From Pseudomonas brassicacearum (GTDB lineage: Bacteria > Pseudomonadota > Gammaproteobacteria > Pseudomonadales > Pseudomonadaceae), in the NCBI RefSeq assembly GCF_000585995.1, contig NZ_CP007410.1:3251430-3315429 (forward strand): a stretch of DNA of 64,000 nucleotides, read 5' to 3'. The notes beneath the pieces were generated by a model that saw nothing but the letters and a program-made list of their open reading frames with translations, had not been told where the DNA came from and searched no databases. The position numbers were made by a program, and so were the translations under genes. This document shows, one piece after another, positions 1 to 64,000 of the stretch (positions are counted from its first letter, which is position 1; the number at the start of each line of letters is the position of its first letter).

Positions 1-86
1 ATGACAGTGACAATGCCCGTTACTTTGTGCACCGGCGCCAGACGGGTGCCAGCGTAAAACGTGTTCCTCGAGAAAAAGGCGGCGCG

Positions 87-491
87 ATGCGTTTCAGTCA
101 TGTTGGTTATGTGGTTTGCGACAGCGATGCAACCGCTGTCGCAGTTAAACCGTTTTTCCCCGTTATCGTCCGATACAAAGAATACGTGGCCGCACAAAAA
201 GTGTTCATCACGCTGCTGGCGACGGCTGAAGGGAACAGCCAGATAGAGTTGGTAGAACCGCTGGAAAACAATCTCCCCTTGCGCGAGTTGTTGGCTAAAT
301 CCGGCAAGTCGTCGCTGCCCTACCATATCTGCTTCGAAGTCGGTGACTTTGACGAGCAACTCAAAGCGATGAAGGCCACGGGTTGGATCGTATTGACGCG
401 GCCCTTCAATGCTTTCGATGTCAATCACCGTTCCAGCCACCTCTATCACCCTGACGCCGGGGTTATCGAAATCATGTCAGGCCCGCTATGA
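87..491 (+). CDS. VOC (glyoxalase-fold) family protein
   Basis: A 134-residue protein of the vicinal oxygen chelate type, read from its start (MRFSHVGYVV) and its end (HPDAGVIEIMSGP), which resemble methylmalonyl-CoA epimerase and glyoxalase domains. Such proteins usually bind a divalent metal and act on small acids or acyl thioesters; the substrate here is unknown. The ATG at 87 was chosen because the family fold begins there. The same frame is, however, open to the left edge of the window, so this could be the C-terminal domain of a longer protein. Another frame closes with TAA at 55-57 and could be the end of a separate upstream gene. The stop overlaps the next gene's ATG (ATGA). It is the first visible gene of the 87-9203 operon. 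Confidence 0.7.
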   Translation: MRFSHVGYVVCDSDATAVAVKPFFPVIVRYKEYVAAQKVFITLLATAEGNSQIELVEPLENNLPLRELLAKSGKSSLPYHICFEVGDFDEQLKAMKATGWIVLTRPFNAFDVNHRSSHLYHPDAGVIEIMSGPL

Positions 492-1615
492 GTCAACTCT
501 ACGATGATGCTTTCGCCGGACGATCTTGCCCGCTGGGCTCCGACGCCCAGCAGATTGCCGACCAACTGCGCAACTTCGGCGATACACGACAGGTCTTGGG
601 CCAGTGGTCGTTCGCCCCGGCCATGAATCATCTTGGCGTGCCACCACGGTACCTGGACACAGCCAGTCACCAGGTGACCAGCCTGGCCGCGCGCTATGAG
701 CTTTATGAACAGGTGGGCTTCGTTTCCCCGGCGCTGATGTTCAGTGCGCCGGGCCCGAGCATGTCGGCCTATGTCGTCGCCGGGCTGGGTAACGAACAGC
801 AGCAGGATGCCTTCTTCGGCGAGTTTCTAGAGACATTGCGCTGGTCGTGCTTCGCAATGACTGAACCGGCCCGGGGAAGCGATGCCGGTGCCATGCAAAC
901 CACGGCGACGCGGGTTGATGGTGGGTACCTCATTTCTGGGCAAAAGATGTTTATCGGAAACGGAATGGTCGCCGAAACCGGTGTGCTGTTTGCGCGTACC
1001 GCACCGGGTCAATTGGGGATCAACGCTTTTCTATTTTCGCCGCAAAACCCGGCCATCACCCGTCAACGCCTGGCATTGACCGGGCTTGAAGGCACAAACC
1101 TGGCGCATATGCAGTTCAACGACATGTTTATCCCAACCGCGGATGTACTCGGACTGCATTTAAAACCGACCCAGCGTTTTGCGCGGTCGGCGATGGCCAC
1201 ATTCGATGCTCTGCGCCCCTGCGTGGGCGCCCTGGCACTGGGCGTGGCGCGACGCGCATTGCACGAGTGGCAAGCTTGTGTCACGCCTGACCTGGCACAA
1301 CGGCAACAATTGTCGCGACTGAAGCGGCGCTGGCAGACCGCTTACCACGAGGCGTTGACGCTCTGTCAGCAGGCGGGTAAGCAACAGGCCCCGGCCAAAA
1401 GCCCCGGCATGGTGAAGACCACCAGCGTGATGATTGCCGAGGAGATTGTCAGTCAGCTGATCCATGCCTTCCCAGCAGACCAAGGGCCTTTACCGACCGG
1501 CCTATGGCAGGCATTTCGTGATGTAAAGGCCTTTGAATACACCGAGGGAACGCGACAGATCCATCGATTGGGCCAGAGTTTTTCACCCCGACCAGCCAGC
1601 CAGGAGTGCCGATGA
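488..1615 (+). CDS. Acyl-CoA dehydrogenase-like flavoprotein
   Basis: A 375-residue protein of normal family length. The FAD/substrate signature CFAMTEPARGSDAGA lies near residue 120, and the C-terminus has the family motif TEGTRQIHRL with the catalytic glutamate kept (TEGT). Members remove two hydrogens from, or hydroxylate, acyl thioesters. In biosynthetic clusters they often desaturate a carrier-bound acyl chain, which I infer here. The ATG overlaps the stop of the VOC gene and the gene ends inside the next gene's ATGA, so translation is probably coupled. A second intact homologue sits at 3933-5051 and a C-terminal fragment-like homologue at 21341-21985. Confidence 0.88.
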   Translation: MSQLYDDAFAGRSCPLGSDAQQIADQLRNFGDTRQVLGQWSFAPAMNHLGVPPRYLDTASHQVTSLAARYELYEQVGFVSPALMFSAPGPSMSAYVVAGLGNEQQQDAFFGEFLETLRWSCFAMTEPARGSDAGAMQTTATRVDGGYLISGQKMFIGNGMVAETGVLFARTAPGQLGINAFLFSPQNPAITRQRLALTGLEGTNLAHMQFNDMFIPTADVLGLHLKPTQRFARSAMATFDALRPCVGALALGVARRALHEWQACVTPDLAQRQQLSRLKRRWQTAYHEALTLCQQAGKQQAPAKSPGMVKTTSVMIAEEIVSQLIHAFPADQGPLPTGLWQAFRDVKAFEYTEGTRQIHRLGQSFSPRPASQECR

Positions 1616-2100
1616 CCATTGCCCTTCTGACACAGGGTCAACTAAGTATCGTCAGTACCTGTGAAGCCATTGTTCCTGACAGCCGACATTTTATTGCCAC
1701 GCAGCCACCATTGACCCAAACCCACTGGTATCAGCACTGGCCACAAGATGATTGTGGCGAGCGCCTGCACGCCAGGGCTGCTGTGGAACTGTGTCGCAGC
1801 GTCGGCAGCGAGCCTCATCCCACACAGTTGGTCTACGACAGCCTTCACCCTCCGGCACGCGGCGCCACTCCCCTGCTGCAAAGCCTGTTATCGCAATGCC
1901 CGGTGTTCATCGAGACCTGGGGCATCTGCAGTGGGCAATTCGATCCGGAGTACGCAGGTTCGCTGGCAAACCAGCTGCTGCAACCCGGGCAACGCCTGCT
2001 TTACCTGTATGACCCACTGCAGCGCCTCAATGGTGACCCCGCACCCCAACAGCTGACGCTGCACTACCTGATTTTTTCCGCACAACCCTTGGGGGTGTGA
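1612..2100 (+). CDS. Short protein resembling half a KASIII-type ketosynthase
   Basis: A 163-residue protein with no family I recognise with certainty. The ATG at 1612 overlaps the previous stop and has CAGGAG about six bases upstream. Its second half (TQLVYDSLHPPARG, then WGICSGQF, then LLQPGQRLLYLYD) lines up by eye with the region around the active cysteine of the KASIII-like protein at 2906-3904 (MGHCATSL, then REGEYALLLV). The C-terminal half with His and Asp is absent. It may be a truncated thiolase-fold subunit that pairs with a full-length partner in the operon. The alignment is by eye and could be mistaken. The next gene follows its stop directly. Confidence 0.55.
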   Translation: MTIALLTQGQLSIVSTCEAIVPDSRHFIATQPPLTQTHWYQHWPQDDCGERLHARAAVELCRSVGSEPHPTQLVYDSLHPPARGATPLLQSLLSQCPVFIETWGICSGQFDPEYAGSLANQLLQPGQRLLYLYDPLQRLNGDPAPQQLTLHYLIFSAQPLGV

Positions 2101-2922
2101 ATGGATACCCAGCTTGCGTCCCTGATCGAGCGCCTGGCACAGCCTTGCGTGATGCCGATGCGTACGACCGAGTCGCACCAACTGGCAACCCTGAAAACCG
2201 AGGTGATGACCTGCGGCCCCTATCGCAGCCGAGTGCTGGTCAAGGAGCAGCGGGATCCACACGCCAGAAGCGCGCTGTTGCTGCACGGCTGGGGTGGTCA
2301 TCCCATGATGCTGTACGAGGCGCAAACGTTATTGCACGCCCGCGGATACAGGGTCTACACGCCCTTCCTGCTTGGCCATGATCCTCACTTCCCTGCCGGA
2401 TGCGATTTGCCCGGGCAAAGCCCGTTATTGTTGGCGATGCAGGCCACCTACGGCCCGTTCGATAGCGTGGTGGCCCATTCGGCCGGCGGGATTATCACGG
2501 CGATGGCCCACTGGTTGGGTTTTTCCCTGGACCGGGTTGCATTGCTTTGCGCCCCAGCCTCACTGTCCAGCCTGTTGCAGCACTCCCTCGCGCAGCTGCG
2601 GGTACCGGCACAGCACTTGCCGTCGCTCAGGACCTATTACCAAAGCCGCTATCCCCTGCCGGCCGCCTTGCAAACCGCGCAGCCCTACGCGTTGCGCGGG
2701 GCGCGTGCGCTCATCCTGCATGGTTCACAGGACCAGCGAGTCGACCCTGCCGACGCCAGGCAAATCCAGGCGCAATGGCCGGACAGCCAGTTGCATATGA
2801 TCGAAGGCACAGGTCACCTGGGCATTCTTTCGCACCCCCATACCCAACAGGCGCTAGACAGGTTTCTCTGTGCTCAAAACGCTGACCATGAAAAAAGGAA
2901 TCATCATGTTGGGGCATATTGA
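2101..2922 (+). CDS. Alpha/beta hydrolase (lysophospholipase-like)
   Basis: A 273-residue alpha/beta-hydrolase without a signal peptide. Visible elements are the oxyanion motif HGWGGH, the nucleophile elbow AHSAGG (Ser), an acid in HGSQDQRV and a late histidine in GTGHLG. Possible roles are a release or editing thioesterase, or an acyltransferase of the pathway; the sequence alone does not decide. The ATG comes directly after the upstream TGA. It resembles the hydrolase at 18947-20002 in its motifs (HGWDGR, GHSSGG, GKGHNG), so the cluster seems to use two related hydrolases. The following KASIII gene starts 17 bases before this stop. Confidence 0.85.
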   Translation: MDTQLASLIERLAQPCVMPMRTTESHQLATLKTEVMTCGPYRSRVLVKEQRDPHARSALLLHGWGGHPMMLYEAQTLLHARGYRVYTPFLLGHDPHFPAGCDLPGQSPLLLAMQATYGPFDSVVAHSAGGIITAMAHWLGFSLDRVALLCAPASLSSLLQHSLAQLRVPAQHLPSLRTYYQSRYPLPAALQTAQPYALRGARALILHGSQDQRVDPADARQIQAQWPDSQLHMIEGTGHLGILSHPHTQQALDRFLCAQNADHEKRNHHVGAY

Positions 2923-3904
2923 ATCCATCACCCTGCACATCCCCGAGCAGCGCAAGTCACTGGCCGAGGCCGCCCTCTCCCTTGGGCTGAGTGCGCTGGA
3001 CGTCAGGATGTTTTCGAGGTTCTACGGCCTGGAAAACTTCCCGCGTCAACCTGGCACGGTAGATGACCTGATACGCGCGCTCCTGGAGCAATTCGTCGCG
3101 GCTCATCCTGATATCGTCACGCGCATCCGGCATGTGGTACATGCGCACACCGTACCGACCCTGCGCCCTTTTCACGAGACGGGCAGGACACTGCTCGACG
3201 CCTGCGGATTTGCCGACGACACCGAATACTGCAGCCTGACGATGGGCCACTGTGCAACCTCGTTGGCTGCCGTTGAGTATGCATGCAGCCGCCTCAGGGA
3301 AGGGGAATATGCCCTGCTGCTGGTCGGTGAAAAGGCCTTTCATCCAAAGGTAGAGCTGCTCGATGACACCACCATCATGGGGGAAGCCGCCTGTGCCGTG
3401 CTGCTCAGCCGGTCGGGAGCGCACGCCCAGGTCTCGGCCCGGTACAGCGTGCAAGCCGGTGAATTCAGTGAACAAAAGGGAAATGAGCCGAAAACCAACC
3501 CGGCATTCGCCGAGGCCTATTTCGGGTTTGTCTGCAATGCCATGCGCTGCGCCATGCAATATTTCGATTGCGCCCCGGACGCCCTGGGGTGGATAGCCCC
3601 GCATAACGTCAACCTGTCCTCCTGGCAAAAAATCGCCGATGAACTCGAGATCCCCCGTAGCAGGATTTTTCTACAGAACGTGCCCCGTTACGGCCACTGT
3701 TTCGGTGCCGACCCCTACCTCAACCTGGCCGCGCTTATCCGGGATCGACAGTTTTCTCCCGGCGATAAGGTTATGCTGGTCAGCGTCGGCATGGGTGCGA
3801 CCTTTTCTTCACTGTTGCTTGAATTGCCCGCAGGCAATGAAATCCCGGTCTTTTGCAACCTCAAGCAATACCCGGATTCGAGGCCGAATAAAGTGAGTGC
3901 TTAG
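2906..3904 (+). CDS. KASIII-like ketosynthase/acyltransferase (C-H-D set intact)
   Basis: A 332-residue FabH-fold protein. The likely nucleophile is Cys116 (MGHCATSL), with His233 (APHNVN) and Asp269 (GHCFGADP). Classical FabH has Asn at the third position; Asp there is the pattern described for CerJ-type acyltransferases, which move an acyl group to an oxygen or other acceptor instead of condensing carbon. Function as an acyltransferase is therefore an inference. The ATG at 2906 was chosen over upstream in-frame starts because AAAGGA precedes it at good spacing. A 28-base gap to the next gene is among the widest in this operon. Confidence 0.85.
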   Translation: MLGHIESITLHIPEQRKSLAEAALSLGLSALDVRMFSRFYGLENFPRQPGTVDDLIRALLEQFVAAHPDIVTRIRHVVHAHTVPTLRPFHETGRTLLDACGFADDTEYCSLTMGHCATSLAAVEYACSRLREGEYALLLVGEKAFHPKVELLDDTTIMGEAACAVLLSRSGAHAQVSARYSVQAGEFSEQKGNEPKTNPAFAEAYFGFVCNAMRCAMQYFDCAPDALGWIAPHNVNLSSWQKIADELEIPRSRIFLQNVPRYGHCFGADPYLNLAALIRDRQFSPGDKVMLVSVGMGATFSSLLLELPAGNEIPVFCNLKQYPDSRPNKVSA

Positions 3905-3932
3905 TTCTTTCTCTACGTGAACTCAACCACCC

Positions 3933-5051
3933 ATGAGCGATATCACCCGCTGCTATCCACAACTTTATGCACTGTCAGAGCGACTTCTTGCTGCCGGACA
4001 GCTCGCGGAATACAACCTCGTCCAGGCGATTGCCTATCTGGATCACCCGCAGCTCCACAGCCTGGCCTGTATCGGCATCCCCTCACGGTTCAATCCGTGG
4101 GAAACGCCGGGATTTTCCAATGTCAGCTATGCCCGGCACCTGCAAATCATCGAGTACCTGAGCCGAACGGACGCCAGCGCCATGATGCTCCTGCCCGGCG
4201 CGTCCCTCAGCACTCGCGCCGTCCTGACCCTGGGTAACGAGGAGCAACAGGCGCGTTTTTTTGCCTGCTTTGCCAAGCGCCCTGCCTGGACATTCTTTGC
4301 CGTCACGGAGCCCCAGATCGGTTCCGATGCCGGCGCTATCTCCACTGAACTCACCCACGGTGAACAGGGCTGGCGGCTCAATGGCACCAAGATGCTGATC
4401 GGGGGTGCCCTGCTGGCGAGCGCCGGCCTTGTGTTTGCGTGTTATCAACACAGCCGGCGATTGGTGATGGTCTTCCCGGATGACACCGAGCCGACGTTGC
4501 AGCGTGAGTCATTGGACACGGTCGGCCTGGCCGGTGCCGGGTTGTCGCGCCTGACGTTCAAGGATCACTGCGTAAAGGAAGAAGACATCCTGGGGCACGA
4601 GCGTCGCGAACTGCTCCAGGGGCTCAACGCCCTGAGTCAGGTATTCGAACGTCATCGTCCCATGGTGGCGGCCATGGCATTGGGCACGGCATTCGGCCTG
4701 CTCACCGCCCTCGACGTCCGCCTCTTGCCGACCGCGGCGCGACGCTGGGTCGGTCGGCAATGGCGAAAGTATCACGCGATCTATCAACAGATGCTGACCG
4801 TGGCGGAGGGCTACAGCAACGGCCGGCACCAGTATGCCCTCACCAGCCAGCTCAAACGCAATGCCACCCGCCTGGTCGAGGAAACCGCGTGCCAGCTGCC
4901 CCATCTGCTGGACCGCGACGACTGGCTGGACGATCGCCTACTGCACAAGCGCTATCGCGACAGTTTTTCGTTCGAATACATGGAAGGCACCAGCAATGTC
5001 CATCTGCTCAATAGCTTCCGCGCGCCTGCAGCCCAAGGGATAAGCCTGTGA
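3933..5051 (+). CDS. Second acyl-CoA dehydrogenase-like flavoprotein
   Basis: A 372-residue homologue of the protein at 488-1615, with FFAVTEPQIGSDAGA near residue 125 and the C-terminal motif MEGTSNVHLL, so the catalytic glutamate is present. The two proteins differ widely, which argues for different substrates or an obligate pair, not a recent duplication. Two-component acyl-CoA dehydrogenases made of related subunits are known, for instance in steroid side-chain degradation; a heteromer here is only a possibility. The gene overlaps the next by four bases (GTGA). Confidence 0.88.
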   Translation: MSDITRCYPQLYALSERLLAAGQLAEYNLVQAIAYLDHPQLHSLACIGIPSRFNPWETPGFSNVSYARHLQIIEYLSRTDASAMMLLPGASLSTRAVLTLGNEEQQARFFACFAKRPAWTFFAVTEPQIGSDAGAISTELTHGEQGWRLNGTKMLIGGALLASAGLVFACYQHSRRLVMVFPDDTEPTLQRESLDTVGLAGAGLSRLTFKDHCVKEEDILGHERRELLQGLNALSQVFERHRPMVAAMALGTAFGLLTALDVRLLPTAARRWVGRQWRKYHAIYQQMLTVAEGYSNGRHQYALTSQLKRNATRLVEETACQLPHLLDRDDWLDDRLLHKRYRDSFSFEYMEGTSNVHLLNSFRAPAAQGISL

Positions 5052-5902
5052 CACTCTGCCTCGATCCTACGGATATCGTGTTCCAATCGTTTGATCATAC
5101 TGAAATGCCCCAACCCGAGTGGGACGCGGATATTCCGCACTGGCGTTCTTATGCGCAGCACCTCTTCCAGGCCAATGGAGAGACACTCAGCCCGCAGCAC
5201 GACCAAGTGCAGGCCTGGGTCACCAGCCCGGAGCGCGCCTCTTTCAGCGACATGATCACCGCGCTATTGCCCAGGCTGGCCGCTGTCATCGAACCTGGGC
5301 GAGTGAAAACCGTGCTGATGGCGCATTGGACGCCAGACCTGCATATGGGCAGTTCGGTGGTGAATGCGGCCATCCATCAATTGGGCCTTTCCGCCTGCCT
5401 GGCATTGGCCATCAGCGACCGCGGACCGGACGCTAGCCTGTTCGCGTTGGACGGCCTCAATGACTGCCTGGCCGGTAAGGACGAGGATGGTCTCTTACTG
5501 ATCGCCGAGCAGAAGAACCTGATGTATTTCTCGCCGTTGATGGCGGCTCTGCAACCGGAAAATAACGCCTGCGTGTGCCTGCTGAACAAGCAGCAGCGCG
5601 GGTTGCGCTACCGCGGGTTCAGGCGGACACCCGTCGATCAATGGTTCAGTGAGTCGCTCCTGCACACGGTCGAGCAACTGGGGCTGGTCAAGGAGCGCCT
5701 GGTCCTGATTGGCCCGACCCGGTTATTGGAGGTCGCGCCTATCGGCACCCAATCGTTCGCCACCAACCCCCATTTGCTGTGCGCAGCGCCTTTCGTTGCC
5801 TTGCGCACCCTCTGGCAGCCGCAATGCGACTATCTGCTGATCAGCGAAAACGACAACGGAATCAGCCTGTGCGGGTTCGCCGCCGAGGAAGGTCCACGAT
5901 GA
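5048..5902 (+). CDS. Thiolase-fold protein without catalytic residues (KASIII pseudoenzyme)
   Basis: A 284-residue protein starting with GTG at 5048, inside the previous stop. By eye it follows the KASIII layout of its neighbours: HWTPDLHMGSSVVN, then the nucleophile region LAISDRGPDASLFALD, and a C-terminal strand YLLISENDNGISLCGF equal to VMLVSVGMGATFSSLLL in the 2906 protein. The expected Cys position holds no cysteine, the PHN motif reads PTR, and GADP reads CAAP, so all three triad residues are gone. PqsB, the inactive partner of PqsC in alkylquinolone synthesis, is a known precedent for such a subunit. I infer a structural partner of an active KASIII, perhaps the next gene. Confidence 0.6.
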   Translation: MTLCLDPTDIVFQSFDHTEMPQPEWDADIPHWRSYAQHLFQANGETLSPQHDQVQAWVTSPERASFSDMITALLPRLAAVIEPGRVKTVLMAHWTPDLHMGSSVVNAAIHQLGLSACLALAISDRGPDASLFALDGLNDCLAGKDEDGLLLIAEQKNLMYFSPLMAALQPENNACVCLLNKQQRGLRYRGFRRTPVDQWFSESLLHTVEQLGLVKERLVLIGPTRLLEVAPIGTQSFATNPHLLCAAPFVALRTLWQPQCDYLLISENDNGISLCGFAAEEGPR

Positions 5903-6846
5903 ACATCGCTTCGCTGGCTACTTATATTCCACCCACCAGGGTGCACATCGACCAAATCGTCGCTCACCGTGGCGGAAGTCCGTCGGAGGCCCGTACATTT
6001 ACCCAGCTGTTCGGTATGCGGGAGGCATCAACCCTGGCAAATGAAGAAAGCGCCGAAGGCTGTTTTCAGGCCGCCCTGCAACAATTGGGTGAAAGCCTGG
6101 ATGACGGCGAGAAAATTGACGCGCTCATACTGGTCCAGGGCCTGCCCGCTCGATCCTCGCGCCAAAGCGTCAACCTGTCGGCCCTGCGTCAACAGTCACG
6201 CTTTGTCACGGCGGACGCGTCCCTGCTGACCCTCAATCAACAGAACTGCGCCACTGTCTTCTGGGGATTACGCCTGGCCGAACGATTGCTGGCGAGCGGC
6301 AAGCACCGCTGCGCAGCGCTGCTGGTGGGCGACACACTGGCCGACTTCGATCTGGCCGAGCGCTACATCCCAGGCTGCACATTAATCGGCGACGCCTTCG
6401 TGGCCGCGCTGCTCAAGCCCGGTGGCGGTCAACGCAGGGTGACGGGCATCCAATGCTTCTATCATCCCGGGTTCTGGCAAGGGCTGGATGGCAGCCGTGA
6501 GGACACCAAGCGCTTCTACCAGTCCCACAACCACCTGGTTGCGCATGCGCTGGGACACTACCCCGAGGACCTGCGCAAGCATGCCTGGCTGCTACCGCAC
6601 AATATCAATCGCCTCAGTTGGCAGACCTGGCTGCGCCTTCCAGACAACCGCCAGCAACAGGTCGCCACGGACCTGCTGAGCCAGTGCGGGCATTGCTTTA
6701 GTGCGGATCCCCTGCTCCTGCTCGATCGCTATTCTCCTCAAGAGACCGGACGCCCTGCCCTGCTGCTGTCGGTGGGCCTGGGCGGCTGGGTAGGCTGCGC
6801 CGCCATCACTTCAGACACCTTGGCGGAGGCAGCCCATGCCCAATAA
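5899..6846 (+). CDS. KASIII-like ketosynthase/acyltransferase (second C-H-D copy)
   Basis: A 315-residue FabH-fold protein. Cys117 (QQNCATVFWG), His234 (LPHNIN) and Asp270 (CGHCFSADP) form the same C-H-D set as in the 2906 protein, at nearly the same positions. It starts within the stop of the catalytically empty 5048 protein (ATGA), an arrangement that favours a heteromer. The substrate is unknown. The GLGGWVG stretch near the end matches the conserved C-terminal glycine loop of the fold. It overlaps the P450 start by 11 bases. Confidence 0.85.
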   Translation: MNIASLATYIPPTRVHIDQIVAHRGGSPSEARTFTQLFGMREASTLANEESAEGCFQAALQQLGESLDDGEKIDALILVQGLPARSSRQSVNLSALRQQSRFVTADASLLTLNQQNCATVFWGLRLAERLLASGKHRCAALLVGDTLADFDLAERYIPGCTLIGDAFVAALLKPGGGQRRVTGIQCFYHPGFWQGLDGSREDTKRFYQSHNHLVAHALGHYPEDLRKHAWLLPHNINRLSWQTWLRLPDNRQQQVATDLLSQCGHCFSADPLLLLDRYSPQETGRPALLLSVGLGGWVGCAAITSDTLAEAAHAQ

Positions 6847-8149
6847 CCCCAGCGCTATTGCGACCGTCAAACCGTCCGCCGCCAAGTATGCGCAGCTGGG
6901 CTTCCTGAAAATTGCTGAAAGTGCCTGTCGCCAGCACGGGGATAAAGTCTGGATAGGTGAGGAAGAGCATGCCGTATTGCTGCTGGCCGGCGCTCGACAT
7001 CTGCGGTTCTTTCTCGAGAATGAAAGCAGCTTTCACAAGGAACTCGACAATGGCGCTTCAGTCAGGCGCTTACTGCTGGGCCAATCGCTGATCACCGCGC
7101 GTGAAGGTGAAGAGTGGCACCTGGCTAGAAAGCTGACGACACCGCTGGTCAATCCAAAATCAGCACTGCTGAAACAGGGCACTCGACTCTCCGCCCAGTG
7201 GCTGGTCGACACGCTCCACGACCCGGAAAAAAACTCAATGCAGGAAATCTGCCTGCAATGGGCGCTGATGTGCGTCGCACAAGGCTTCGTCGGCTCCAGG
7301 CTTGGCTATCAACAGCTTGATGAGCTGATCAATCACTTCCGCCGGATCTACCTGCAACTGATTGTCGCTGAGCCGAACGAAGATTACGCCGTGTTAAGCC
7401 AGCACCCCGCCCTCATCGCGTTCCGTGAGACGCTTGAGTCGATGATCGGACCGTTGGTGACGGGCGTGGATGCGGGGGATAGGGATGTCGACATGTTGGT
7501 GCGCTTTTGCCAGGCGCTGGATGTCAGCGCCCACCCTCAGGAACGCGAACGGGCGATCAGCCTGTTGCTGGGTAACCTGGTCGCCAGCGTGGATAACACC
7601 GGTATCGCGCTGTTGTGGTGCCTGGCTCACCTGTCACAGCATCCCCATTATCAGGATCAGGTCCGGGAAGAATCCTGCCAGGGCAAGCGCGACATGGCCA
7701 TCGCCATCGTTAAGGAGTCGCTGCGTATCACGCCGGTGACGGCCTTCTTCGAGCGCGGCACCCTGGACCCACTGGAGATCGACGGTGTGGGAATTCCGGC
7801 CGGCACCAAAGTGCTGTTTTCCCCCTGGTTGGTGCATCGCAATGCTGTCTATTGGCCCGAACCCCTGAGCTTCAGGCCCGAGCGCTTTCTTGAAGGCCGG
7901 AAAATTCCACGAGAGCACTTTGTGCCCTTCAGCATGGGTAAGCGCAACTGCGTGGGCATGGCACTCGCGCTCGACCAACTCACGACGGCCGTCGAAGCAC
8001 TGTGCAGCCATTGTCGTTTCTCCCTGGCGCCGTCGACCACTCCCGCGGCACTCACGCCGCTGTATGGGCTGAATGTAATGCCAAGAGGGCCCATTTGCTT
8101 CACCATCGAATCCGTTGACAGGGTCAGCCAGCATGAATGCATCGCCTAA
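6836..8149 (+). CDS. Cytochrome P450
   Basis: A 437-residue soluble bacterial P450. The heme loop is FSMGKRNCVG with Cys372 as ligand, the K-helix has ESLR (ExxR) near residue 298, and the FRPERF motif follows. In the I-helix the usual (A/G)GxDTT reads ASVDNT (Asp253, Asn254): the first threonine, which normally helps oxygen activation, is asparagine. P450cin (CYP176A1) is a known active enzyme with such an exchange. It probably hydroxylates or otherwise oxidises the pathway product. No ferredoxin gene is adjacent. The stop lies 17 bases inside the next gene. Confidence 0.93.
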   Translation: MPNNPSAIATVKPSAAKYAQLGFLKIAESACRQHGDKVWIGEEEHAVLLLAGARHLRFFLENESSFHKELDNGASVRRLLLGQSLITAREGEEWHLARKLTTPLVNPKSALLKQGTRLSAQWLVDTLHDPEKNSMQEICLQWALMCVAQGFVGSRLGYQQLDELINHFRRIYLQLIVAEPNEDYAVLSQHPALIAFRETLESMIGPLVTGVDAGDRDVDMLVRFCQALDVSAHPQERERAISLLLGNLVASVDNTGIALLWCLAHLSQHPHYQDQVREESCQGKRDMAIAIVKESLRITPVTAFFERGTLDPLEIDGVGIPAGTKVLFSPWLVHRNAVYWPEPLSFRPERFLEGRKIPREHFVPFSMGKRNCVGMALALDQLTTAVEALCSHCRFSLAPSTTPAALTPLYGLNVMPRGPICFTIESVDRVSQHECIA

Positions 8150-9203
8150 CGTGGCGGGAGATGCCATCCCGCAACTCAGTGTGTTTTGTTTTTCGGACGT
8201 GGCCCGAGACAGCTTTGCCGAAAAGTATGAACAGTTACTGAGTACCGCCAGGCTGGCGGATGAACTCAACTTTCACGCGATCTGGACGCCGGAGCGTCAT
8301 TTCCACACGTTCGGTGGGATGTTTCCCAATCCTTCCGTCATCAGCGCCGCACTGGCCGCCAGCACCCGGCGCATAGCGATCCGAGCAGGCAGCGTGGTAC
8401 TCCCCTTGCACGATCCGCTGCGCGTCGCTGAAGAATGGGCGCTGGTGGATAATCTTTCTCGTGGCCGGGTCGGCGTCGCGTTCTCTGCGGGCTGGCAACG
8501 TAACGATTTTGTGCTCAACGCGCAGAATTACCGCCAACGTCATGAGCTGCTGTTTTCGTCCTTGGAGCAGGTCCAGTCGTTGTGGCGCGGTGAATCCGTG
8601 ACACGCCACGATCTCTCCCTGCCAGGAAATCCGGAGCCGGTGACATTAAAAACCTGGCCACCCGCCTATCAAGACACAATTGGCGTTTGGATCACGACGG
8701 GGAGCAATCCCTTGTTATTCAGCGAGGCTGGAAAACGCGGCCTGAACGTGTTGACCCATTTGATCGCGCAAACCCGTGAACAATTGCAGGAAAACTGCGT
8801 CAGCTATCGCCTTGCACGCCAGGCTGCCGGGTTGGACCCTGCGGCCGGCAAAATCACGCTGATGATGCATACCCAGGCTGGAGAGGACCGGCAAGCGCTG
8901 CAGCCACGTTTACGGCCGGCCCTCACCGGCTACCTGCAAGCGTTCATGCAGTTGTCTGAAAACCTCCATGAACCCTCTACGCTGACTCAGGAGGCCGTTG
9001 ATAAGAGGCGGGCCTACGCACTCAAGCTGGGCGTGGAAAAGTACCTCAGCCACTACGGTTTGTTTGGCTCTGCCGCAGAGTGCCTGGAGCAATTGAGGCA
9101 GCTCAAGCGTGAGGGCATCGATGAAGTGGCAGGGTTAGTGGACTTTGGCATGTCTCAGGACAGCGTGGAAACAACGCTGCGTACACTCGCGACATTACTG
9201 TGA
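8133..9203 (+). CDS. Luciferase-like flavin monooxygenase (natural-product type)
   Basis: A 356-residue LLM-class protein. FHAIWTPERHFHTFGG near residue 50 and VGVAFSAGWQRNDFV are typical of the subfamily found in NRPS/PKS clusters as free proteins or embedded domains (the TIGR04020 type). These use reduced flavin and oxygen, often to oxidise a carrier-bound amino acid or acyl chain. The ATG at 8133 was preferred to an upstream in-frame GTG. Its presence supports the view that an assembly line exists beyond the left edge. It is the last of the overlapping genes; the next begins 14 bases on. Confidence 0.9.
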   Translation: MNASPNVAGDAIPQLSVFCFSDVARDSFAEKYEQLLSTARLADELNFHAIWTPERHFHTFGGMFPNPSVISAALAASTRRIAIRAGSVVLPLHDPLRVAEEWALVDNLSRGRVGVAFSAGWQRNDFVLNAQNYRQRHELLFSSLEQVQSLWRGESVTRHDLSLPGNPEPVTLKTWPPAYQDTIGVWITTGSNPLLFSEAGKRGLNVLTHLIAQTREQLQENCVSYRLARQAAGLDPAAGKITLMMHTQAGEDRQALQPRLRPALTGYLQAFMQLSENLHEPSTLTQEAVDKRRAYALKLGVEKYLSHYGLFGSAAECLEQLRQLKREGIDEVAGLVDFGMSQDSVETTLRTLATLL

Positions 9204-9217
9204 AATAAGGAGATTGT

Positions 9218-9874
9218 ATGAACACGATGAAGATGGTGCTGGCGCTGCTGGCCGGCGCGACCAGCTACGCGGCATCGGCCGCCGAAAAAACCGTTCCGCT
9301 GGACGCCTTCAACAGCGTTGAAGTCCGCCAGGGCATCAACTTGACGATCAAATGCGCGGCCACCTCGTCCATGGTGGTCTCAGGCTCTGCCGATACGTTG
9401 GGCAAGCTCCAGGTGACGACCAACGATAAGGCGTTATTGCTCGTGAATGACGCCGCGGAAAATGATCGCTTGGTCTCCCATACGCTGGATATCACGCTGT
9501 ATACCAGCGCGCCGCTGACCGGACTGACAGGCAAGGCCGGGATAAAGATCCTGGCGCCTGCGTGTGCCGTCGATCGATCCAGACTGGCGATCGTCGGCAG
9601 CATGGGCGCAGACATCCAGATCGAGGGCAAGACCGGTGAGCTGGTGCTTGACCTGGCAATGGGCGGCACCTTCAACAAAAAGCCGCAACCCTTTACCGCG
9701 GATGTGGCCAATGTGCGCATGAGCATGGGAGCGGAATCGTCCCTGTGCGACATTCCGAAGATCAATGGCAGCCTGTCTGCCGGCGCACGGATATCGGTCA
9801 GCCCATCGGCTCAGGTCGATACCGGTGCCACGGGCAGCTTCGCCAGCGAAGTTTCAACCTCAGGTTGTTCGTGA
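9218..9874 (+). CDS. Exported DUF2807 (GIN-domain) protein
   Basis: A 218-residue protein with an N-terminal signal peptide (cleavage near ASAAEK) and a repetitive beta-rich body (DAFNSVEVRQGINLTIK, then LDITLYTSAPLTGLTG) like the GIN/DUF2807 beta-solenoid domain. It should lie in the periplasm or at the surface. AAGGAG precedes the ATG. It follows the biosynthetic operon by 14 bases and ends at a hairpin terminator, so it is probably co-transcribed. Its job is unknown; a binding or protective role for the product is only a guess. Confidence 0.82.
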   Translation: MNTMKMVLALLAGATSYAASAAEKTVPLDAFNSVEVRQGINLTIKCAATSSMVVSGSADTLGKLQVTTNDKALLLVNDAAENDRLVSHTLDITLYTSAPLTGLTGKAGIKILAPACAVDRSRLAIVGSMGADIQIEGKTGELVLDLAMGGTFNKKPQPFTADVANVRMSMGAESSLCDIPKINGSLSAGARISVSPSAQVDTGATGSFASEVSTSGCS

Positions 9875-9892
9875 TCGGTCAGGAAACCGGCC

Positions 9893-9925
9893 AAGCTCAG
9901 TTCTCCGTCCGAGGGAACTGAGCTT
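9893..9925. terminator. Bidirectional hairpin between convergent operons
   Basis: AAGCTCAGTTC at 9893-9903 pairs perfectly with GAACTGAGCTT at 9915-9925, an 11-base stem with an 11-base loop. It sits between the stop of the DUF2807 gene and the stop of the phosphopantetheinyl transferase gene, which converge. The T-run is weak on both sides, so termination efficiency is uncertain. Confidence 0.75.
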
Positions 9926-9929
9926 GCTA

Positions 9930-10613
9930 TTAGGAGCAATGTAGCTGCCATTGAACCGACGGTTGCTGCGGGCCGACGATCGCCCCATACGCCAGACAAA
10001 ACCGCCCATCCCCTTGCACCTGGCAATAATGAATCTGCCCGCTACTGGCTGGTAGTTCCACTATAACCCGTGCCGTCCCGCTCGTACCCGCCTGCGGGAT
10101 GACAGAAAAACTCCCGAGCGGTTGCGTCAGCCCCGTACCCCGGGCTTTCAGCCAGGCCTCCTTGATACTCCAGAGCTGCGTAAAACGAGTGAGGTAATTG
10201 GCTTCGTCAAGCGCCAGCCAGCGCTGCTCATCCGGGTGAAAAAAGCGCTGGGCGATCGCCTTTTTTACCGAGACCTTTCCGCTGACGCGTTCCAGATCAA
10301 CCCCGACCTCATGCTCCCGGCACAAGGCGATGGCGGCCGAATGAGCGCTGTGGCTCAGGTTGAAGCGCAGCCAGGTGTGTTCTGGCAGCCACGGTTTGCC
10401 GGTGGCCGTCCTGGCGATGCGCACTTGATCGACCGGGATCGCCAGGTACGCCGCGAGCACCTGATGCATCCAGCGTTGCGCCTGTTGGCGAACCGTCATG
10501 AGCGGCAGCGCATCGTTGAAGTTGCGCAGCAGGCAGACACCCTGGCCGTCGATCAACTCAGGCAGGAGATTGCAGCGGTAAATTGATGGTGACTTTGCAA
10601 CCGGTCTGCTCAT
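9930..10613 (-). CDS. 4'-phosphopantetheinyl transferase (Sfp type)
   Basis: A Sfp/AcpT-type enzyme of about 227 residues that moves phosphopantetheine from CoA to the serine of carrier proteins. The family motifs are clear: GKPWL, FNLSHSAHSAAIAL, VGVDLE and the catalytic WSIKEAWLKARG. The start is uncertain. The ATG at 10613 overlaps the kinase gene by 56 bases, and a TTG at 10556 would give a shorter protein that still holds the motifs. It is the last gene of the exporter/two-component operon, so carrier activation is probably induced together with export. A natural substrate is the carrier protein at 21978-22238. Confidence 0.87.
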   Translation of the reverse strand: MSRPVAKSPSIYRCNLLPELIDGQGVCLLRNFNDALPLMTVRQQAQRWMHQVLAAYLAIPVDQVRIARTATGKPWLPEHTWLRFNLSHSAHSAAIALCREHEVGVDLERVSGKVSVKKAIAQRFFHPDEQRWLALDEANYLTRFTQLWSIKEAWLKARGTGLTQPLGSFSVIPQAGTSGTARVIVELPASSGQIHYCQVQGDGRFCLAYGAIVGPQQPSVQWQLHCS

Positions 10614-11883
10614 GGCGATTTTCCAGGGACAAGTAACCACCATGGCTTTCGGCAATTTGCCGGCACAGGATCAGGCCGATGCCGGTGCCATTGGGTTTGG
10701 TGGTGTAGAAAGGCACGAACAGATTCTTCGGATTCGTCAGCCCCACGCCGCGATCGAGGACAGTGATCAGTAAGCGCCCTTTCTCCTCGGCCCACTCGAT
10801 ATCGATACTGTCGGTACTACTGCCCATAGACTCATCGGCGTTCTTGATCAGGTTGATCAATAACTGGTGAATCTGTACCCGGTCGACGTGAGCCATCAAC
10901 GGACGCGGTCCGCTCAGGGTAATCACACGGTGGGAAAACAACAGCGGCAGCTCCTCCACCAGGGCCGTCAAATCCACCCGTTCCTTCAGCGCCGGCGCCA
11001 GCTTGCTCAACTGCCGGTAGCTGCTGATGAAGGCGATCAGTTCGCGGGCCCGCCGGTTAATCAGATCGATGCCCTCGGTAAACCCCGGAGGCAGGTTGCC
11101 TGAATGGTGCCGATAGTGCTGTTGCAGCATTTGACTGATGGAGGCGATCGGGCTGAGGGAGTTGTTGATTTCGTGGCTTATCACGCGGAGCAGATCCTGC
11201 CAGGCTTTCTGCTCCTCCTGACGCAACATGTCGTCGACATCACTGACAAACAACAACACGTTCCGCACACCGTCCACCATGTAGGTGTCACTGGTCACTT
11301 TGTACCGGCCCGGCCGCCCCTCATGATCGGACACGACGGGCTGCTCCGTATTGGCATTTTGCAAAAGATAGTCCAGTTGCCAGGCGCTGGCCGTATCGCC
11401 AATCAACTTATCCAATGAGGTGCCGAGCATCCGCGAGGCCGCATCATTGCACCAGATCAGCCGATGACTGCCGTCGAGGGCATAGATGGCAACCGTGATG
11501 TTGGAGATCACCTTCTGCAGCAGGAAATCCATCTCCCGCTGCTGTTGGCGGTGGCGCGACAACTGGCAGGAAATGTCATTGATCTGCTCAATGACACCCT
11601 CGAAAGCCCCCGCCCCGTTGGTCACCCCACGCAGGCTGAAATCTTCCTGCTCCACCGCCTCCAGCAAATTGGAGATGACGTTGATTTTGTAGATCAACTG
11701 CTGAAAAAAGTGATAACAGAAATACACCGTCGTCACACACAGCACGAACAGGGTGAAAAACTTGAGGTAAACGGACTGGTCCGGAAAAAACCAAAGCAGC
11801 AGGTAGGCAACGATGGCGCCGATCGGTGCCAGGCTGCACAGCAACAGGTGGCGTACTTCAAATGACTGAAAAAACTTACGCAT
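10558..11883 (-). CDS. Membrane sensor histidine kinase (NtrY/NtrB-like)
   Basis: A 441-residue kinase. Two transmembrane helices lie at residues 12-33 and 40-60, a PAS-like domain around 125-215, the phospho-acceptor His237 in ISHEINNSLSP, and an ATPase domain with NLIKNADESM and a GTGIGL box. It overlaps the response regulator gene by eight bases and surely phosphorylates that protein. The short periplasmic part suggests sensing in or near the membrane; the stimulus is unknown but may be the exported compound or envelope stress. Confidence 0.93.
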   Translation of the reverse strand: MRKFFQSFEVRHLLLCSLAPIGAIVAYLLLWFFPDQSVYLKFFTLFVLCVTTVYFCYHFFQQLIYKINVISNLLEAVEQEDFSLRGVTNGAGAFEGVIEQINDISCQLSRHRQQQREMDFLLQKVISNITVAIYALDGSHRLIWCNDAASRMLGTSLDKLIGDTASAWQLDYLLQNANTEQPVVSDHEGRPGRYKVTSDTYMVDGVRNVLLFVSDVDDMLRQEEQKAWQDLLRVISHEINNSLSPIASISQMLQQHYRHHSGNLPPGFTEGIDLINRRARELIAFISSYRQLSKLAPALKERVDLTALVEELPLLFSHRVITLSGPRPLMAHVDRVQIHQLLINLIKNADESMGSSTDSIDIEWAEEKGRLLITVLDRGVGLTNPKNLFVPFYTTKPNGTGIGLILCRQIAESHGGYLSLENRHEQTGCKVTINLPLQSPA

Positions 11884-13288
11884 GACAGATTTTTAGTTTT
11901 TCGAGCCGGCGATAAAAAGCGCTGCGACTGAGCCCCAGTGATTCCGCGGCCTTGACCGCATTGCCGTCATACTGACGCAGGCGCTGTAGCAGTAAGGTTT
12001 CTTCGGCTTCGGCCAGGGTGCACGCGTCCGTCAACCCCAGCGACGATTCATTGGCCGGACGCACTTCGCTGCGCGATGACACCGAAGACGGCAGACAGAG
12101 GTCTTCGACGTCAATCACATTGGCGCGACACAGCAACACAGCGCGTTCCAACAAATGACTCAGCTCCCGGATATTCCCGGGCCATGAATAATCCAACAGC
12201 GCCTGGCGCGCCCGCGGTAACAATGCTGGCCGGGGCTTGTTGTATTTACGCGCAAAACGTATCAGGAAGCGTTCAGTCAGCGGCTCGATATCTTCCAGCC
12301 GTTCGCGAAGCGGCGGCAGTTGGATTTGAATCAGGTTCATGCGATAAAGCAGGTCCTGACGGAACCGCCCCTCCGCCACGGCCTTGTCCAGGTCAGAGTT
12401 GGTGGCGGCGATGATCCTGCATTGGGTGGTCTGGGTGCGCGAAGACCCGACACGCTCAAATTTCCGCTCTTCCAGCACCCGTAGTAATTTCACCTGCTGT
12501 GTCAGGGGCAAGTTACCGATTTCATCGAGGAACAGCGTTCCCTTGTCTGCCAGTTCGAAGCGACCGATACGGTTCTCCCGCGCGTCGGTAAAGGCGCCTT
12601 TTACGTGGCCAAACATCTCGCTTTCAAATAACTGCTCGTTGATACACCCCATGTTCACTTCGACGATGCTGTGTTCGGCACGCGAGGAAATCTGGTGGAT
12701 GTAGCGCGCCAGCAGGCTTTTACCGGTGCCGTTTTCTCCCAGGATCAGAACGCTGGTGTCAGTGCCCGCCACCTTTTCCACCAGGCTGATCAAGCGCTTC
12801 ATCGCCGGCGAGCGGACTACCCATTGGCTGTCCATGTCATCTTCGAGTGCCAGCTTGAGCAGCTTGTTTTCTTCCCGCAGGCAATTACCTGAACGACGCG
12901 CCTGGCTCATCGAAATCTGTTGCTGAACGATGCTCAGCAGGCGCTCGTTATCCCAAGGCTTTTGAATGAAATCGGCTGCCCCCCCTCGCATGGCATTGAC
13001 GATGATGTCGACACTTCCCCACCCCGTCATCGCAACAGCCGGCAGGCAATCATCGAACTTCTTCATCTCGGCGAGCAACTGCAGGCCTTCCATGCCTGAC
13101 GTGGTGTCTTTCTGAAAGTTCATGTCCATCAACACCAGATCGACAGGCTTCGCGGACAAATGCGCAAGCAGGCGATCGGCTTGGGTTTCCAGAGTCACGT
13201 CGTACCCTTGCATGCGCAATAAGATATCGAGACTGGTCAGGATTCCCGTGTCATCGTCAATAACAAGGATATGTTTCTTATCGTTCAT
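11876..13288 (-). CDS. Sigma-54-dependent response regulator (NtrC family)
   Basis: A protein of about 470 residues with a receiver (phospho-acceptor Asp near residue 55 in LVLMDMNF), an AAA+ domain with Walker A GENGTGKS and Walker B LFLDEIGN, and a C-terminal Fis-like helix-turn-helix (KAAESLGLSRSAFYRRLEKL). The sigma-54 contact loop reads GAFTDA instead of the usual GAFTGA. The ATG at 13288 was chosen because AGGA lies eight bases upstream; one at 13297 is possible. It very likely activates the sigma-54 promoters at 17798 and 18103, making its own operon autoregulated. The neighbouring dyads at 17951 and 18019 are candidate binding sites. Confidence 0.92.
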   Translation of the reverse strand: MNDKKHILVIDDDTGILTSLDILLRMQGYDVTLETQADRLLAHLSAKPVDLVLMDMNFQKDTTSGMEGLQLLAEMKKFDDCLPAVAMTGWGSVDIIVNAMRGGAADFIQKPWDNERLLSIVQQQISMSQARRSGNCLREENKLLKLALEDDMDSQWVVRSPAMKRLISLVEKVAGTDTSVLILGENGTGKSLLARYIHQISSRAEHSIVEVNMGCINEQLFESEMFGHVKGAFTDARENRIGRFELADKGTLFLDEIGNLPLTQQVKLLRVLEERKFERVGSSRTQTTQCRIIAATNSDLDKAVAEGRFRQDLLYRMNLIQIQLPPLRERLEDIEPLTERFLIRFARKYNKPRPALLPRARQALLDYSWPGNIRELSHLLERAVLLCRANVIDVEDLCLPSSVSSRSEVRPANESSLGLTDACTLAEAEETLLLQRLRQYDGNAVKAAESLGLSRSAFYRRLEKLKICHA

Positions 13289-13316
13289 CTCAAGCATCCT
13301 GCTTAGGGGCAGTCAT

Positions 13317-15746
13317 TCATTCATAGCGAATCGCGTCGGCGGGCGACATATTGGTCGCACGTCGGGACGGAAGCCAGACCGCCAGGGCCACCACCAGTGT
13401 AATCATCAGCGCCACCATCCAGAACAGAAGCACAAAAGGCGTGTTTCCGTCACCCAGGACATGGGTCAGTTTGGGCGCGACAAAAAATGCCAGAGGCAAG
13501 CCGATGATCAGGCCGGTCAATAACTGCTTGCCGCCCTGGATCATCAGCATACGTAACAAATTACTTTCAGTGGCCCCCATGGCCATGCGCAAGCCGATTT
13601 CCTGGGTACGTTGATTGATCAAGTTGCACATCACCGCATAAATCCCCGTTGCCGCCAGTATCATCGCTACCAGGCCAAACAACATGAAAAGATTGGCAAT
13701 AAAATGCAAGCCGGCCGTATTACGGGCCAAGCGCTCACCCAGCGTCTGGATCTGATTGACGGAAAGATCGCTGTCCACCTGACGAACCGCGGTGACCAGG
13801 CCGGGCCCGATCGTTTCCGCGTGCTGGGAACGCAGCACCAGCATCAATGAGGGGGCGGACTGCTGTTCCAGAGAGCGATACACCGTGGTGCGGTGGCGGA
13901 ACGCGCTGAAAGGCCGACCATGAATAACGCTGGGCACCACACCGACTACGGTGTACCAGCGCTGGTCATCGGTATCGCGAAAACGCAGGCGCTTGCCAAT
14001 CACATCACGCTCGCCCGGCCAGAACTGCTCGGCAAAGGACTGGCTGACGACGACCACCTGTTGTGAGTCCTGGGTATCCCCGTGGACAAACTCCCGTCCC
14101 GCCTTGGGCGTAATCCCCATCGCCGACAAGCTCCCCGGCATCACCTGCACATCGTTGACCATCGGGTAGGACCAGCGCTCGTTCCTGTTGTTGGTCGATG
14201 CGTCGACTTCTACCTGGCGCGGTACGGTGAACTGTCCCACGGCACTGGTGGTCAACGCCGCGCTTTCAACACCGGGGATCGTCGCGACAGCGTCCTGCAA
14301 GCGCTGGTAGAACAGGATACGGCTTTCATCATCAGGGTAATTGTTCGCGTTGAGGTGGATTTGCGCGGTCAGGTAGTCATGGGTGTCGACACCGTAATCA
14401 GCGCGGGTCGCCTGGTAGACCAAGAGTGCGAACAGCGCACTGATACAGAGGATGGAGCAAGAGAGCCCTACTTCGACGATCACCAGGATCCGGGAAACCC
14501 GACCTGCGCCACGGCTCTGCGCACCACGGGTGCCATCTCGCAATACCTCATTGAAGTTGCCACGGACAATTTTCCAGGCCGGTAATGCACTGGTGAGTAC
14601 AGCCGTGATAATTACCAGGAAAAGCGCGTTGAGGACCAACACATTATCGAGTGACAGCTGCCACCAGAAAGGAATCTTATTCGGCACGAAACCCGGCAAT
14701 ATCGAATTGGTGACCTCCAGCCCCCACGCAGCCAGCAGGACTGCCACGACACCGGACAGCAAACAGATAAACAAGCTCTCCAGCATCATTTGCAGGACCA
14801 GACGCCCTGCGGGAGACCCCAGCGCGACCCGGATGGCGATCTCTTTGGCTCGCTCGGTCGTCCTGGCCAGCAATAAGTTTCCAACATTGCAGCAAGCCAG
14901 CAGCAGCACAAAGCAAACGGCGAACAGCATCACGATGAAGATTGGCGTGGTCTCTTCACCCATGAAGTTTTCCTGGAACGTCAGTGCCTGGGCGGAAAGC
15001 CCTTTATTGCTTTCCGGGTACTCCGACGCCAATGATTGCATCACTCTGTTGAGGTCGCGGTTGGCCTCCTCAAGGCTCACACCGGGCTTCAAACGTGCGT
15101 ACACCGACACTTCCGGCGCACCTTTGCGCTCCAGGTACTGCAAAGGAACAAGCTGGGAAGGCAACCACAGGTCATGGAAGAAGGGAAAGGCAAAATTTTG
15201 CGGCATGATGCCGACGATGCGGGTATGTATGCCATTGATCCTGATATCGCGGCCAATCAGTTGTTCATCGGAAGCGAAGTAGTTTTGCCACATGGCATAG
15301 CTGATCACCGCGACAGGCTCAGCCCCGGCCTGAACGTCCTCTTGATTGAGCAAACGTCCTCGAAATGGTTGAACAGCGGTATAGGAAAACAGCTCTGCGG
15401 TGTTCCTGATGGCCATGTATGAAACAGCCTTGCTGCCATCACTGATATCCGCGCGCTCGGCATAGAAATAGCCCATATCCTCGAACTGGGTGGAGCGCGC
15501 CTTGAGATCGCTGTAGTCCATGAAGTTCAGCCCGGAATCACTCAGGCTGACCCCGTTTACGGTCGGATTGATCAACACCATGCGTTCCCCATCAGGATAA
15601 GGAAGCGCGGTGAACATGATGGTATTGATCACTGAAAACATATATAGGGTCAGTGCCAGGCCGCAGGACATGATCAGCACGGTCACAAACGTGAAGCCGG
15701 GGCTTTTCAGGAGCAGGCGCAAGGCATAGCGAATATCGAAAAGCAT
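13317..15746 (-). CDS. MacB/FtsX-type ABC permease of the duplicated (ADOP-like) form
   Basis: An 809-residue permease with two MacB periplasmic core plus FtsX units: the first begins with a helix at residues 20-42 and has three helices around 285-410, and the second ends with helices around 690-795. There is no ATPase domain, so it should work with the ABC protein encoded one base upstream. Proteins of this layout export peptides, lipoproteins or antibiotics by a mechanotransmission cycle. With the adaptor at 16511-17761 it would span to an outer membrane factor encoded elsewhere. Confidence 0.9.
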   Translation of the reverse strand: MLFDIRYALRLLLKSPGFTFVTVLIMSCGLALTLYMFSVINTIMFTALPYPDGERMVLINPTVNGVSLSDSGLNFMDYSDLKARSTQFEDMGYFYAERADISDGSKAVSYMAIRNTAELFSYTAVQPFRGRLLNQEDVQAGAEPVAVISYAMWQNYFASDEQLIGRDIRINGIHTRIVGIMPQNFAFPFFHDLWLPSQLVPLQYLERKGAPEVSVYARLKPGVSLEEANRDLNRVMQSLASEYPESNKGLSAQALTFQENFMGEETTPIFIVMLFAVCFVLLLACCNVGNLLLARTTERAKEIAIRVALGSPAGRLVLQMMLESLFICLLSGVVAVLLAAWGLEVTNSILPGFVPNKIPFWWQLSLDNVLVLNALFLVIITAVLTSALPAWKIVRGNFNEVLRDGTRGAQSRGAGRVSRILVIVEVGLSCSILCISALFALLVYQATRADYGVDTHDYLTAQIHLNANNYPDDESRILFYQRLQDAVATIPGVESAALTTSAVGQFTVPRQVEVDASTNNRNERWSYPMVNDVQVMPGSLSAMGITPKAGREFVHGDTQDSQQVVVVSQSFAEQFWPGERDVIGKRLRFRDTDDQRWYTVVGVVPSVIHGRPFSAFRHRTTVYRSLEQQSAPSLMLVLRSQHAETIGPGLVTAVRQVDSDLSVNQIQTLGERLARNTAGLHFIANLFMLFGLVAMILAATGIYAVMCNLINQRTQEIGLRMAMGATESNLLRMLMIQGGKQLLTGLIIGLPLAFFVAPKLTHVLGDGNTPFVLLFWMVALMITLVVALAVWLPSRRATNMSPADAIRYE

Positions 15747-15747
15747 T

Positions 15748-16467
15748 TTATGCTTCCTTCACCAGGGACAGTTGTCGCGCCTGTTCTCCATCGCCAACGA
15801 CCTTTCCGTCGGACAGGACAATATTGCGCTGCGCACGCTCAGCCGAACGAGGGTCGTGGGTCACGATGCAGATCGTGGCCCCTTCTTCATGCAACTTGTC
15901 GAGGATGTTCATTACCGCTTCTGCATTGTTCGAATCGAGGTTACCGGTGGGTTCGTCCGCGAGAAGGATGGATGGGTTACCCACGATGGCCCGGGCGACC
16001 GCGACGCGCTGCTGCTGGCCGCCTGAAAGCTGTGAAGGATAGTGACGACTGCGGTGGGACATGTTGACCTTGGCCAGGGCCTCGGCCACCCGCTGTTGGC
16101 GTTCGGTTTTGGAAATCTCACCGCGGTACGTCAGCGGCAGCGCGACATTTTCTTCGATCGTCAGATCGCTGATGAGGTTGAACGACTGAAAGATGAAGCC
16201 AATGTCGCGGTTACGCACCTGCGCACGCTGTTTCTTGGAAATGTTGTCGACGTTTTGCCCTGCCAATTGATACGTGCCGCTCGAAGCCGTATCCAGCAAC
16301 CCAAGGACTGAAAGCAGCGTCGATTTCCCACAACCGGAGGGGCCCGATATAGCCACGTACTCACCCTTGGAAATGGTCAGCGTAATCTTGCTGAGCGCAT
16401 GGGTTTCGATTTCATCGGTCAGGAAAATCTTGTTTACGTCAGTCAGTTCTACCAAAGGTTCCATCAT
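15748..16467 (-). CDS. ABC transporter ATPase (MacB/LolD type)
   Basis: A 239-residue ATPase with Walker A GPSGCGKS, signature LSGGQQQRVAVARA, Walker B ILLADEPTGNLD and the H-loop IVTHD. The ADEPTGNLDS form is typical of the LolD/MacB group that powers FtsX-like permeases. The ATG at 16467 follows CTGGAG. The frame is open 31 codons further up, but those residues do not fit the family. It is translated between the adaptor and the permease. Confidence 0.93.
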   Translation of the reverse strand: MMEPLVELTDVNKIFLTDEIETHALSKITLTISKGEYVAISGPSGCGKSTLLSVLGLLDTASSGTYQLAGQNVDNISKKQRAQVRNRDIGFIFQSFNLISDLTIEENVALPLTYRGEISKTERQQRVAEALAKVNMSHRSRHYPSQLSGGQQQRVAVARAIVGNPSILLADEPTGNLDSNNAEAVMNILDKLHEEGATICIVTHDPRSAERAQRNIVLSDGKVVGDGEQARQLSLVKEA

Positions 16468-16510
16468 TACTGTCTCCAGGGCATTGTTCCGGTGGCCGGC
16501 GTGAGCTGCA

Positions 16511-17761
16511 TCAGTTGGCAATTTGAATCTGTTCGGCACCCTGCCAGGCGGTGCTGTCACTGAGGATTATTCTGTCGCCAGCTTTAAGCCCGCTGGTGAT
16601 CTGGATGTAGTCAGCAGAACCCTGCCCGAAATCCACTTTCATTTTGGTCGCTGAACGATCTTTTTCGTCCAGCCGGTAGAGCGTAGAAGGCAGGTTATTC
16701 TGCGCGAACGGCGGGCGCTCGACATACAACGAATTATTGATTTTCGTCACCGCAATCAATCCATCGACGCTCAGGTCGGGACGTGCCTCCTGTGGCAGCG
16801 GCTGAACGAACGTCACATCCACCTTGACCGTACCGTTGATCACCGCAGGATCAACCCGCGATAGCACGCCCGGGAACCGGCTCCGGCCCGTGTTGATCGT
16901 GACGGCCTGCCCGACTGCCAGATCACGCGACTGCAACTCGGGCACTTTGAGCTCGGCGTACAACTCTTTCTCTTTAGCCAGGCGAGCGATATCACTACCT
17001 ACCGTTACCCGCTGGCCGACCTGAACTTTCACGTCTTGCAAAATGCCATCAATCGGCGATTTGACTTTGAGCGAATCAACCTCCTGCTGACTCAGCGCAA
17101 CCAACGACTCCATTTTGTTAAGGCGGATAATGTTAGCCTTTATCTCCGCCACGACGCTGAGCTTAAGCGTCTTGAGCCGTCGCTCTTCGAAATTGACTTG
17201 CTGAGTATACTGTTCAGTCAGAATGCGCGTGGTTTCATATTCCAACCGGGGCACCGCCAAAATATATTTTGTCTGGGCAGCGAGGCGCAGTGAAGAACTA
17301 AGTAGCCGACTCTTCACGTCCAACATCAGCGCCTCTTGATTGAGCGTTTTATTTTGCAGCTCAGCGTTTTTGGCCTCGGTTTCTGCTCGAAGCGCCTTAA
17401 GCTCCAGTTGCCGCTCCTGAAGTTGCTGCTCCAGCGTCGGATTACTCATGACCACCAGCAACTCGCCCTTGCTGACTTTCATCCCTGCCTTATAAATGAC
17501 TTGCTCGACCCGAGCGTCAACGTTCGCCGCCACCCAGTTGATGTCCAACGGTAAAAGTACGCCGTTGCCCCGCACCTCTATGGCAAAGTCACCGTACTTG
17601 ACCTCGGCAACCGTGACGCTGCTGCGAGCAATTTGGTAAGGCGAAAACTTATAGTTGTAGATCGCCAGCAGCAGGATCAACAACAAGACGCCACCCGCAA
17701 TGACGTTCCTGTGCTTATTGAGTACGCCTTTTTTTCCCGGTTGCGGGATAGAGATATCCAT
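16511..17761 (-). CDS. Periplasmic adaptor (HlyD/MacA-like membrane fusion protein)
   Basis: A 416-residue adaptor with an N-terminal anchor helix (residues 20-40), a biotinyl-lipoyl half-domain (VEQVIYKAGMKVSKGELLVV), a long charged coiled coil near residues 100-215, the second lipoyl half (VKSPIDGILQDVKVQVGQRV) and a beta-barrel. It should bridge the inner membrane permease to an outer membrane channel. It is the first gene of the exporter operon, with a sigma-54 promoter 37 bases upstream. A GTG at 17773 is an alternative start; neither has a strong ribosome site. Confidence 0.9.
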   Translation of the reverse strand: MDISIPQPGKKGVLNKHRNVIAGGVLLLILLLAIYNYKFSPYQIARSSVTVAEVKYGDFAIEVRGNGVLLPLDINWVAANVDARVEQVIYKAGMKVSKGELLVVMSNPTLEQQLQERQLELKALRAETEAKNAELQNKTLNQEALMLDVKSRLLSSSLRLAAQTKYILAVPRLEYETTRILTEQYTQQVNFEERRLKTLKLSVVAEIKANIIRLNKMESLVALSQQEVDSLKVKSPIDGILQDVKVQVGQRVTVGSDIARLAKEKELYAELKVPELQSRDLAVGQAVTINTGRSRFPGVLSRVDPAVINGTVKVDVTFVQPLPQEARPDLSVDGLIAVTKINNSLYVERPPFAQNNLPSTLYRLDEKDRSATKMKVDFGQGSADYIQITSGLKAGDRIILSDSTAWQGAEQIQIAN

Positions 17762-17797
17762 AAAAAACACCAATATTAGCTACTTGGATTACCTTCA

Positions 17798-17813
17798 AGC
17801 ACACTCCATGCCA
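17798..17813 (-). promoter_or_regulatory. Sigma-54 promoter of the exporter/two-component operon
   Basis: The minus strand reads TGGCATGGAGTGTGCT. This matches TGGCAYG-N4-TTGCW at all positions but one, with GG and GC separated by exactly ten bases. Transcription would begin near 17787, 26 bases before the adaptor ATG. The NtrC-family regulator encoded in the same operon makes this call stronger. Confidence 0.72.
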
Positions 17814-17950
17814 AGAGCAGAGAATAATCCCAAACCTTTGATATCCATTGAATAAAAATTTCGACAAGACGGGGGCACGTGAAGATCGATGCTGCGACGT
17901 CTCATTTTCGGAACGGCAGCGAAACGTGCACTACGGGTTAGCCGCTATTT

Positions 17951-17965
17951 ATGGGAAAGTCCCAT
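17951..17965. promoter_or_regulatory. Dyad ATGGGA-AAG-TCCCAT, candidate enhancer site
   Basis: A perfect 6-3-6 inverted repeat. A related sequence, TCCCGATAATGGAA, follows at 17977-17990. It lies about 140 bases upstream of the minus sigma-54 promoter and about 140 upstream of the plus one. Candidate binders are the NtrC-type regulator or the AraC-type regulator. Confidence 0.55.
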
Positions 17966-18018
17966 GAAAATCAAAATCCCGATAATGGAACGCAAGGTAA
18001 TAGCCCGCAAAAAAAACA

Positions 18019-18036
18019 TCCCATAAATGGGATTTC
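18019..18036. promoter_or_regulatory. Dyad TCCCAT-AA-ATGGGA, candidate enhancer site
   Basis: ATCCCATAAATGGGAT is a perfect 7-2-7 inverted repeat (18018-18033), embedded in TCCCATAAATGGGATTTC. A near copy, TCCCACAAATGGAATTCC, lies at 23287-23304 upstream of the second biosynthetic operon: 15 of 18 positions agree and all three changes are transitions. This shared site links the two promoters to one regulator. Confidence 0.6.
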
Positions 18037-18102
18037 AATTTCCCTAAATCGAGAGCGGCACAAAAATACCTTAGTAAACAAACGGTTATGATAACGAAAA
18101 AC

Positions 18103-18118
18103 TGGCATGGCAATTGCC
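18103..18118 (+). promoter_or_regulatory. Sigma-54 promoter of the araC-type gene
   Basis: TGGCATGGCAATTGCC matches TGGCAYG-N4-TTGCW with correct ten-base spacing between GG and GC. It is part of a palindrome, CTGGCA-N7-TGCCAG (18102-18120), so a protein site may overlap it. Transcription would start near 18130, 60 bases before the AraC-type start codon. Confidence 0.7.
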
Positions 18119-18189
18119 AGAGCGTAAGGCAGTCACAGCCTATCCAATAATAAAAAAACTTCGCCATTGGTCTACAGAACGGAGTCTGT

Positions 18190-18735
18190 ATGTGGGACGT
18201 TAAAATCTCGAATGCTGAGAAGACCCTCTTTACACAAAAAATAATGGATGACCTATACACGCGTCATCTTCAAATCTATGGCAAACATGCAGATACAGAA
18301 AAGGCGCTGTGCATTGTCACGGTGATCAATTACATCGTCGAAAATATTTCGGAGGAAATCACCTTGGAAGACCTGGAGAAAATCTGCGGTAAAACCCGAT
18401 TCGATATTTGTCGCGTGTTCAACCTGTTTTACGAGGTGACACCGATAAAGTGGATGTGGAAGGTCCGCCTGGCGTTGGCAAAGGAGTTCATCAACCTGGC
18501 CCCGGAATGGTCATTGACCGACATCAGCTACGCCTGTGGCTTTTCCTCCCTGCCGCATTTTTCTCGAAGTTTCAGCAAGACCTATAACGAAACGCCACTG
18601 AGATTCAAACAGGACGTAATAAAATCGACCGGCCAGAAAGTGAAGAAAGACTCCTCCGAATATGATTTTATTTTTGGCATTCAACGAAATGGTTTCTCTC
18701 GAAATATGCTGCTTAACAACATTAATTCATTGTAA
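18190..18735 (+). CDS. Short AraC-family regulator
   Basis: A 181-residue protein with the two AraC helix-turn-helix motifs in its second half (EITLEDLEKICGKTRFDICRVF and LTDISYACGFSSLPHFSRSF, read in two parts). The N-terminal part of about 55 residues is too short for the usual ligand-binding cupin, so its activity may depend on its level and not on an effector. A sigma-54 promoter stands upstream. It lies between the exporter operon and the acyl carrier protein operon and probably controls pathway genes. Coding GC is lower than in the flanking enzymes. Confidence 0.88.
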   Translation: MWDVKISNAEKTLFTQKIMDDLYTRHLQIYGKHADTEKALCIVTVINYIVENISEEITLEDLEKICGKTRFDICRVFNLFYEVTPIKWMWKVRLALAKEFINLAPEWSLTDISYACGFSSLPHFSRSFSKTYNETPLRFKQDVIKSTGQKVKKDSSEYDFIFGIQRNGFSRNMLLNNINSL

Positions 18736-18758
18736 GTAATAAAGCCCGCTGGATCCGA

Positions 18759-18902
18759 GCCCCCTCAATCACTCGTACAACCGCAGATATGAAAGTTCAG
18801 CGTCATGACGTAACGGGCCTCCCCTTGCCGGGAAAAAGTAAAAAACCGTCGTTGAGGCGATAGTCATTTCCGGTTGAAAGAATAACGAGTGCTTGAGGGG
18901 GC
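18759..18902. repeat. 144-base element bounded by 18-base inverted repeats
   Basis: GCCCCCTCAATCACTCGT at 18759-18776 and ACGAGTGCTTGAGGGGGC at 18885-18902 are inverted copies with one mismatch. The inner part has no gene and contains the palindrome CGTCATGACG. It lies between the converging araC-type gene and the hydrolase gene. It could be a terminator-like fold, a small structured RNA or a miniature transposable element; no target duplication is visible. Confidence 0.6.
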
Positions 18903-18946
18903 GGCAGGAAAAGTGCGCTGAGTCGTTCGGTTATCAATATTGGTAA

Positions 18947-20002
18947 TCAACGCTTTGTACGTTTGATACCTACACCAAAACGGCTGCGAAAACACAGGGC
19001 CGGGTCAACCATGGCAAAATAATCTTCCTGCGCGGTATTATCCAGGAATCTGGAAATACGGTTGAATACCGTCGGATCGCGCAAGGCTCCATTGTGGCCT
19101 TTGCCTTCGGTTACGATCAGTTTGCTTTTATCCAACGCGTAGTTAAGTACCATGGCTTCTTCCAAATCGATACTCACGTCTCCCTTGTCATGCAATATCA
19201 ATACTGGCTGTTTTATTTTTGCAATGAGCTCTGGCCCGATTTTATCAGGGTGTACGCCGTACCGTAGTTGATAGAGCTTTTTCATCGACGTCGCAATGTT
19301 TCGCGGTAGTTTATTGTTAAGCACATAATTATCCAGGACTTCACCAAAACTGCAGGGGCTACTGATCAAGATCATTCTCTTGAACAACAACCCTTGCAGT
19401 GCGGCCATACAGCCTACCAGCCCGCCGGATGAATGCCCGACCACCACCGAGAAAGGACCGTAGTGTCGCTCGATATCGATGACCGCCCTGGAGAGATCGT
19501 AAAAAGACACACCCTGGCCCGGAGATACGCCATGGGCTGGCAGGTCAGGCACAAAAACACTGTACCCCTTTGCCTGCAAGCGCTGGGCAAGGTGCCTGAG
19601 CATGATGCTTCGCCCATCCCAGCCATGCAGCAGCAAGATTTTCTCTGCTTGCTGCGCGGATTGAGGGTAAATGAACATTTTTACGAAAGTCTGTCGCCAG
19701 GTGAAATTTTCCTGTTGGCATTGGCGCAGCAGCATCATCTCGGCGGGCTTATAGGGCAGCGGTCGGGTCTTTTCAAACAGCCGCAATGCGCACAGCGCTG
19801 AAAGATAAGAAGACATCATGTTCAACGAGTAGAGATCGAACAACCTTATTAAACGGCACACGCGAACATAGTGTGTCATTGGCCGGACACGGGCCTTCAT
19901 CAGCAGTTTCGGCCGAAGTCGCAATACCACCAATACGCGAAAGTAGTTTTGATGAATCAGCGCCACTATCAGCAACAACGGATAGATTGCGCTAAATAAC
20001 AT
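18947..20002 (-). CDS. Membrane-anchored alpha/beta hydrolase
   Basis: A 351-residue protein. The ATG at 20002 lies 11 bases inside the MATE gene and opens a hydrophobic stretch (MLFSAIYPLLLIVALI) that should anchor it in the inner membrane. The hydrolase core from about residue 120 has HGWDGR, the nucleophile elbow GHSSGG, an acid in DKGDVSID and a late histidine in GKGHNG. It may hydrolyse or transfer an acyl group during or after export, given its position behind a MATE pump. It is the last gene of the minus-strand operon. Confidence 0.85.
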   Translation of the reverse strand: MLFSAIYPLLLIVALIHQNYFRVLVVLRLRPKLLMKARVRPMTHYVRVCRLIRLFDLYSLNMMSSYLSALCALRLFEKTRPLPYKPAEMMLLRQCQQENFTWRQTFVKMFIYPQSAQQAEKILLLHGWDGRSIMLRHLAQRLQAKGYSVFVPDLPAHGVSPGQGVSFYDLSRAVIDIERHYGPFSVVVGHSSGGLVGCMAALQGLLFKRMILISSPCSFGEVLDNYVLNNKLPRNIATSMKKLYQLRYGVHPDKIGPELIAKIKQPVLILHDKGDVSIDLEEAMVLNYALDKSKLIVTEGKGHNGALRDPTVFNRISRFLDNTAQEDYFAMVDPALCFRSRFGVGIKRTKR

Positions 20003-21344
20003 GTTCGCTCCCGATTTTATTTGCCAGCCGCCAGTATTCGTTGGCAAAGGCCAGGAAATTAAGCGCACTGAACGTGATGATGATGCTCATGATAGCGTTC
20101 AAGCTAGAGAAGCGATCCCAACCGACCAATAAAACGATCACCATGAGCAACTCGATGATCACCGTCAGAATTAACACCCGACGCGCCTGGTCAAGCTGCT
20201 CGAGTAAAGCTTGCAGCGACGCCACGAATGCCGTGAGGAAGAACGTCGGTAATAAAATCAGCATCATCTGTTGGCTGGCGTCCCTGATCGTCCCGTTGCC
20301 TGAAAGAATGCCGATCAATGCTTCCTCACTCAGGTAGACCCCGACGGTGAGCACGGCGTAAAGCCCGCCAATGAACATCAACCCGCGATGCAAGAGTCGC
20401 CTCAATCCTTCGCCGCTACTGATTGCCAGACGCTGGTTCACCAAAATCGCCAGTGCGGAACCGCATGCCACGGCGGGAATGACAATGAACATCCTAATCT
20501 TGGTAATGATCAGGAACGCGGCGACATATTGCTCACCCAACGTTCCGATCAGGGGAAACACCAGCAATGAACTGAAGAACACCACGATAAAAGATACAAA
20601 GATCGGTAGGCCAACCAACTGCAGCAGCCCTTTCAATCGGGCAAAGAACGCATGCGGACGGTCGTCCTGCTGCTGGCGACCGACACGCCACACCAGCAAT
20701 GTCGCAACGGGCATCAGCAGGCCGGACGCCAAGGCGTTAGCTACGATGATGGAATAGAAGCCCAAGCCGTAGACGTGGTAACTGATGTAGCAAATACCGG
20801 CGTTCAGGACGATATAGGCAATGACCAGAAACATGCTCAACGTGCTCTTGCCCTGCCCTCGCAAGGCACTGTTGCACATCTCCAGATGAATGAACGGCAA
20901 GATCGAAAGGAAATAGAGGGGAAGCACTTGCTGATAAAAGCTCCCACCGGATACAGGCAGCAGCTTCTCCAGCCAAGGTGCGCTGAATACGATCGCACCA
21001 CTGAGCAAGGCCACGACCAGGATGCCTAGTGCAGACAAAATGGACGTGGCCGCCAGCACTTTCTGCTTTGACCAAAGATTCAGCGACCTTGCGCTGAATA
21101 CTTGGTTAGTGATCGCCAGGCATTCGAGAATAGCCAGGAACAAAAAGCTGAATGGCTGGATCATCGACAACCAGTAAATCGACGTTGTCTCAGAACCATG
21201 CCCCAAAATAGCGGTTTGGATGTTCTGTGAAAAAGACACCGCGACGGCAACGACAATCATTGGCCAGGCAAGCTTGAGCAGGTCCGCAATGTCCCGGCTT
21301 GCTCCCTGGCGCTGCGACAGGGCCAGGTCCGATGATGCGTTCAC
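19992..21344 (-). CDS. MATE-family multidrug/product efflux pump
   Basis: A 450-residue polytopic protein with about twelve hydrophobic segments and a MATE layout (IADLLKLAWPMIVVAVAVSF at the start and a repeated second half near residue 240). It starts with GTG overlapping the previous gene. MATE pumps move cationic or hydrophobic compounds out using Na+ or H+. Inside this operon it most likely exports the product or an intermediate and gives self-resistance, beside the tripartite ABC exporter. Confidence 0.87.
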   Translation of the reverse strand: MNASSDLALSQRQGASRDIADLLKLAWPMIVVAVAVSFSQNIQTAILGHGSETTSIYWLSMIQPFSFLFLAILECLAITNQVFSARSLNLWSKQKVLAATSILSALGILVVALLSGAIVFSAPWLEKLLPVSGGSFYQQVLPLYFLSILPFIHLEMCNSALRGQGKSTLSMFLVIAYIVLNAGICYISYHVYGLGFYSIIVANALASGLLMPVATLLVWRVGRQQQDDRPHAFFARLKGLLQLVGLPIFVSFIVVFFSSLLVFPLIGTLGEQYVAAFLIITKIRMFIVIPAVACGSALAILVNQRLAISSGEGLRRLLHRGLMFIGGLYAVLTVGVYLSEEALIGILSGNGTIRDASQQMMLILLPTFFLTAFVASLQALLEQLDQARRVLILTVIIELLMVIVLLVGWDRFSSLNAIMSIIITFSALNFLAFANEYWRLANKIGSEHVI

Positions 21345-21985
21345 AGTGCCTCCCCCACGCTTGCGTGCCGTGGCAGGGGGTAATGCCTCGTCGTTTTACC
21401 ATGCAGGCTATAAATCATCATCGAGAGATAAGACAGCGTGTGCGTCGCGCCCAGCAAATAGCCGTGGCCTCCCATCAGTTTTTCCGCCCTGTTGGTCAAC
21501 TGGGTGATTTGCCACTGGTCTTGTTCGGCGTCTAGAAAGTCCTGCGCTGCGATGCGCATTTCCCATTGCAACATCAGCAGGCTGCACTGGCTGCTCACGT
21601 CGGCAAACTCGGCCTTAATCAACTGATGCTGAGTGGTTTTCACACCAAAGCTGCGGCGCGCTGACAGATGTGTCCAACTCATGCTCAACATGCGCATCAG
21701 CAGTCCCAGGCGGGCCGCGACAGAGATGATCAGGGAAGTGTCATCGACGGCCGTTGCCTGCTCCGCTCCCAGGTATCGAAGATCCAGTCCAAGCGAGGCA
21801 AGTACCCGATCTGCCGGCCCGGACGGGCCGGCAGCGTCATCCCGCTCAAGTGGCACGAGTTGATAGCCCTGGCTGAATACCGGCTTGGTCTGATCGGGCA
21901 ACCCGCCACGCAATAGCCGCACGGCTTCTGCGGGGTCATGGTCCGCTAACAGCTGATAAGTTCGGTTAAACAGGCCATCAGGCAT
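21341..21985 (-). CDS. Stand-alone acyl-CoA dehydrogenase C-terminal domain
   Basis: A 214-residue protein that matches only the helical second half of acyl-CoA dehydrogenases: AEKLMGGHGYLLGATHTLSYL equals the conserved GGxGY region (quoted here in part). The glutamate-bearing YEGT motif is absent; the corresponding stretch is MMIYSLHGKT. FAD binding by itself is doubtful. It may partner one of the full-length homologues or be a non-catalytic remnant kept for structure. The ATG at 21985 overlaps the carrier protein stop, with GGAG upstream. Confidence 0.72.
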   Translation of the reverse strand: MPDGLFNRTYQLLADHDPAEAVRLLRGGLPDQTKPVFSQGYQLVPLERDDAAGPSGPADRVLASLGLDLRYLGAEQATAVDDTSLIISVAARLGLLMRMLSMSWTHLSARRSFGVKTTQHQLIKAEFADVSSQCSLLMLQWEMRIAAQDFLDAEQDQWQITQLTNRAEKLMGGHGYLLGATHTLSYLSMMIYSLHGKTTRHYPLPRHASVGEAL

Positions 21986-22238
21986 ACGCACTCTCCAACT
22001 GCAGGTGCTGCCCAATCCAACCGATCAACTTGCCAACGGTGGTAAATGCATCCTGATTGATTTGATCCGGATCAAACATCAGCCCAGGGACTTTTTCCTC
22101 AAGCGTCAGTAAGAACTGAACGAACAATACCGAATCAAGATCCAGATCTTCGTTGAAATCCGTTTCCAGACCGACCGACACGGTCGAAGACATGACATCA
22201 TTGAGTGCTTCATTAACCGCTGACAGAAGATTTGACAT
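21978..22238 (-). CDS. Acyl carrier protein
   Basis: An 86-residue carrier protein. The phosphopantetheine site is Ser36 in DLDLDSVLFVQF, inside the acidic helix II pattern usual for carriers. The ATG at 22238 has GAGG upstream and lies within the end of the KASIII gene. It should be loaded by the phosphopantetheinyl transferase at 9930-10613 and offers acyl chains to the KASIII and dehydrogenase-like proteins of the cluster. Confidence 0.9.
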   Translation of the reverse strand: MSNLLSAVNEALNDVMSSTVSVGLETDFNEDLDLDSVLFVQFLLTLEEKVPGLMFDPDQINQDAFTTVGKLIGWIGQHLQLESAYA

Positions 22239-23172
22239 GTAGAACCTCGCTATTTTCATTTTTTTCAATTAAAACGCATGAAAGCGTAACCCCCATGCCC
22301 ATGGTCAGGCAGAGAATTTTCTTTCCGGTGAAGTATTCCAATAGGCCAGACAAGTTAAATAGAACGTCTGAGCAATAAGCATGTCCGTATTCAGCGACAT
22401 GCCTGGTAAACAGGATGCCTTTGAAATTCAATTTCTCGACAACTCTTTCAAGCATCGGCAGGTCCAGATTGCACGGAATGATGGCATCGATGCTGTCAGC
22501 GGGAACATTGAATTTATCCAGCACGGACAGATAAAAATCATGATATTCCTGCTCCAGCGACGCATATAATTCGCGCCGACGCACGGAAGACTCATGCCGA
22601 TAATTGTCATAAAACGAGGACATATGCTTTACCGCCGTATGGGTCAAATTCCATTGGGCGGGGCCCGCATTGAGCAGCATCGCGGCCGGTATTTCAGCCA
22701 ATACGCTGTTATCCAGTCGATTGACAGCACTGTGGAAAGCCTTTTCCCCCGTAAGAAGAATCATTGGCTCGCCGCGCTTGCTCGATCTGTTTTTTAATAA
22801 ATGAATCGCCGATAAGGCAGACGAGCAATGATTCAAACTCACACTGAGTACTTCCCAGTGCCCTATCCCGCATGCCTCGGCAACATCCTCCAGCCAACGA
22901 CTGTCAAAGAATGTGTTATGCGTTTGAGTTTTGGCATACACCAGGCAACCTTTGACTTCTTTCAGTTGTGGGTTTGCAATAACCAATGCGCCCAGCGTTT
23001 CCACAAGCATCTCTGCGTGGGTTCTGGAAGACATCCCAACGGAGTGCAAAGAATAATAACGCTGTAGCACCTTGCAGGCCCCAGGCTTTAAACCATGAGA
23101 CTGCTCAAGCGTGCTGAGAGGCTCTAGTGAAACACGACCCGGCAACCAACATAAATAATTAAGTGGCAGCAT
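22213..23172 (-). CDS. KASIII-like protein with the catalytic His replaced
   Basis: A 319-residue FabH-fold protein. Cys116 (SLNHCSSALS) and Asp269 (YGHAYCSDV) are present, but the position of the usual PHN histidine reads PCN (Cys234). Without the histidine, decarboxylative condensation is unlikely; acyl transfer or a support role is possible. It heads the minus-strand operon with the acyl carrier protein directly behind it. The promoter region carries a copy of the dyad found at 18019. Confidence 0.8.
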   Translation of the reverse strand: MLPLNYLCWLPGRVSLEPLSTLEQSHGLKPGACKVLQRYYSLHSVGMSSRTHAEMLVETLGALVIANPQLKEVKGCLVYAKTQTHNTFFDSRWLEDVAEACGIGHWEVLSVSLNHCSSALSAIHLLKNRSSKRGEPMILLTGEKAFHSAVNRLDNSVLAEIPAAMLLNAGPAQWNLTHTAVKHMSSFYDNYRHESSVRRRELYASLEQEYHDFYLSVLDKFNVPADSIDAIIPCNLDLPMLERVVEKLNFKGILFTRHVAEYGHAYCSDVLFNLSGLLEYFTGKKILCLTMGMGVTLSCVLIEKNENSEVLHVKSSVSG

Positions 23173-23543
23173 AACGTTCCCGAAAAGAATATTTTAGTGC
23201 CTGCATCAATTAGCCACATCGTCCCAGAAACGGATCGTGCTTTTTGCCTAAAATTGCTTAAAGAGGATGTTTTTCCCATTTGCAGGTCCCACAAATGGAA
23301 TTCCTACCGACGTTCAACGGGGTTTAGGGGGGACGAAAAGTCCCAAGTGCGCGCTGGGCTGGAAGAACCGGTACTTCTGATGCGGATCGGAGTTACCCTC
23401 CTCCCCCCCTATGCTGCTTGACCTTGCCCCCCGAGTTTGCCTCATGCGGCCGGCGTAAAAAATCCGATCAGCCTCACGTGATCCTATATAGTTGCGCACA
23501 TGATCGCGGACAACTTCCGCACGCCTCCGCCAGACCCTGACGC
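23173..23543. promoter_or_regulatory. Control region upstream of the KASIII/ACP operon
   Basis: This 371-base gap holds no convincing gene. Short open frames here lack ribosome sites or family features. The main feature is the dyad at 23276-23304. On the minus strand TGGCTAATTGATGC looks like a sigma-54 promoter, but its GG-GC spacing is nine bases instead of ten, so I do not call it. Confidence 0.5.
23276..23304. promoter_or_regulatory. Dyad/operator shared with the 18019 site
   Basis: CCATTTG at 23276-23282 and CAAATGG at 23292-23298 are perfect inverted copies. Overlapping them, TCCCACAAATGGAATTCC (23287-23304) agrees at 15 of 18 positions with the site at 18019-18036. It lies about 115 bases before the KASIII start codon, a fitting distance for an activator site. 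Confidence 0.58.
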
Positions 23544-24200
23544 ATGAAGCGCAAACAAAAACATCCGGTACGCCTGATCGAATCCCCCCCTACCGCAATG
23601 GCCAGCGCCACGCTCGCGCATCCGCCGTTCTGGCATTACGTCGATGAGCAACACAGTTCGCGTGTTTACCCGCGGGGCACGTTCGCTTTTTTCGCCGGTA
23701 GCTTTGGCTTTCTCGTGGTGCTGCTGTTCACCCTGCCTTTTTATGGGCTTGCACTGCTGCTGATTACCCTGGTGGAGGCAGTCAAGGGGTTACCGCTTAC
23801 TTACGCGCAAACCCTCACAGAACCTACCTTTTTCCTTCCGCTGATCGGTACGGCATTGCTGGCGGCGGGCATGCTGAGCTTTGGCATTTCCAGTCCTGCA
23901 GTGACCGCCTTCAGTTTCGACGAAGCCAGGCAGCAACTCACCTTTACCCAGACACGCCGACTGGGAAAAGCCATCGAAAGGCAGGTACCTTTCAGCGATA
24001 TCCTTTGGATATCGGCTTACGTCCTGTCCAGTTACGGTCGGTCCGGACATTTTCAGATCGGCTTTGTCGGGCCCAAGGGCAAGTCTTTGAAGTGCCACTT
24101 GGGTCGGGATTTTCCGGTCACGGAAATGGAGTTTCACATTGCTTGGTTGAAGGGGCTGATCGGCGAGCGGATGAGCGATATTTGCTGGCTGGATACGTGA
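23544..24200 (+). CDS. Two-helix membrane protein, copy 1
   Basis: A 218-residue protein of unknown function with two hydrophobic stretches (about residues 45-80 and 95-125) and a soluble C-terminal domain with FSFDEARQQLTFTQTRR, VPFSDILWI and WLKGLIGER. It is paralogous to the next gene over its whole length. The C-terminal part looks like a small beta-rich domain on the cytoplasmic side. A start at 23598 (MASATLAHPP) would match the length of copy 2 better. I know of no function. Confidence 0.7.
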   Translation: MKRKQKHPVRLIESPPTAMASATLAHPPFWHYVDEQHSSRVYPRGTFAFFAGSFGFLVVLLFTLPFYGLALLLITLVEAVKGLPLTYAQTLTEPTFFLPLIGTALLAAGMLSFGISSPAVTAFSFDEARQQLTFTQTRRLGKAIERQVPFSDILWISAYVLSSYGRSGHFQIGFVGPKGKSLKCHLGRDFPVTEMEFHIAWLKGLIGERMSDICWLDT

Positions 24201-24295
24201 TGGCGGTGTTATGAAGACGTTGATTCAAGCATGACGAACCTGTATTCGCGTCTTCAAAGCTGGATATCCTCTGCAACGCTCTCAGAATATGACGC

Positions 24296-24865
24296 ATGAG
24301 CCCTGAACCCGAGCATCCGCCGTACTGGCACTACGATAAAGAACCTCCACCAGCGGAAAATCTGGTGTTGGTCTTTGTCTTTACGTCCCTTTTTATTTTC
24401 GCGGTCTGGGCAATCGGGGCGCTGCCGGGGGTCCTGAGTGAGACAACCGGGGACTTCATGGCGAACTACCTGCAAAGCATTACCGAAACACCTTATCTGG
24501 CGGTGTTGTTCGTCCTTATTTTAGTGAGTGGCGTCATAATCGGCTTGCCCATTGGCCAGGTACCGGTGATGACCTTCAGCTTCGACGAGTCCGGGCAGCA
24601 CCTCACCTTTACCCAGACGCGTCGTAACAAGGAACCTGTCGAAGTGAAGGTGCCATTCAGCGATATCCTTTGGATAGCGCCCTTCGTGACCTCCTTTTAC
24701 GGCCGTTGCGGGCATTATCGGGTGGGTTTCAGGGGACCGACAGATGAACCCTTACGGTGTTGCCTGGGCTTTGAAATGCCGGTCGAGGAGATGGAATTCC
24801 ACGCGACATGGTTGAAGGGTTTAATCGGCGAGCGGGTGCAGGCCTTGGACTGGGGGGGTGATTGA
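24296..24865 (+). CDS. Two-helix membrane protein, copy 2
   Basis: A 189-residue paralogue of the protein at 23544-24200. Shared blocks are HPPYWHYD at the start, FSFDESGQHLTFTQTRR, VPFSDILWIAPFV and ATWLKGLIGER. Two hydrophobic segments lie around residues 25-45 and 65-85. The tandem arrangement points to local duplication. There is no clear tie to the type VI genes downstream, though proteins in such positions are sometimes immunity proteins; that is only a guess. Confidence 0.72.
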   Translation: MSPEPEHPPYWHYDKEPPPAENLVLVFVFTSLFIFAVWAIGALPGVLSETTGDFMANYLQSITETPYLAVLFVLILVSGVIIGLPIGQVPVMTFSFDESGQHLTFTQTRRNKEPVEVKVPFSDILWIAPFVTSFYGRCGHYRVGFRGPTDEPLRCCLGFEMPVEEMEFHATWLKGLIGERVQALDWGGD

Positions 24866-24946
24866 TAACCCCGGCAACAGCCAGTTGTCTTTTTCTGATT
24901 CGACGAAACCTCTTACAATCCACCTCCCCTTATTCGGATCCTCACC

Positions 24947-25354
24947 ATGCTGCGTCTTATCCCCCTGGCTTTTTCCCTCCTGGCCAGCCAGGCCATGGCG
25001 TATCCAGCCCTTCAAGACACCGAGCTCTATACCAAAGAGACCACCGACTGCAAGGATGTCGATCTCGCCACCTGGCAGCACCCAGCCCGCACCGTATTGG
25101 AGAAAAACGGCATCAAGCTGGAGCGCGTGCAGCTTTGTAATCAAGGACGCTATCCAATCTTCCAGGGCGAAGTTCCCTACGATCCCCAGGGTCAGACTAA
25201 AGACTTCTTCCTACCCTTGTATGAGCAACTGCGAAAGGCAAACGGCAAGTGGCCCTACGTGTTGGTCGCCAGTAACTATGGGGAGATGGTGTATGTCAGC
25301 TACCCGCAGAACGATTCGATATCCCTGGCATATGAGAACTTTGAAGCGCCGTAA
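24947..25354 (+). CDS. Small exported protein of unknown function
   Basis: A 135-residue protein with a signal peptide (MLRLIPLAFSLLASQAMA) and a mature part of about 117 residues with two cysteines (DCKDVD and QLCNQG) that could form a disulphide. It should be periplasmic. No family is recognised. It lies between the tandem membrane genes and the VgrG island. Confidence 0.7.
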   Translation: MLRLIPLAFSLLASQAMAYPALQDTELYTKETTDCKDVDLATWQHPARTVLEKNGIKLERVQLCNQGRYPIFQGEVPYDPQGQTKDFFLPLYEQLRKANGKWPYVLVASNYGEMVYVSYPQNDSISLAYENFEAP

Positions 25355-25425
25355 TGGTTTAGATTGATAAACAGCTGCGCTTCACCTATTTTGAACCCAC
25401 GTCAGCGCTGCCACTTTGGCCTAAT

Positions 25426-25453
25426 AGTGTCTTCAGATAAGTGTCTTCAGATA
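25426..25453. repeat. Perfect 14-base tandem duplication
   Basis: AGTGTCTTCAGATA occurs twice without a spacer, 85 bases before the VgrG start codon. It may be a replication slip or a double protein site in the VgrG promoter. Confidence 0.7.
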
Positions 25454-25537
25454 CGCTAGGTGGCCCGGGCGAACGCCCTCCGCAGGATACGGATTCAGCC
25501 TACGTCCGCGCTGACCGAGTGCAAATTACGAGGCGAT

Positions 25538-27763
25538 ATGGAGATCACCCAAAACAACCGCCTGGTGCAAGTCGACAGCCCCCTCGGCGACAATGTCCTT
25601 GTGCTCAAGAGCCTGGAAGGCAGTGAAGAGTTGGGGCGGTTGTTCCACTACGAACTGGACCTGACCTCCGAAGACCGGGCCATCACATTCGACCAGTTGC
25701 TGGGCAAGCCGATGGGCCTGACCCTGGAGCTGTACGACGGCGGCAAGCGCTACTTCCACGGCATTGTCTGCAGCTGCCGGCAACTGACCGGCCACGGCCA
25801 GTTCGCGGGTTATCGCGTCAGTTTGCGCCCCTGGTTCTGGTTGCTCACGCGCACCTCCGACTGCCGGATTTTCCAGAACAAGACCGTGCCGGACATCATC
25901 AAGCAGGTGTTCCGCGATCTGGGGTTTTCCGATTTCGAGGACAGCCTGAGCGCCAGCTATCGCGAGTGGGAATACTGCGTGCAGTACCGCGAAACCAGCT
26001 TCGATTTCGTCAGTCGGCTGATGGAGCAGGAAGGCATCTATTACTACTTTCGCCATGAAGAGGCGCGGCATGTGTTGGTGTTGGCCGACGCCTATGGCGC
26101 CCACTCCACGGCGGCAGGCTACGACTCGGTGCCCTTCTATCCGCCGGATCGCCAAATGCGCGAGCGCGATCATTTCTACGATTGGCAACTGGCGCGGGAG
26201 GTACAACCCGGCTCGCTGGCGTTGAACGACTATGACTTCCTGCGCCCCCGCGCCAGCCTTGAGGTGCGCTCCAACGTGATGCGCAACCACAGCAACAGCG
26301 ACCATCCGCTCTATGACTATCCCGGTGAATACGTACAGAGCAACGATGGCGAGCACTACGCGCGTACCCGCATCGAAGCCATTCACAGCCAATTCGAGCG
26401 CGTGCAGTTGCGCGGCCGTGCCCGAGGGCTGGGTTGCGGCCATGTGTTCAATCTGACGGGCTACGACCGTGGGGACCAAAATCGCGAATACCTGGTGGTG
26501 GTCGCACGTTATCAGATCCGCCAGGATCCCTATGAAAGCGGGCAGTCGGACCTGGACGAACAGTTCATCAGCGAGTTGGACTGCATGGACGCCAACCAGG
26601 CCTTCCGCCCTCTCCCGCTGACCCCCATGCCCATTGTCCGTGGACCGCAGACCGCCGTGGTGGTGGGGCCCAGTGGCGAGGAGATCTGGACCGACCAGTA
26701 CGGCCGGGTCAAAGTGCATTTCCACTGGGATCGCCATGACCAGTCCAACGAAAACAGCTCCTGCTGGATTCGCGTGTCCCAGGCCTGGGCCGGTAAGAAC
26801 TGGGGATCCGTGCAGCTCCCGCGGATCGGTCAGGAAGTGATCGTCAGCTTCCTTGAAGGCGATCCGGATCGGCCGATCATCACCGGCCGCGTCTACAACG
26901 CCGAACAGACCGTGCCCTACGCGTTGCCCGCCAATGCCACCCAGAGTGGGGTGAAGAGCCGCTCAAGCAAGGGCGGCTCACCGGCCAACTTCAATGAAAT
27001 CCGCATGGAGGACAAAAAAGGCGCCGAGCAACTGTTTATCCACGCCGAGAAGAACCAGGACATCGAGGTCGAGAACGACGAGACCCACTGGGTCGGCCAT
27101 GATCGCAGCAAGACCGTCGACAACGACGAAACCGTGCACGTCAAACACGACCGCACCGAAACCGTCGATAACAACGAAACCATCACCATCGGTGTGGATC
27201 GCAAGGAAAAGGTCGGCAATAACGAAACCATCTCCATCGGCGTGAACCGTACCGAGGATGTGGGCAGCAACGAGAAAATCACCATCGGCGCCAATCGCAC
27301 CGAGAACGTGGGCAGCAACGAGACCATCACCATCGGTGCGGACCGCACGGAAAAGGTCGGCGCCAACGAAAAAATCAGCATTGCCAGCAACCGGACCGAG
27401 GACGTAGGCGGCAACGAGACCATCGGCATCAGTGGCAACCGTAACGAAACGGTCCAGGGCAACGAAGGCATCGAGATCAACGGCAACCAGAGCACTCAGA
27501 TCGGCCAGAACGAATCCCGCGACGTCGCTCAGAACCGCACCACGGGCATCAAGCAGAACGACAGCCTGGACGTCGGCAAGCATTTTTCCCTCACGGCCGG
27601 CGACTCCATCACCCTGACCACGGGCGCGGCCAGCATCACCATGAAAAAGGACGGCACGATCATGATCAGCGGCAAGAACATCACCATCGACGGCTCTGGC
27701 GCGATCAATATCAAGGCCAGCAAGAATGTGGTCGTCAAAGGCCAGAAGATTCTGCAGAACTAG
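25538..27763 (+). CDS. vgrG: VgrG type VI secretion spike protein
   Basis: A 741-residue VgrG. Residues 1-500 hold the gp27/gp5-like hub (MEITQNNRLVQVDSPLGDN at the start, then the OB-fold signature GRVKVHFHWDRHDQSNEN, and GSVQLPRIGQEV). Residues 511-686 are eleven 16-residue repeats that should form a stiff beta-helical needle, followed by a DUF2345-like end (ITLTTGAASITMKKDGTI). It trimerises at the tip of the Hcp tube. The ATG at 25538 was chosen as the family start, although the frame is open from 25460. It heads an island of accessory and effector genes. Confidence 0.96.
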   Translation: MEITQNNRLVQVDSPLGDNVLVLKSLEGSEELGRLFHYELDLTSEDRAITFDQLLGKPMGLTLELYDGGKRYFHGIVCSCRQLTGHGQFAGYRVSLRPWFWLLTRTSDCRIFQNKTVPDIIKQVFRDLGFSDFEDSLSASYREWEYCVQYRETSFDFVSRLMEQEGIYYYFRHEEARHVLVLADAYGAHSTAAGYDSVPFYPPDRQMRERDHFYDWQLAREVQPGSLALNDYDFLRPRASLEVRSNVMRNHSNSDHPLYDYPGEYVQSNDGEHYARTRIEAIHSQFERVQLRGRARGLGCGHVFNLTGYDRGDQNREYLVVVARYQIRQDPYESGQSDLDEQFISELDCMDANQAFRPLPLTPMPIVRGPQTAVVVGPSGEEIWTDQYGRVKVHFHWDRHDQSNENSSCWIRVSQAWAGKNWGSVQLPRIGQEVIVSFLEGDPDRPIITGRVYNAEQTVPYALPANATQSGVKSRSSKGGSPANFNEIRMEDKKGAEQLFIHAEKNQDIEVENDETHWVGHDRSKTVDNDETVHVKHDRTETVDNNETITIGVDRKEKVGNNETISIGVNRTEDVGSNEKITIGANRTENVGSNETITIGADRTEKVGANEKISIASNRTEDVGGNETIGISGNRNETVQGNEGIEINGNQSTQIGQNESRDVAQNRTTGIKQNDSLDVGKHFSLTAGDSITLTTGAASITMKKDGTIMISGKNITIDGSGAINIKASKNVVVKGQKILQN
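27068..27595 (+). repeat. Eleven 48-base tandem repeats in vgrG
   Basis: Units of 16 codons start at 27068 and recur exactly every 48 bases. The consensus is V-G-x-N-E-x-I-x-I-G-x-N-R-T-E-x. The middle units are most alike, and the first and last have drifted. Confidence 0.88.
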
Positions 27764-27779
27764 CCATGGAGCCTGTGCT

Positions 27780-28238
27780 ATGACCGTTGAATACCACCTC
27801 CCCGCCTCCTCCACCGCCACGCCCGCGCGCGTGGAGGGCGTCGTGATTGGCGTGCTGTTGGATGTGCCCAAGGCGGACGCCCCGGTAGTGGCCTTCCCCG
27901 GTTGCCCTGCTGACACTGGCCTCGCCGCGCGCACCACCACCCCGCTCACCCGCGAAGACATCGGAGCCCAGGTCGCCCTGATGTTCGAGGCCGGCGACGT
28001 GGCCCGGCCGCTGGTGATCGGGCGCATCCAGCGCCTGCCGGAAACCGTGACGCCTGCCATCGCTCACCTGGATGGCGAGCGCTTGGAATTTACAGCCGAG
28101 CGGGAAATCGTCCTGCGCTGCGGCAAGGCCAGCATCACTCTGACCCGCGCAGGCAAAGTGATCATCCGTGGCACCTACCTTTCCAGCCGCTCCAGCGGGG
28201 TCAACCGCATCAAGGGCGGTTCGGTGCAGATTAACTAG
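27780..28238 (+). CDS. DUF6484-like type VI accessory protein
   Basis: A 152-residue protein with RVEGVVIGVLLDV near the start, VALMFEAGDVARPLVIGRIQ in the middle and a C-terminal ITLTRAGKVIIRGTYLSSRS stretch that resembles the end of VgrG. Proteins of this type follow vgrG in many gammaproteobacteria and probably help load the PAAR-like effector onto the spike. It starts 16 bases behind vgrG. Confidence 0.78.
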   Translation: MTVEYHLPASSTATPARVEGVVIGVLLDVPKADAPVVAFPGCPADTGLAARTTTPLTREDIGAQVALMFEAGDVARPLVIGRIQRLPETVTPAIAHLDGERLEFTAEREIVLRCGKASITLTRAGKVIIRGTYLSSRSSGVNRIKGGSVQIN

Positions 28239-28252
28239 AAGGTAGTCGATCC

Positions 28253-29365
28253 ATGGAACTGCTCAACGCCAGCAAACTGGTGGCTGCCTACACCATGGGC
28301 ATGGCAAGCGACGGCCGCGAATCCCTGGTCGTGGTGGCCAAGGGTACTTTCGATCTGCCGTTGGACGGCCGCGTCGCAACTCTCGCTGACATCCAGCAAC
28401 CGCTGCTGATGGCCGACACTTTTCTTGGCGAACCGGGCCTCAGCGCCCCTCGGCAGGAAATGGACTTCGCCCCGGTCAAGCCATTTTGCGACGTACTGGT
28501 GTGTGGCAAAGCCTACGCGCCAGGCGGCCGGCCCGTGACGCAGTTGACTGCGGGCATTCGGGTTGGTCAGATGACCAAAGCCTTTTCCGTCCTTGGCCCC
28601 CGTCTATGGCAGCCAGGACTATTGGGCGCTTCTCCTGGCTTGCCGCAGCCCTTCACCGCGCAGGACATCTCGTATGCCCAAGCCTTTGGAGGCAGCCATC
28701 CGATGGCGAACGAGCCCGACATGCGTCACTGCTACCCAGCCAATCCGGCCGGTTGCGGCTGGTATCCGCACCGTCTGGGTAGTGCTGACATCCTGGGCAT
28801 GCCAATGCCGAACACCGAGGAATTGGGTAAGCCAATCGACAGCCCCTCTGGCGACTTTCGTCCGATGGCCCTCGGCCCGGTTGGTCGTAGCTGGCCGCAA
28901 CGCGCCCGCTTCGCTGGTACTTACGACGATGCCTGGTTGGCCGACTGCTTTCCGTTTCTGCCAGGGGATTTCGACAATCGCTACTTCCAGGCAGCCCCTG
29001 ACGACCAGCAGGTTCCTCACCTGCGTGGCGGCGAGATCGTACAGCTGCTCAACCTCACGCCCCAGGAGCGTGCAGGCTTTCGCATCCCCGAAATGGCTGT
29101 GCCGGTGACTTTCTTCCTGAAAAAAGGCGGTCATGAGACTGTGCAGGCGGTGATCGACACCTTGCTGATCGACACCGACGCTCGCCATGTGCAGTTAACC
29201 TGGCGTGTTTCCCGTCCGCTACGCCGCAATATGTTCGAGATCGCTCAGGTGCTGGTCGGCACTATGTCTACGGGCTGGTGGCGCGCCCGTGAACTGGGCA
29301 AGGGTTATTATCCGTCGCTCTCCTCCCTGGTGAAAGGCAAGCCGGCTGCCGAGGAGGCGAACTGA
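28253..29365 (+). CDS. DUF2169 type VI chaperone/adaptor
   Basis: A 370-residue DUF2169-family protein (LVVVAKGTFDLP near the start, then FGGSHP and GFRPMALGP-like blocks; here GDFRPMALGPVGRSWPQR). DUF2169 proteins are encoded between VgrG and DUF4150 PAAR-like effectors and are thought to aid effector delivery. The stop overlaps the next start by one base. Confidence 0.88.
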   Translation: MELLNASKLVAAYTMGMASDGRESLVVVAKGTFDLPLDGRVATLADIQQPLLMADTFLGEPGLSAPRQEMDFAPVKPFCDVLVCGKAYAPGGRPVTQLTAGIRVGQMTKAFSVLGPRLWQPGLLGASPGLPQPFTAQDISYAQAFGGSHPMANEPDMRHCYPANPAGCGWYPHRLGSADILGMPMPNTEELGKPIDSPSGDFRPMALGPVGRSWPQRARFAGTYDDAWLADCFPFLPGDFDNRYFQAAPDDQQVPHLRGGEIVQLLNLTPQERAGFRIPEMAVPVTFFLKKGGHETVQAVIDTLLIDTDARHVQLTWRVSRPLRRNMFEIAQVLVGTMSTGWWRARELGKGYYPSLSSLVKGKPAAEEAN

Positions 29366-30402
29366 TGACTGCGCTTTGTATTATCGGCTCCGGCATGGTC
29401 AGCGCGGTCGGCCTCAGCGCACCCGCGAGCTGCGCGGCGATCCGCTGTGCCATCGACAATTTCCAGGACACCCGTTTCATCGACCAAGGTGGCGAATGGC
29501 TGATTGCAGCCAGCGTGCCTCTGGAACAGCCCTGGCGCGGCCGCACCAAGCTGATCAAGATGGCCGCCCGTGCCGTCGCCGAGGTGCTGCAAAGCACCCC
29601 CAACGTCGACCCGGAAAAGACCCCGCTGCTGCTGGGAGTAGCGGAAGTCGAGCGCCCCGGCCGCCTTGAAAGACTCGATAAGGAGCTGCTGCACGCTATC
29701 GAAGCCGAGCTGGGCCTGCGCTTTCATCCCAGCTCCAGCGTCATCGCCCGTGGACGGGTCAGCGCTGCCGTGGCCCTGCTCAATGCGCGTACGCTGATCT
29801 ACCAGGGCGGCCATCGCCACGTACTGATTGCCGGCGTCGATTCCTTCTTGAACGGACCGACACTGGGTGCTTTCGAAGCACGCGAGCGCCTGCTCACCAG
29901 CCAGAATTCCAACGGTTTTATCCCCGGCGAAGGTGCCGCCGCCGTGGTGCTGGCCGCCCCAGTCGCCAGCGAAGAACCGCAATTGGCCTGCATCGGTCTG
30001 GGGTTCGGGATGGAGAAGGCCACAGTGGAGGCCGAAGACATTCCCCTACGCGCCGAAGGCCTGACTCAAGCTGTACGGGCGGCCCTGAGCGAAGCCGGCT
30101 GTGGGTTGGAGCAAATGGATTATCGGCTCACCGACATCTCCGGCGAGCAGTACTACTTCAAGGAAGCCTCCCTGGCCCTCAGCCGGACCCTGCGCGTGCG
30201 CAAAGAGTTCTTCCATCTCTGGCACCCGGCCGACTGCATCGGCGAAGTCGGCGCCGCCATCGGTCCGGCCATGCTCGCCGTGGCGTTGGCCGCCAGTCGC
30301 AAGGGTTATGGCGAAGGCCCGAATATCTTCTGCCACCTTGGCAACGACGCCGGCGAACGCGCCGTTGCACTGCTCAGTTATCAGATCGTGAGGGCCGCCT
30401 GA
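29365..30402 (+). CDS. Ketosynthase-like protein of type VI islands, active cysteine missing
   Basis: A 345-residue beta-ketoacyl-synthase-fold protein. The stretch GFIPGEGAAAVVL matches the conserved GxxPGEGA block of KAS enzymes. The site of the active cysteine reads SVIARGRVSAAVALLN with no Cys, and the two histidine motifs are replaced by TDISGEQYY and HPADCIGEVGAAIG. It is therefore probably not a condensing enzyme. Such proteins recur in DUF2169/DUF4150 islands and may act as adaptors. The gene is overlapped on both sides by single bases. Confidence 0.83.
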   Translation: MTALCIIGSGMVSAVGLSAPASCAAIRCAIDNFQDTRFIDQGGEWLIAASVPLEQPWRGRTKLIKMAARAVAEVLQSTPNVDPEKTPLLLGVAEVERPGRLERLDKELLHAIEAELGLRFHPSSSVIARGRVSAAVALLNARTLIYQGGHRHVLIAGVDSFLNGPTLGAFEARERLLTSQNSNGFIPGEGAAAVVLAAPVASEEPQLACIGLGFGMEKATVEAEDIPLRAEGLTQAVRAALSEAGCGLEQMDYRLTDISGEQYYFKEASLALSRTLRVRKEFFHLWHPADCIGEVGAAIGPAMLAVALAASRKGYGEGPNIFCHLGNDAGERAVALLSYQIVRAA

Positions 30403-31484
30403 TGGCCAACGAAGTCTTCGCCAACAATATGGAGGTTTCCTGCAAGGCGGCCGACGGCAAGTCGGTTGCCTGCTTTCCGGATGTCTGCTTCACCCCACCC
30501 CAGGCCCCGCCCACCCCGCTGGGGGTGCCGATTCCCTACCCCAATACCGGCTTGGCCAAGGACACCACCAGGGGCACGCGAACGGTGAAGATCAGTCGTA
30601 AGGAGGTCATGCTCAAGGATAAGAGCTACTTCAAGACCAGTTATGGGGATGAAGCTGGAAATGCGCCGAAAAAAGGGATCATCACCAGCAAGATCAAAGG
30701 AAAGGTCTATTTCACGGCGTGGTCGATGAATGTGAAGTTTGAAGCTGAAAACGTCGTCCGAAATATGGACCTGACCACCCATAACCATGGCTCAACGTCC
30801 AACACACTGGCATGGCCCTATCTGGATGCGGTGGCGATGGCAGACCCCCAAAACCCTTGTGTCAAGTCAGGGGACGTGGAAAAAATAAAAGCGGCCTGCC
30901 CACCGCCAGCCAAGTCATTGTCACGCGGGGCGATACCCGGCCCGGCCGACAATACAAGCCCCGAGTGTTGTGAAGCCCGTAAGTGCATGCTCGTACCCAA
31001 CTCGCCAAAAACACGTTGCTCAAAATGTGGGGGAAAGACGCCGCACCACCCGGTTCCAGTAGCGGATTTATCGACGCCCCGCCCCATAAACCCGAAAACC
31101 GGCAAGCTGAAAGTCCGTGGTGACGCTTTCGTCCCGACATACGATCACAACAAGGCCCCCTGCATATGCGTAGAAGGCGCTGACCATAACTCCCGTCAAG
31201 GCCCGACAGAAAAGCTCATGCAGCATGGACGTATCGGTAGGGCTTACGTGGTAAAACGCGATGCGATGTTGAACGGTCGTAATGACTTCACCTACGCGGA
31301 AATCAGTGACCTCTCGGCGCAAGCGGTCGCCGACGAGACGGGCTGCGATAAAAAATGCCTGAAGGCTCAGATTGACAAAGGACACGAAGACCTGGGCGTT
31401 GGTCCGGAGTCAGGTATGCGCAGGGGCGAAGTTCGCGCACCCGCCCTCGAAAAAAAGCCGAAGAACCCGGCCCCCTTGATATAG
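30402..31484 (+). CDS. PAAR-like DUF4150 protein with candidate toxin domain
   Basis: A 360-residue protein. Residues 1-125 form a DUF4150 PAAR-like tip (ANNMEVSCKAADGKSVACFP, then PTPLGVPIPYPNTG) that sharpens the VgrG spike. From about residue 180 there is a cysteine-rich linker (ECCEARKCMLVP, TRCSKCGGK), then a domain with APCICVEGADHNS, LMQHGRIGRAY and ETGCDKKCLKAQIDKGHE. The HGR block and clustered histidines and cysteines recall GHH/HNH-type nuclease toxins such as the DUF4150-linked Tox-GHH2 group; this is a reading by eye. The next gene is the immunity candidate. Confidence 0.85.
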   Translation: MANEVFANNMEVSCKAADGKSVACFPDVCFTPPQAPPTPLGVPIPYPNTGLAKDTTRGTRTVKISRKEVMLKDKSYFKTSYGDEAGNAPKKGIITSKIKGKVYFTAWSMNVKFEAENVVRNMDLTTHNHGSTSNTLAWPYLDAVAMADPQNPCVKSGDVEKIKAACPPPAKSLSRGAIPGPADNTSPECCEARKCMLVPNSPKTRCSKCGGKTPHHPVPVADLSTPRPINPKTGKLKVRGDAFVPTYDHNKAPCICVEGADHNSRQGPTEKLMQHGRIGRAYVVKRDAMLNGRNDFTYAEISDLSAQAVADETGCDKKCLKAQIDKGHEDLGVGPESGMRRGEVRAPALEKKPKNPAPLI

Positions 31485-31494
31485 AGAAGCCATC

Positions 31495-32403
31495 ATGAGT
31501 AATGAAGACTCCCTGTTTTTTACCTGTGGCCTGATTGTAAAGGCGGGCACAATCATTGTCCCCGCGCAGTACAACTCCCTGCCGGACGAACAAATGTCCA
31601 GGGTCGCCTTCTGCTTCGATGGAAACTGGGTCTACAACGATGTAGATAACGACGTCATAGGGGCAGCCTGCTTCAGACGCAAGGACAACAGCCTCTGGAT
31701 GCTTGGACGAAATGGCAACCTTCGTCATGTAACGTCGGGCTCGGCGGACTTCACCCTGGACAATATCCGAGGAAAGTTCGAAAACGATCGCATCGAGACG
31801 GGCCGGCTTGGCGAGTTACTTTGCATAAGGGAAATCGAAAGCGAGTTGTACATCTGCGGTCAGTCATCCCAGGTTTATCGTTACTCACACGGTGCCTGGG
31901 TGAACATGAGCCCGCCCGGCGTGAAAGTGGGCTCCCCGACCCTGGAAAACCTGGATGGCCTGTTGCATAACGATATTTATGCCGTGGGTGAAAAGGGCCA
32001 CATCCTGCACTATGACGGGGCGCGCTGGAGCACGCTGGATTCCCCAACCAATCGCCCACTGTCACGGGTACTGTGCAAGAGTGAAAATCAGGTTTATGCC
32101 TGTGGCAATGACGGTCTGCTACTCATGGGCAACCGCGATAAGTGGGATGTCATTGACACCGAGAGAACCATGAATTTCTGGGACATGGCGCTGTACAACG
32201 GGCATCTATACCTTTCCCATGTGCACGGCCTCGTTCGATATGACGGACAGAACTTCTTCGATATCGACACGGGCATCAACCCTCCTCCCGGCGCCCATAA
32301 ACTTGATGCCCGTGATGGACTGCTTTACTCCTTTGGTGTTGACGACATACTCAAGTTTGATGGCAGTCAGTGGGAGCGGTTGATATGTCCACACAACACT
32401 TGA
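31495..32403 (+). CDS. Beta-propeller-like immunity candidate
   Basis: A 302-residue protein with repeated blade-like units ending in aromatic-rich strands (SSQVYRYSHGAWVNM, GHILHYDGARWSTLD, HGLVRYDGQNFFDID, DDILKFDGSQWERLI). There is no signal peptide, so it should be cytoplasmic. Its place ten bases behind the DUF4150 effector gene, its size and its lower GC than the structural genes suggest that it neutralises that effector. Binding has not been shown for this protein. Confidence 0.72.
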   Translation: MSNEDSLFFTCGLIVKAGTIIVPAQYNSLPDEQMSRVAFCFDGNWVYNDVDNDVIGAACFRRKDNSLWMLGRNGNLRHVTSGSADFTLDNIRGKFENDRIETGRLGELLCIREIESELYICGQSSQVYRYSHGAWVNMSPPGVKVGSPTLENLDGLLHNDIYAVGEKGHILHYDGARWSTLDSPTNRPLSRVLCKSENQVYACGNDGLLLMGNRDKWDVIDTERTMNFWDMALYNGHLYLSHVHGLVRYDGQNFFDIDTGINPPPGAHKLDARDGLLYSFGVDDILKFDGSQWERLICPHNT

Positions 32404-32440
32404 GTTTGGCCACCGAGTCGGTAATTCCGATGCATTGCTC

Positions 32441-33727
32441 ATGAACAACTCGCTATCCCTGGTGGTCGAGCAACACGCAGAAGAAGTCGGCTTCCTTGCC
32501 ACCCTACGCGACTATGCCCTACGCGCTCCGCACTACGACATCGAGCACCTCGACAACCTCGATAACCGCCTCGACGCCCACCTCGACGGCTTGCGAATCG
32601 CCGGGCAAACAGGCCTTGAAACGCTGCTGTCCCAACTCGGTCCACACGCCATCGGCGAGATGTTCGCCAGTGTGGTGCTGGCTTTCGAGGCGGGTAACGC
32701 GCAGGTGTTGTCGCGGCTCAGCGAGCACTTGCGCAGTGCCACGGGGAAAGCCATGGAAAGCACTGCGGAAACGGAGCGCGGTTATCTGATGGCCCTGGGT
32801 TGGCTCGACTGGGAACGAATAGCGCCTTGGATCGACCGCATGCTCGCCGCCCCTGCCCCGCTGTTCCGCCGCCTCGGCCTCGCGGCCTGTGGCATGCATC
32901 GCCACGACCCCGGCCCTGCCCTGCTGACCGGACTTTCCGATGCCGACCCCAGCGTGGTGGCACGCGCCGCCCGCACCGCCGGTGAATTACGTCGACGGGA
33001 CTTGCTGCCGACGATTCGGGCCCACCGCCGACACCAGGATCCAGCCACGCGTTTCTGGGCCAACTGGGCCACTGCGCAAATGGGCGATGAGCAAGCCTTG
33101 GAACCCCTGCGCGAGTTTGCCGAGCAATCGGGCGAGTTCCAGTACCGCGCATGCTGTGTATTGCTGGCCTGGCAGAAGCGCGAACCCAGCATCGCCTGGA
33201 TACGCCAGCTGGTACAGAATCCTGCGCAGCGGCGCATCGGCATCCAGGCCCTTGGGTTACTGGGCGATCCGGTCAGCGTGCCGTGGCTGATCCAGCAGAT
33301 GAGCGACCTGCCTTATGCCCGCGTCGCCGGGGAAGCCTTCAGCCTGATGACTGGCGCCGACTTGGCGTTGCTTGACTTGGAATTGAAGGACTCGCCGGAC
33401 TTCGATGCGGGCCCGAACGACGACCCTCAGGACCCCAATGTCGCCATGGACCCCGATGAGGACCTGCCTTGGCCCGATCCGCAGGCAATCGAAGTCTGGT
33501 GGCAGGCTCATGGTGGCGATTTCCAAGTGGGTACTGGTTATGTGTTGGGGTTAGCGCAGAGCGAAAGCAGTTTTCGGCAGGCCCTTGTCCGGGGCCAGCA
33601 ACGCCAGCGCATTGCCGCCGCTTGTGGCGTTGCACGCTATCGGCCAAACGAAGTGCTTTTCCCTACCAGCGCACCGGCCCGGCGGCAAAAGCGGCTGCTG
33701 GGCAAACCGGCGGGATTGGGGCGATGA
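32441..33727 (+). CDS. TIGR02270-type HEAT-repeat protein of type VI islands
   Basis: A 428-residue protein rich in alpha-helical HEAT-like repeats (LFRRLGLAACGMHRHD, PSVVARAARTAGELRR, RRIGIQALGLLGDPVSVPWL). It matches the TIGR02270 type that often closes DUF4150/DUF2169 gene sets. The ATG at 32441 lacks a strong ribosome site. Its role is unknown; repeat proteins of this kind usually scaffold protein contacts. Confidence 0.82.
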   Translation: MNNSLSLVVEQHAEEVGFLATLRDYALRAPHYDIEHLDNLDNRLDAHLDGLRIAGQTGLETLLSQLGPHAIGEMFASVVLAFEAGNAQVLSRLSEHLRSATGKAMESTAETERGYLMALGWLDWERIAPWIDRMLAAPAPLFRRLGLAACGMHRHDPGPALLTGLSDADPSVVARAARTAGELRRRDLLPTIRAHRRHQDPATRFWANWATAQMGDEQALEPLREFAEQSGEFQYRACCVLLAWQKREPSIAWIRQLVQNPAQRRIGIQALGLLGDPVSVPWLIQQMSDLPYARVAGEAFSLMTGADLALLDLELKDSPDFDAGPNDDPQDPNVAMDPDEDLPWPDPQAIEVWWQAHGGDFQVGTGYVLGLAQSESSFRQALVRGQQRQRIAAACGVARYRPNEVLFPTSAPARRQKRLLGKPAGLGR

Positions 33728-33776
33728 ACCGTACACGTGCAGCAATGATTGAACCGTCGAACCTGCGAGCTGCATC

Positions 33777-34757
33777 CTACGGGGACTTGTCGGCTGCGCC
33801 CTTCCTGGTACGGCTCTTGCGCTGCAGGGTGGTGCGCAGTTGGTCCAGTTGCCCCTCCAAGGTGTCGGCTCGGGCCTGCTGGGCGACCATCGTGTAACGC
33901 ACCTCGTCGAGGGCGAGCAGGGCCTCTTTCAGACGCGTTTCGAGCGAATGCCGTTGCTGCTCGCCCTGCTCTGCTGCCAGCTCGGCGCGCGTTTGTAGCT
34001 CCGCTGCCTGGCGTTGCGTTTCGAGGAGCTGGCTGCGGGTCTGCTCAGATCGGCGTTGCAGTTCATCGAACTGGCGCCGCAGCTCGCGGCACTCGACCAG
34101 GCGTGCCTTACTCTCCTCGCGCGCACGGTCGACTTCACGGTGGGCCCGCTCTTCCACGCCACGCACATAGGTTTCCTGGGAGAGCCGCTCCTGTTCAGCC
34201 TGTCGCTGCGCGTCTTGCAGTTCCTGCTGCAGGTTCTGCACCTGCAGCTGCATTTCGCTGCGCGACTGTTGCAGCTCGCCGCGCTGGTGCTGCAAGTCAT
34301 CGATCTGCGCCTGGCGCTGTTCGAGTAATCGCTCGAGGTCATTGAGGCGCACTTCGATGGCTTGCCGAGCCGCAGTGGCTTCCATAGCTTGCTGGCGAGC
34401 GCGGGCCGCGTCCTGGCGGATCTGCTCTTGCGCCATCGCCAGCTGTTCACGCTCGCTGTCGAGCACCTGGCGCTGGGCGCTTAGCCCTTGCTCGACCACG
34501 CCTTGGGCCAATGTGGTCGCCTGCTGCCAAATGTCCACGAAGGCCTGCGCGACCTCCGTCGGTAACTCGGGCAGCCGCGTTTCGCCGCGCAGGCGCCCCG
34601 CCAATCGTTCCCACCATTGATCGAGCAAGGCGCCGACCCGTGCAGGGCTGCCGCGACCCAGCTCCAGGCGTACACGCTCTACCGTGGGCCGCTCACCGCG
34701 CGCCAACACGGCATCCGCCGCTTCGAACACCGCCGTTTCCGGTACGCCTACCGCCAT
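33777..34757 (-). CDS. KfrA-like DNA-binding coiled-coil protein
   Basis: A 326-residue protein. Residues 1-55 form a KfrA-type DNA-binding domain (VFEAADAVLARGERPTVERV, GSPARVGALLDQWW). Residues 100-310 are an almost unbroken Gln/Glu/Arg-rich coiled coil. KfrA of IncP plasmids represses its own gene and binds DNA with such a tail. It is divergent from the recombinase gene with an 88-base gap that contains a dyad, so it probably regulates both. A similar pair recurs in Pseudomonas chromosomes. Confidence 0.87.
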   Translation of the reverse strand: MAVGVPETAVFEAADAVLARGERPTVERVRLELGRGSPARVGALLDQWWERLAGRLRGETRLPELPTEVAQAFVDIWQQATTLAQGVVEQGLSAQRQVLDSEREQLAMAQEQIRQDAARARQQAMEATAARQAIEVRLNDLERLLEQRQAQIDDLQHQRGELQQSRSEMQLQVQNLQQELQDAQRQAEQERLSQETYVRGVEERAHREVDRAREESKARLVECRELRRQFDELQRRSEQTRSQLLETQRQAAELQTRAELAAEQGEQQRHSLETRLKEALLALDEVRYTMVAQQARADTLEGQLDQLRTTLQRKSRTRKGAADKSP

Positions 34758-34784
34758 TGTCGTGCCCTCCGCTATATTAGGTCT

Positions 34785-34801
34785 GATAAGAGATTGTTAT
34801 C
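34785..34801. promoter_or_regulatory. Dyad GATAA-N7-TTATC in the kfrA-like/recombinase gap
   Basis: A perfect five-base-arm inverted repeat lies between the divergent start codons. Two TATAAT boxes (34808-34813 and 34828-34833) follow on the plus strand and may be -10 elements of the recombinase gene, although no good -35 is seen. It is a candidate operator for the KfrA-like protein. Confidence 0.45.
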
Positions 34802-34845
34802 CGACTCTATAATCTTGTAACCAAATTTATAATACGTTGAACGTA

Positions 34846-35976
34846 ATGAATAATACAGATACTCCGCAAGTGGTATTAGAAGGACCGCTGGAACTGCATG
34901 GACTGGCCGAAAACACCCGCGCCGCCGCCGAAGCGTTCATTGCCGCCGGCACCGCCGCCAATACGGTGCGCAGCTACCGCAGCGCCTTCGCTTACTGGGC
35001 GGCCTGGTTGCAGCTGCGCTACAGACGTGCGCTCGGTGATGGCGCCCTGCCGCCTTCCGTGGTGGTGCAGTTCATCGTCGATCATCTTGCTCGTCCGGAC
35101 GGCGCTGGCGGCTGGACGCACTTGCTGCCCGCCAACGTCGATGCGGCACTGATCGCCGCCAGTGTCAAAAGCAAGCCGGGGGTGCTGGCATTCAGCACCG
35201 TCAGCCACCGCCTGGCGGTATTGGCCAAATGGCACCGTTTGAACGAGTGGGATAACCCCTGCGAAGTCGCGGCGGTCAAGACCCTGCTGCGCGAGGCGCA
35301 TAAGGCCCAGGCGCGCCAGGGCGTCACCCTGCGCAAGAAGACCGCCGTGGTTCTTGAACCGCTGCAGGCGATGCTGGCCACCTGTACTGACGGCGTGCGC
35401 GGGCTACGCGACCGCGCCCTGCTGCTGTTAGCCTGGAGTGGCGGAGGTCGGCGCCGCTCTGAAGTGATTGGCTTGCAGATCGAGGACCTGCGTCGGCTCG
35501 ACACCGACACCTGGCTCTATGCGCTCGGTGCGACCAAGACCGATACCGGTGGGGTGCGCCGGGAAAAACCGCTCCGTGGCGTGGCGGCGCAAGCGCTAAA
35601 CGCTTGGCTGGCAGCGGCACCGGCCTGCACCGGACCGCTGTTTCGTCGGTTGTACAAGGGCGGCAAGGTGGGTACGTCAGGACTGTCCGGCGACCAGGTC
35701 GCCCGCATCGTCAAACGCCGTGCGCAACTGGCCGGTTTGGACGGAGACTGGGCGGCCCACAGCCTGCGTTCCGGCTTTGTCACGGAAGCCGGCCGCCAGG
35801 GTGTTCCCTTGGGTGAGGTGATGGCAATGACTGAACACCGCAGCGTGACTACCGTGATGAGCTACTTTCAAGCCGGTGAATTGCTGAACAGTCGCGCCGG
35901 GGATTTGCTCAAGCCGGACCAGGATTCGCAACATCCGCCGGGTAGCCAGGACCATCGTTATCCGGTTAAGAACTAA
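34846..35976 (+). CDS. Tyrosine recombinase/integrase
   Basis: A 376-residue tyrosine recombinase. A SAM-like core-binding domain lies at residues 25-150 (AANTVRSYRSAFAYWAAWL). Catalytic residues visible are Arg in SGGGRRRSEVIGL, HSLR (His and Arg), TEHRS (His) and the tyrosine nucleophile in VMSYFQAGE. The ATG at 34846 was preferred to a TTG at 34837. No attachment site or tRNA gene is adjacent, so it may act on distant sites or be a domesticated integrase. Confidence 0.9.
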   Translation: MNNTDTPQVVLEGPLELHGLAENTRAAAEAFIAAGTAANTVRSYRSAFAYWAAWLQLRYRRALGDGALPPSVVVQFIVDHLARPDGAGGWTHLLPANVDAALIAASVKSKPGVLAFSTVSHRLAVLAKWHRLNEWDNPCEVAAVKTLLREAHKAQARQGVTLRKKTAVVLEPLQAMLATCTDGVRGLRDRALLLLAWSGGGRRRSEVIGLQIEDLRRLDTDTWLYALGATKTDTGGVRREKPLRGVAAQALNAWLAAAPACTGPLFRRLYKGGKVGTSGLSGDQVARIVKRRAQLAGLDGDWAAHSLRSGFVTEAGRQGVPLGEVMAMTEHRSVTTVMSYFQAGELLNSRAGDLLKPDQDSQHPPGSQDHRYPVKN

Positions 35977-35996
35977 CCTATTCTGTCGCGCTGCGA

Positions 35997-36014
35997 CTGA
36001 CATCAAACTGTCAC
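35997..36014 (+). promoter_or_regulatory. Pho box (PhoB site)
   Basis: CTGACATCAAACTGTCAC consists of two seven-base repeats, CTGACAT and CTGTCAC, separated by four bases. This is the spacing and sequence of a PhoB box with one change in the first repeat. It lies 73 bases upstream of the LacI-type start and implies induction at low phosphate of the seven-gene operon that follows. Confidence 0.68.
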
Positions 36015-36086
36015 CAATCCATCCCTGAAACGCCATATCCCCTGAGTACTGTCCTCGCCAATGAGATCGATCTCAAGCGAGTGACA

Positions 36087-37106
36087 ATGACTGATTTAAA
36101 AGAAGTGGCACGGTTGGCGGGGGTATCGCGGGCGACTGCGGCGCGTACCTTTGCGTCCCCTGAAGTGGTCCGTCCAGCCACCCGGGAACAGGTCTTCGCC
36201 GCCGCGCGCCAGCTGGGTTTCCGGCCTAATCGTCTCGGCCGCCAACTACGCCTGCAAGTGACCAAGCTGATCGGCGTGGTGGTGCCCAACCTGCTCAACC
36301 CGGTCTTCGCCGAGCAATTCCAGGCGATGGAGCGCGCGGCGCGTCTGCGCGGTTACAACCTGCTGCTGGCCACGACCGACTACAGCAGCGAGCGTGAAAG
36401 CGTGGTGGTCGAGGAGTTGTTGCGACAGCGCGTCGATGGCCTCGTTCTCACGGTGACCGACGCCGAGAGTAACCGCGTGCTGCAAAACCTGGACAACGAG
36501 GACACACCTTTTGTCCTGGCCTATCACCAGCCGGGCAATCCGGACTACAGCGCCGTGTCGGTGGACAATCGCGCCGGCATGGCCCTCGCCACCCGTTATC
36601 TGCTGGAAGCCGGTCATTGGCGCATTGGCATGGTTGCGGGCCCTGCCCTGCAGTCCGACCGCGCTCGCCAGCGGTATGCCGGTTATTGCGACGCGATGCG
36701 CGAGGCCGGCCTCGACAGCCTGCCGGTGATTGAAATGCCGGCCCACACCCAGGCCGACTTCGCCGCCATCGAGCCACTGCTGCAAGGCCCGCAGGCGCTC
36801 AGCGCGTTGGTCTGCTCCAACGATTTATTGGCGATCAGCCTGATTGCGCAGCTGCGGCGCAACGGTTGGCACGTGCCCAAGCAACTCTCGGTCATTGGCT
36901 TTGATGGCATCGCCCTTGGCACCCAGATGCACCCGACGCTGTGCAGTGTCGTCCAGCCCATCGAAGCGCTGGCCTGCACCGTGATCGACCAACTGCTGGC
37001 GCAGATCGCCGGCGCCACACCGGTTTCCCATTGCCTGCCCTGCCATATCCGACCGGGCGAAAGCACTCAACCCTACGAGGAGACGCTTGATGATCCGCTT
37101 CAGTAA
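36087..37106 (+). CDS. LacI-family transcriptional regulator
   Basis: A 339-residue regulator with the helix-turn-helix LKEVARLAGVSRATAARTF at residues 3-22, the hinge region to about residue 60, and a periplasmic-binding-protein-like sensor domain (IGVVVPNLLNPVFAEQF). It starts the transport operon and overlaps the next gene by 17 bases, so it is probably a local substrate-responsive repressor. A GTG at 36081 is an alternative start. A Pho box upstream adds phosphate control. Confidence 0.92.
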   Translation: MTDLKEVARLAGVSRATAARTFASPEVVRPATREQVFAAARQLGFRPNRLGRQLRLQVTKLIGVVVPNLLNPVFAEQFQAMERAARLRGYNLLLATTDYSSERESVVVEELLRQRVDGLVLTVTDAESNRVLQNLDNEDTPFVLAYHQPGNPDYSAVSVDNRAGMALATRYLLEAGHWRIGMVAGPALQSDRARQRYAGYCDAMREAGLDSLPVIEMPAHTQADFAAIEPLLQGPQALSALVCSNDLLAISLIAQLRRNGWHVPKQLSVIGFDGIALGTQMHPTLCSVVQPIEALACTVIDQLLAQIAGATPVSHCLPCHIRPGESTQPYEETLDDPLQ

Positions 37107-38094
37107 AACCCTGGCGACGTTGCTGCTGTGCGGCGTTGCCAGCCTGGCCCAGGCCGCCGAGACGGCGATTTGCTACAACTGCCCGCCGGAATGGGCCGAC
37201 TGGGGCACGCAACTCAAGGCAATTGCCGATACCACTGGAGTACAGGTCCCGCTGGACAACAAGAACTCCGGGCAGGCATTGGCGCAACTGGTGGCCGAAC
37301 AGGCCGCACCGGTGGCTGATGTGGTGTATTACGGTGTGACGTTTGGTTTGCAGGCGCAAAAGGCCGGGGTGGTCGGCACTTATAAACCCAAGGGCTGGGA
37401 GCAGATCCCGGCAGGTTTGAAGGACCCGCAGGGACATTGGTTTGCCATTCATTCCGGCACCTTGGGCATCATGGTCAACGTCGATGCGCTGGGTGGCCTG
37501 CCCGTGCCGCAAAGCTGGGGCGATCTGCTCAAGCCTGAATACAAAGGCATGGTTGGCTACCTGGATCCGTCCAGCGCGTTCGTCGGCTACGTCTCTGCCG
37601 TCGCGATCAACCAGGCCATGGGTGGGAGCCTGGACGACTTCGCTCCGGCGATCGATTACTTCCAGAAACTGGCGAAAAACTCGCCCATTGTGCCTAAGCA
37701 GACGGCTTACGCGCGGGTGCTGTCCGGCGAATTGCCGATCCTGGTGGATTACGATTTCAACGCCTATCGGGCCCGTTACAAGGACAAGGCCAACGTTGCC
37801 TTTGTGATTCCCAAGGAAGGCAGCATCAGCGTGCCTTACGTGATGAGCATCGTCGGCAACGCCCCCCATCGGGCCAACGCCGAGATAGTCTTGGATTTTG
37901 TGCTGTCCGAACAAGGCCAGGCGCTTTGGGCCAAGGCGTACCTGAGGCCGGTGCGAGCCATGAAGATGCCTGCCGATATCGCCGCGCAGTTCCTGCCTGA
38001 CAGCGATTACGCCCGGGCTGGCGTGGTCAACTACGAGCAAATGGCGGCGGCGCAGGAAGCCTTTTCCGCACGTTACCTGCGAGAGGTCAAGTAA
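37090..38094 (+). CDS. ABC transporter substrate-binding protein
   Basis: A 334-residue periplasmic binding protein with a signal peptide (TLATLLLCGVASLAQAAE) of the ferric-ion/polyamine/phosphonate-like class. GHWFAIHSGTLGIMVN and YLDPSSAFVGYVSAVAIN are typical. A CYNCP pair at the mature N-terminus is notable. The phosphodiesterase and Pho box of the operon suggest an organophosphate ligand, not iron or polyamine; this is an inference from context. Confidence 0.88.
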   Translation: MIRFSKTLATLLLCGVASLAQAAETAICYNCPPEWADWGTQLKAIADTTGVQVPLDNKNSGQALAQLVAEQAAPVADVVYYGVTFGLQAQKAGVVGTYKPKGWEQIPAGLKDPQGHWFAIHSGTLGIMVNVDALGGLPVPQSWGDLLKPEYKGMVGYLDPSSAFVGYVSAVAINQAMGGSLDDFAPAIDYFQKLAKNSPIVPKQTAYARVLSGELPILVDYDFNAYRARYKDKANVAFVIPKEGSISVPYVMSIVGNAPHRANAEIVLDFVLSEQGQALWAKAYLRPVRAMKMPADIAAQFLPDSDYARAGVVNYEQMAAAQEAFSARYLREVK

Positions 38095-38964
38095 GTGACC
38101 GCCTCGGTAATAAAAACCCAGGAAGTCCGCTCGGGCCGGGCCACGGCGCCGCCTTTGCGGCTGACCGCGGCCTGGGCCCTGGCGCCTGCCGCAGCGGTGT
38201 TGTTCGCGTTCTGGCTGTTGCCGTTGGCACACCTGATCGTACTGGGTGGGCAAAGTCGTGATGGCAGCGCGAGCGGCTATTGGCAGGTGCTGAGCAGCGC
38301 GCAATACCTGGGCAGCCTGGCGCAGACCTGCCTGCTGGCCCTGGCGACAACCCTTGCGGCGCTGCTGGTGGGCGGCATCAGTGGTTTTTTTCTCAGTCGC
38401 CAGCGTTTCTTCGGTCGTTCGCTCCTGGTCGCCTTGTTGACTTTCCCACTGGCATTCCCCGGTGTGGTCGTCGGGTTCCTGGTGATTCTGCTGGCCGGTC
38501 GACAAGGCTTGTTTGCCAGCCTCGGCATGGAGCTGGCGGGTGAACGCTGGATTTTTGCCTACTCGCTGATGGGACTGTGCATCGGTTACCTGTACTTCTC
38601 GATCCCGCGGGTGATCCTCACGGTGATGGCCGCGTGCGAAAGCCTGGATCGCAGCCTGGAAGAGGCGGCTCAATCACTGGGGGCCGGACCTTGGCGGGTG
38701 ACCTGTGATGTCATCGTTCCGGGGCTGGCGCCAGCACTGGTGTCCTGCGGGGCGATCTGCTTTGCGACGTCCATGGGGGCGTTCGGTACGGCTTTCACCT
38801 TGGGTACCCGGCTCAACGTGACACCGGTGGCGATCTACAACGTGTTCACCAACTACGCCAATTTCGCCGTGGCCGCCGCATTGTCGGTGGTGCTGGGGGC
38901 GCTGACCTGGGCGGTGCTGCTACTGGCCAGGCGCCTGGCGAAAAATTCGAGGACAGTCTTGTGA
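38095..38964 (+). CDS. ABC transporter permease 1
   Basis: A 289-residue permease starting with GTG directly behind the binding protein gene. About six helices are visible, together with the cytoplasmic EAA loop (LEEAAQSLGAGPWRVTCDVI) that contacts the ATPase. It forms a heterodimer with the next product, and they overlap by four bases (GTGA). Confidence 0.92.
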   Translation: MTASVIKTQEVRSGRATAPPLRLTAAWALAPAAAVLFAFWLLPLAHLIVLGGQSRDGSASGYWQVLSSAQYLGSLAQTCLLALATTLAALLVGGISGFFLSRQRFFGRSLLVALLTFPLAFPGVVVGFLVILLAGRQGLFASLGMELAGERWIFAYSLMGLCIGYLYFSIPRVILTVMAACESLDRSLEEAAQSLGAGPWRVTCDVIVPGLAPALVSCGAICFATSMGAFGTAFTLGTRLNVTPVAIYNVFTNYANFAVAAALSVVLGALTWAVLLLARRLAKNSRTVL

Positions 38965-39755
38965 AGCGCTCAACGTTGTTTGTCGGGCAATTGGTGTTCA
39001 CCTTGCTGGTATGCGCCTTCATGTTGGTGCCGGTCTTGATGTCCCTGCTGGCCGGGCTGACGCGCAATTATTTCCAGGGCGTGTCCAGCGGTCTGACGTT
39101 CGATTGGCTGGTGCAAGTCTGGCAAGACTATTCGCCCACGGTCTGGCTATCCCTGCAGTTGGCCCTGGCTTGCGCGGTGTGCGTCTGTGTGGTGGGTGTG
39201 CCGGCGGCTTACGCGCTGGTGCGGATGAACAATCGCTTCAGCCGCGGGTTCGAGGAGTTGATGGTGCTGCCCGTGGCAATGCCGGGCCTGGCCAGCGCCT
39301 TGGCGTTGCTGCTGACTTACGGGCAATACGGCGGGTTCCGCAGCAGCTGGCTATTCATTCTCGTCGGTCATGTGCTGTTCACCCTGCCGTTTCTGGTACG
39401 TCCGGTCATGGCCGTGATGCAACGCCAGCAACTGCCCGTCCTGGAAGAAGCCGCGGCCAGCCTTGGCGCCGGGCCACTGCGGCGATTCTTCAGTGTGGTG
39501 GTACCCAACTGCAGGGCGGGGATTCTCGCCGGGGTATTAATGGTCGTCACCCTGTCACTGGGCGAGTTCAACCTGACTTGGATGCTTCATACGCCGATGA
39601 CCAAGACGCTGCCGGTGGGCCTGGCTGACAGTTATGCCTCGGCCAGGCTGGAAGTTGCCAGCGCCTACACCCTCATATTCCTGCTGATGATCGTGCCGCT
39701 GCTGATTGCGTTGCAGGCCATCAGCGCCCGCCTTTCCCGTGGAGAAAAACGATGA
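38961..39755 (+). CDS. ABC transporter permease 2
   Basis: A 264-residue permease with six helices and an EAA loop (LEEAAASLGAGPLRRFFSVV). It starts with GTG inside the stop of permease 1 and overlaps the ATPase gene by four bases. Together with permease 1 it makes the inner membrane channel of the importer. Confidence 0.92.
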   Translation: MKRSTLFVGQLVFTLLVCAFMLVPVLMSLLAGLTRNYFQGVSSGLTFDWLVQVWQDYSPTVWLSLQLALACAVCVCVVGVPAAYALVRMNNRFSRGFEELMVLPVAMPGLASALALLLTYGQYGGFRSSWLFILVGHVLFTLPFLVRPVMAVMQRQQLPVLEEAAASLGAGPLRRFFSVVVPNCRAGILAGVLMVVTLSLGEFNLTWMLHTPMTKTLPVGLADSYASARLEVASAYTLIFLLMIVPLLIALQAISARLSRGEKR

Positions 39756-40783
39756 GCGGAACCACCATTCGCCTGGCGGGTTGCCGCAAGGCATTCTCTG
39801 ACGGCACCGTTGCCGTACATGACCTGGACTTGACGATTGAAGCCGGGGAAACCCTGGCGATCCTCGGCCCGTCCGGTTGCGGTAAAACCACCACTTTGCG
39901 CCTGATTGCCGGGCTTGAGCGGCCGGATGTGGGGCAGGTGTTTTTTGGCGACACCGAGGTCACCCGTTTACCCATCGAACGTCGCGATGTGGGCATGGTG
40001 TTCCAGAACTATGCGCTGTTTCCCAACCTGGATGTGGCCGGCAACATCGTTTATGGGCTGAAAGTTCGCGGCGTATCACCCGCTGAGCGCAACAAGCGTT
40101 GCTCAGAGTTGTTGGAACTGGTCGGCCTGCAGGATCACGGCAAGCGCAGCATCCACGAGTTGTCCGGCGGTCAGCGCCAGCGAGTCGCCCTCGCCCGCGC
40201 CCTGGCGCCCAGGCCCCGGGTATTGCTGCTCGATGAACCCTTGGCGGCGTTGGATGCGCAGTTGCGTGAACGCTTGCGCAGCGAGTTGGATCAGCTGCTA
40301 CGCCATCTGGGCATTACCGCCGTGTTCGTCACTCACGATCAGGGCGAAGCCATGGCCCTGGGCAGTCGGATCCTGGTCATGGCGCAGGGCCGCGTCGCGC
40401 AGTTGGCCAGCCCGCGGGAAATCTATCAGCAACCCGCCAACGCCTTTGTCGCCAGTTTTGTCGGCAACCTCAATGCTTTTGCGGTGATCGAGCACACCCT
40501 CCAAGGCTTGAAAGTCCATGGCGGAGAGTTGCCTTGGCGCGGACGCGGGCTGCCTGCCACGGTCTATTGCCGCCCGGAGCATTTACGGGTGATGGAGGGC
40601 GAAGGACACCTGCGTGGGTGTCTGGTCGGTCAGTTTTTTCAAGGTGCTCAAAGCCGACTGTTGGTGGACATCGGCGCCGCCCAGCCGTTGCTGGTGGACA
40701 GCACCGACAGCACTATTCATGCCCCAGGCACCCTGCTCGCCTTGGCCATCGAGCCCCAGGCGCTGTTCACCCTGTCATCGTGA
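39752..40783 (+). CDS. ABC transporter ATPase (PotA/FbpC-like)
   Basis: A 343-residue ATPase with Walker A GPSGCGKT, signature LSGGQRQRVALARA, Walker B LLLDEPLAALD and H-loop VFVTHD. The C-terminal third is a TOBE/OB regulatory domain, as in importers for polyamines, iron and phosphonates. It drives the binding-protein-dependent importer encoded just upstream. Confidence 0.94.
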   Translation: MSGTTIRLAGCRKAFSDGTVAVHDLDLTIEAGETLAILGPSGCGKTTTLRLIAGLERPDVGQVFFGDTEVTRLPIERRDVGMVFQNYALFPNLDVAGNIVYGLKVRGVSPAERNKRCSELLELVGLQDHGKRSIHELSGGQRQRVALARALAPRPRVLLLDEPLAALDAQLRERLRSELDQLLRHLGITAVFVTHDQGEAMALGSRILVMAQGRVAQLASPREIYQQPANAFVASFVGNLNAFAVIEHTLQGLKVHGGELPWRGRGLPATVYCRPEHLRVMEGEGHLRGCLVGQFFQGAQSRLLVDIGAAQPLLVDSTDSTIHAPGTLLALAIEPQALFTLSS

Positions 40784-40807
40784 TTTGTGTTCTTTAGAGG
40801 ACTTATT

Positions 40808-41638
40808 TTGAATCATCCGTTTCTCATTGCGCAGATCAGTGACCTGCACCTTAAAGCCGGGGAAAAACTGACCTATGGCGTCGTTGATACCCTCGCCGCG
40901 TTGCGGCGTGCGGTCGACCATTTGAACGCCCATGTTCCACGCCCCGACATCGTGGTGATCAGTGGCGATCTGGTGGACTTCGGTCGACCTGATGAATATG
41001 CCGTGTTGCACCCCGAACTGGCGCGCCTGCACATGCCTTGCTATCTGGTGCCCGGGAACCATGACAATCGCGAGCATCTGCGGGCAGCATTTGCCGATCA
41101 TGACTACCTGCCGAGCGTGGTCGGTGCGCCCCTGGATTGGGTGGTTGAGGAATATCCGCTACGCCTGATCGGCCTGGACAGCACCATTCCCGGCGGCCAT
41201 GGCGGTCAGTTGCTGGACAGCCAACTGCGCTGGCTCGATGAACAACTGGCCAGTCGTCCCGACGTGCCAACGCTATTGGTCCTGCACCACCCACCGTTTA
41301 TCAGCGGCATTGGCCACATGGACCGCGAACCGTTCATCAACGCCTCGGCACTGGAGCAGGTCATCGCCCGTCATCCGCAGGTGGAGCGCTTGCTGTGCGG
41401 ACATTTGCATCGGCCGATGCAGCGACGCTTCGGCGGCAGCCTGAGTTGCGTGTGTCCTGGCACCTCACATCAAATTGTCCTGGATCTCCAGACAAGCGCT
41501 CCCGCGCATTTCAACCTGGAGCCCGCCGGGTACCTGTTGCACCACTGGCATGGGCAGGGACTGGTGAGCCATAACGGCGTGTTTGGCGAGTATCCCGGGC
41601 CGTATCCGTTTTATGACGCTCATGGATTGATCGACTGA
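40808..41638 (+). CDS. GpdQ-like metallophosphodiesterase
   Basis: A 276-residue calcineurin-like phosphodiesterase. Metal-binding motifs in order are ISDLH, SGDLVDFG, PGNHDN, LHHPP and CGHLHRP. Several blocks (GRPDEYAV, YLVPGNHD, MHHPP-like and PGTSHQI) are close to what I recall of GpdQ, the glycerophosphodiesterase of Enterobacter aerogenes. A TTG at 40808 is the likely start, since AGAGGA lies at good distance; a GTG at 40787 is less likely. It has no signal peptide and would cleave an imported phosphodiester in the cytoplasm. Confidence 0.87.
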   Translation: MNHPFLIAQISDLHLKAGEKLTYGVVDTLAALRRAVDHLNAHVPRPDIVVISGDLVDFGRPDEYAVLHPELARLHMPCYLVPGNHDNREHLRAAFADHDYLPSVVGAPLDWVVEEYPLRLIGLDSTIPGGHGGQLLDSQLRWLDEQLASRPDVPTLLVLHHPPFISGIGHMDREPFINASALEQVIARHPQVERLLCGHLHRPMQRRFGGSLSCVCPGTSHQIVLDLQTSAPAHFNLEPAGYLLHHWHGQGLVSHNGVFGEYPGPYPFYDAHGLID

Positions 41639-41828
41639 CAACCCAGGGACTTTTACGGTGTTGTTTTTTGAAGGCGCTCCTCGGAGGTTTTAACCACAGT
41701 CCCCTCTATCGATTGAAGATTCCCTAGCGTTTTATTCAACCCAGCGGCCCATCACCTGATCGGCCGATGGCGTCCTGCTGCCTTTTCAACATGCCCGGAA
41801 CAGAGATTCCGCGGTGGAGTGCGTCCTG

Positions 41829-43148
41829 ATGAAAGCCCTATTTCAAGTATTGAGTTTATTAACCGGCGGCATGAGTGTTGTCATGAGCCCGTTGGCGTCT
41901 GCTGATTTTATCAACGACAGCAAAGCCAACTTGAACTTGCGCAACTTCTACTTCAACAACGACAACCGCGACGGAGCCGCCGCACCTTCGAAGACCGAGG
42001 AATGGGGCCAGGCTTTCATGCTCAATTATCAGTCCGGGTTTACCGACGGCACCGTGGGGTTCGGTCTGGACGCTATCGGATTGCTGGGGTTGAAGCTCGA
42101 CAGCGGCGCGGGTCGTCATGTCGGTAGCTCAATGTTCCCCAACGACGGTGACAAGGCCGCGGATCAATGGGCGCGTCTCGGTGCAACGGCAAAGATGCGC
42201 GTCTCCAAGACCGAGCTGCGGTACGGCACCTTGCAACCGAAATTGCCGATTCTGGTTTCCAACGATGGCCGCCTGCTGCCGCAAACCTTCGAGGGTGGGC
42301 AAGTCACCAGCAATGAAATCGACAACCTGACCTTCACTGCCGGGCAACTGGAACACGCCACCGGCCGTGCTTCCAGCGACAGCGCCGGCCTGGCCGTGGC
42401 GGGCGGCAGCCAGGAAAGCAATAAATTCACTTTCGCCGGTGGCGATTACAAGCTGACCAAGGATCTGACCGCCCAGTATTACTACGCCAATCTTGAGGAT
42501 TATTACCAGCAGCACTTCGCCGGTCTGTTGCATGTTTTACCACTGGGTGAGTACGGCTCGTTGAAAACCGACTTGCGCTACTTCAAGACCACCTCCGATG
42601 GCAAGAACAGCAGCGCGGCCGGTCGCGCCAGTGGCTACAAACTCGGCGGCTATACCAAAGACGGTAGCGGTGAAATCGACAACGATACCTGGAGCGCGGC
42701 GTTCATTTACTCGCTGGGTGGCCACGCCATTACCGCGGGCTATCAACGCGTTTCCGAAGACAGCAACTTTACCCAACTCAACCAGGGCGGCCTGGTGGGT
42801 AAAGGCGAAGGTGGCGCGAGTCTTTATCTCTACACCGACCGCACCATCCAGACCTTCATCCAGGCCGGCGAGCGTACGGCATTCGCGCAATATGCCTATG
42901 ACTTCGCAGCGCTCGGTGTTCCGGGCTTGAAGGCTTCGGTGATGTACCTCAAGGGCGACAATATCCAGACCGCCAGCGGCCAGGATGCCAGTGAATGGGA
43001 ACGTGATATTTCCCTGGACTATGTGATTCAGAGTGGCGCGTTGAAGAACGTCGGTTTCGGCTGGCGCAACGGCATGTCGCGAAGCGATATTGCCCGCGAC
43101 CAGGATCAGAATCGGTTGATTGTGAGCTATAGCATTCCTTTGATGTAA
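41829..43148 (+). CDS. OprD-family outer membrane porin
   Basis: A 439-residue porin with a signal peptide cleaved near LASADF and a mature start, FINDSKANLNLRNFYFNNDN, typical of OprD. Alternating beta-strands continue to the aromatic end (LIVSYSIPLM). OprD/OccD/OccK proteins admit carboxylates and amino acids; a phosphodiester substrate is inferred from the operon. The 190-base gap before it has no gene and may hold its own promoter. Confidence 0.93.
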   Translation: MKALFQVLSLLTGGMSVVMSPLASADFINDSKANLNLRNFYFNNDNRDGAAAPSKTEEWGQAFMLNYQSGFTDGTVGFGLDAIGLLGLKLDSGAGRHVGSSMFPNDGDKAADQWARLGATAKMRVSKTELRYGTLQPKLPILVSNDGRLLPQTFEGGQVTSNEIDNLTFTAGQLEHATGRASSDSAGLAVAGGSQESNKFTFAGGDYKLTKDLTAQYYYANLEDYYQQHFAGLLHVLPLGEYGSLKTDLRYFKTTSDGKNSSAAGRASGYKLGGYTKDGSGEIDNDTWSAAFIYSLGGHAITAGYQRVSEDSNFTQLNQGGLVGKGEGGASLYLYTDRTIQTFIQAGERTAFAQYAYDFAALGVPGLKASVMYLKGDNIQTASGQDASEWERDISLDYVIQSGALKNVGFGWRNGMSRSDIARDQDQNRLIVSYSIPLM

Positions 43149-43205
43149 GCCGTCAGCTTCATTGACGAACGTGATCCAGCGCTTTGATCGGGAGGTCAAT
43201 CGTCG

Positions 43206-43242
43206 CGCAAGAAGCCGGAGTGTCCCGCTACGGTTTCTTGCG
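43206..43242. terminator. Hairpin downstream of the porin gene
   Basis: CGCAAGAAGCC at 43206-43216 pairs with GGTTTCTTGCG at 43232-43242 except for one base, with a 15-base loop. It lies 58 bases behind the porin stop. No T-run follows, so this is a stabilising or weak termination structure at best. Confidence 0.5.
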
Positions 43243-43353
43243 AAATGGGCGGATGCCAGAGGTGTCGATAAGCGCTGGCATTTCTTGTATCTGGTTGAGC
43301 TGACGCCTCTTCAACATTTTTTTAAGAAAAAAGGTGGCTTTTTAAAAACCTGC

Positions 43354-43382
43354 TACATTCGAGTGTGAGATGGATTCTCACA
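43354..43382 (+). promoter_or_regulatory. Extended -10 and operator-like dyad before the TULIP-like operon
   Basis: TGCTACATT (43351-43359) fits an extended -10 element. Directly behind it, TGTGAG (43364-43369) and CTCACA (43377-43382) are perfect inverted repeats with a seven-base gap, overlapping the expected start of transcription. This is a fitting place for a repressor. The first gene starts at 43403 after CAGGAAGG. Confidence 0.5.
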
Positions 43383-43402
43383 GACATCAGGAAGGTACAG
43401 GG

Positions 43403-44344
43403 ATGACCAATTTCGACGCTGCCGCAGGCATCAGCGTGACGGAGCTCAACACCTTGTTGGGCGAGTATTACCAGAACGCCCCCAGCACTAATGACCCATT
43501 CAAGGGCAGCCTGCCCAAAACCCTGCCAGACCTCGGAGCAGTGACGCTGACTTGGGATGTCGGTGCTGCGCCTAGCCTTGCTTTCGGTCCTCCCTCCCCA
43601 GCTATCTGGAATGCCGCGCTTGCGCCGAACGGCGAAACCAATGGCGCCCAGAGCATCCCTTTGCCCAGTTTGCCAATGATCCAACTCACCGTGCCGATGC
43701 TGACGGCCAGCTACACGCTGGGTAGTGCGCCCGCGGTAGGCGGTACCGCCCCGAGCGTAGTGGTCTACGCCACGCTCACCTTTACGCCGGGAACACTGGC
43801 ACTCGACTTGGTGGCAGTGTCATTGGACGAGAGCAAATTCTCCGCGTGGGACCAAGCCATATTCAACCTGATGCTGTTGCCGCAGATATTCACCTCTGCT
43901 AATCAGATGCTGGCCCTCGTGCACCTGCCCAACCTCGATTGGAACGGTGTGACACTCAACCCTGTACAGCTGCAACTGACTGCAAGCTATTTGCTCGGTG
44001 CGACGACGCTGACCACCAACACCAATGCGCTGGATATCGACGGAGTAACCTGGCCCACCGATCCGGTGTTCGTGATCGCCAGCAATGCGCTGATCAACAC
44101 GGCAATGGCTGTTTTCTTGAAGCCTTACCAAGGGTATCCGTTCTCCGACAGCGGCGACTTCAAAAAACTGGCCGATTGGAGCTACAACGGCTCGATCTCC
44201 TCGCTCTCGGCCACAGTCAAGCAGGTGGCCCCCTTGACCATCAATGCACAGTTGAGCGCTTCGCTCAATGCGCAGGCCACCCTTACTGCGGCGGGCATGG
44301 CCCTGGCGGCGGCAGGTTGTGCCCTCGGTGCGGCCCTGCTGTAA
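43403..44344 (+). CDS. TULIP-like beta-rich protein 1
   Basis: A 313-residue protein, first of a ten-gene operon. It has no signal peptide. The N-terminus has a helix (VTELNTLLGEYYQN) followed by long alternating beta-strands (LTWDVGAAPSLAFGPPS, IQLTVPMLTASYTL, VVYATLTFTPGTLALDLV), two amphipathic helices in the middle, and an Ala-rich hydrophobic tail (LTAAGMALAAAGCALGAALL). The alternation of strands and amphipathic helices is like TULIP lipid-binding proteins such as Clostridium P47. The family assignment is by eye and unproven. Confidence 0.6.
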   Translation: MTNFDAAAGISVTELNTLLGEYYQNAPSTNDPFKGSLPKTLPDLGAVTLTWDVGAAPSLAFGPPSPAIWNAALAPNGETNGAQSIPLPSLPMIQLTVPMLTASYTLGSAPAVGGTAPSVVVYATLTFTPGTLALDLVAVSLDESKFSAWDQAIFNLMLLPQIFTSANQMLALVHLPNLDWNGVTLNPVQLQLTASYLLGATTLTTNTNALDIDGVTWPTDPVFVIASNALINTAMAVFLKPYQGYPFSDSGDFKKLADWSYNGSISSLSATVKQVAPLTINAQLSASLNAQATLTAAGMALAAAGCALGAALL

Positions 44345-44373
44345 CCCTCAAATTCCTTGCCGGAGCAACGCCC

Positions 44374-44769
44374 ATGTCGAGCATGTTTGATTACGATGTT
44401 TCCATCAGTCCTTCGCCCGCCGAAATCGATCTGACCGTGGCAGTCGACGGCGTCGCTATCAGCGCGACGATATCGTCGGTGCCTTCGCTGACGTTTAAAT
44501 TGACGCCGACTGGAAACCTGGCCCAGAAGATTCTGTCCGCGGTTGCCTATCCCATTGCGACCCTCATCGCCGCAGAGGTCAAGGACAAACCCAAGGACGC
44601 GTTGCAAGGCAAAGTCGAGTCCATTGGCTCTGTGCCCAACTACGATACCAATGGTATCCGCATCGCCCCCAGCGCACTGACGTTGGGTAGCGTCAACATC
44701 GGTGATAGCACGATGTTGAAAATCGTCGCGACGCTGGCGATCACCACTCCCCCCTCTACCAGCGTCTGA
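44374..44769 (+). CDS. Small beta-rich protein of the TULIP-like operon
   Basis: A 131-residue protein starting at an ATG 29 bases behind the previous stop. It reads as a beta-hairpin unit (DYDVSISPSPAEIDLTVAVD, TFKLTPTGNLAQKI), a hydrophobic helix (LSAVAYPIATLIAAEV) and further strands (LKIVATLAITTPP). It looks like a single short half of the TULIP fold. In size it compares with OrfX1 beside the longer OrfX2/OrfX3/P47 proteins of botulinum clusters, but no sequence match is claimed. Confidence 0.6.
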   Translation: MSSMFDYDVSISPSPAEIDLTVAVDGVAISATISSVPSLTFKLTPTGNLAQKILSAVAYPIATLIAAEVKDKPKDALQGKVESIGSVPNYDTNGIRIAPSALTLGSVNIGDSTMLKIVATLAITTPPSTSV

Positions 44770-44791
44770 TCTGCCTACGAGAGCGCATCGC

Positions 44792-46108
44792 ATGCCTACT
44801 ATCGACGACTTCCTGCCGAAATTGACGGCTGCCTCCGGCCCAGTCTCCTTGGCCGCCACCCTGCCCCGGCAATTTTCGGTATCGGCTTGTGGCCCCTATC
44901 CATTGGCGAGCCACGTGGACATTCCCAGTAATTCCAACGGTGGCGAATTACTGCTGGGATTGAACGACATCTCGGTGTCGCCAGTGACGTTGTTATCCAT
45001 CGTTACCGACCATGATCCCCGCCGTATCGTGGTGACCCTGGCGCCGATGCAACTGAACGGAACCTACGACCTGTTTGGCCTGGAAAGTGCGAAGGTGCAA
45101 TTGGATACCGGTGGATTGATGGCGCCGCTGGCAAGTTTTGCCGTGGGTGCGAGTACTGTTGATGATTCCGATCCACCGACTATCACCGAGAAACAGTATG
45201 ACCAGCTGCAGCAAGCCAACGATCAGCGTACCCAGTTGAATCAGACTGCAAATGGCCGCTCTCTGCTGGATACGTTCAACCAGCATAATGATGCCTATAC
45301 CGATGTTTTCAATAACAATTCGCAGTTGCGCACGTCCTGGGCAAAGGGTGGTGCCATTGCAGAGATGTTCGATTACACGTCGCAAGCGCTGGCTACATCG
45401 GGTATGCCGGTCAATCCGCAGGACAAGCTATTTGGTACCCAGCAGTTGTCCTACAATATGCACGCGTTCTCGCAGAAAATTCATCTTTATTACGCCTGTC
45501 TAAAACCCTACCCCGATGCCGCGGTGGCCGCGTTGAGCTTTCAGGCACAAGTTGCGACCAACACCCAAAACACGCAGCAGACGGTGGTGCCAATGACTGC
45601 CGATTCTGTCTACAACACCGTCAACACAGCCCCCCCCGCGAATCAGGCAGCGCTCCAGCTGCAGATCCAAAGCCTGCAGGAGACGTTCGCGCGAATCGCC
45701 GACAATACCCATGACGACACGGATCTGGATCTATGCGTCCAGCACGGCTTCGTCATGGACCCCGACACCATAGTGCGTGTGCAAGCCATCTATGCCGAGT
45801 CATTGCGTTTGCACGATCCCAAGCGCCGCTTGCCTCTGCATAGTGGACCATTCTCCAGCTCTCTCGCCGAAAGCCACTTCGTCTTCGCCCTCAGCGAGCA
45901 GCCCGATGGCGCACTGACCCTCAAGTTGCAACGCAGCAGTTTGAGCGTGCCGGCACTGGACCTTGACAGCGCGCAATGGCAGGGCCAGGCCGGTGAAATT
46001 GGACGCTCGCGCCTGGGTAGCGCCAACTTCATCCGAGGCATCCTCGAAGACCGCATTGCCAGCCAACTGACTCGCGTACTGCGAACACTGGCCAGCCAGG
46101 AGGCATGA
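44792..46108 (+). CDS. Unknown protein of the TULIP-like operon
   Basis: A 438-residue protein without a recognised family or signal peptide. The first 120 residues are beta-rich (GELLLGLNDISVSPVTLL, RRIVVTLAPMQLNGTYDL). The middle, about residues 130-300, is helical and Asn/Gln-rich (YDQLQQANDQRTQLNQ, ALQLQIQSLQETFARI). The end is again beta plus helix (LTLKLQRSSLSVPALDL, then RGILEDRIASQLTRVL). The stop overlaps the prenyl synthase start, so translation is coupled. Confidence 0.65.
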   Translation: MPTIDDFLPKLTAASGPVSLAATLPRQFSVSACGPYPLASHVDIPSNSNGGELLLGLNDISVSPVTLLSIVTDHDPRRIVVTLAPMQLNGTYDLFGLESAKVQLDTGGLMAPLASFAVGASTVDDSDPPTITEKQYDQLQQANDQRTQLNQTANGRSLLDTFNQHNDAYTDVFNNNSQLRTSWAKGGAIAEMFDYTSQALATSGMPVNPQDKLFGTQQLSYNMHAFSQKIHLYYACLKPYPDAAVAALSFQAQVATNTQNTQQTVVPMTADSVYNTVNTAPPANQAALQLQIQSLQETFARIADNTHDDTDLDLCVQHGFVMDPDTIVRVQAIYAESLRLHDPKRRLPLHSGPFSSSLAESHFVFALSEQPDGALTLKLQRSSLSVPALDLDSAQWQGQAGEIGRSRLGSANFIRGILEDRIASQLTRVLRTLASQEA

Positions 46109-47172
46109 TGTCGGCAAGCAATTCCATTGCCGCTGTCATCGCGCAGCAGCCGATCGCATCGTCGTCATCCGTGTACGCGCGCATCAGCGAAGAACTGCTC
46201 GCCGAAGACCTCGTGCGTTTCCGGCAGGAAGTGGAGCTGGCGTTGCAACCACAGGCGCCCTACCTCACCGACGTGGAACGGCAGATGTTTGCCGGCGGTA
46301 AAAAGATACGTCCCTTGGTCATGCTCCTGTCGGCGCGGCTAATCGCGCAGGATGGGCCTCTGTCCGACAAGGTCTACAAAGGCGCGGCATCGCTGGAGAT
46401 GCTGCATGTGGCCACCTTGATTCATGACGACATCGTCGATGAGGCTCAGCTGCGACGCGGACTGCCATCGGTGTCGGCGGCTCGCGGCAGCAAAACCGCG
46501 CTGCTGATCGGTGATCTGCAATTCGTACAGGCGCTTCGCGGGTTCGCCACCGCCGTGGATACCGAGCGCGACATGACCTTGGTGCGGTTGGTGCTGGATA
46601 CCGCGTTCGATATCTGCCGAGGGGAGTTGGACGAATTGGACCGGACCTTGCCCGAGGATCACGATGCACGCCTGGCGCGCTACTACCAGACCATCGACCG
46701 CAAGACCGCAGTCTTGTTTCGGTTGGCCTGCCAGGGGGGTATCGATCTGGCCGGTGGGCGTAGCCGTGATGCCCGCCGCGGTGGCTTCTTCGGGCGCGCC
46801 TTGGGTCGTGCGTTCCAGATCATGGACGACGTGCTCGATGTGGTGGAGTACGAAAGTTCGGCGGGCAAGCAGTCAGGTATCGACCTGTTACTGGGTCGAC
46901 TGTCGCTGCCGCTGATCTATGCGATGGAAACGCTCGGCCCGACACATGCAATCAGCCAATCACTGCGCGAAGGCACGCCATTGGCGGGTCATCGTTTGGG
47001 CGATGCATTGGACGACTTGCGTGATTGTGGCTGTATCGACAAGGCCTACGCGGCTGCCCGGCGCGAAGCCTTGCAGGCGCTGTTCTATCTTGAGCCATTT
47101 CCTCCAGGCCGCTATCGCGATGCCCTGGAGGAGCTGACCCTGCACGTCATTGACCGCCCCCTGAACGGCTGA
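46105..47172 (+). CDS. Polyprenyl diphosphate synthase
   Basis: A 355-residue trans-isoprenyl diphosphate synthase. All hallmark motifs are present: GGKKIRPLVMLLSA, the first Asp-rich motif HDDIVDEAQLRRG, the second IMDDVLDVV, and GIDLLLGRLSLPLI. It should be catalytically active and build a prenyl chain from IPP; the chain length cannot be read with confidence. It begins inside the stop of the preceding unknown gene. No ubiquinone or carotenoid gene is nearby, so its product is probably used by this operon, perhaps as the ligand of the TULIP-like proteins. Confidence 0.92.
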   Translation: MMSASNSIAAVIAQQPIASSSSVYARISEELLAEDLVRFRQEVELALQPQAPYLTDVERQMFAGGKKIRPLVMLLSARLIAQDGPLSDKVYKGAASLEMLHVATLIHDDIVDEAQLRRGLPSVSAARGSKTALLIGDLQFVQALRGFATAVDTERDMTLVRLVLDTAFDICRGELDELDRTLPEDHDARLARYYQTIDRKTAVLFRLACQGGIDLAGGRSRDARRGGFFGRALGRAFQIMDDVLDVVEYESSAGKQSGIDLLLGRLSLPLIYAMETLGPTHAISQSLREGTPLAGHRLGDALDDLRDCGCIDKAYAAARREALQALFYLEPFPPGRYRDALEELTLHVIDRPLNG

Positions 47173-47194
47173 CCTCGCACCTGACGGAGCCCCC

Positions 47195-48829
47195 ATGAGC
47201 ACCTTGATGAGTTTTTTTCTCGACACGCTGCAACCATGCGTCAACGACCCGAACAACGCCAAGCTGTGGCTGCCCGGACAACTGGTGCAGATGAAGGGAG
47301 GCGATGGCAATCCGGTCCTGCCGGTACACGCCGACCAGCAGGACCTGGGCTACCTGACCGGCTCCAACGGCGACTATCTCGCCGAGCAATTTGCCGAAAA
47401 CTGGTCCATCGTCAACCAAGAGGACGCCGTACCCGATCCTAAAAAACCAGATCCGCACCTGAAGCTGTCCGCAGTCCTGGTGGACGGTCTGCAAAACCTC
47501 TTCGTCAACCCAGCGTCCTCCACAATCACGGGCCAAGGCTACTCCATCACCCTGCCACTGCTGTTCAATTACTATAACGGAGCCTCAAGGCAGACGGACT
47601 TGCCGCCGCTTACGATGTCCGGCAACTATCACATCGACCAGTCCCTCCAGATCGGGGACGCACCCAACACTTCGACCACTGACATCGTCGGCAGCGGTGC
47701 ATTCACCGTGGTGTTCAGCGAATGCATGTTGACGGCGAAGGTCGGCGTGACCATCGAAGGCGCTGGCGCAACGCGCTCGCTGGCCTTCGCAGTGAGCGAA
47801 CTACTAGTGACCGGCGTGCAGGACAAACCGGTGAGTTTGAACTTCAAGCAGCTCACTCTGGATGGCGACTTTGTGGGCAAAGATCAGCTAATTGAATCGA
47901 TCAGGGAGGCACTAAACAGCGCCGAAGGCCAGGCAGCCATGGTCGGCGCGTTAAGCAGCATGTTGAATTTGCCCTCCAACCTGCAAAGCGTCAACGACAT
48001 GCTCGGCACACAGGCCGAGAACCTCATGTCCAGTGTGTTCGGGCCGCTCCCCACCCAAGGCCTGCCCAATGACGACAGTGGCCAGGACGCGGCCTCGCCG
48101 GTGGACCTGTTCCTGTTCGATCGCACGCGCGTGGCGTTGAACGAAGCGAACAGTAACTGGTATCTCCCGTGGCAACTCGCGTGCTCGTCGGATCCGGTGC
48201 TGGAGCCTTATTCCAATCCTCAAATCGATGTACCCGATCAGACGTACGGGGGGCTGAAGTACACCAACATTCAGTTGACCAAACTGACGCTTACGGGCGG
48301 TTCCAACGCTCAAGCACCGTTGTCGGCGGTCACGCTCAGCACTCCGCGGATTGCCGCCACGCTCAATTTCGGCGCTCTGGCGGCGGGGCCGGTACGGCAG
48401 CTCGACCGCCCGGGCCCGACGGTCAGCCAGCCCGTTCCACCGGCGCCGCCGCTCACCGTGAACGCCGGGTTCTCGCTGACCCAGCAAGGCCTCAAGCCAG
48501 TCCTACTGCAGGGCACCCTGACCGCGACTGTGGTCAACCTGCAAAGCTCGCTGACGATCACCCCATCAGGCGCCGATGTGAATGCCTTGACGCTCACGAT
48601 CAGCGATATCAGCGCAAACCTGGACAGTGCCCAGATAGGTGTGTCGGTGACGCTGACGCCTCACGATGTCTCACTGGAGCAGCTCATCGGCCATTTGTTC
48701 CAGAAACCCGAAGTCCAGTCACAGATCGCCAAAGCGCTGAACAATGCGCTCAGCGCCCAGGCGCCGCAGCTATCGGAAGAGTTCAGCCAGATCGCGCGTA
48801 AAGCCATCCTCAACCAACTCAACAGTTAG
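47195..48829 (+). CDS. Large TULIP-like beta-rich protein 2
   Basis: A 544-residue protein with no signal peptide and no known family. Repeated strand-rich blocks are IVGSGAFTVVFSECMLTAKVGVT (quoted from the middle), SLNFKQLTLDGDF, VTLSTPRIAATLNF and LTLTISDISANLDSAQIGVSV. Each half ends in a long helix (ESIREALNSAEGQAAMVGAL, then AKALNNALSAQAPQLSEEF), the layout of two TULIP modules in a row. The C-terminal helix closely resembles that of the next protein (LNGQLSNPDLLASLSQVAT), which suggests common origin. Confidence 0.62.
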   Translation: MSTLMSFFLDTLQPCVNDPNNAKLWLPGQLVQMKGGDGNPVLPVHADQQDLGYLTGSNGDYLAEQFAENWSIVNQEDAVPDPKKPDPHLKLSAVLVDGLQNLFVNPASSTITGQGYSITLPLLFNYYNGASRQTDLPPLTMSGNYHIDQSLQIGDAPNTSTTDIVGSGAFTVVFSECMLTAKVGVTIEGAGATRSLAFAVSELLVTGVQDKPVSLNFKQLTLDGDFVGKDQLIESIREALNSAEGQAAMVGALSSMLNLPSNLQSVNDMLGTQAENLMSSVFGPLPTQGLPNDDSGQDAASPVDLFLFDRTRVALNEANSNWYLPWQLACSSDPVLEPYSNPQIDVPDQTYGGLKYTNIQLTKLTLTGGSNAQAPLSAVTLSTPRIAATLNFGALAAGPVRQLDRPGPTVSQPVPPAPPLTVNAGFSLTQQGLKPVLLQGTLTATVVNLQSSLTITPSGADVNALTLTISDISANLDSAQIGVSVTLTPHDVSLEQLIGHLFQKPEVQSQIAKALNNALSAQAPQLSEEFSQIARKAILNQLNS

Positions 48830-48838
48830 GAGCACACC

Positions 48839-49549
48839 ATGTCCGACAGTCAACTCGTCCAATTGCTGGAAAACATGCTATTGACGCCCGCCTCCGACTT
48901 CTACCTGTCCACGATTCTCTACAACCCGGACGGTAGCGCCCTGGACCCACTGACCATCGCCGAAGTGGACCTGGGCTCATTCACGATCGAAAAGATTCCG
49001 ATCGACATCGTTATCAAGAAACTGCATATCCTCGGACTGAGCAACAGCCAGGTGAAGCTCGACAATGGAACCGACCCCGAGATCGTCGTCGACGGCAGCA
49101 CCGTGACTTTCCATGGCAAACAGCCCAATACACAGGATGGGTACCAACGCCCCCCCTCCGTACCCAACCAGATCCAGGCCAGTGGCGAATTGCACGTCAA
49201 CCTGAACCACGTCGACATGCCACCGGGTACTTTCAGCCTGACCATCAACCACGTCGATGACCTGACCGGGGTCTTCAGTGCTACCGAGGCGGTGGATGGA
49301 CAGCTCGACACCGCAGTCGTCAACTTCAGCGCGTTGTCGGTCAATCCGGTCGTCGGCAATGGCAACATAAAGATCGATATCGATCTGGCGACCGTCTTTA
49401 AAGCCACCATCAACCAACTGCTCAATGAGGACGCCAACCAGACGAAGCTCATCACCGCGCTCAATGGCCAGCTCTCCAACCCCGATCTGCTCGCCAGCCT
49501 GTCGCAGGTCGCCACCAGGGAAGCCCGCAAGGCCTTGGCCACTATCTGA
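48839..49549 (+). CDS. Single-module TULIP-like protein
   Basis: A 236-residue protein ten bases behind the last. The stretch FTIEKIPIDIVIKKLHILGL, followed by SNSQVKLD, is very like the GLSNF-type strand of arthropod TULIP proteins (takeout/juvenile hormone binding), and further strands (GELHVNLNHVDMPPGTFSLT) and a C-terminal amphipathic helix follow. This is the clearest TULIP-like sequence of the set, although my comparison is by eye. No signal peptide is present, so it is either cytoplasmic or exported by an unusual route. Confidence 0.6.
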   Translation: MSDSQLVQLLENMLLTPASDFYLSTILYNPDGSALDPLTIAEVDLGSFTIEKIPIDIVIKKLHILGLSNSQVKLDNGTDPEIVVDGSTVTFHGKQPNTQDGYQRPPSVPNQIQASGELHVNLNHVDMPPGTFSLTINHVDDLTGVFSATEAVDGQLDTAVVNFSALSVNPVVGNGNIKIDIDLATVFKATINQLLNEDANQTKLITALNGQLSNPDLLASLSQVATREARKALATI

Positions 49550-49569
49550 TTGAAAAAGGAGTTTCGACC

Positions 49570-50685
49570 ATGTCCACCGACTTCATCGCAGGCCTTTCGC
49601 AATCGTTATTGAACAACGCCAGTGAATCCATTTTTCCCACCATAGCGCCCAAGCTGGGCGACACCGCAAACATCCCCGAAGCGAACGCGAGTTTGACCTG
49701 GAGCGTATCTGCACCACCGACATTCAGTTTGGCCGCCAGCGGTAGCGGTCAAACTTTCATGGTCAGCATGCCGGTGGAGCTGTCCGTGACCGTGACCGGC
49801 GGGGACCCCACCAGCAGCACAGTCGGTGCCAATGCCAGTGCACGGGCAACAGTAGATGGCAACGGTGTGGTGCGGTTGTCAGTGACCGATATCAACTTTG
49901 TCACCGATGATCCGTTTGTGAACGAAATCCTGGACGCCTTGAAGAGTGATATCGCCAGCAGGGTGAACAGCCTGATATCCGCCATCGCCATACCGCTGGG
50001 GCCCGTCAACGGTATCACCTTTGCCGGATACGCCCTGTTGATCGATGGCGGTAACGCCTATGCGGCCGGCGGATTGTTCTCGCCGGTGGCGATCAGCCAA
50101 AAGCAACCGCCATCCAATGGCGGCTTCAACCTGGTACTCACCGAGCCGCTGATCCAACAGGTCGTCGCCAATCTGTGGTGGAGCACAGTACAGAAGACCT
50201 ATTCGGCCAGCGGTGCCGTCGTGCATCTCAACAGTTACAACGCTTCGGTCAACAACGGTAACCTGACGCTGACGCTCAACTTGAGCGGTAGCTACAGCTT
50301 GGGCCCGGCAGACTGGGATATTTCCATCAGCCCAGTTACCGCGACGCTGCAGGTGGTGGTGGATGCACAACGTAACATCCGTATAAGCGGCGGCAGTGTT
50401 TCTCGCCCATCGGTCAACATCACGCCCTCCAATTTCTGGGCGTGGATGGCGACGTTGGGCGGTGGTGTGATCTCCTCCATTACCCTGGCGATCCTCAACG
50501 ATGTGGTAGGAGGCCAGATCCAGGAAACGATCCAAGGTCAGTTGGCCCAGAGCCTGCTGCAAATCCCGGATCTGAGCGGCAATTTCGAAGGTTTCACTCT
50601 GCAGGTGACGCCTCAGAACCTGAACATCACAGGCGTGGGCAATCAGATCCTGCTGACAGGTACCGCCAGCGTCACCGCCAGCTAA
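49570..50685 (+). CDS. TULIP-like beta-rich protein 3
   Basis: A 371-residue protein with an N-terminal amphipathic helix (GLSQSLLNNASESIFPTI), then alternating strands (ASLTWSVSAPPTFSLAAS, VSMPVELSVTVTGG), a middle helix pair (EILDALKSDIASRVNSLISA), a second strand-rich half (LTLTLNLSGSYSLGPADW) and final helix plus strands. The pattern strand-helix-strand repeated twice is what a two-barrel TULIP would give. The strand LTWSVSAPPTFSL resembles LTWDVGAAPSLAF of the first protein. Confidence 0.62.
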   Translation: MSTDFIAGLSQSLLNNASESIFPTIAPKLGDTANIPEANASLTWSVSAPPTFSLAASGSGQTFMVSMPVELSVTVTGGDPTSSTVGANASARATVDGNGVVRLSVTDINFVTDDPFVNEILDALKSDIASRVNSLISAIAIPLGPVNGITFAGYALLIDGGNAYAAGGLFSPVAISQKQPPSNGGFNLVLTEPLIQQVVANLWWSTVQKTYSASGAVVHLNSYNASVNNGNLTLTLNLSGSYSLGPADWDISISPVTATLQVVVDAQRNIRISGGSVSRPSVNITPSNFWAWMATLGGGVISSITLAILNDVVGGQIQETIQGQLAQSLLQIPDLSGNFEGFTLQVTPQNLNITGVGNQILLTGTASVTAS

Positions 50686-50689
50686 ACGA

Positions 50690-50725
50690 TATCCCGGCGG
50701 AACCAGCGTTGACACCGCCGGGATA
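50690..50725 (+). terminator. Strong hairpin inside the TULIP-like operon
   Basis: TATCCCGGCGG at 50690-50700 pairs perfectly with CCGCCGGGATA at 50715-50725 around a 14-base loop, just behind the stop of the third TULIP-like gene. No T-run follows. It may protect the upstream message or lower expression of the downstream genes. Confidence 0.62.
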
Positions 50726-50756
50726 GCGAAATCGCCCTCACATTGAGTGAACGCCC

Positions 50757-51698
50757 ATGCCGGAAATCGCCGATTACATGTCATGGAATATTGAAAGCCT
50801 GTCCTCGAAGAAATGCGCCAAGGACGTCTTTCGCAACGTCAACGTCGCGGCCTGGATCGCCGTGCTGATCGACGAGATGCAGGCCAGCGTCATCGGCGTC
50901 ATGGAAGTGACGCTCGGCACAGGTGAGCAAGCGGTGCAAGTGCTGGTCCAGGCCATCAATGATCGCAAGAAGCTTGTAGGCTCAGGCAGCAAGTGGAAAT
51001 ACGAGGTGTCGCAGCGAAATATTGAAGTCGCCCATACGTTCGCCCGGCGCGCCGACAAGTACGCGTTGCTTTGGGACGATGCAAACGTCAGCGTCAGCAA
51101 CATGGCCGTCGCCACCAGCACCAAGGTGATCTTCGCTGACCGCAATCCACTGTTCTGGAATATGCAGGCCAAAACCGCTGGCAAGCCCAAGGAACTCAAC
51201 TGCCTGCTCTGGCATGCCCCCCAGCCCAAGTATCACAAGAAAGATGCGACCATCCAGTTGTTGGCAGATCTAACCGAAGAGATCGAGATCAACACGGGCA
51301 ACACGACCTTTTTGATCTCTGGCGATTTCAACTACAACACGGCCAATGCCGCTACCTATGCACCTCTGACCAGCCTGAAGTTCTCCGGTATATTCGACGG
51401 CGAAAAAACTACTCTTACCTCGTTGAAATCGTTCGTCAATGACATCGCCAATCGCGAGAAAATGATCCAGCAAGGCGATGTTGACGAGGCCTTTTTGGCA
51501 AGCGCCTACGACAACATATTCATCCGTGGCATTACCTCCAATTGGGAACTCAAGGTCTGCGTTCCCAACGTCGTCCTCCAGGAAATCATGGACAGCTTCA
51601 CCTTCATGATTGTCACCCGCATGCAGCTGCAACTGGCAATGAAGAATGCCAAGATCATCAGCGACCACATGCCTATCGTCATGACTCTCGAAGAATAA
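50757..51698 (+). CDS. Endonuclease/exonuclease/phosphatase-fold protein
   Basis: A 313-residue protein with the ordered active-site motifs of the EEP (DNase I-like) fold: SWNIESL (Asn), GVMEV (Glu), LLWHAPQP (His), SGDFNYN (Asp and Asn), AYDNIFIRG, and ISDHMPIVM (Asp-His). It should be a Mg2+-dependent phosphodiesterase of nucleic acid, phospholipid or inositol phosphates. No signal peptide is seen. In this operon a lipid-directed or toxin role is possible. A 71-base gap with a hairpin precedes it. Confidence 0.8.
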   Translation: MPEIADYMSWNIESLSSKKCAKDVFRNVNVAAWIAVLIDEMQASVIGVMEVTLGTGEQAVQVLVQAINDRKKLVGSGSKWKYEVSQRNIEVAHTFARRADKYALLWDDANVSVSNMAVATSTKVIFADRNPLFWNMQAKTAGKPKELNCLLWHAPQPKYHKKDATIQLLADLTEEIEINTGNTTFLISGDFNYNTANAATYAPLTSLKFSGIFDGEKTTLTSLKSFVNDIANREKMIQQGDVDEAFLASAYDNIFIRGITSNWELKVCVPNVVLQEIMDSFTFMIVTRMQLQLAMKNAKIISDHMPIVMTLEE

Positions 51699-51728
51699 CC
51701 CCAGCGAACTTCGCTCTCTGATGAAGAA

Positions 51729-54700
51729 ATGGCCATGGATATCCAAACGCTTCGCGAGAACCTCAAGATAGGGCTGGACGGGACGACAACCATCGTTGCC
51801 AGCACGGTGACCACGGCAAAATTCGCCGACTTTTACGGGCGCATTTTCGACAATAAACCTCTGACAATTTCCAATGCGAGCCCCGGTCCCGAAGACGGCG
51901 GCAATACGGTGCAGCGGGTCGGCACCGCATCGCTTTTTCGCCAAGTGGCTAACGCTCCCGTAACAGCCACTTTTGTGCTCGACCCGCAAAGCGGCGACGT
52001 CACTGTCCAGTTGGTGTTCACTTTGATTGGCACAGGACGAAACTGGAAATTTTCCGACAGTTTCCCGGATCTGCCCGTCAGCTTCGACTTCAGTTCCAGT
52101 GTCACCGCTCCCCAGACGTCGGCGCTGGACGATCTCACGCTGACCTCGGCATGGTTCTATGCACTGACCGATGCCACCGTCGTTGATATCGACTTGGGCT
52201 CCACCAAGGCGCCAGTGTCGCTGGACGCAGGGCTCGGTTTCGCCGGCATCGTTGAGCTTAGAGGCGTACTGCTGGCGCTGGAACATCTGCTGGACGTCAA
52301 CGACCGTTTCGCGATCGGCGGAAACATCGTCGAACCCTCCGTGCAGGTGTCGCCGCTGCGCGAGATCGTTAACAATTTCCCATGGAAAGAACAAAACTCG
52401 CCGCCGGGCATCAGCCTGTTCGTGGACCTGGGACTGGAAGTTTCCATTTCCGAAAAGCTTGCGCTTACCCAGACGATCTTCTCGGTCTACAGTCCTTTGA
52501 GCGCGAAATGGTGGATGGCCAACCCCAGCTATGAGCCATTCATGGCGATCAGTGGTGCGCTGACGATACCCAGTGCCGGCCTGACCGTTGAGCTGTCATC
52601 GAAGATTCCCAAAGGCACTCGCAAGCTGGTGATCACCGGAGAATTCAGCGGTTTCACCCTGAGCAATCTGGCGGACCTGCTGGACCTGGCAGGCACCTCG
52701 ACGCTAATCGACTACCTGCCGGGGCCACTGCAAGACGCCCTGCATGATGCCGGCAAGCTGCAGTTGCTGGACGCGGCGATCGCGCTGACGGGGTCGGGCA
52801 CCGGCCTTAGCGTCGACTATGTCTACCTGACCGTTGGTATCCCGAACGCTCAATGGAAGCTGCTGGGCGATGAGTTTCTGCTCGAATCCATATCCGTTGA
52901 GTTCCATGTCACCCTGCCTTTTATCAAGCCTGCACCGGGTGCTTCGATAAATGCGTTGTTCCTGATCGGTAATGCCGCCCAAGTAAACGTTAGCGCCGGC
53001 TATCCTGATTTCTTCATTGCGGGCGAACTGGAGGACGCGGTTACGCTGCCGCTGCAGGCGCTGGTCACGCGGTACTTGCCGTCGATCCAGCCACCGGCCG
53101 ATCTGACGATCGACATGCTGTCGGTCAACATCGATACCCAGGCCGGCTACAACTTTTACACCGAAATGGCCGACTCCCCAGGGTGGGTCATTCCACTGGG
53201 CCCGCACAACCTGGCCATCGAGGACATTCAATTCGGCTTGTCAAAAGGGCTCGGGGCGAACGCTAAGACCTCGGCTCAGTTTGCCGGCGGGCTGGTCTTC
53301 GACGACCGCCTGACGCTGGCCATGTCCTACGATCCCACCCAGGGGGTTGCGCTACGTGGCGCCCTGCCCCAAGTCACGTTGAACGGGCTGATCGGCTGGT
53401 TATGCAACGCTAAAGATGTACTGCCAAGCGGACTCGGCGACTTGACGTTTACTGACTCGACGCTGTTGATCACCAAGAACCAAGATCAATTCAAGCTTTC
53501 GTTCGGAACCCAGGTCGCCAACGCCGGCTCGCTGGCCTTCGAACTCCTGGACCAACAAGGTACGTGGGGCTTTGCTCTCGGTCTGGACTTGTCCCTGTGC
53601 AAGCTGTCGGCGCTGCCAGGACTTTCGTCCATCCAGACATTCCTGGATATCTTTCCTATTGCCGGCGAGGAGGTGGTGATCGTCTCCACCCTGAAGAAGT
53701 CAGATTTCACCTTCCCGGCTTTAGACCTATTTCAAAATCCGCAGATCAAGTCAAAACAAATCACCATTCCAGCCTGGTCAGGTGGACTGCAGGAAGGGTT
53801 CTACTTTTACGCACAGACCCAATTGAAGCAAAACAGGATCCTGCAAAACCTGGCCACAATGCTGTCCATTTCGCCAGACACAAACCTGAATGCAGGGATC
53901 TTCATTGGCACCGACGCCGGCACCCAGGCACGGCTCTTCGCAAATATCAGCACGGTGATCAATCGTTCGGTGACACTGAGTGGTGCCTTGGGCGTACAGA
54001 TACAGGCCGAACAGGTTGAGTTCTATCTGACTGCCACCGCTCGCACCACCATCGAGTCGCAACCGATTCGCTTCGATGTCAGCTTGGCAGTAGTGGAAAA
54101 CGGTGCATTCGTATCGGGCGACATGGTGGTTGAAAACGGGAATGGCACCCTCGATTTCTCGGTATTCAAACTGAAGAGCTTGGCATTCGAGCTTGGCATT
54201 TCCTTCGAGGGAGAACCTTCGATCGGATTTGCCGCCGAACTGGATATCGCCGACATCGATAGCGCCTTGGCGGTGTTCATCGACACCGTGCAACCTAGCC
54301 AGTCAATGGTGGTCGGCGCCATCAGCGACCTCAGCCTGGCCAAGGTCTTTGACGAGTTGACCGGTGCTACTGCCTCGGACTTGCCCGGATTCCTGCGCGA
54401 TGTACTCACCCAGATAGCCGTGGGCCGATTGCACAGCTTCGACAGTGACTGGCAGGCCTGTCACGATGCCCTGAACCATTACGACCTGGCCAAAATTCGC
54501 GAGATGTTCGCCGCCGGCGGAGTTAACCTGCCCGCCGATAGCGGGCAGGTCCAGTTGATTGTGAACACGCCGGACCAGACTTGGTACCTGCTCGACCTTT
54601 CCACGATGTACCACTACGAAATACTGCGTAACGGGCAGCGGATCTCGGTGTCGCTGGAGGCCCAACTGTATGTTGTACCTCAGCAAGTCAGCATCGCGAC

Positions 54701-55643
54701 ACTGACGTTCCCACAGGGTTTCCACCTCTTTGCAGATATCCAGTTTCTGTGGATCCGAGAACAGATCAAGGTCGAGGTCATGCCCCAAAAAGGCATCGCC
54801 TTCAATATTGAGATGGCGCCAATCGTCATCGGCAACGACAAGCTGTTCAAGCTCACCGGCGCCCAGGGCTCGGGCGGCCCTAGTGTGCTGCTGTGCACCT
54901 TCTCGGACGCCACCAACCCGGAACCGCACTATCGAACGCCCGCATTCATGATCTCAGGCGAGGCTTATCTATTGGGTATCGGCCCGCAAATCGATATCGA
55001 CGTTCGGGCCGACCATTGTCATTTTGAACTCAAGGACACCACCTTTGGAGGCTCGACCTTCAACCTCCTGGCCGATATCGACGGTATCGACTCAATCAAC
55101 GCACAGGGTTCGGCCAGCGTCGGCATCAACGAGTCCATCGATCTGGGGCCGCTCGGCACGCTGACCATCGACGACACCCTCAATGCCGACCTGGCCTTCG
55201 GCAGCACAAAGCAGGGAATATTTGCCAACGCGTCGTTCAGCTTCACCTTGGCCAGCAGCACTCATGACATCGCCCGCTTCGACCTGGATATCAACGTCGG
55301 TCCTCTGGACAATCTCCCGGGCATCCTGCTGGACAAGATCAAACAGTTCTTTGTCGAATTGTTCCAGGACGCGAAGAAATGGTTGGAATATGTCTATCAG
55401 GGCATCCTGAAGGGAATTGAAGAGATCGAGCAAATCGGCAAGGTCCTCAGAGATACCTTCAAACTTGCGTGGAAGCAGGCCGCCCTCTTTCTGCAAGCCG
55501 TTGGTTATGCGGCCGAGGACGTGGAGAAGATGCTGATTGCAGTCTTCAACAAAACCCTCGAAGAGGCGCAAGAAATCGTCGACTTCCTTTACAACAGCAT
55601 CAAGAACTGCGCGATGAAGAGCGGCCTGCTGGCCGCAGCATGA
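51729..55643 (+). CDS. Giant 1304-residue beta-rich protein with amphipathic tail
   Basis: The largest gene of the window. The protein has no signal peptide and no family I recognise. Repeated units combine strands and short helices (for example ISGALTIPSAGLTVELSSKI, LSNLADLLDLAGTSTLIDYL, IDMLSVNIDTQAGYNFYTEM), with at least four similar domains spread over residues 100-1130. The last 130 residues are a long helix set rich in Lys, Glu and aromatics (KIKQFFVELFQDAKKWLEYV, then ILKGIEEIEQIGKVLRDTF) that could lie on or insert into a membrane. It resembles large fungal and bacterial orphan proteins in style. A lipid-handling or pore-forming role is conceivable but unproven. Confidence 0.7.
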   Translation: MAMDIQTLRENLKIGLDGTTTIVASTVTTAKFADFYGRIFDNKPLTISNASPGPEDGGNTVQRVGTASLFRQVANAPVTATFVLDPQSGDVTVQLVFTLIGTGRNWKFSDSFPDLPVSFDFSSSVTAPQTSALDDLTLTSAWFYALTDATVVDIDLGSTKAPVSLDAGLGFAGIVELRGVLLALEHLLDVNDRFAIGGNIVEPSVQVSPLREIVNNFPWKEQNSPPGISLFVDLGLEVSISEKLALTQTIFSVYSPLSAKWWMANPSYEPFMAISGALTIPSAGLTVELSSKIPKGTRKLVITGEFSGFTLSNLADLLDLAGTSTLIDYLPGPLQDALHDAGKLQLLDAAIALTGSGTGLSVDYVYLTVGIPNAQWKLLGDEFLLESISVEFHVTLPFIKPAPGASINALFLIGNAAQVNVSAGYPDFFIAGELEDAVTLPLQALVTRYLPSIQPPADLTIDMLSVNIDTQAGYNFYTEMADSPGWVIPLGPHNLAIEDIQFGLSKGLGANAKTSAQFAGGLVFDDRLTLAMSYDPTQGVALRGALPQVTLNGLIGWLCNAKDVLPSGLGDLTFTDSTLLITKNQDQFKLSFGTQVANAGSLAFELLDQQGTWGFALGLDLSLCKLSALPGLSSIQTFLDIFPIAGEEVVIVSTLKKSDFTFPALDLFQNPQIKSKQITIPAWSGGLQEGFYFYAQTQLKQNRILQNLATMLSISPDTNLNAGIFIGTDAGTQARLFANISTVINRSVTLSGALGVQIQAEQVEFYLTATARTTIESQPIRFDVSLAVVENGAFVSGDMVVENGNGTLDFSVFKLKSLAFELGISFEGEPSIGFAAELDIADIDSALAVFIDTVQPSQSMVVGAISDLSLAKVFDELTGATASDLPGFLRDVLTQIAVGRLHSFDSDWQACHDALNHYDLAKIREMFAAGGVNLPADSGQVQLIVNTPDQTWYLLDLSTMYHYEILRNGQRISVSLEAQLYVVPQQVSIATLTFPQGFHLFADIQFLWIREQIKVEVMPQKGIAFNIEMAPIVIGNDKLFKLTGAQGSGGPSVLLCTFSDATNPEPHYRTPAFMISGEAYLLGIGPQIDIDVRADHCHFELKDTTFGGSTFNLLADIDGIDSINAQGSASVGINESIDLGPLGTLTIDDTLNADLAFGSTKQGIFANASFSFTLASSTHDIARFDLDINVGPLDNLPGILLDKIKQFFVELFQDAKKWLEYVYQGILKGIEEIEQIGKVLRDTFKLAWKQAALFLQAVGYAAEDVEKMLIAVFNKTLEEAQEIVDFLYNSIKNCAMKSGLLAAA

Positions 55644-55695
55644 TAGAGCGGTCATGTTTCGATTCTGCACCAGCGACTGAGAGGCCTGCAGCGAC

Positions 55696-56568
55696 ATGAA
55701 ATCAGACAATGTATTCATCTTTAATATCGAGTCGGACGCACATGGAGCAGTTGCCAATAGCGCAAACGCTCTTTTCGTAAAACACACCAAAACCGACCGT
55801 ATAACAAAGCGAGTCTTTTTCGTAGAAGTTGATAAGGCGCGCGCAGCAAAAATAACAAAGATCTGGATGAATGAACACTTAATAGCAGAAGCAGACCGAA
55901 AGCCCATAGATTTAAATCAAGATATTAAAACGCTACTGGAAACCCATCTGCCCGCCGGCGAATCCTCTGTCGGAGCCTATCTGGTTGCACATGCACTCGC
56001 CGGGTATTTTGCTGGCGAAGACCCGCTAATATGGGGTGACTTCCTAGGGAGCCCTCCTTGGCCTGTTTTTTCAAAAATCGTCTTTGACGCCTGTAAGGCC
56101 GCTAACCCCACACCTATTTTCACAGAAGATTACTTCGAGGATCTTTTGCAGAAGCCCGAGCTGGTTCCTCTCATTCAGAAAAACGACAAGGCAGAAGACT
56201 CCTTGAGCTTTATTTCCATGTTCCTGTACTTCTATAAAGAGCGCGTTGAAAAGAGACCCGACAAGAAAGAAGCGTTCAAAATCAGGGTCGCGGGATGGCC
56301 AAACTTCATAACGGTCGCCAGCGAGAGCTTGCAGAAGCCAATAAAAGGATACAACTTTGGCCCGGCTCATACCGATAAGGAAAGAGGCGTCTATGGCAGA
56401 AAAGTAACAGCCTTCGAGAATCCTAACAAAGCCAGCAATACCAAAGAACTTTATGGCCTGGCAAAAGACAATCGACACCTGAAGAAAAAAATAATGTACG
56501 CAGCGAAGGCAAGTGGTCAGTCAACGTTCTTTGAAATCACCCAAGATGAAGACTGGGTTGACAGATAG
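55696..56568 (+). CDS. Unknown AT-richer protein at the operon end
   Basis: A 290-residue protein of unknown family (MKSDNVFIFNIESDAHGAV, then YLVAHALAGYFAGEDPLIWG, and a Lys-rich C-terminus NRHLKKKIMYAAKASGQ). Base composition is clearly AT-richer and codon use less typical than in the nine genes before it, pointing to a separate origin. It starts 52 bases behind the giant gene on the same strand. It could be an immunity or modulator protein for the operon, but no evidence shows this. Confidence 0.65.
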   Translation: MKSDNVFIFNIESDAHGAVANSANALFVKHTKTDRITKRVFFVEVDKARAAKITKIWMNEHLIAEADRKPIDLNQDIKTLLETHLPAGESSVGAYLVAHALAGYFAGEDPLIWGDFLGSPPWPVFSKIVFDACKAANPTPIFTEDYFEDLLQKPELVPLIQKNDKAEDSLSFISMFLYFYKERVEKRPDKKEAFKIRVAGWPNFITVASESLQKPIKGYNFGPAHTDKERGVYGRKVTAFENPNKASNTKELYGLAKDNRHLKKKIMYAAKASGQSTFFEITQDEDWVDR

Positions 56569-56715
56569 ATTCGAAGCCGCAGGCCGTTGGCAGGTCTTTC
56601 TGGCTATCCAGTCAATTCGCAAGATTAGGCAATTATCCCCCCGGATTGTGCAATCAGCCCCATGGATTGCTTCCTATAGTTAACCAGAGCCAAACCATCT
56701 GGAGCTGGTCCCCCT

Positions 56716-57189
56716 ATGAGCGTTCTCAACATCAACGGCCGTGAATACACGGTCGACATAGACCCTGGAACCCCCATCCTCTGGACCCTGCGCGACACGC
56801 TGGGCATGACCGGCACCAAGTTCGGCTGCGGCGCGGCGCTGTGTGGTGCCTGCACTGTGCACCTCGATGGCCAGGCCATTCGCTCCTGCGTGACGCCCAT
56901 TGCCGCCGCCGAAGGCAAGCAGATCACCACCATCGAAGCGGCCACCAATGGCAGTGACCCGGTCGGCAGCGCCGTGCACGAGGCCTGGGTCAAGCACGAT
57001 GTGGCGCAATGCGGCTACTGCCAGAGCGGCCAGATCATGAGCGCGACCGCCTTCCTCAAGGCCCAGCCCAAGGGCAAGCAGCCTACAGTGGCTGAAATCG
57101 ATTCGGCCATGGCAGGCAATATCTGCCGCTGTGGCACCTACGCCCGTATTCGCGCCGCGGTGGCTGATGCCGCCAAAGCCCTCGCCTGA
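56716..57189 (+). CDS. 2Fe-2S subunit of a molybdenum hydroxylase
   Basis: A 157-residue small subunit with the plant-type ferredoxin cluster (CGAALCGACTVHLDG) and the second 2Fe-2S domain (QCGYCQSGQIM and CRCGTY). It passes electrons from the molybdenum site of the next product. The type matches isoquinoline 1-oxidoreductase alpha and aldehyde oxidoreductases of proteobacteria. It starts 12 bases ahead of the large subunit. Confidence 0.94.
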   Translation: MSVLNINGREYTVDIDPGTPILWTLRDTLGMTGTKFGCGAALCGACTVHLDGQAIRSCVTPIAAAEGKQITTIEAATNGSDPVGSAVHEAWVKHDVAQCGYCQSGQIMSATAFLKAQPKGKQPTVAEIDSAMAGNICRCGTYARIRAAVADAAKALA

Positions 57190-57201
57190 TCGGAGCTCGC
57201 C

Positions 57202-59442
57202 ATGTTGAACGACATTCTTTCCGATGAGATTCCGCGCGCCTTACAGCACATGTTTGAACGCGATGATGCCGACAGCCCCGCTACCCTTCCCCGCCGCAGC
57301 TTTCTCAAGATTGTCGGCATCGGTGGGCTGGCCCTCGGTGCGTTTCCACACCTAGCCCTGGCGCAAGAGGCCAACGCTGCCGGCGCTCAAGCGCTCAAGC
57401 CGACTCAGCAGCCCTCCGCCTTCGTGCAGATCGCGCCTAACGGCGAGGTCACGGTGACCATCAACCGGCTGGAGTTCGGCCAGGGTGTGCAGACCGGCCT
57501 GCCAATGATTCTTGCCGAAGAGCTGGATGCTGACTGGAGTCTGGTGCGCAGCCGTAACGGCAACAGCGACGTGGCCTACCAGGACCCCATCTTCGGCATG
57601 CACCTTACCGGCGGCTCCAATTCGATCAAGAACAGCTACATCCAGTACCGCGAGCTCGGTGCCCGTGCCCGCGCCATGTTGCTGGCCGCGGCCGCCGCGC
57701 GATGGCACGTCGACGTGGCGAGCCTGAGCACCCAAGCCGGCACGGTGCTCGGTCCGGACGGTCGTAAAGCAAACTACGGTGAACTGGCCGAAGCCGCGAT
57801 GGCGATGCCTGTGCCCGAGAAGGTCACGCTCAAGGATCCCAAGGACTTTCGCATCATCGGCCAGGCCACCACGCGCATCGATGCCAAGGCCAAGAGCAGT
57901 GGCCAGCAGGATTTCGGCATCGACATGCACCTGCCCGGGCAGTTGACTGCCGTGGTCGCCCGGCCACCGGTATTCGGTGCCAAAATCGCCTCGTTGGATG
58001 ACAGCGCGGCGCGTGCGACGAAGGGCGTAAAAGCCGTGTTGCGCGTACCGTTGGACGGCGGTGCGGAAGGCGTTGCAGTGGTGGCGGACGGTTACTGGCA
58101 GGCCAAGCAGGCACGCGATGCGCTAAAGATCGAATGGAATTCGGACGCAGTAGAAAAAGTGGACAGCGAAACCCAATTGGCTCAATACCGCGATCTGGCC
58201 GGTCAACCCGGCCCACTCCACTTCGATGCCGACATGACGCCCCTTGCCACCGCGCCGCATCAACTGGAAGCCGAGTTCATCTTCCCCTACCTCGCCCACG
58301 CCCCCATGGAGCCGCTGAACTGCACCGTGCAGCTTGCCGAGGATGGCGCCCAACTGTGGGTCGGCACGCAGTTTCCCGGTGGCGATGGTGCCGCAGCCGC
58401 CAAGGTGCTGGGTCTCAAGCCCGAACAGATCCAGGTGAACGTGCAGACCGCGGGCGGCGGCTTTGGTCGACGTGGCGTGCCCACCAACGATTTCGCCGTG
58501 CTGGCATGTGAAGTGGCCAAGGCCGCGCGCACCGCCGGGCTGAATGTACCGATCCGCACCCTCTGGAGCCGGGAAGATGACATCAAGGGTGGCTACTACC
58601 GGCCCATGCACTTGCACCGCGCACGCATCGGTTTTGATGACACCGGCAAGGTCCTGGCCTGGGACCATGCCCTGGTCGGGCAGTCGATCATCACCGGCAC
58701 CGTGTTCGGCGGGCGGGTGAAAAACGGCATCGACCCTACCGCGACGGAAGGCCTGCGCAATCCTTACCCGATACCGATGCGCCTGACAGTCCATCATCCA
58801 AAACTCAACGTACCCGTACTCTGGTGGCGCAGCGTAGGCTCTACTCATACGGCCTTTGTCATGGAGACGCTGATCGATGAGATCGCCCGGACAACCAAGC
58901 AAGATCCGGTGGCCTACCGGATGAAACTGTTTGGCGATCAAAGTCCTCGCCATCGCGCGGCCCTGCAACTGGCCGTGGACAAGAGCGAATATGGTAAGCG
59001 TCAGCTCCCTGCCGGCCGTGCCTGGGGCGTGGCGGTACATGAGTCGTTCAGTTCCGTGGTGGCTTACGTCGTGGAGGCCTCGGTACAGGACGGTCGCCCG
59101 GTATTGCACCGTGCCACCGCTGGCGTTCACTGCAACCTGGCCGTCAACCCGCGCAGCGTGGAAGCCCAGGTGCAAGGCGCGGCCCTGATGGGCTTGTCCA
59201 TGTGCCTGCCGGGCGGCGCCATCACGTTGAAGGACGGTGTCGTGCAACAAAGCAACTTTGCCGACTTCAGCGTGCCGCGCATTACCGACATGCCGGAGTT
59301 TGCCGTTCACATCGTGCCAAGCGCCGAACCACCTACCGGGATGGGCGAGCCCGGCCTGCCCGCGTTGGCCCCGGCTTTTGCGAATGCCATCGCGAGCCTG
59401 ACGGGCAAGCCGATGCGGCAGTTGCCGTTCAAGTTGGCGTGA
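57202..59442 (+). CDS. Molybdopterin subunit of a periplasmic molybdenum hydroxylase
   Basis: A 746-residue large subunit of the xanthine dehydrogenase family, isoquinoline oxidoreductase beta-like. A twin-arginine signal (RRSFLKIVGIGGLALGAF) lies near residues 33-50, so it is exported folded with its cofactor and may carry the small subunit along. GGGFGRRG and GMGEPGLPALAPAF (with the catalytic-type Glu) are Moco motifs. The substrate, an aldehyde or N-heterocycle, cannot be told. No separate FAD subunit is present, so electrons probably go to a cytochrome. Confidence 0.92.
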   Translation: MLNDILSDEIPRALQHMFERDDADSPATLPRRSFLKIVGIGGLALGAFPHLALAQEANAAGAQALKPTQQPSAFVQIAPNGEVTVTINRLEFGQGVQTGLPMILAEELDADWSLVRSRNGNSDVAYQDPIFGMHLTGGSNSIKNSYIQYRELGARARAMLLAAAAARWHVDVASLSTQAGTVLGPDGRKANYGELAEAAMAMPVPEKVTLKDPKDFRIIGQATTRIDAKAKSSGQQDFGIDMHLPGQLTAVVARPPVFGAKIASLDDSAARATKGVKAVLRVPLDGGAEGVAVVADGYWQAKQARDALKIEWNSDAVEKVDSETQLAQYRDLAGQPGPLHFDADMTPLATAPHQLEAEFIFPYLAHAPMEPLNCTVQLAEDGAQLWVGTQFPGGDGAAAAKVLGLKPEQIQVNVQTAGGGFGRRGVPTNDFAVLACEVAKAARTAGLNVPIRTLWSREDDIKGGYYRPMHLHRARIGFDDTGKVLAWDHALVGQSIITGTVFGGRVKNGIDPTATEGLRNPYPIPMRLTVHHPKLNVPVLWWRSVGSTHTAFVMETLIDEIARTTKQDPVAYRMKLFGDQSPRHRAALQLAVDKSEYGKRQLPAGRAWGVAVHESFSSVVAYVVEASVQDGRPVLHRATAGVHCNLAVNPRSVEAQVQGAALMGLSMCLPGGAITLKDGVVQQSNFADFSVPRITDMPEFAVHIVPSAEPPTGMGEPGLPALAPAFANAIASLTGKPMRQLPFKLA

Positions 59443-59481
59443 CCGTCCGGGAACGGCAACTGTGCATCCGCCAGGTCGCGG

Positions 59482-60567
59482 TCAGAGATGATCTGCGTCG
59501 ATCACCGCCTGGGCGAAAGCCTGCGGAGCTTCCTGCGGCAAGTTATGGCCGACACCGCCGTCGATCAGGCGATGCTCGTAGTGACCGGTGAAACGCTTGG
59601 CATAGGCTTCTGCTGGGGGATGCGGTGCGCCGTTGGCATCGCCTTCCAGGGTGATGGTCGGTACGCTGATGGCCGGGAACGCCGCCAGTTTTTTCTCCAG
59701 CGCGGCGTATTTGGCCTCGCCCTTGACCAGGCCCAGGCGCCAGCGATAGTTGAAGATCGAAACGGCGACGTGGTCGGGGTTCTGCAAGGCACCGGCGCTT
59801 CGGTCGAAGGTCGCGTCATCGAAATTCCACTTCGGCGATGCGAGTTTCCAGATCAGCTTGGCGAAGTCGTGAGTGTTCTTCTCGTAGCCCAGCCGGCCGC
59901 GCTCTGTGGCGAAGTAGAACTGATACCACCACTGCAACTCCGCGGCAGGCGGCAACGGCGCCTTGCCCGCCTCCTGGCTGCCGATCAGGTAACCGCTAAC
60001 CGCCACCAGCGCTTTCACCCGTTCCGGCCAAAGGGCCGCGACAATGTCGGCGGTGCGTGCGCCCCAGTCATAACCGCCGAGCACGGCTTGCTTGATGTTC
60101 AGGGCGTCCATGAAGTCAATGAGATCGCTGGCCAGCGCCGAAGGTTGGCCGTTGCGCAGGGTCTTGGCTGACAGGAAACGTGTATCGCCAAAACCGCGAG
60201 CGTAGGGAATCAACACCCGGTAGCCTTTCTCGGCCAGTGCTGGTGCGACGTCGGCGTAGCTATGGATGTCGTAGGGCCAACCGTGCAACAGAATCACCAC
60301 CGGCCCGTTGGCAGGCCCGACTTCGGCGTAGGCAACGTCCAGCAGGCCAGCCTTGACGTGCTTGAGCGGGCCGAACGAAGTGTGACTGCCGGGAGTAATG
60401 GCGCCAACCGTGCTGGCAGGCTCACTCGCAGCCACCTCGGCAGCACTGGCCTGGGATGAGGAAAACCCCAACGCCCCCAACTGCATCAAGGCGAACGCCA
60501 GGATGGAGGGTGCGAGCAGGCGCCGATGCCGGGATGCGGGTTTTTGCTTCAACTGTGTGGTGCCCAT
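59482..60567 (-). CDS. Exported epoxide-hydrolase-like alpha/beta hydrolase
   Basis: A 361-residue protein with a basic N-terminus and signal peptide (LLAPSILAFALMQLGALGF, ending near QASAAE). The core has HGWPYD, the nucleophile aspartate in GGYDWGAR and the final histidine in GGVGHNLP, the set of epoxide hydrolases and haloalkane dehalogenases. It should act in the periplasm. AAGGAG stands before the ATG. It converges with the molybdenum hydroxylase genes. Confidence 0.9.
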   Translation of the reverse strand: MGTTQLKQKPASRHRRLLAPSILAFALMQLGALGFSSSQASAAEVAASEPASTVGAITPGSHTSFGPLKHVKAGLLDVAYAEVGPANGPVVILLHGWPYDIHSYADVAPALAEKGYRVLIPYARGFGDTRFLSAKTLRNGQPSALASDLIDFMDALNIKQAVLGGYDWGARTADIVAALWPERVKALVAVSGYLIGSQEAGKAPLPPAAELQWWYQFYFATERGRLGYEKNTHDFAKLIWKLASPKWNFDDATFDRSAGALQNPDHVAVSIFNYRWRLGLVKGEAKYAALEKKLAAFPAISVPTITLEGDANGAPHPPAEAYAKRFTGHYEHRLIDGGVGHNLPQEAPQAFAQAVIDADHL

Positions 60568-61166
60568 GGTTTATCTCCTTGCGAACGGCGGATGAGCTGG
60601 TGAGACGGCTTGTGCTGTCTCGATGGGGGCCATTTGACGCCGGGCAGGTATCTCGTATGTGTCACCGACCGGCCTCAAAAGAAACAGTCCGTATCGACAG
60701 GTGGCCTGGATACACAGAGATACATTTGTATCTGGAGGGCTTGACGTGCTGGGCAAACCGCGGAGTGAGGTCCATTCGGCGAATGCCGGGAGGGCTCCCG
60801 GCAGAAGTCAGCCGAACTTAGAGCGGCGAGCCTCTGACTTCCATGGATTGGACGCCGACTTGCAATTAATCAATTAAATTATCGAGCGTCACGCAGTCGC
60901 CTGCCGCTTTAAATCCATACAATTCAATCGACTGTGCAATATGAGGGGGAGGAATTACTGAATACGACCCAATCACTAAATAACAAATAGGGTTAAACTT
61001 TGATCATTGGCGTAAAATCATCCGATCATCAAATAAATGAACGCTCACCCATCGCTGCATATCTAATAAAAGTAACAATGCGACCTTTCACATAAATGCA
61101 AGCCTATCAACAAGACTTCGGCCATCGCAGTACGTGTTGGTCTGGTAGTCCGTTGGAAATTCATAA

Positions 61167-61191
61167 TATTCAACACAATGCCTGTTGAATA
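61167..61191. promoter_or_regulatory. Dyad TATTCAACA-N7-TGTTGAATA
   Basis: A perfect nine-base-arm inverted repeat, 51 bases before the cytochrome c start codon. Its symmetry and place suggest a binding site for a dimeric regulator. It does not match the ANR/Dnr or NarL consensus. Confidence 0.5.
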
Positions 61192-61195
61192 AACC

Positions 61196-61223
61196 GAAAG
61201 CAGGCCGTTTCGAGTCTGCTTTC
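61196..61223 (+). other. Leader hairpin of the cytochrome c gene
   Basis: GAAAGCAG at 61196-61203 pairs with CTGCTTTC at 61216-61223. It lies directly behind the dyad and seven bases before the ribosome site GAGGAAA, so it may shape translation or stability of the message. Confidence 0.45.
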
Positions 61224-61241
61224 TTGTCCGAGGAAACACTG

Positions 61242-61556
61242 ATGAAAAGTATATTTATTCCCCTGCTGGCCCTGGGTGCTGCCCTGACCGTGCAAGCGGC
61301 GCATGCCGTTGATGGCGAAGCACTCTTCAAGAGCAAACCCTGCGTTGGCTGCCACATGGTCGATGCTCGAATGGTGGGTCCCGGTTACAAGGAAGTAGCG
61401 GCTAAATATGCCGGGCAAGCTGACGCTTCAGCGACCCTGACTAAAAGCATCAAGGAAGGTAGCACAGGTAAATGGGGGCCCATTGCAATGCCGGCCAACC
61501 AAGTGACCGACGAAGAAGCAAAGACCTTGGCCGACTGGATCCTGACGTTGAAGTAA
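61242..61556 (+). CDS. Small periplasmic cytochrome c (c551/c552 type)
   Basis: A 104-residue precursor with a signal peptide ([20 protein letters not shown]) and a mature part of about 82 residues, the size of Pseudomonas cytochrome c551. The heme motif is CVGCH and the distal methionine is likely in [17 protein letters not shown] precedes the ATG at 61242. It lies convergent to the end of the nos operon and could feed electrons to nitrous oxide reductase or other periplasmic reductases. Confidence 0.92.
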
Positions 61557-61685
61557 GCTCGCCCCAGAGAATCGCGCTGTAGGTCCTCAAGAAAGTCAAT
61601 AAACCGCAGAAGTGAGCCCGGCTCTCTTCTGCGAAACGGGTCATGCATTTCCAGAGGCCGGCTTACTTTGACCCGATGGTTTGGA

Positions 61686-62198
61686 TTACATCGCGGGAGT
61701 TTGCTGTAAAAGCGTCAGATCGATGTCCCCAAACCGCAGAACCCTGCCGCCCTGCTCGCTGGCCAGTTTGTGTGCCGCCGCCTCCTCGGAAAATGAGGCC
61801 AGGACAACGCCCATGGAACCTTTGAGCCGTGTTCCAACCACATAGTAGGCTGTGCGGGCATCCATTAGATGATGGTCGTCGGGTTTCTCCCAGGCACTTT
61901 TACCCATGTCGTGCACATACAATTTCGCCTCAGTGAGGTGATTTTCAGGCTGGAGCCACCACCCGAGCATTTCTGCGGTGGAACAGAACTTCTTGACCGT
62001 GCCTTTTTCCACGATCTCGCCTTTGGGCCCCGGAAAGTCGGCGATGACCATGCCGCAGACATGACATTCGTCACTCTGATGGAAGGCCACTGGCGCAAGG
62101 GTCGGCTTGTCTTCCGCGCGATCATTACAAGCCGCCAATCCCAAACCGATCATGATAACGACCAGGGCACGGGCCCCGGTCAGGTACAGAGTGTTCAT
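61686..62198 (-). CDS. nosL: NosL copper chaperone lipoprotein
   Basis: A 170-residue lipoprotein with lipobox LAAC and a Cys-Met-type copper site (ECHVCGMVI), followed by KKFCSTAEMLGWW, as in NosL. It delivers Cu(I) for the copper centres of nitrous oxide reductase in the periplasm. It is the last gene of the nos operon, 24 bases behind nosY. Confidence 0.93.
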   Translation of the reverse strand: MNTLYLTGARALVVIMIGLGLAACNDRAEDKPTLAPVAFHQSDECHVCGMVIADFPGPKGEIVEKGTVKKFCSTAEMLGWWLQPENHLTEAKLYVHDMGKSAWEKPDDHHLMDARTAYYVVGTRLKGSMGVVLASFSEEAAAHKLASEQGGRVLRFGDIDLTLLQQTPAM

Positions 62199-62222
62199 CG
62201 CATTTGTCCCCTGGGGAATGAA

Positions 62223-63053
62223 TCAAGTCGGCCGATGGCGAAACAGCCAATGAGCCAGCAGCAGCGAAACACCGACCCAGAGCAGCAGGCAGAGCCAGAG
62301 CATTGAAGCCGACACCGGTAAATCACTGCTCAATGCCATGAGGCCGATGGCATTTGCGCTGCCCTCGAAACCCGAAAGGTTGATCAGGCGATAAACGTCG
62401 GTCGGGTTAAGCAACAGTAACCACGGCAAGAGATCCGGGTTGAACCGGCCTTTGCTGAGCACCAGCAACGCCAGGAGTGCCAGATCGAACACCAATACGA
62501 AGAGGAACCACACACCCAGCGCCATCCCGGCAGCGCTGGATTTTTCGCTGGCCTTGCAGCTCAAGACATAAGCCAGTGCGAGAAATACCCACCCCAGTAG
62601 CGTGGAAGACACCATGAAACGACCGAACGCCCAAAGCAACAGCCCCAACTCGACGTCGTCGACCAGCAGGGCGATGGCCACGGCGGCGCAGCCAAACCCG
62701 ATCAAGGTGGCCAATGCCAGAATCAGGCCGTGACCGACAAATTTGCCCAACAGAATTTGTCCGCGACCCAGGGGGTAGGTCAGCAATAGCATCAGTGTGC
62801 CACCCTCCTCCTCCCCGACAATGGCATCGTAGGCCAGCAACAGGGCAATCAGCGGCATCAGGAACGTCGCCAGGCTGGCGAGGCTGGCGATGGTTGCTGG
62901 AATCGAGGTAAAGCCCACTTGCCCGGAGGCCGCCGCACCAAGCCAGGCGATCCCTACTGCCAGGACGGCGAACAGCAGACTGATTGCCAGCAGCCAGCGG
63001 TTACGTAGACCGTCGCTGAATTCCTTGGCGGCGATATTCCAGATCTGCGTCAT
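62223..63053 (-). CDS. nosY: NosY ABC transporter permease
   Basis: A 276-residue permease with about six helices ([20 protein letters not shown] at the start, then [17 protein letters not shown]). NosY pairs with NosF as the ABC transporter that works with NosD in assembling the CuZ centre. It overlaps nosF by four bases. Confidence 0.94.
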
Positions 63054-63973
63054 GAATGAATGCCTTCAGGGTCAGTGACCGCATGGCTCATGTAGTAGCC
63101 ATAAAGGTCTTCAAGGGAGGGTTGCTGAATCTCGATATCCTGCGGTCGATCCTCGTGAAACAACTGGCGCAACAGATCGACTTTGTGGCCATTGACCGCC
63201 ATCACCTCAATCCCGTTGCCCCCCAACGCCGTGGCGTTGTGTCCAGCCGCATTCCAACGCTGCAACCACTGCTCGCGTTGGGACAGTCCGCTGACCCGAA
63301 TGCGCGCCGGCAAGTCGGCCTCTTCGCGCAGGCTCGACAGGCTACCGATCGCCCGCAAGCAGCCATTGACCAGGATGGCCGCACGGTTGATATGCACTTC
63401 GACTCCCGCCAACACATGGGAACACAGAATGATGCTGGCGCCTTGTTGGCGCAGACGGTCGATCAACAGGTAAAGCTCTTGGGTGGCGATTGGGTCGAGA
63501 CCGACCGTGGGCTCGTCCAACAGCAGCAGGCGTGGTGCACCAAGCACTGCCTGAGCCAACCCCAGACGCTGGCGCATGCCTTTTGAGTAGGTTTTCACAC
63601 GCCGGTCCGCGGCGCCGGCAAGTCCCACCTGTTCGAGCAGATCGTCCACTTGCGTCAGCGCCGCCCCCTTGAGGCGAGCAAAATAGCGCAGCGTTTCGCG
63701 GCCGCTGAGTTGCGGATAGAACGTGACGTTTTCCGGTAGGTAACCGAGCTGGCGACGCACCTCGGTTTGTGCTGGGCGGCAACCGAGCACATGCACTTGA
63801 CCGGCACTGGCCTTGAGCAGTCCCAGGATCAGCTTCATCACCGTGGTCTTGCCCGCCCCATTGTGGCCGAACAACCCTAGCACCTCGCCTTCCGCCAAGC
63901 TCAAGGTCAAGTCACGCAACACGGTCATGCTGCCGTAACGCTGGCTGACGCCTTCAATATCGACCGCGTTCAT
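63050..63973 (-). CDS. nosF: NosF ABC transporter ATPase
   Basis: A 307-residue ATPase with Walker A GHNGAGKT, signature [14 protein letters not shown], Walker [13 protein letters not shown] and H-loop ILCSHV. Its neighbours nosY and nosL on one side and the nosD end on the other fix the assignment. The ATG overlaps the upstream stop (ATGA). Confidence 0.95.
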
Positions 63974-64000
63974 AGGGCTGGCTGCTGTGTTTGGGGCAGG
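63970..64000 (-). CDS. nosD: C-terminal end of NosD (partial)
   Basis: The last ten codons, LPQTQQPAL and TGA, are visible before the window ends, overlapping the nosF start by four bases. The identity comes from the conserved nosDFY order, since the fragment is too short to judge by sequence. Confidence 0.6.

Follow-up and report, generated by a model that had tools for sequence, protein, structure and literature searches.

An operon of Pseudomonas brassicacearum in which a prenyl diphosphate synthase gene is linked to genes for predicted TULIP proteins

Analysis of a 64 000-nucleotide stretch of Pseudomonas brassicacearum DNA (the window) revealed a compact operon of nine same-strand genes, A to I (43403-55643), in which the gene of a prenyl diphosphate synthase, D, precedes that of a predicted double TULIP protein, E. 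In all nine E-bearing loci that we examined, which span gamma- and alphaproteobacteria and Streptantibioticus, D immediately precedes E and is itself preceded by C. The gene cluster is rare and its composition matches no described system that we found. Our preferred reading, to which we give about an even chance, is that of a dedicated polyprenyl-lipid system: D would make the lipid, cytoplasmic TULIP proteins would carry it, and a giant protein together with a hydrolase would form an exchangeable add-on. An earlier interpretation, made from the letters of the DNA (the sequence-only reading), is partly supported by our results: the predicted TULIP fold of E and the linked synthase, conserved beside E in the homologous operons, stood up, and the broader set of TULIP proteins that it proposed is supported only as far as F, by homology.

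Gene layout and distribution

The ten ORFs found at 43403-56568 on the plus strand (Table 1) are separated by 29, 22, -4, 22, 9, 20, 71, 30 and 52 bp. The start of A is best placed, by eye, after GGAAGG; the ORF list has a longer version from 43370. All ten had been taken for one operon, which applies to the compact series A to I but probably not to J, because the GC content of the latter is 0.458 (0.53-0.62 for A to I) and tblastn at 1e-10 did not find it in loci L036 and L004, the former having the same flanks as the window (OprD, 97%; IorA, 96%). J has no significant family match in Pfam, NCBIfam or PADLOC. An ORF near OprD in G017, a relative without the operon, matches J weakly (L054:1827-2723; 29% over residues 26-91, E 0.008). 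This relative retains the metallophosphatase-OprD pair, but IorA was not found within the 10-kb stretch examined, and therefore no clean insertion site is demonstrated. Elsewhere in the window, on the minus strand (61686-63973), an ORF at 61686-62198 contains CHVCGM (by eye), which we take to be a NosL-type motif, and is followed by two further ORFs; the three may be the last part of a nos gene set.

Table 1. Coordinates in the window and proposed assignments of the ten ORFs
Gene	Position	Strand	Length	Assignment	Basis
A	43403..44344	+	313 aa	Core gene, fold without assignment; profile-related to N-terminal part of G	
B	44374..44769	+	131 aa	Core gene; profile-related to C-terminal part of G	
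C	44792..46108	+	438 aa	Core gene, strongly conserved polar middle region; 4 bp overlap with D	
D	46105..47172	+	355 aa	Trans-polyprenyl diphosphate synthase, apparently dedicated; catalytic motifs intact	PF00348 (2.1e-53) and motifs
E	47195..48829	+	544 aa	Predicted tandem TULIP, BPI/CETP-like layout	Predicted structure, Foldseek, internal repeat
F	48839..49549	+	236 aa	Single TULIP domain, by homology	hhalign with second half of E
G	49570..50685	+	371 aa	Apparent fusion of an A-like with a B-like part	Profile comparison
H	50757..51698	+	313 aa	Candidate EEP (DNase I-like) phosphodiesterase, MnuA-like; exchangeable partner of I, from gene order	
I	51729..55643	+	1304 aa	Giant beta-rich protein, amphipathic strands; no known family	
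J	55696..56568	+	290 aa	AT-richer ORF, probably outside the system	

D is the only one of the ten products with a Pfam match above cut-off (2.1e-53); A, C, E, G and I gave none at E<=1, and the matches of B (SMP_C2CD2L, 0.12) and F (JHBP, 0.043) are weak. That six or more of the products are signal-less, as had been proposed, agrees with our finding of no signal-peptide-like hydrophobic N-terminus in any of the ten (in a crude test, Kyte-Doolittle hydropathy over 19-residue stretches peaks at 0.4-1.5 within residues 1-40); the supposed TULIP-like products had also been called long, which does not apply to B, with 131 residues, or F, with 236. No product matched the anti-phage defence models of PADLOC at E<=0.01. 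A viral origin of the system was discarded, since no relative turned up when viral contigs were scanned with E and I.

E was found in 5 of 398 Pseudomonas genomes (G000, G137, G680, G729 and G776) and, in a class-wide sample, in 1 of 369 genomes, the window's own. The other E loci are those of Pseudomonas BCA17 (L004), a Cellvibrionales MAG (L024), an alphaproteobacterial MAG (L047) and Streptantibioticus cattleyicolor pSCAT (L039). A second Streptantibioticus record (H5), with the same E match, was kept outside the nine loci, and the protein-database homologues of E (12), C (20, hypothetical where named) and I (8) are sequences without gene context. The full order A to I is present in the window, G729 and BCA17, while G137, G680 and G776 have A-B-C-D-E-F without the giant I; no B was called in G680, where D lies in two frames, and F of G776 is fused to a G-like part. 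The order is A-A-B-B-C-D-E-F-nitrilase-like-I in the Cellvibrionales MAG; in the alphaproteobacterium it is C-D-E-F-G-G at a contig end, with G-EEP-I on a second contig (the EEP is 52% identical to H and the giant frame is interrupted). In Streptantibioticus, weak A/B matches are followed by C (1.6e-57), D (55%), E in two frames and a 1204-aa giant-like protein; E there, and possibly A/B, occupies more than one frame (L039:11088-16130), through sequencing error, decay or frameshifting. Since the same order of A, B, C, E and F recurs in distant bacteria, at about 24-50% identity to the window's genes, the set is more than a chance assembly; the cross-phylum copies suggest horizontal spread. Some neighbouring genes are of recognisable type: those of an AvrRpt2-like C70 cysteine protease, a methyltransferase and an IMPa/M60-type peptidase just upstream of the Cellvibrionales operon (L024:14384-18720), and one with an S-type pyocin domain (PF06958, 9e-13) upstream of the core operon of G776 (L037:17041-17598).

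The synthase, the TULIP proteins and their partners

D scores 181.5 bits against PF00348 (cut-off 27) and has the motifs GGKKIRP, DDIVD, MDDVLD and GKxxGxDL, which confirms its earlier identification as a polyprenyl diphosphate synthase with both Asp-rich motifs. It resembles the trans-polyprenyl diphosphate synthases of the IspB/HepT type also in the Ala at -5, which, by a rule that we assume to apply here, suggests a long chain; D would thus condense isopentenyl units into a polyprenyl diphosphate that is probably long-chain. The operon copies are 49-97% identical to one another (8 of 9 copies, G680 left out; 51-56% between proteobacteria and Streptantibioticus) and only 29-33% identical to the IspB-like synthase of the window genome, which has GxDLxxGK where the operon D has GxDLxxxR. 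Pairwise identities of D, E and C correlate at 0.97-0.99 (21 pairs from 7 of the 9 core loci, that is, without G680 and Streptantibioticus, with D and E matches, respectively, in two frames). From these identities, from their correlation and from the presence of two other PF00348 genes in the window genome (three with D), D looks like a dedicated, co-inherited enzyme. A rival idea is that of a housekeeping-like supply, in which D would make a polyprenyl carrier or a quinone side chain that the TULIP proteins merely solubilise inside the cell, with neither delivery nor particle. The missing signal-peptide-like N-termini and the existence of a core without giant or EEP in G137, G680 and G776 are in its favour, but the two synthases already at hand and a patchy, cross-phylum distribution, with 5 of 398 Pseudomonas genomes, lead us to regard it as improbable. 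A prenyl synthase is likewise encoded with possibly compartment-forming structural proteins in the case of the polyprenyl transferase cargo of Family 2 encapsulins (NF041169); however, D scores 152.4 against that model, whose cut-off is 450, and no encapsulin shell was found among the ten products with Pfam or NCBIfam.

Structure prediction covered E and residues 1-1200 of the giant. The model of E (mbadfe2d0f047; pLDDT 82.6, pTM 0.74) shows a tubular cavity and an extended, curved antiparallel sheet that wraps around a long helix. In the fold search for TULIPs that the earlier work had called for, run on E with Foldseek, each of the 16 PDB chains found at E<=0.001 belongs to the TULIPs (CETP, BPI, LBP, juvenile-hormone- and carotene-binding proteins, and Der p 7 fusions). 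As profile alignment also reveals an internal repeat, E is predicted to be a cytoplasmic double TULIP protein. F aligns by hhalign with the second half of E (residues 311-539) at 97.7-98.3%, P 1.6e-12 to 2.4e-14, in an alignment without the F of L047 and that of L037, which is joined to a G-like part, and is by homology a single TULIP domain; its profile found no match in the PDB. The sequence-only reading had counted six or more TULIP-like products; this is supported for E, by model, and for F, by homology. When A, B, C and G were compared with E or F by hhalign, no alignment was convincing (the best, B-E, reached 16.6%), and no TULIP is among the matches listed for the giant.

E shares the predicted fold of the TULIP superfamily (BPI/LBP/CETP, JHBP/Takeout, SMP) and has the two-domain layout of BPI and CETP; it differs in being bacterial, without a signal peptide seen and encoded beside a prenyl synthase, and sequence similarity is far under Pfam cut-offs. 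Isoprenoids are the ligands of JHBP and of the locust carotene-binding protein, which makes the link between D and E plausible. We infer that E and F bind the product of D as ligand: the double and the single TULIP would take up this lipid, or a derivative, in their tubular cavities and keep it soluble. The product of D could, however, go elsewhere.

A, B, C and G are regular partners, which may assist. Profiles of A and G are related (HH probability 80%, pairwise P 1.5e-5, 216 columns; 44%, P 2.4e-4 in the reverse direction), as are those of B and G (61% both ways, P 8e-5), and G looks like A fused to B; the alphaproteobacterial contig L047 has copies of G, and neither A nor B was found on it. 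In the PDB profile search A matched WD-40-type propeller designs at 5e-4, a match that is probably compositional because no stretch passes alone, and the propeller assignment was dropped. C has ten residues invariant in 9 of 9 sequences (R146, N154, G155, H165, Y169, R180, W183, Y221, N222 and N260). Its gene overlaps that of D, and C may pass on or modify the product of D. Alternatively, C (or H) could transfer prenyl groups from this product to a protein or small molecule, which the TULIPs would then carry; the overlap and the invariant polar core of C would suit such an activity, but C belongs to no Pfam or NCBIfam family and its best PDB profile match has an E of 0.075, and we think prenylation very improbable.

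The giant protein and its hydrolases

The second module of the polyprenyl-lipid system that we prefer would consist of the giant I, usually preceded by a hydrolase. Relatives of the giant occur in proteobacteria, Nitrospinaceae, Chloroflexota, Cyanobacteria, Bacteroidota and Actinomycetota, and three are plasmid-borne; L009/L025, L011/L022 and L002/L024 were each counted as one locus, L006 may be the second piece of a giant beginning in L062, and L020 has an upstream view of just 400 bp. The giant lies beside the core, or on a matching contig, in 6 of the 9 core loci; no match to it was found in the genomes of the other three (G137, G680 and G776), and none to E in 15 of 19 giant-bearing genomes or records (two being plasmid records only), so that the two modules are separable. 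In Pfam, 10 families are each hit by 1 of 26 members of the giant family, and a sequence search of the PDB gave nothing useful. The model of residues 1-1200 has a pTM of 0.45; in the absence of a TULIP among the matches listed (50 from each of two programs) and of a profile link to E or F, a TULIP identity of the giant is not supported. Kinship with the ApoB-100 beta-belt is kept as a long shot only, since a phage tail fibre scores alike and beta barrels give similar Z. Downstream of a giant relative on a Hymenobacter tibetensis plasmid lie genes of a GH108 lysozyme-like protein and a SLOG/SLATT-domain protein (L023:15734-23169), and radical SAM proteins are encoded directly downstream of giants in a Nitrospinaceae MAG (L007:13708-15744) and a Bacillota MAG (L008:3160-5787).

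H had been called an EEP-fold phosphodiesterase. The motifs WNIE, GDFN and SDH, which we take to be the catalytic ones of this fold, are present, but the scores are below the cut-offs of both PF03372 (17.3 bits; 24.5) and NCBIfam MnuA (9.6e-13; 48.8 versus 185), and H alone found no match in a PDB profile search. The Herpetosiphon copy passes Pfam (34.7); a Calothrix EEP-like protein has no Pfam match and lacks GDxN and SDH, two of the three motifs. Hydrolases of three unrelated kinds stand directly before the giant in 12 of the 21 cases with a visible upstream side: EEP (6), DKGH-type non-specific nuclease (4; Pfam covered the two of L005, and the pair of L007 was assigned by homology) and nitrilase-like (2). 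The last label is tentative, the Cellvibrionales enzymes having no Pfam nitrilase or PDB match and motifs (APEFYF, ICLDH/VCLDH) that are presumably those of nitrilases. In 2 of 5 truncated loci, members of these EEP and nitrilase-like families are encoded on the downstream side. Judged by these gene orders, the H-type hydrolase is an exchangeable partner of the giant, and the giant family with its interchangeable hydrolases is a second uncharacterised module. In the Nitrospinaceae L005 and L007, two tandem giant-nuclease pairs have between them an uncharacterised gene of 256-261 aa, which is 70% identical from one MAG to the other.

The giant might be a lipid-associating scaffold or carrier that joins lipid and enzyme and brings both to a membrane or target, and the add-on is perhaps effector-like. 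This leads to the strongest rival of the polyprenyl-lipid system, effector or toxin delivery in the manner of the OrfX/P47 clusters, with the hydrolase as payload, the giant as carrier, and TULIPs and prenyl lipid aiding passage of the target membrane. It would account for the hydrolases that accompany 12 of 21 giants and 2 of 5 truncated loci, the plasmid location of three giants, the AvrRpt2-like protease, methyltransferase and IMPa/M60 genes of L024 and the pyocin domain of G776, and it has a precedent in the orfX-p47 clusters, described in parts of PMC7020563 as toxin-gene-associated. Against it, 9 of the 21 giants have no such hydrolase upstream and the Calothrix EEP has one motif of three; in the ten products we recognised neither a signal for export nor an immunity gene or a known domain of toxins, and they match neither P47 in Pfam nor PADLOC; nucleotides, lipids and phosphoinositides would be equally possible substrates of the EEP. 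No recognisable toxin family was found among the ten products at the thresholds used, although I and C are without family assignment and H might itself be an effector. On balance, we consider delivery rather unlikely. Some observations also speak against the polyprenyl-lipid system: the alternating, amphipathic strands of the giant are found in E too and are common in soluble beta proteins, the modules are separable, and there is no secretion signal. A further variant, which we offer as a long shot, is a bacterial counterpart of plasma lipoproteins, in which the giant would be the beta-belt, E and F the loaders and D the source of its own lipid, in a soluble particle carrying an exchangeable hydrolase.

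Known systems and significance

The OrfX1-3/P47 clusters likewise group TULIP-like proteins, with an enzyme gene linked in many loci, and are an analogue rather than an established relative of the present system. We know of no counterpart of the giant or of D in them. The P47 relation raised by the sequence-only reading was not borne out by PF06597, which none of the ten products matched at E<=1, and in its predicted structure E appears closer to Der f 7/Takeout/LBP than to P47/OrfX (VIA-align 2). The word 'prenyl' is absent from the main text of PMC7020563. According to excerpts of PMC6791001, the bacterial TULIPs known before that study were P47, OrfX2 and YceB, to which it added DUF4403, DUF2140 and DUF2993; these excerpts mention no prenyl synthase. 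According to passages of PMC12419801, one Lipocone protein contains a TULIP domain; a Lipocone-prenyltransferase operon is reported there separately, and neither has the composition found here. A described bacterial system coupling TULIP carriers to a dedicated prenyl diphosphate synthase was not found, as the earlier interpretation had supposed, but this absence is weak evidence since it concerns open-access papers only. If E and F do carry the product of D, gene linkage alone would be enough to name the lipid that a bacterial TULIP transports, and this would also suggest, in a form open to testing, what P47/OrfX might bind.
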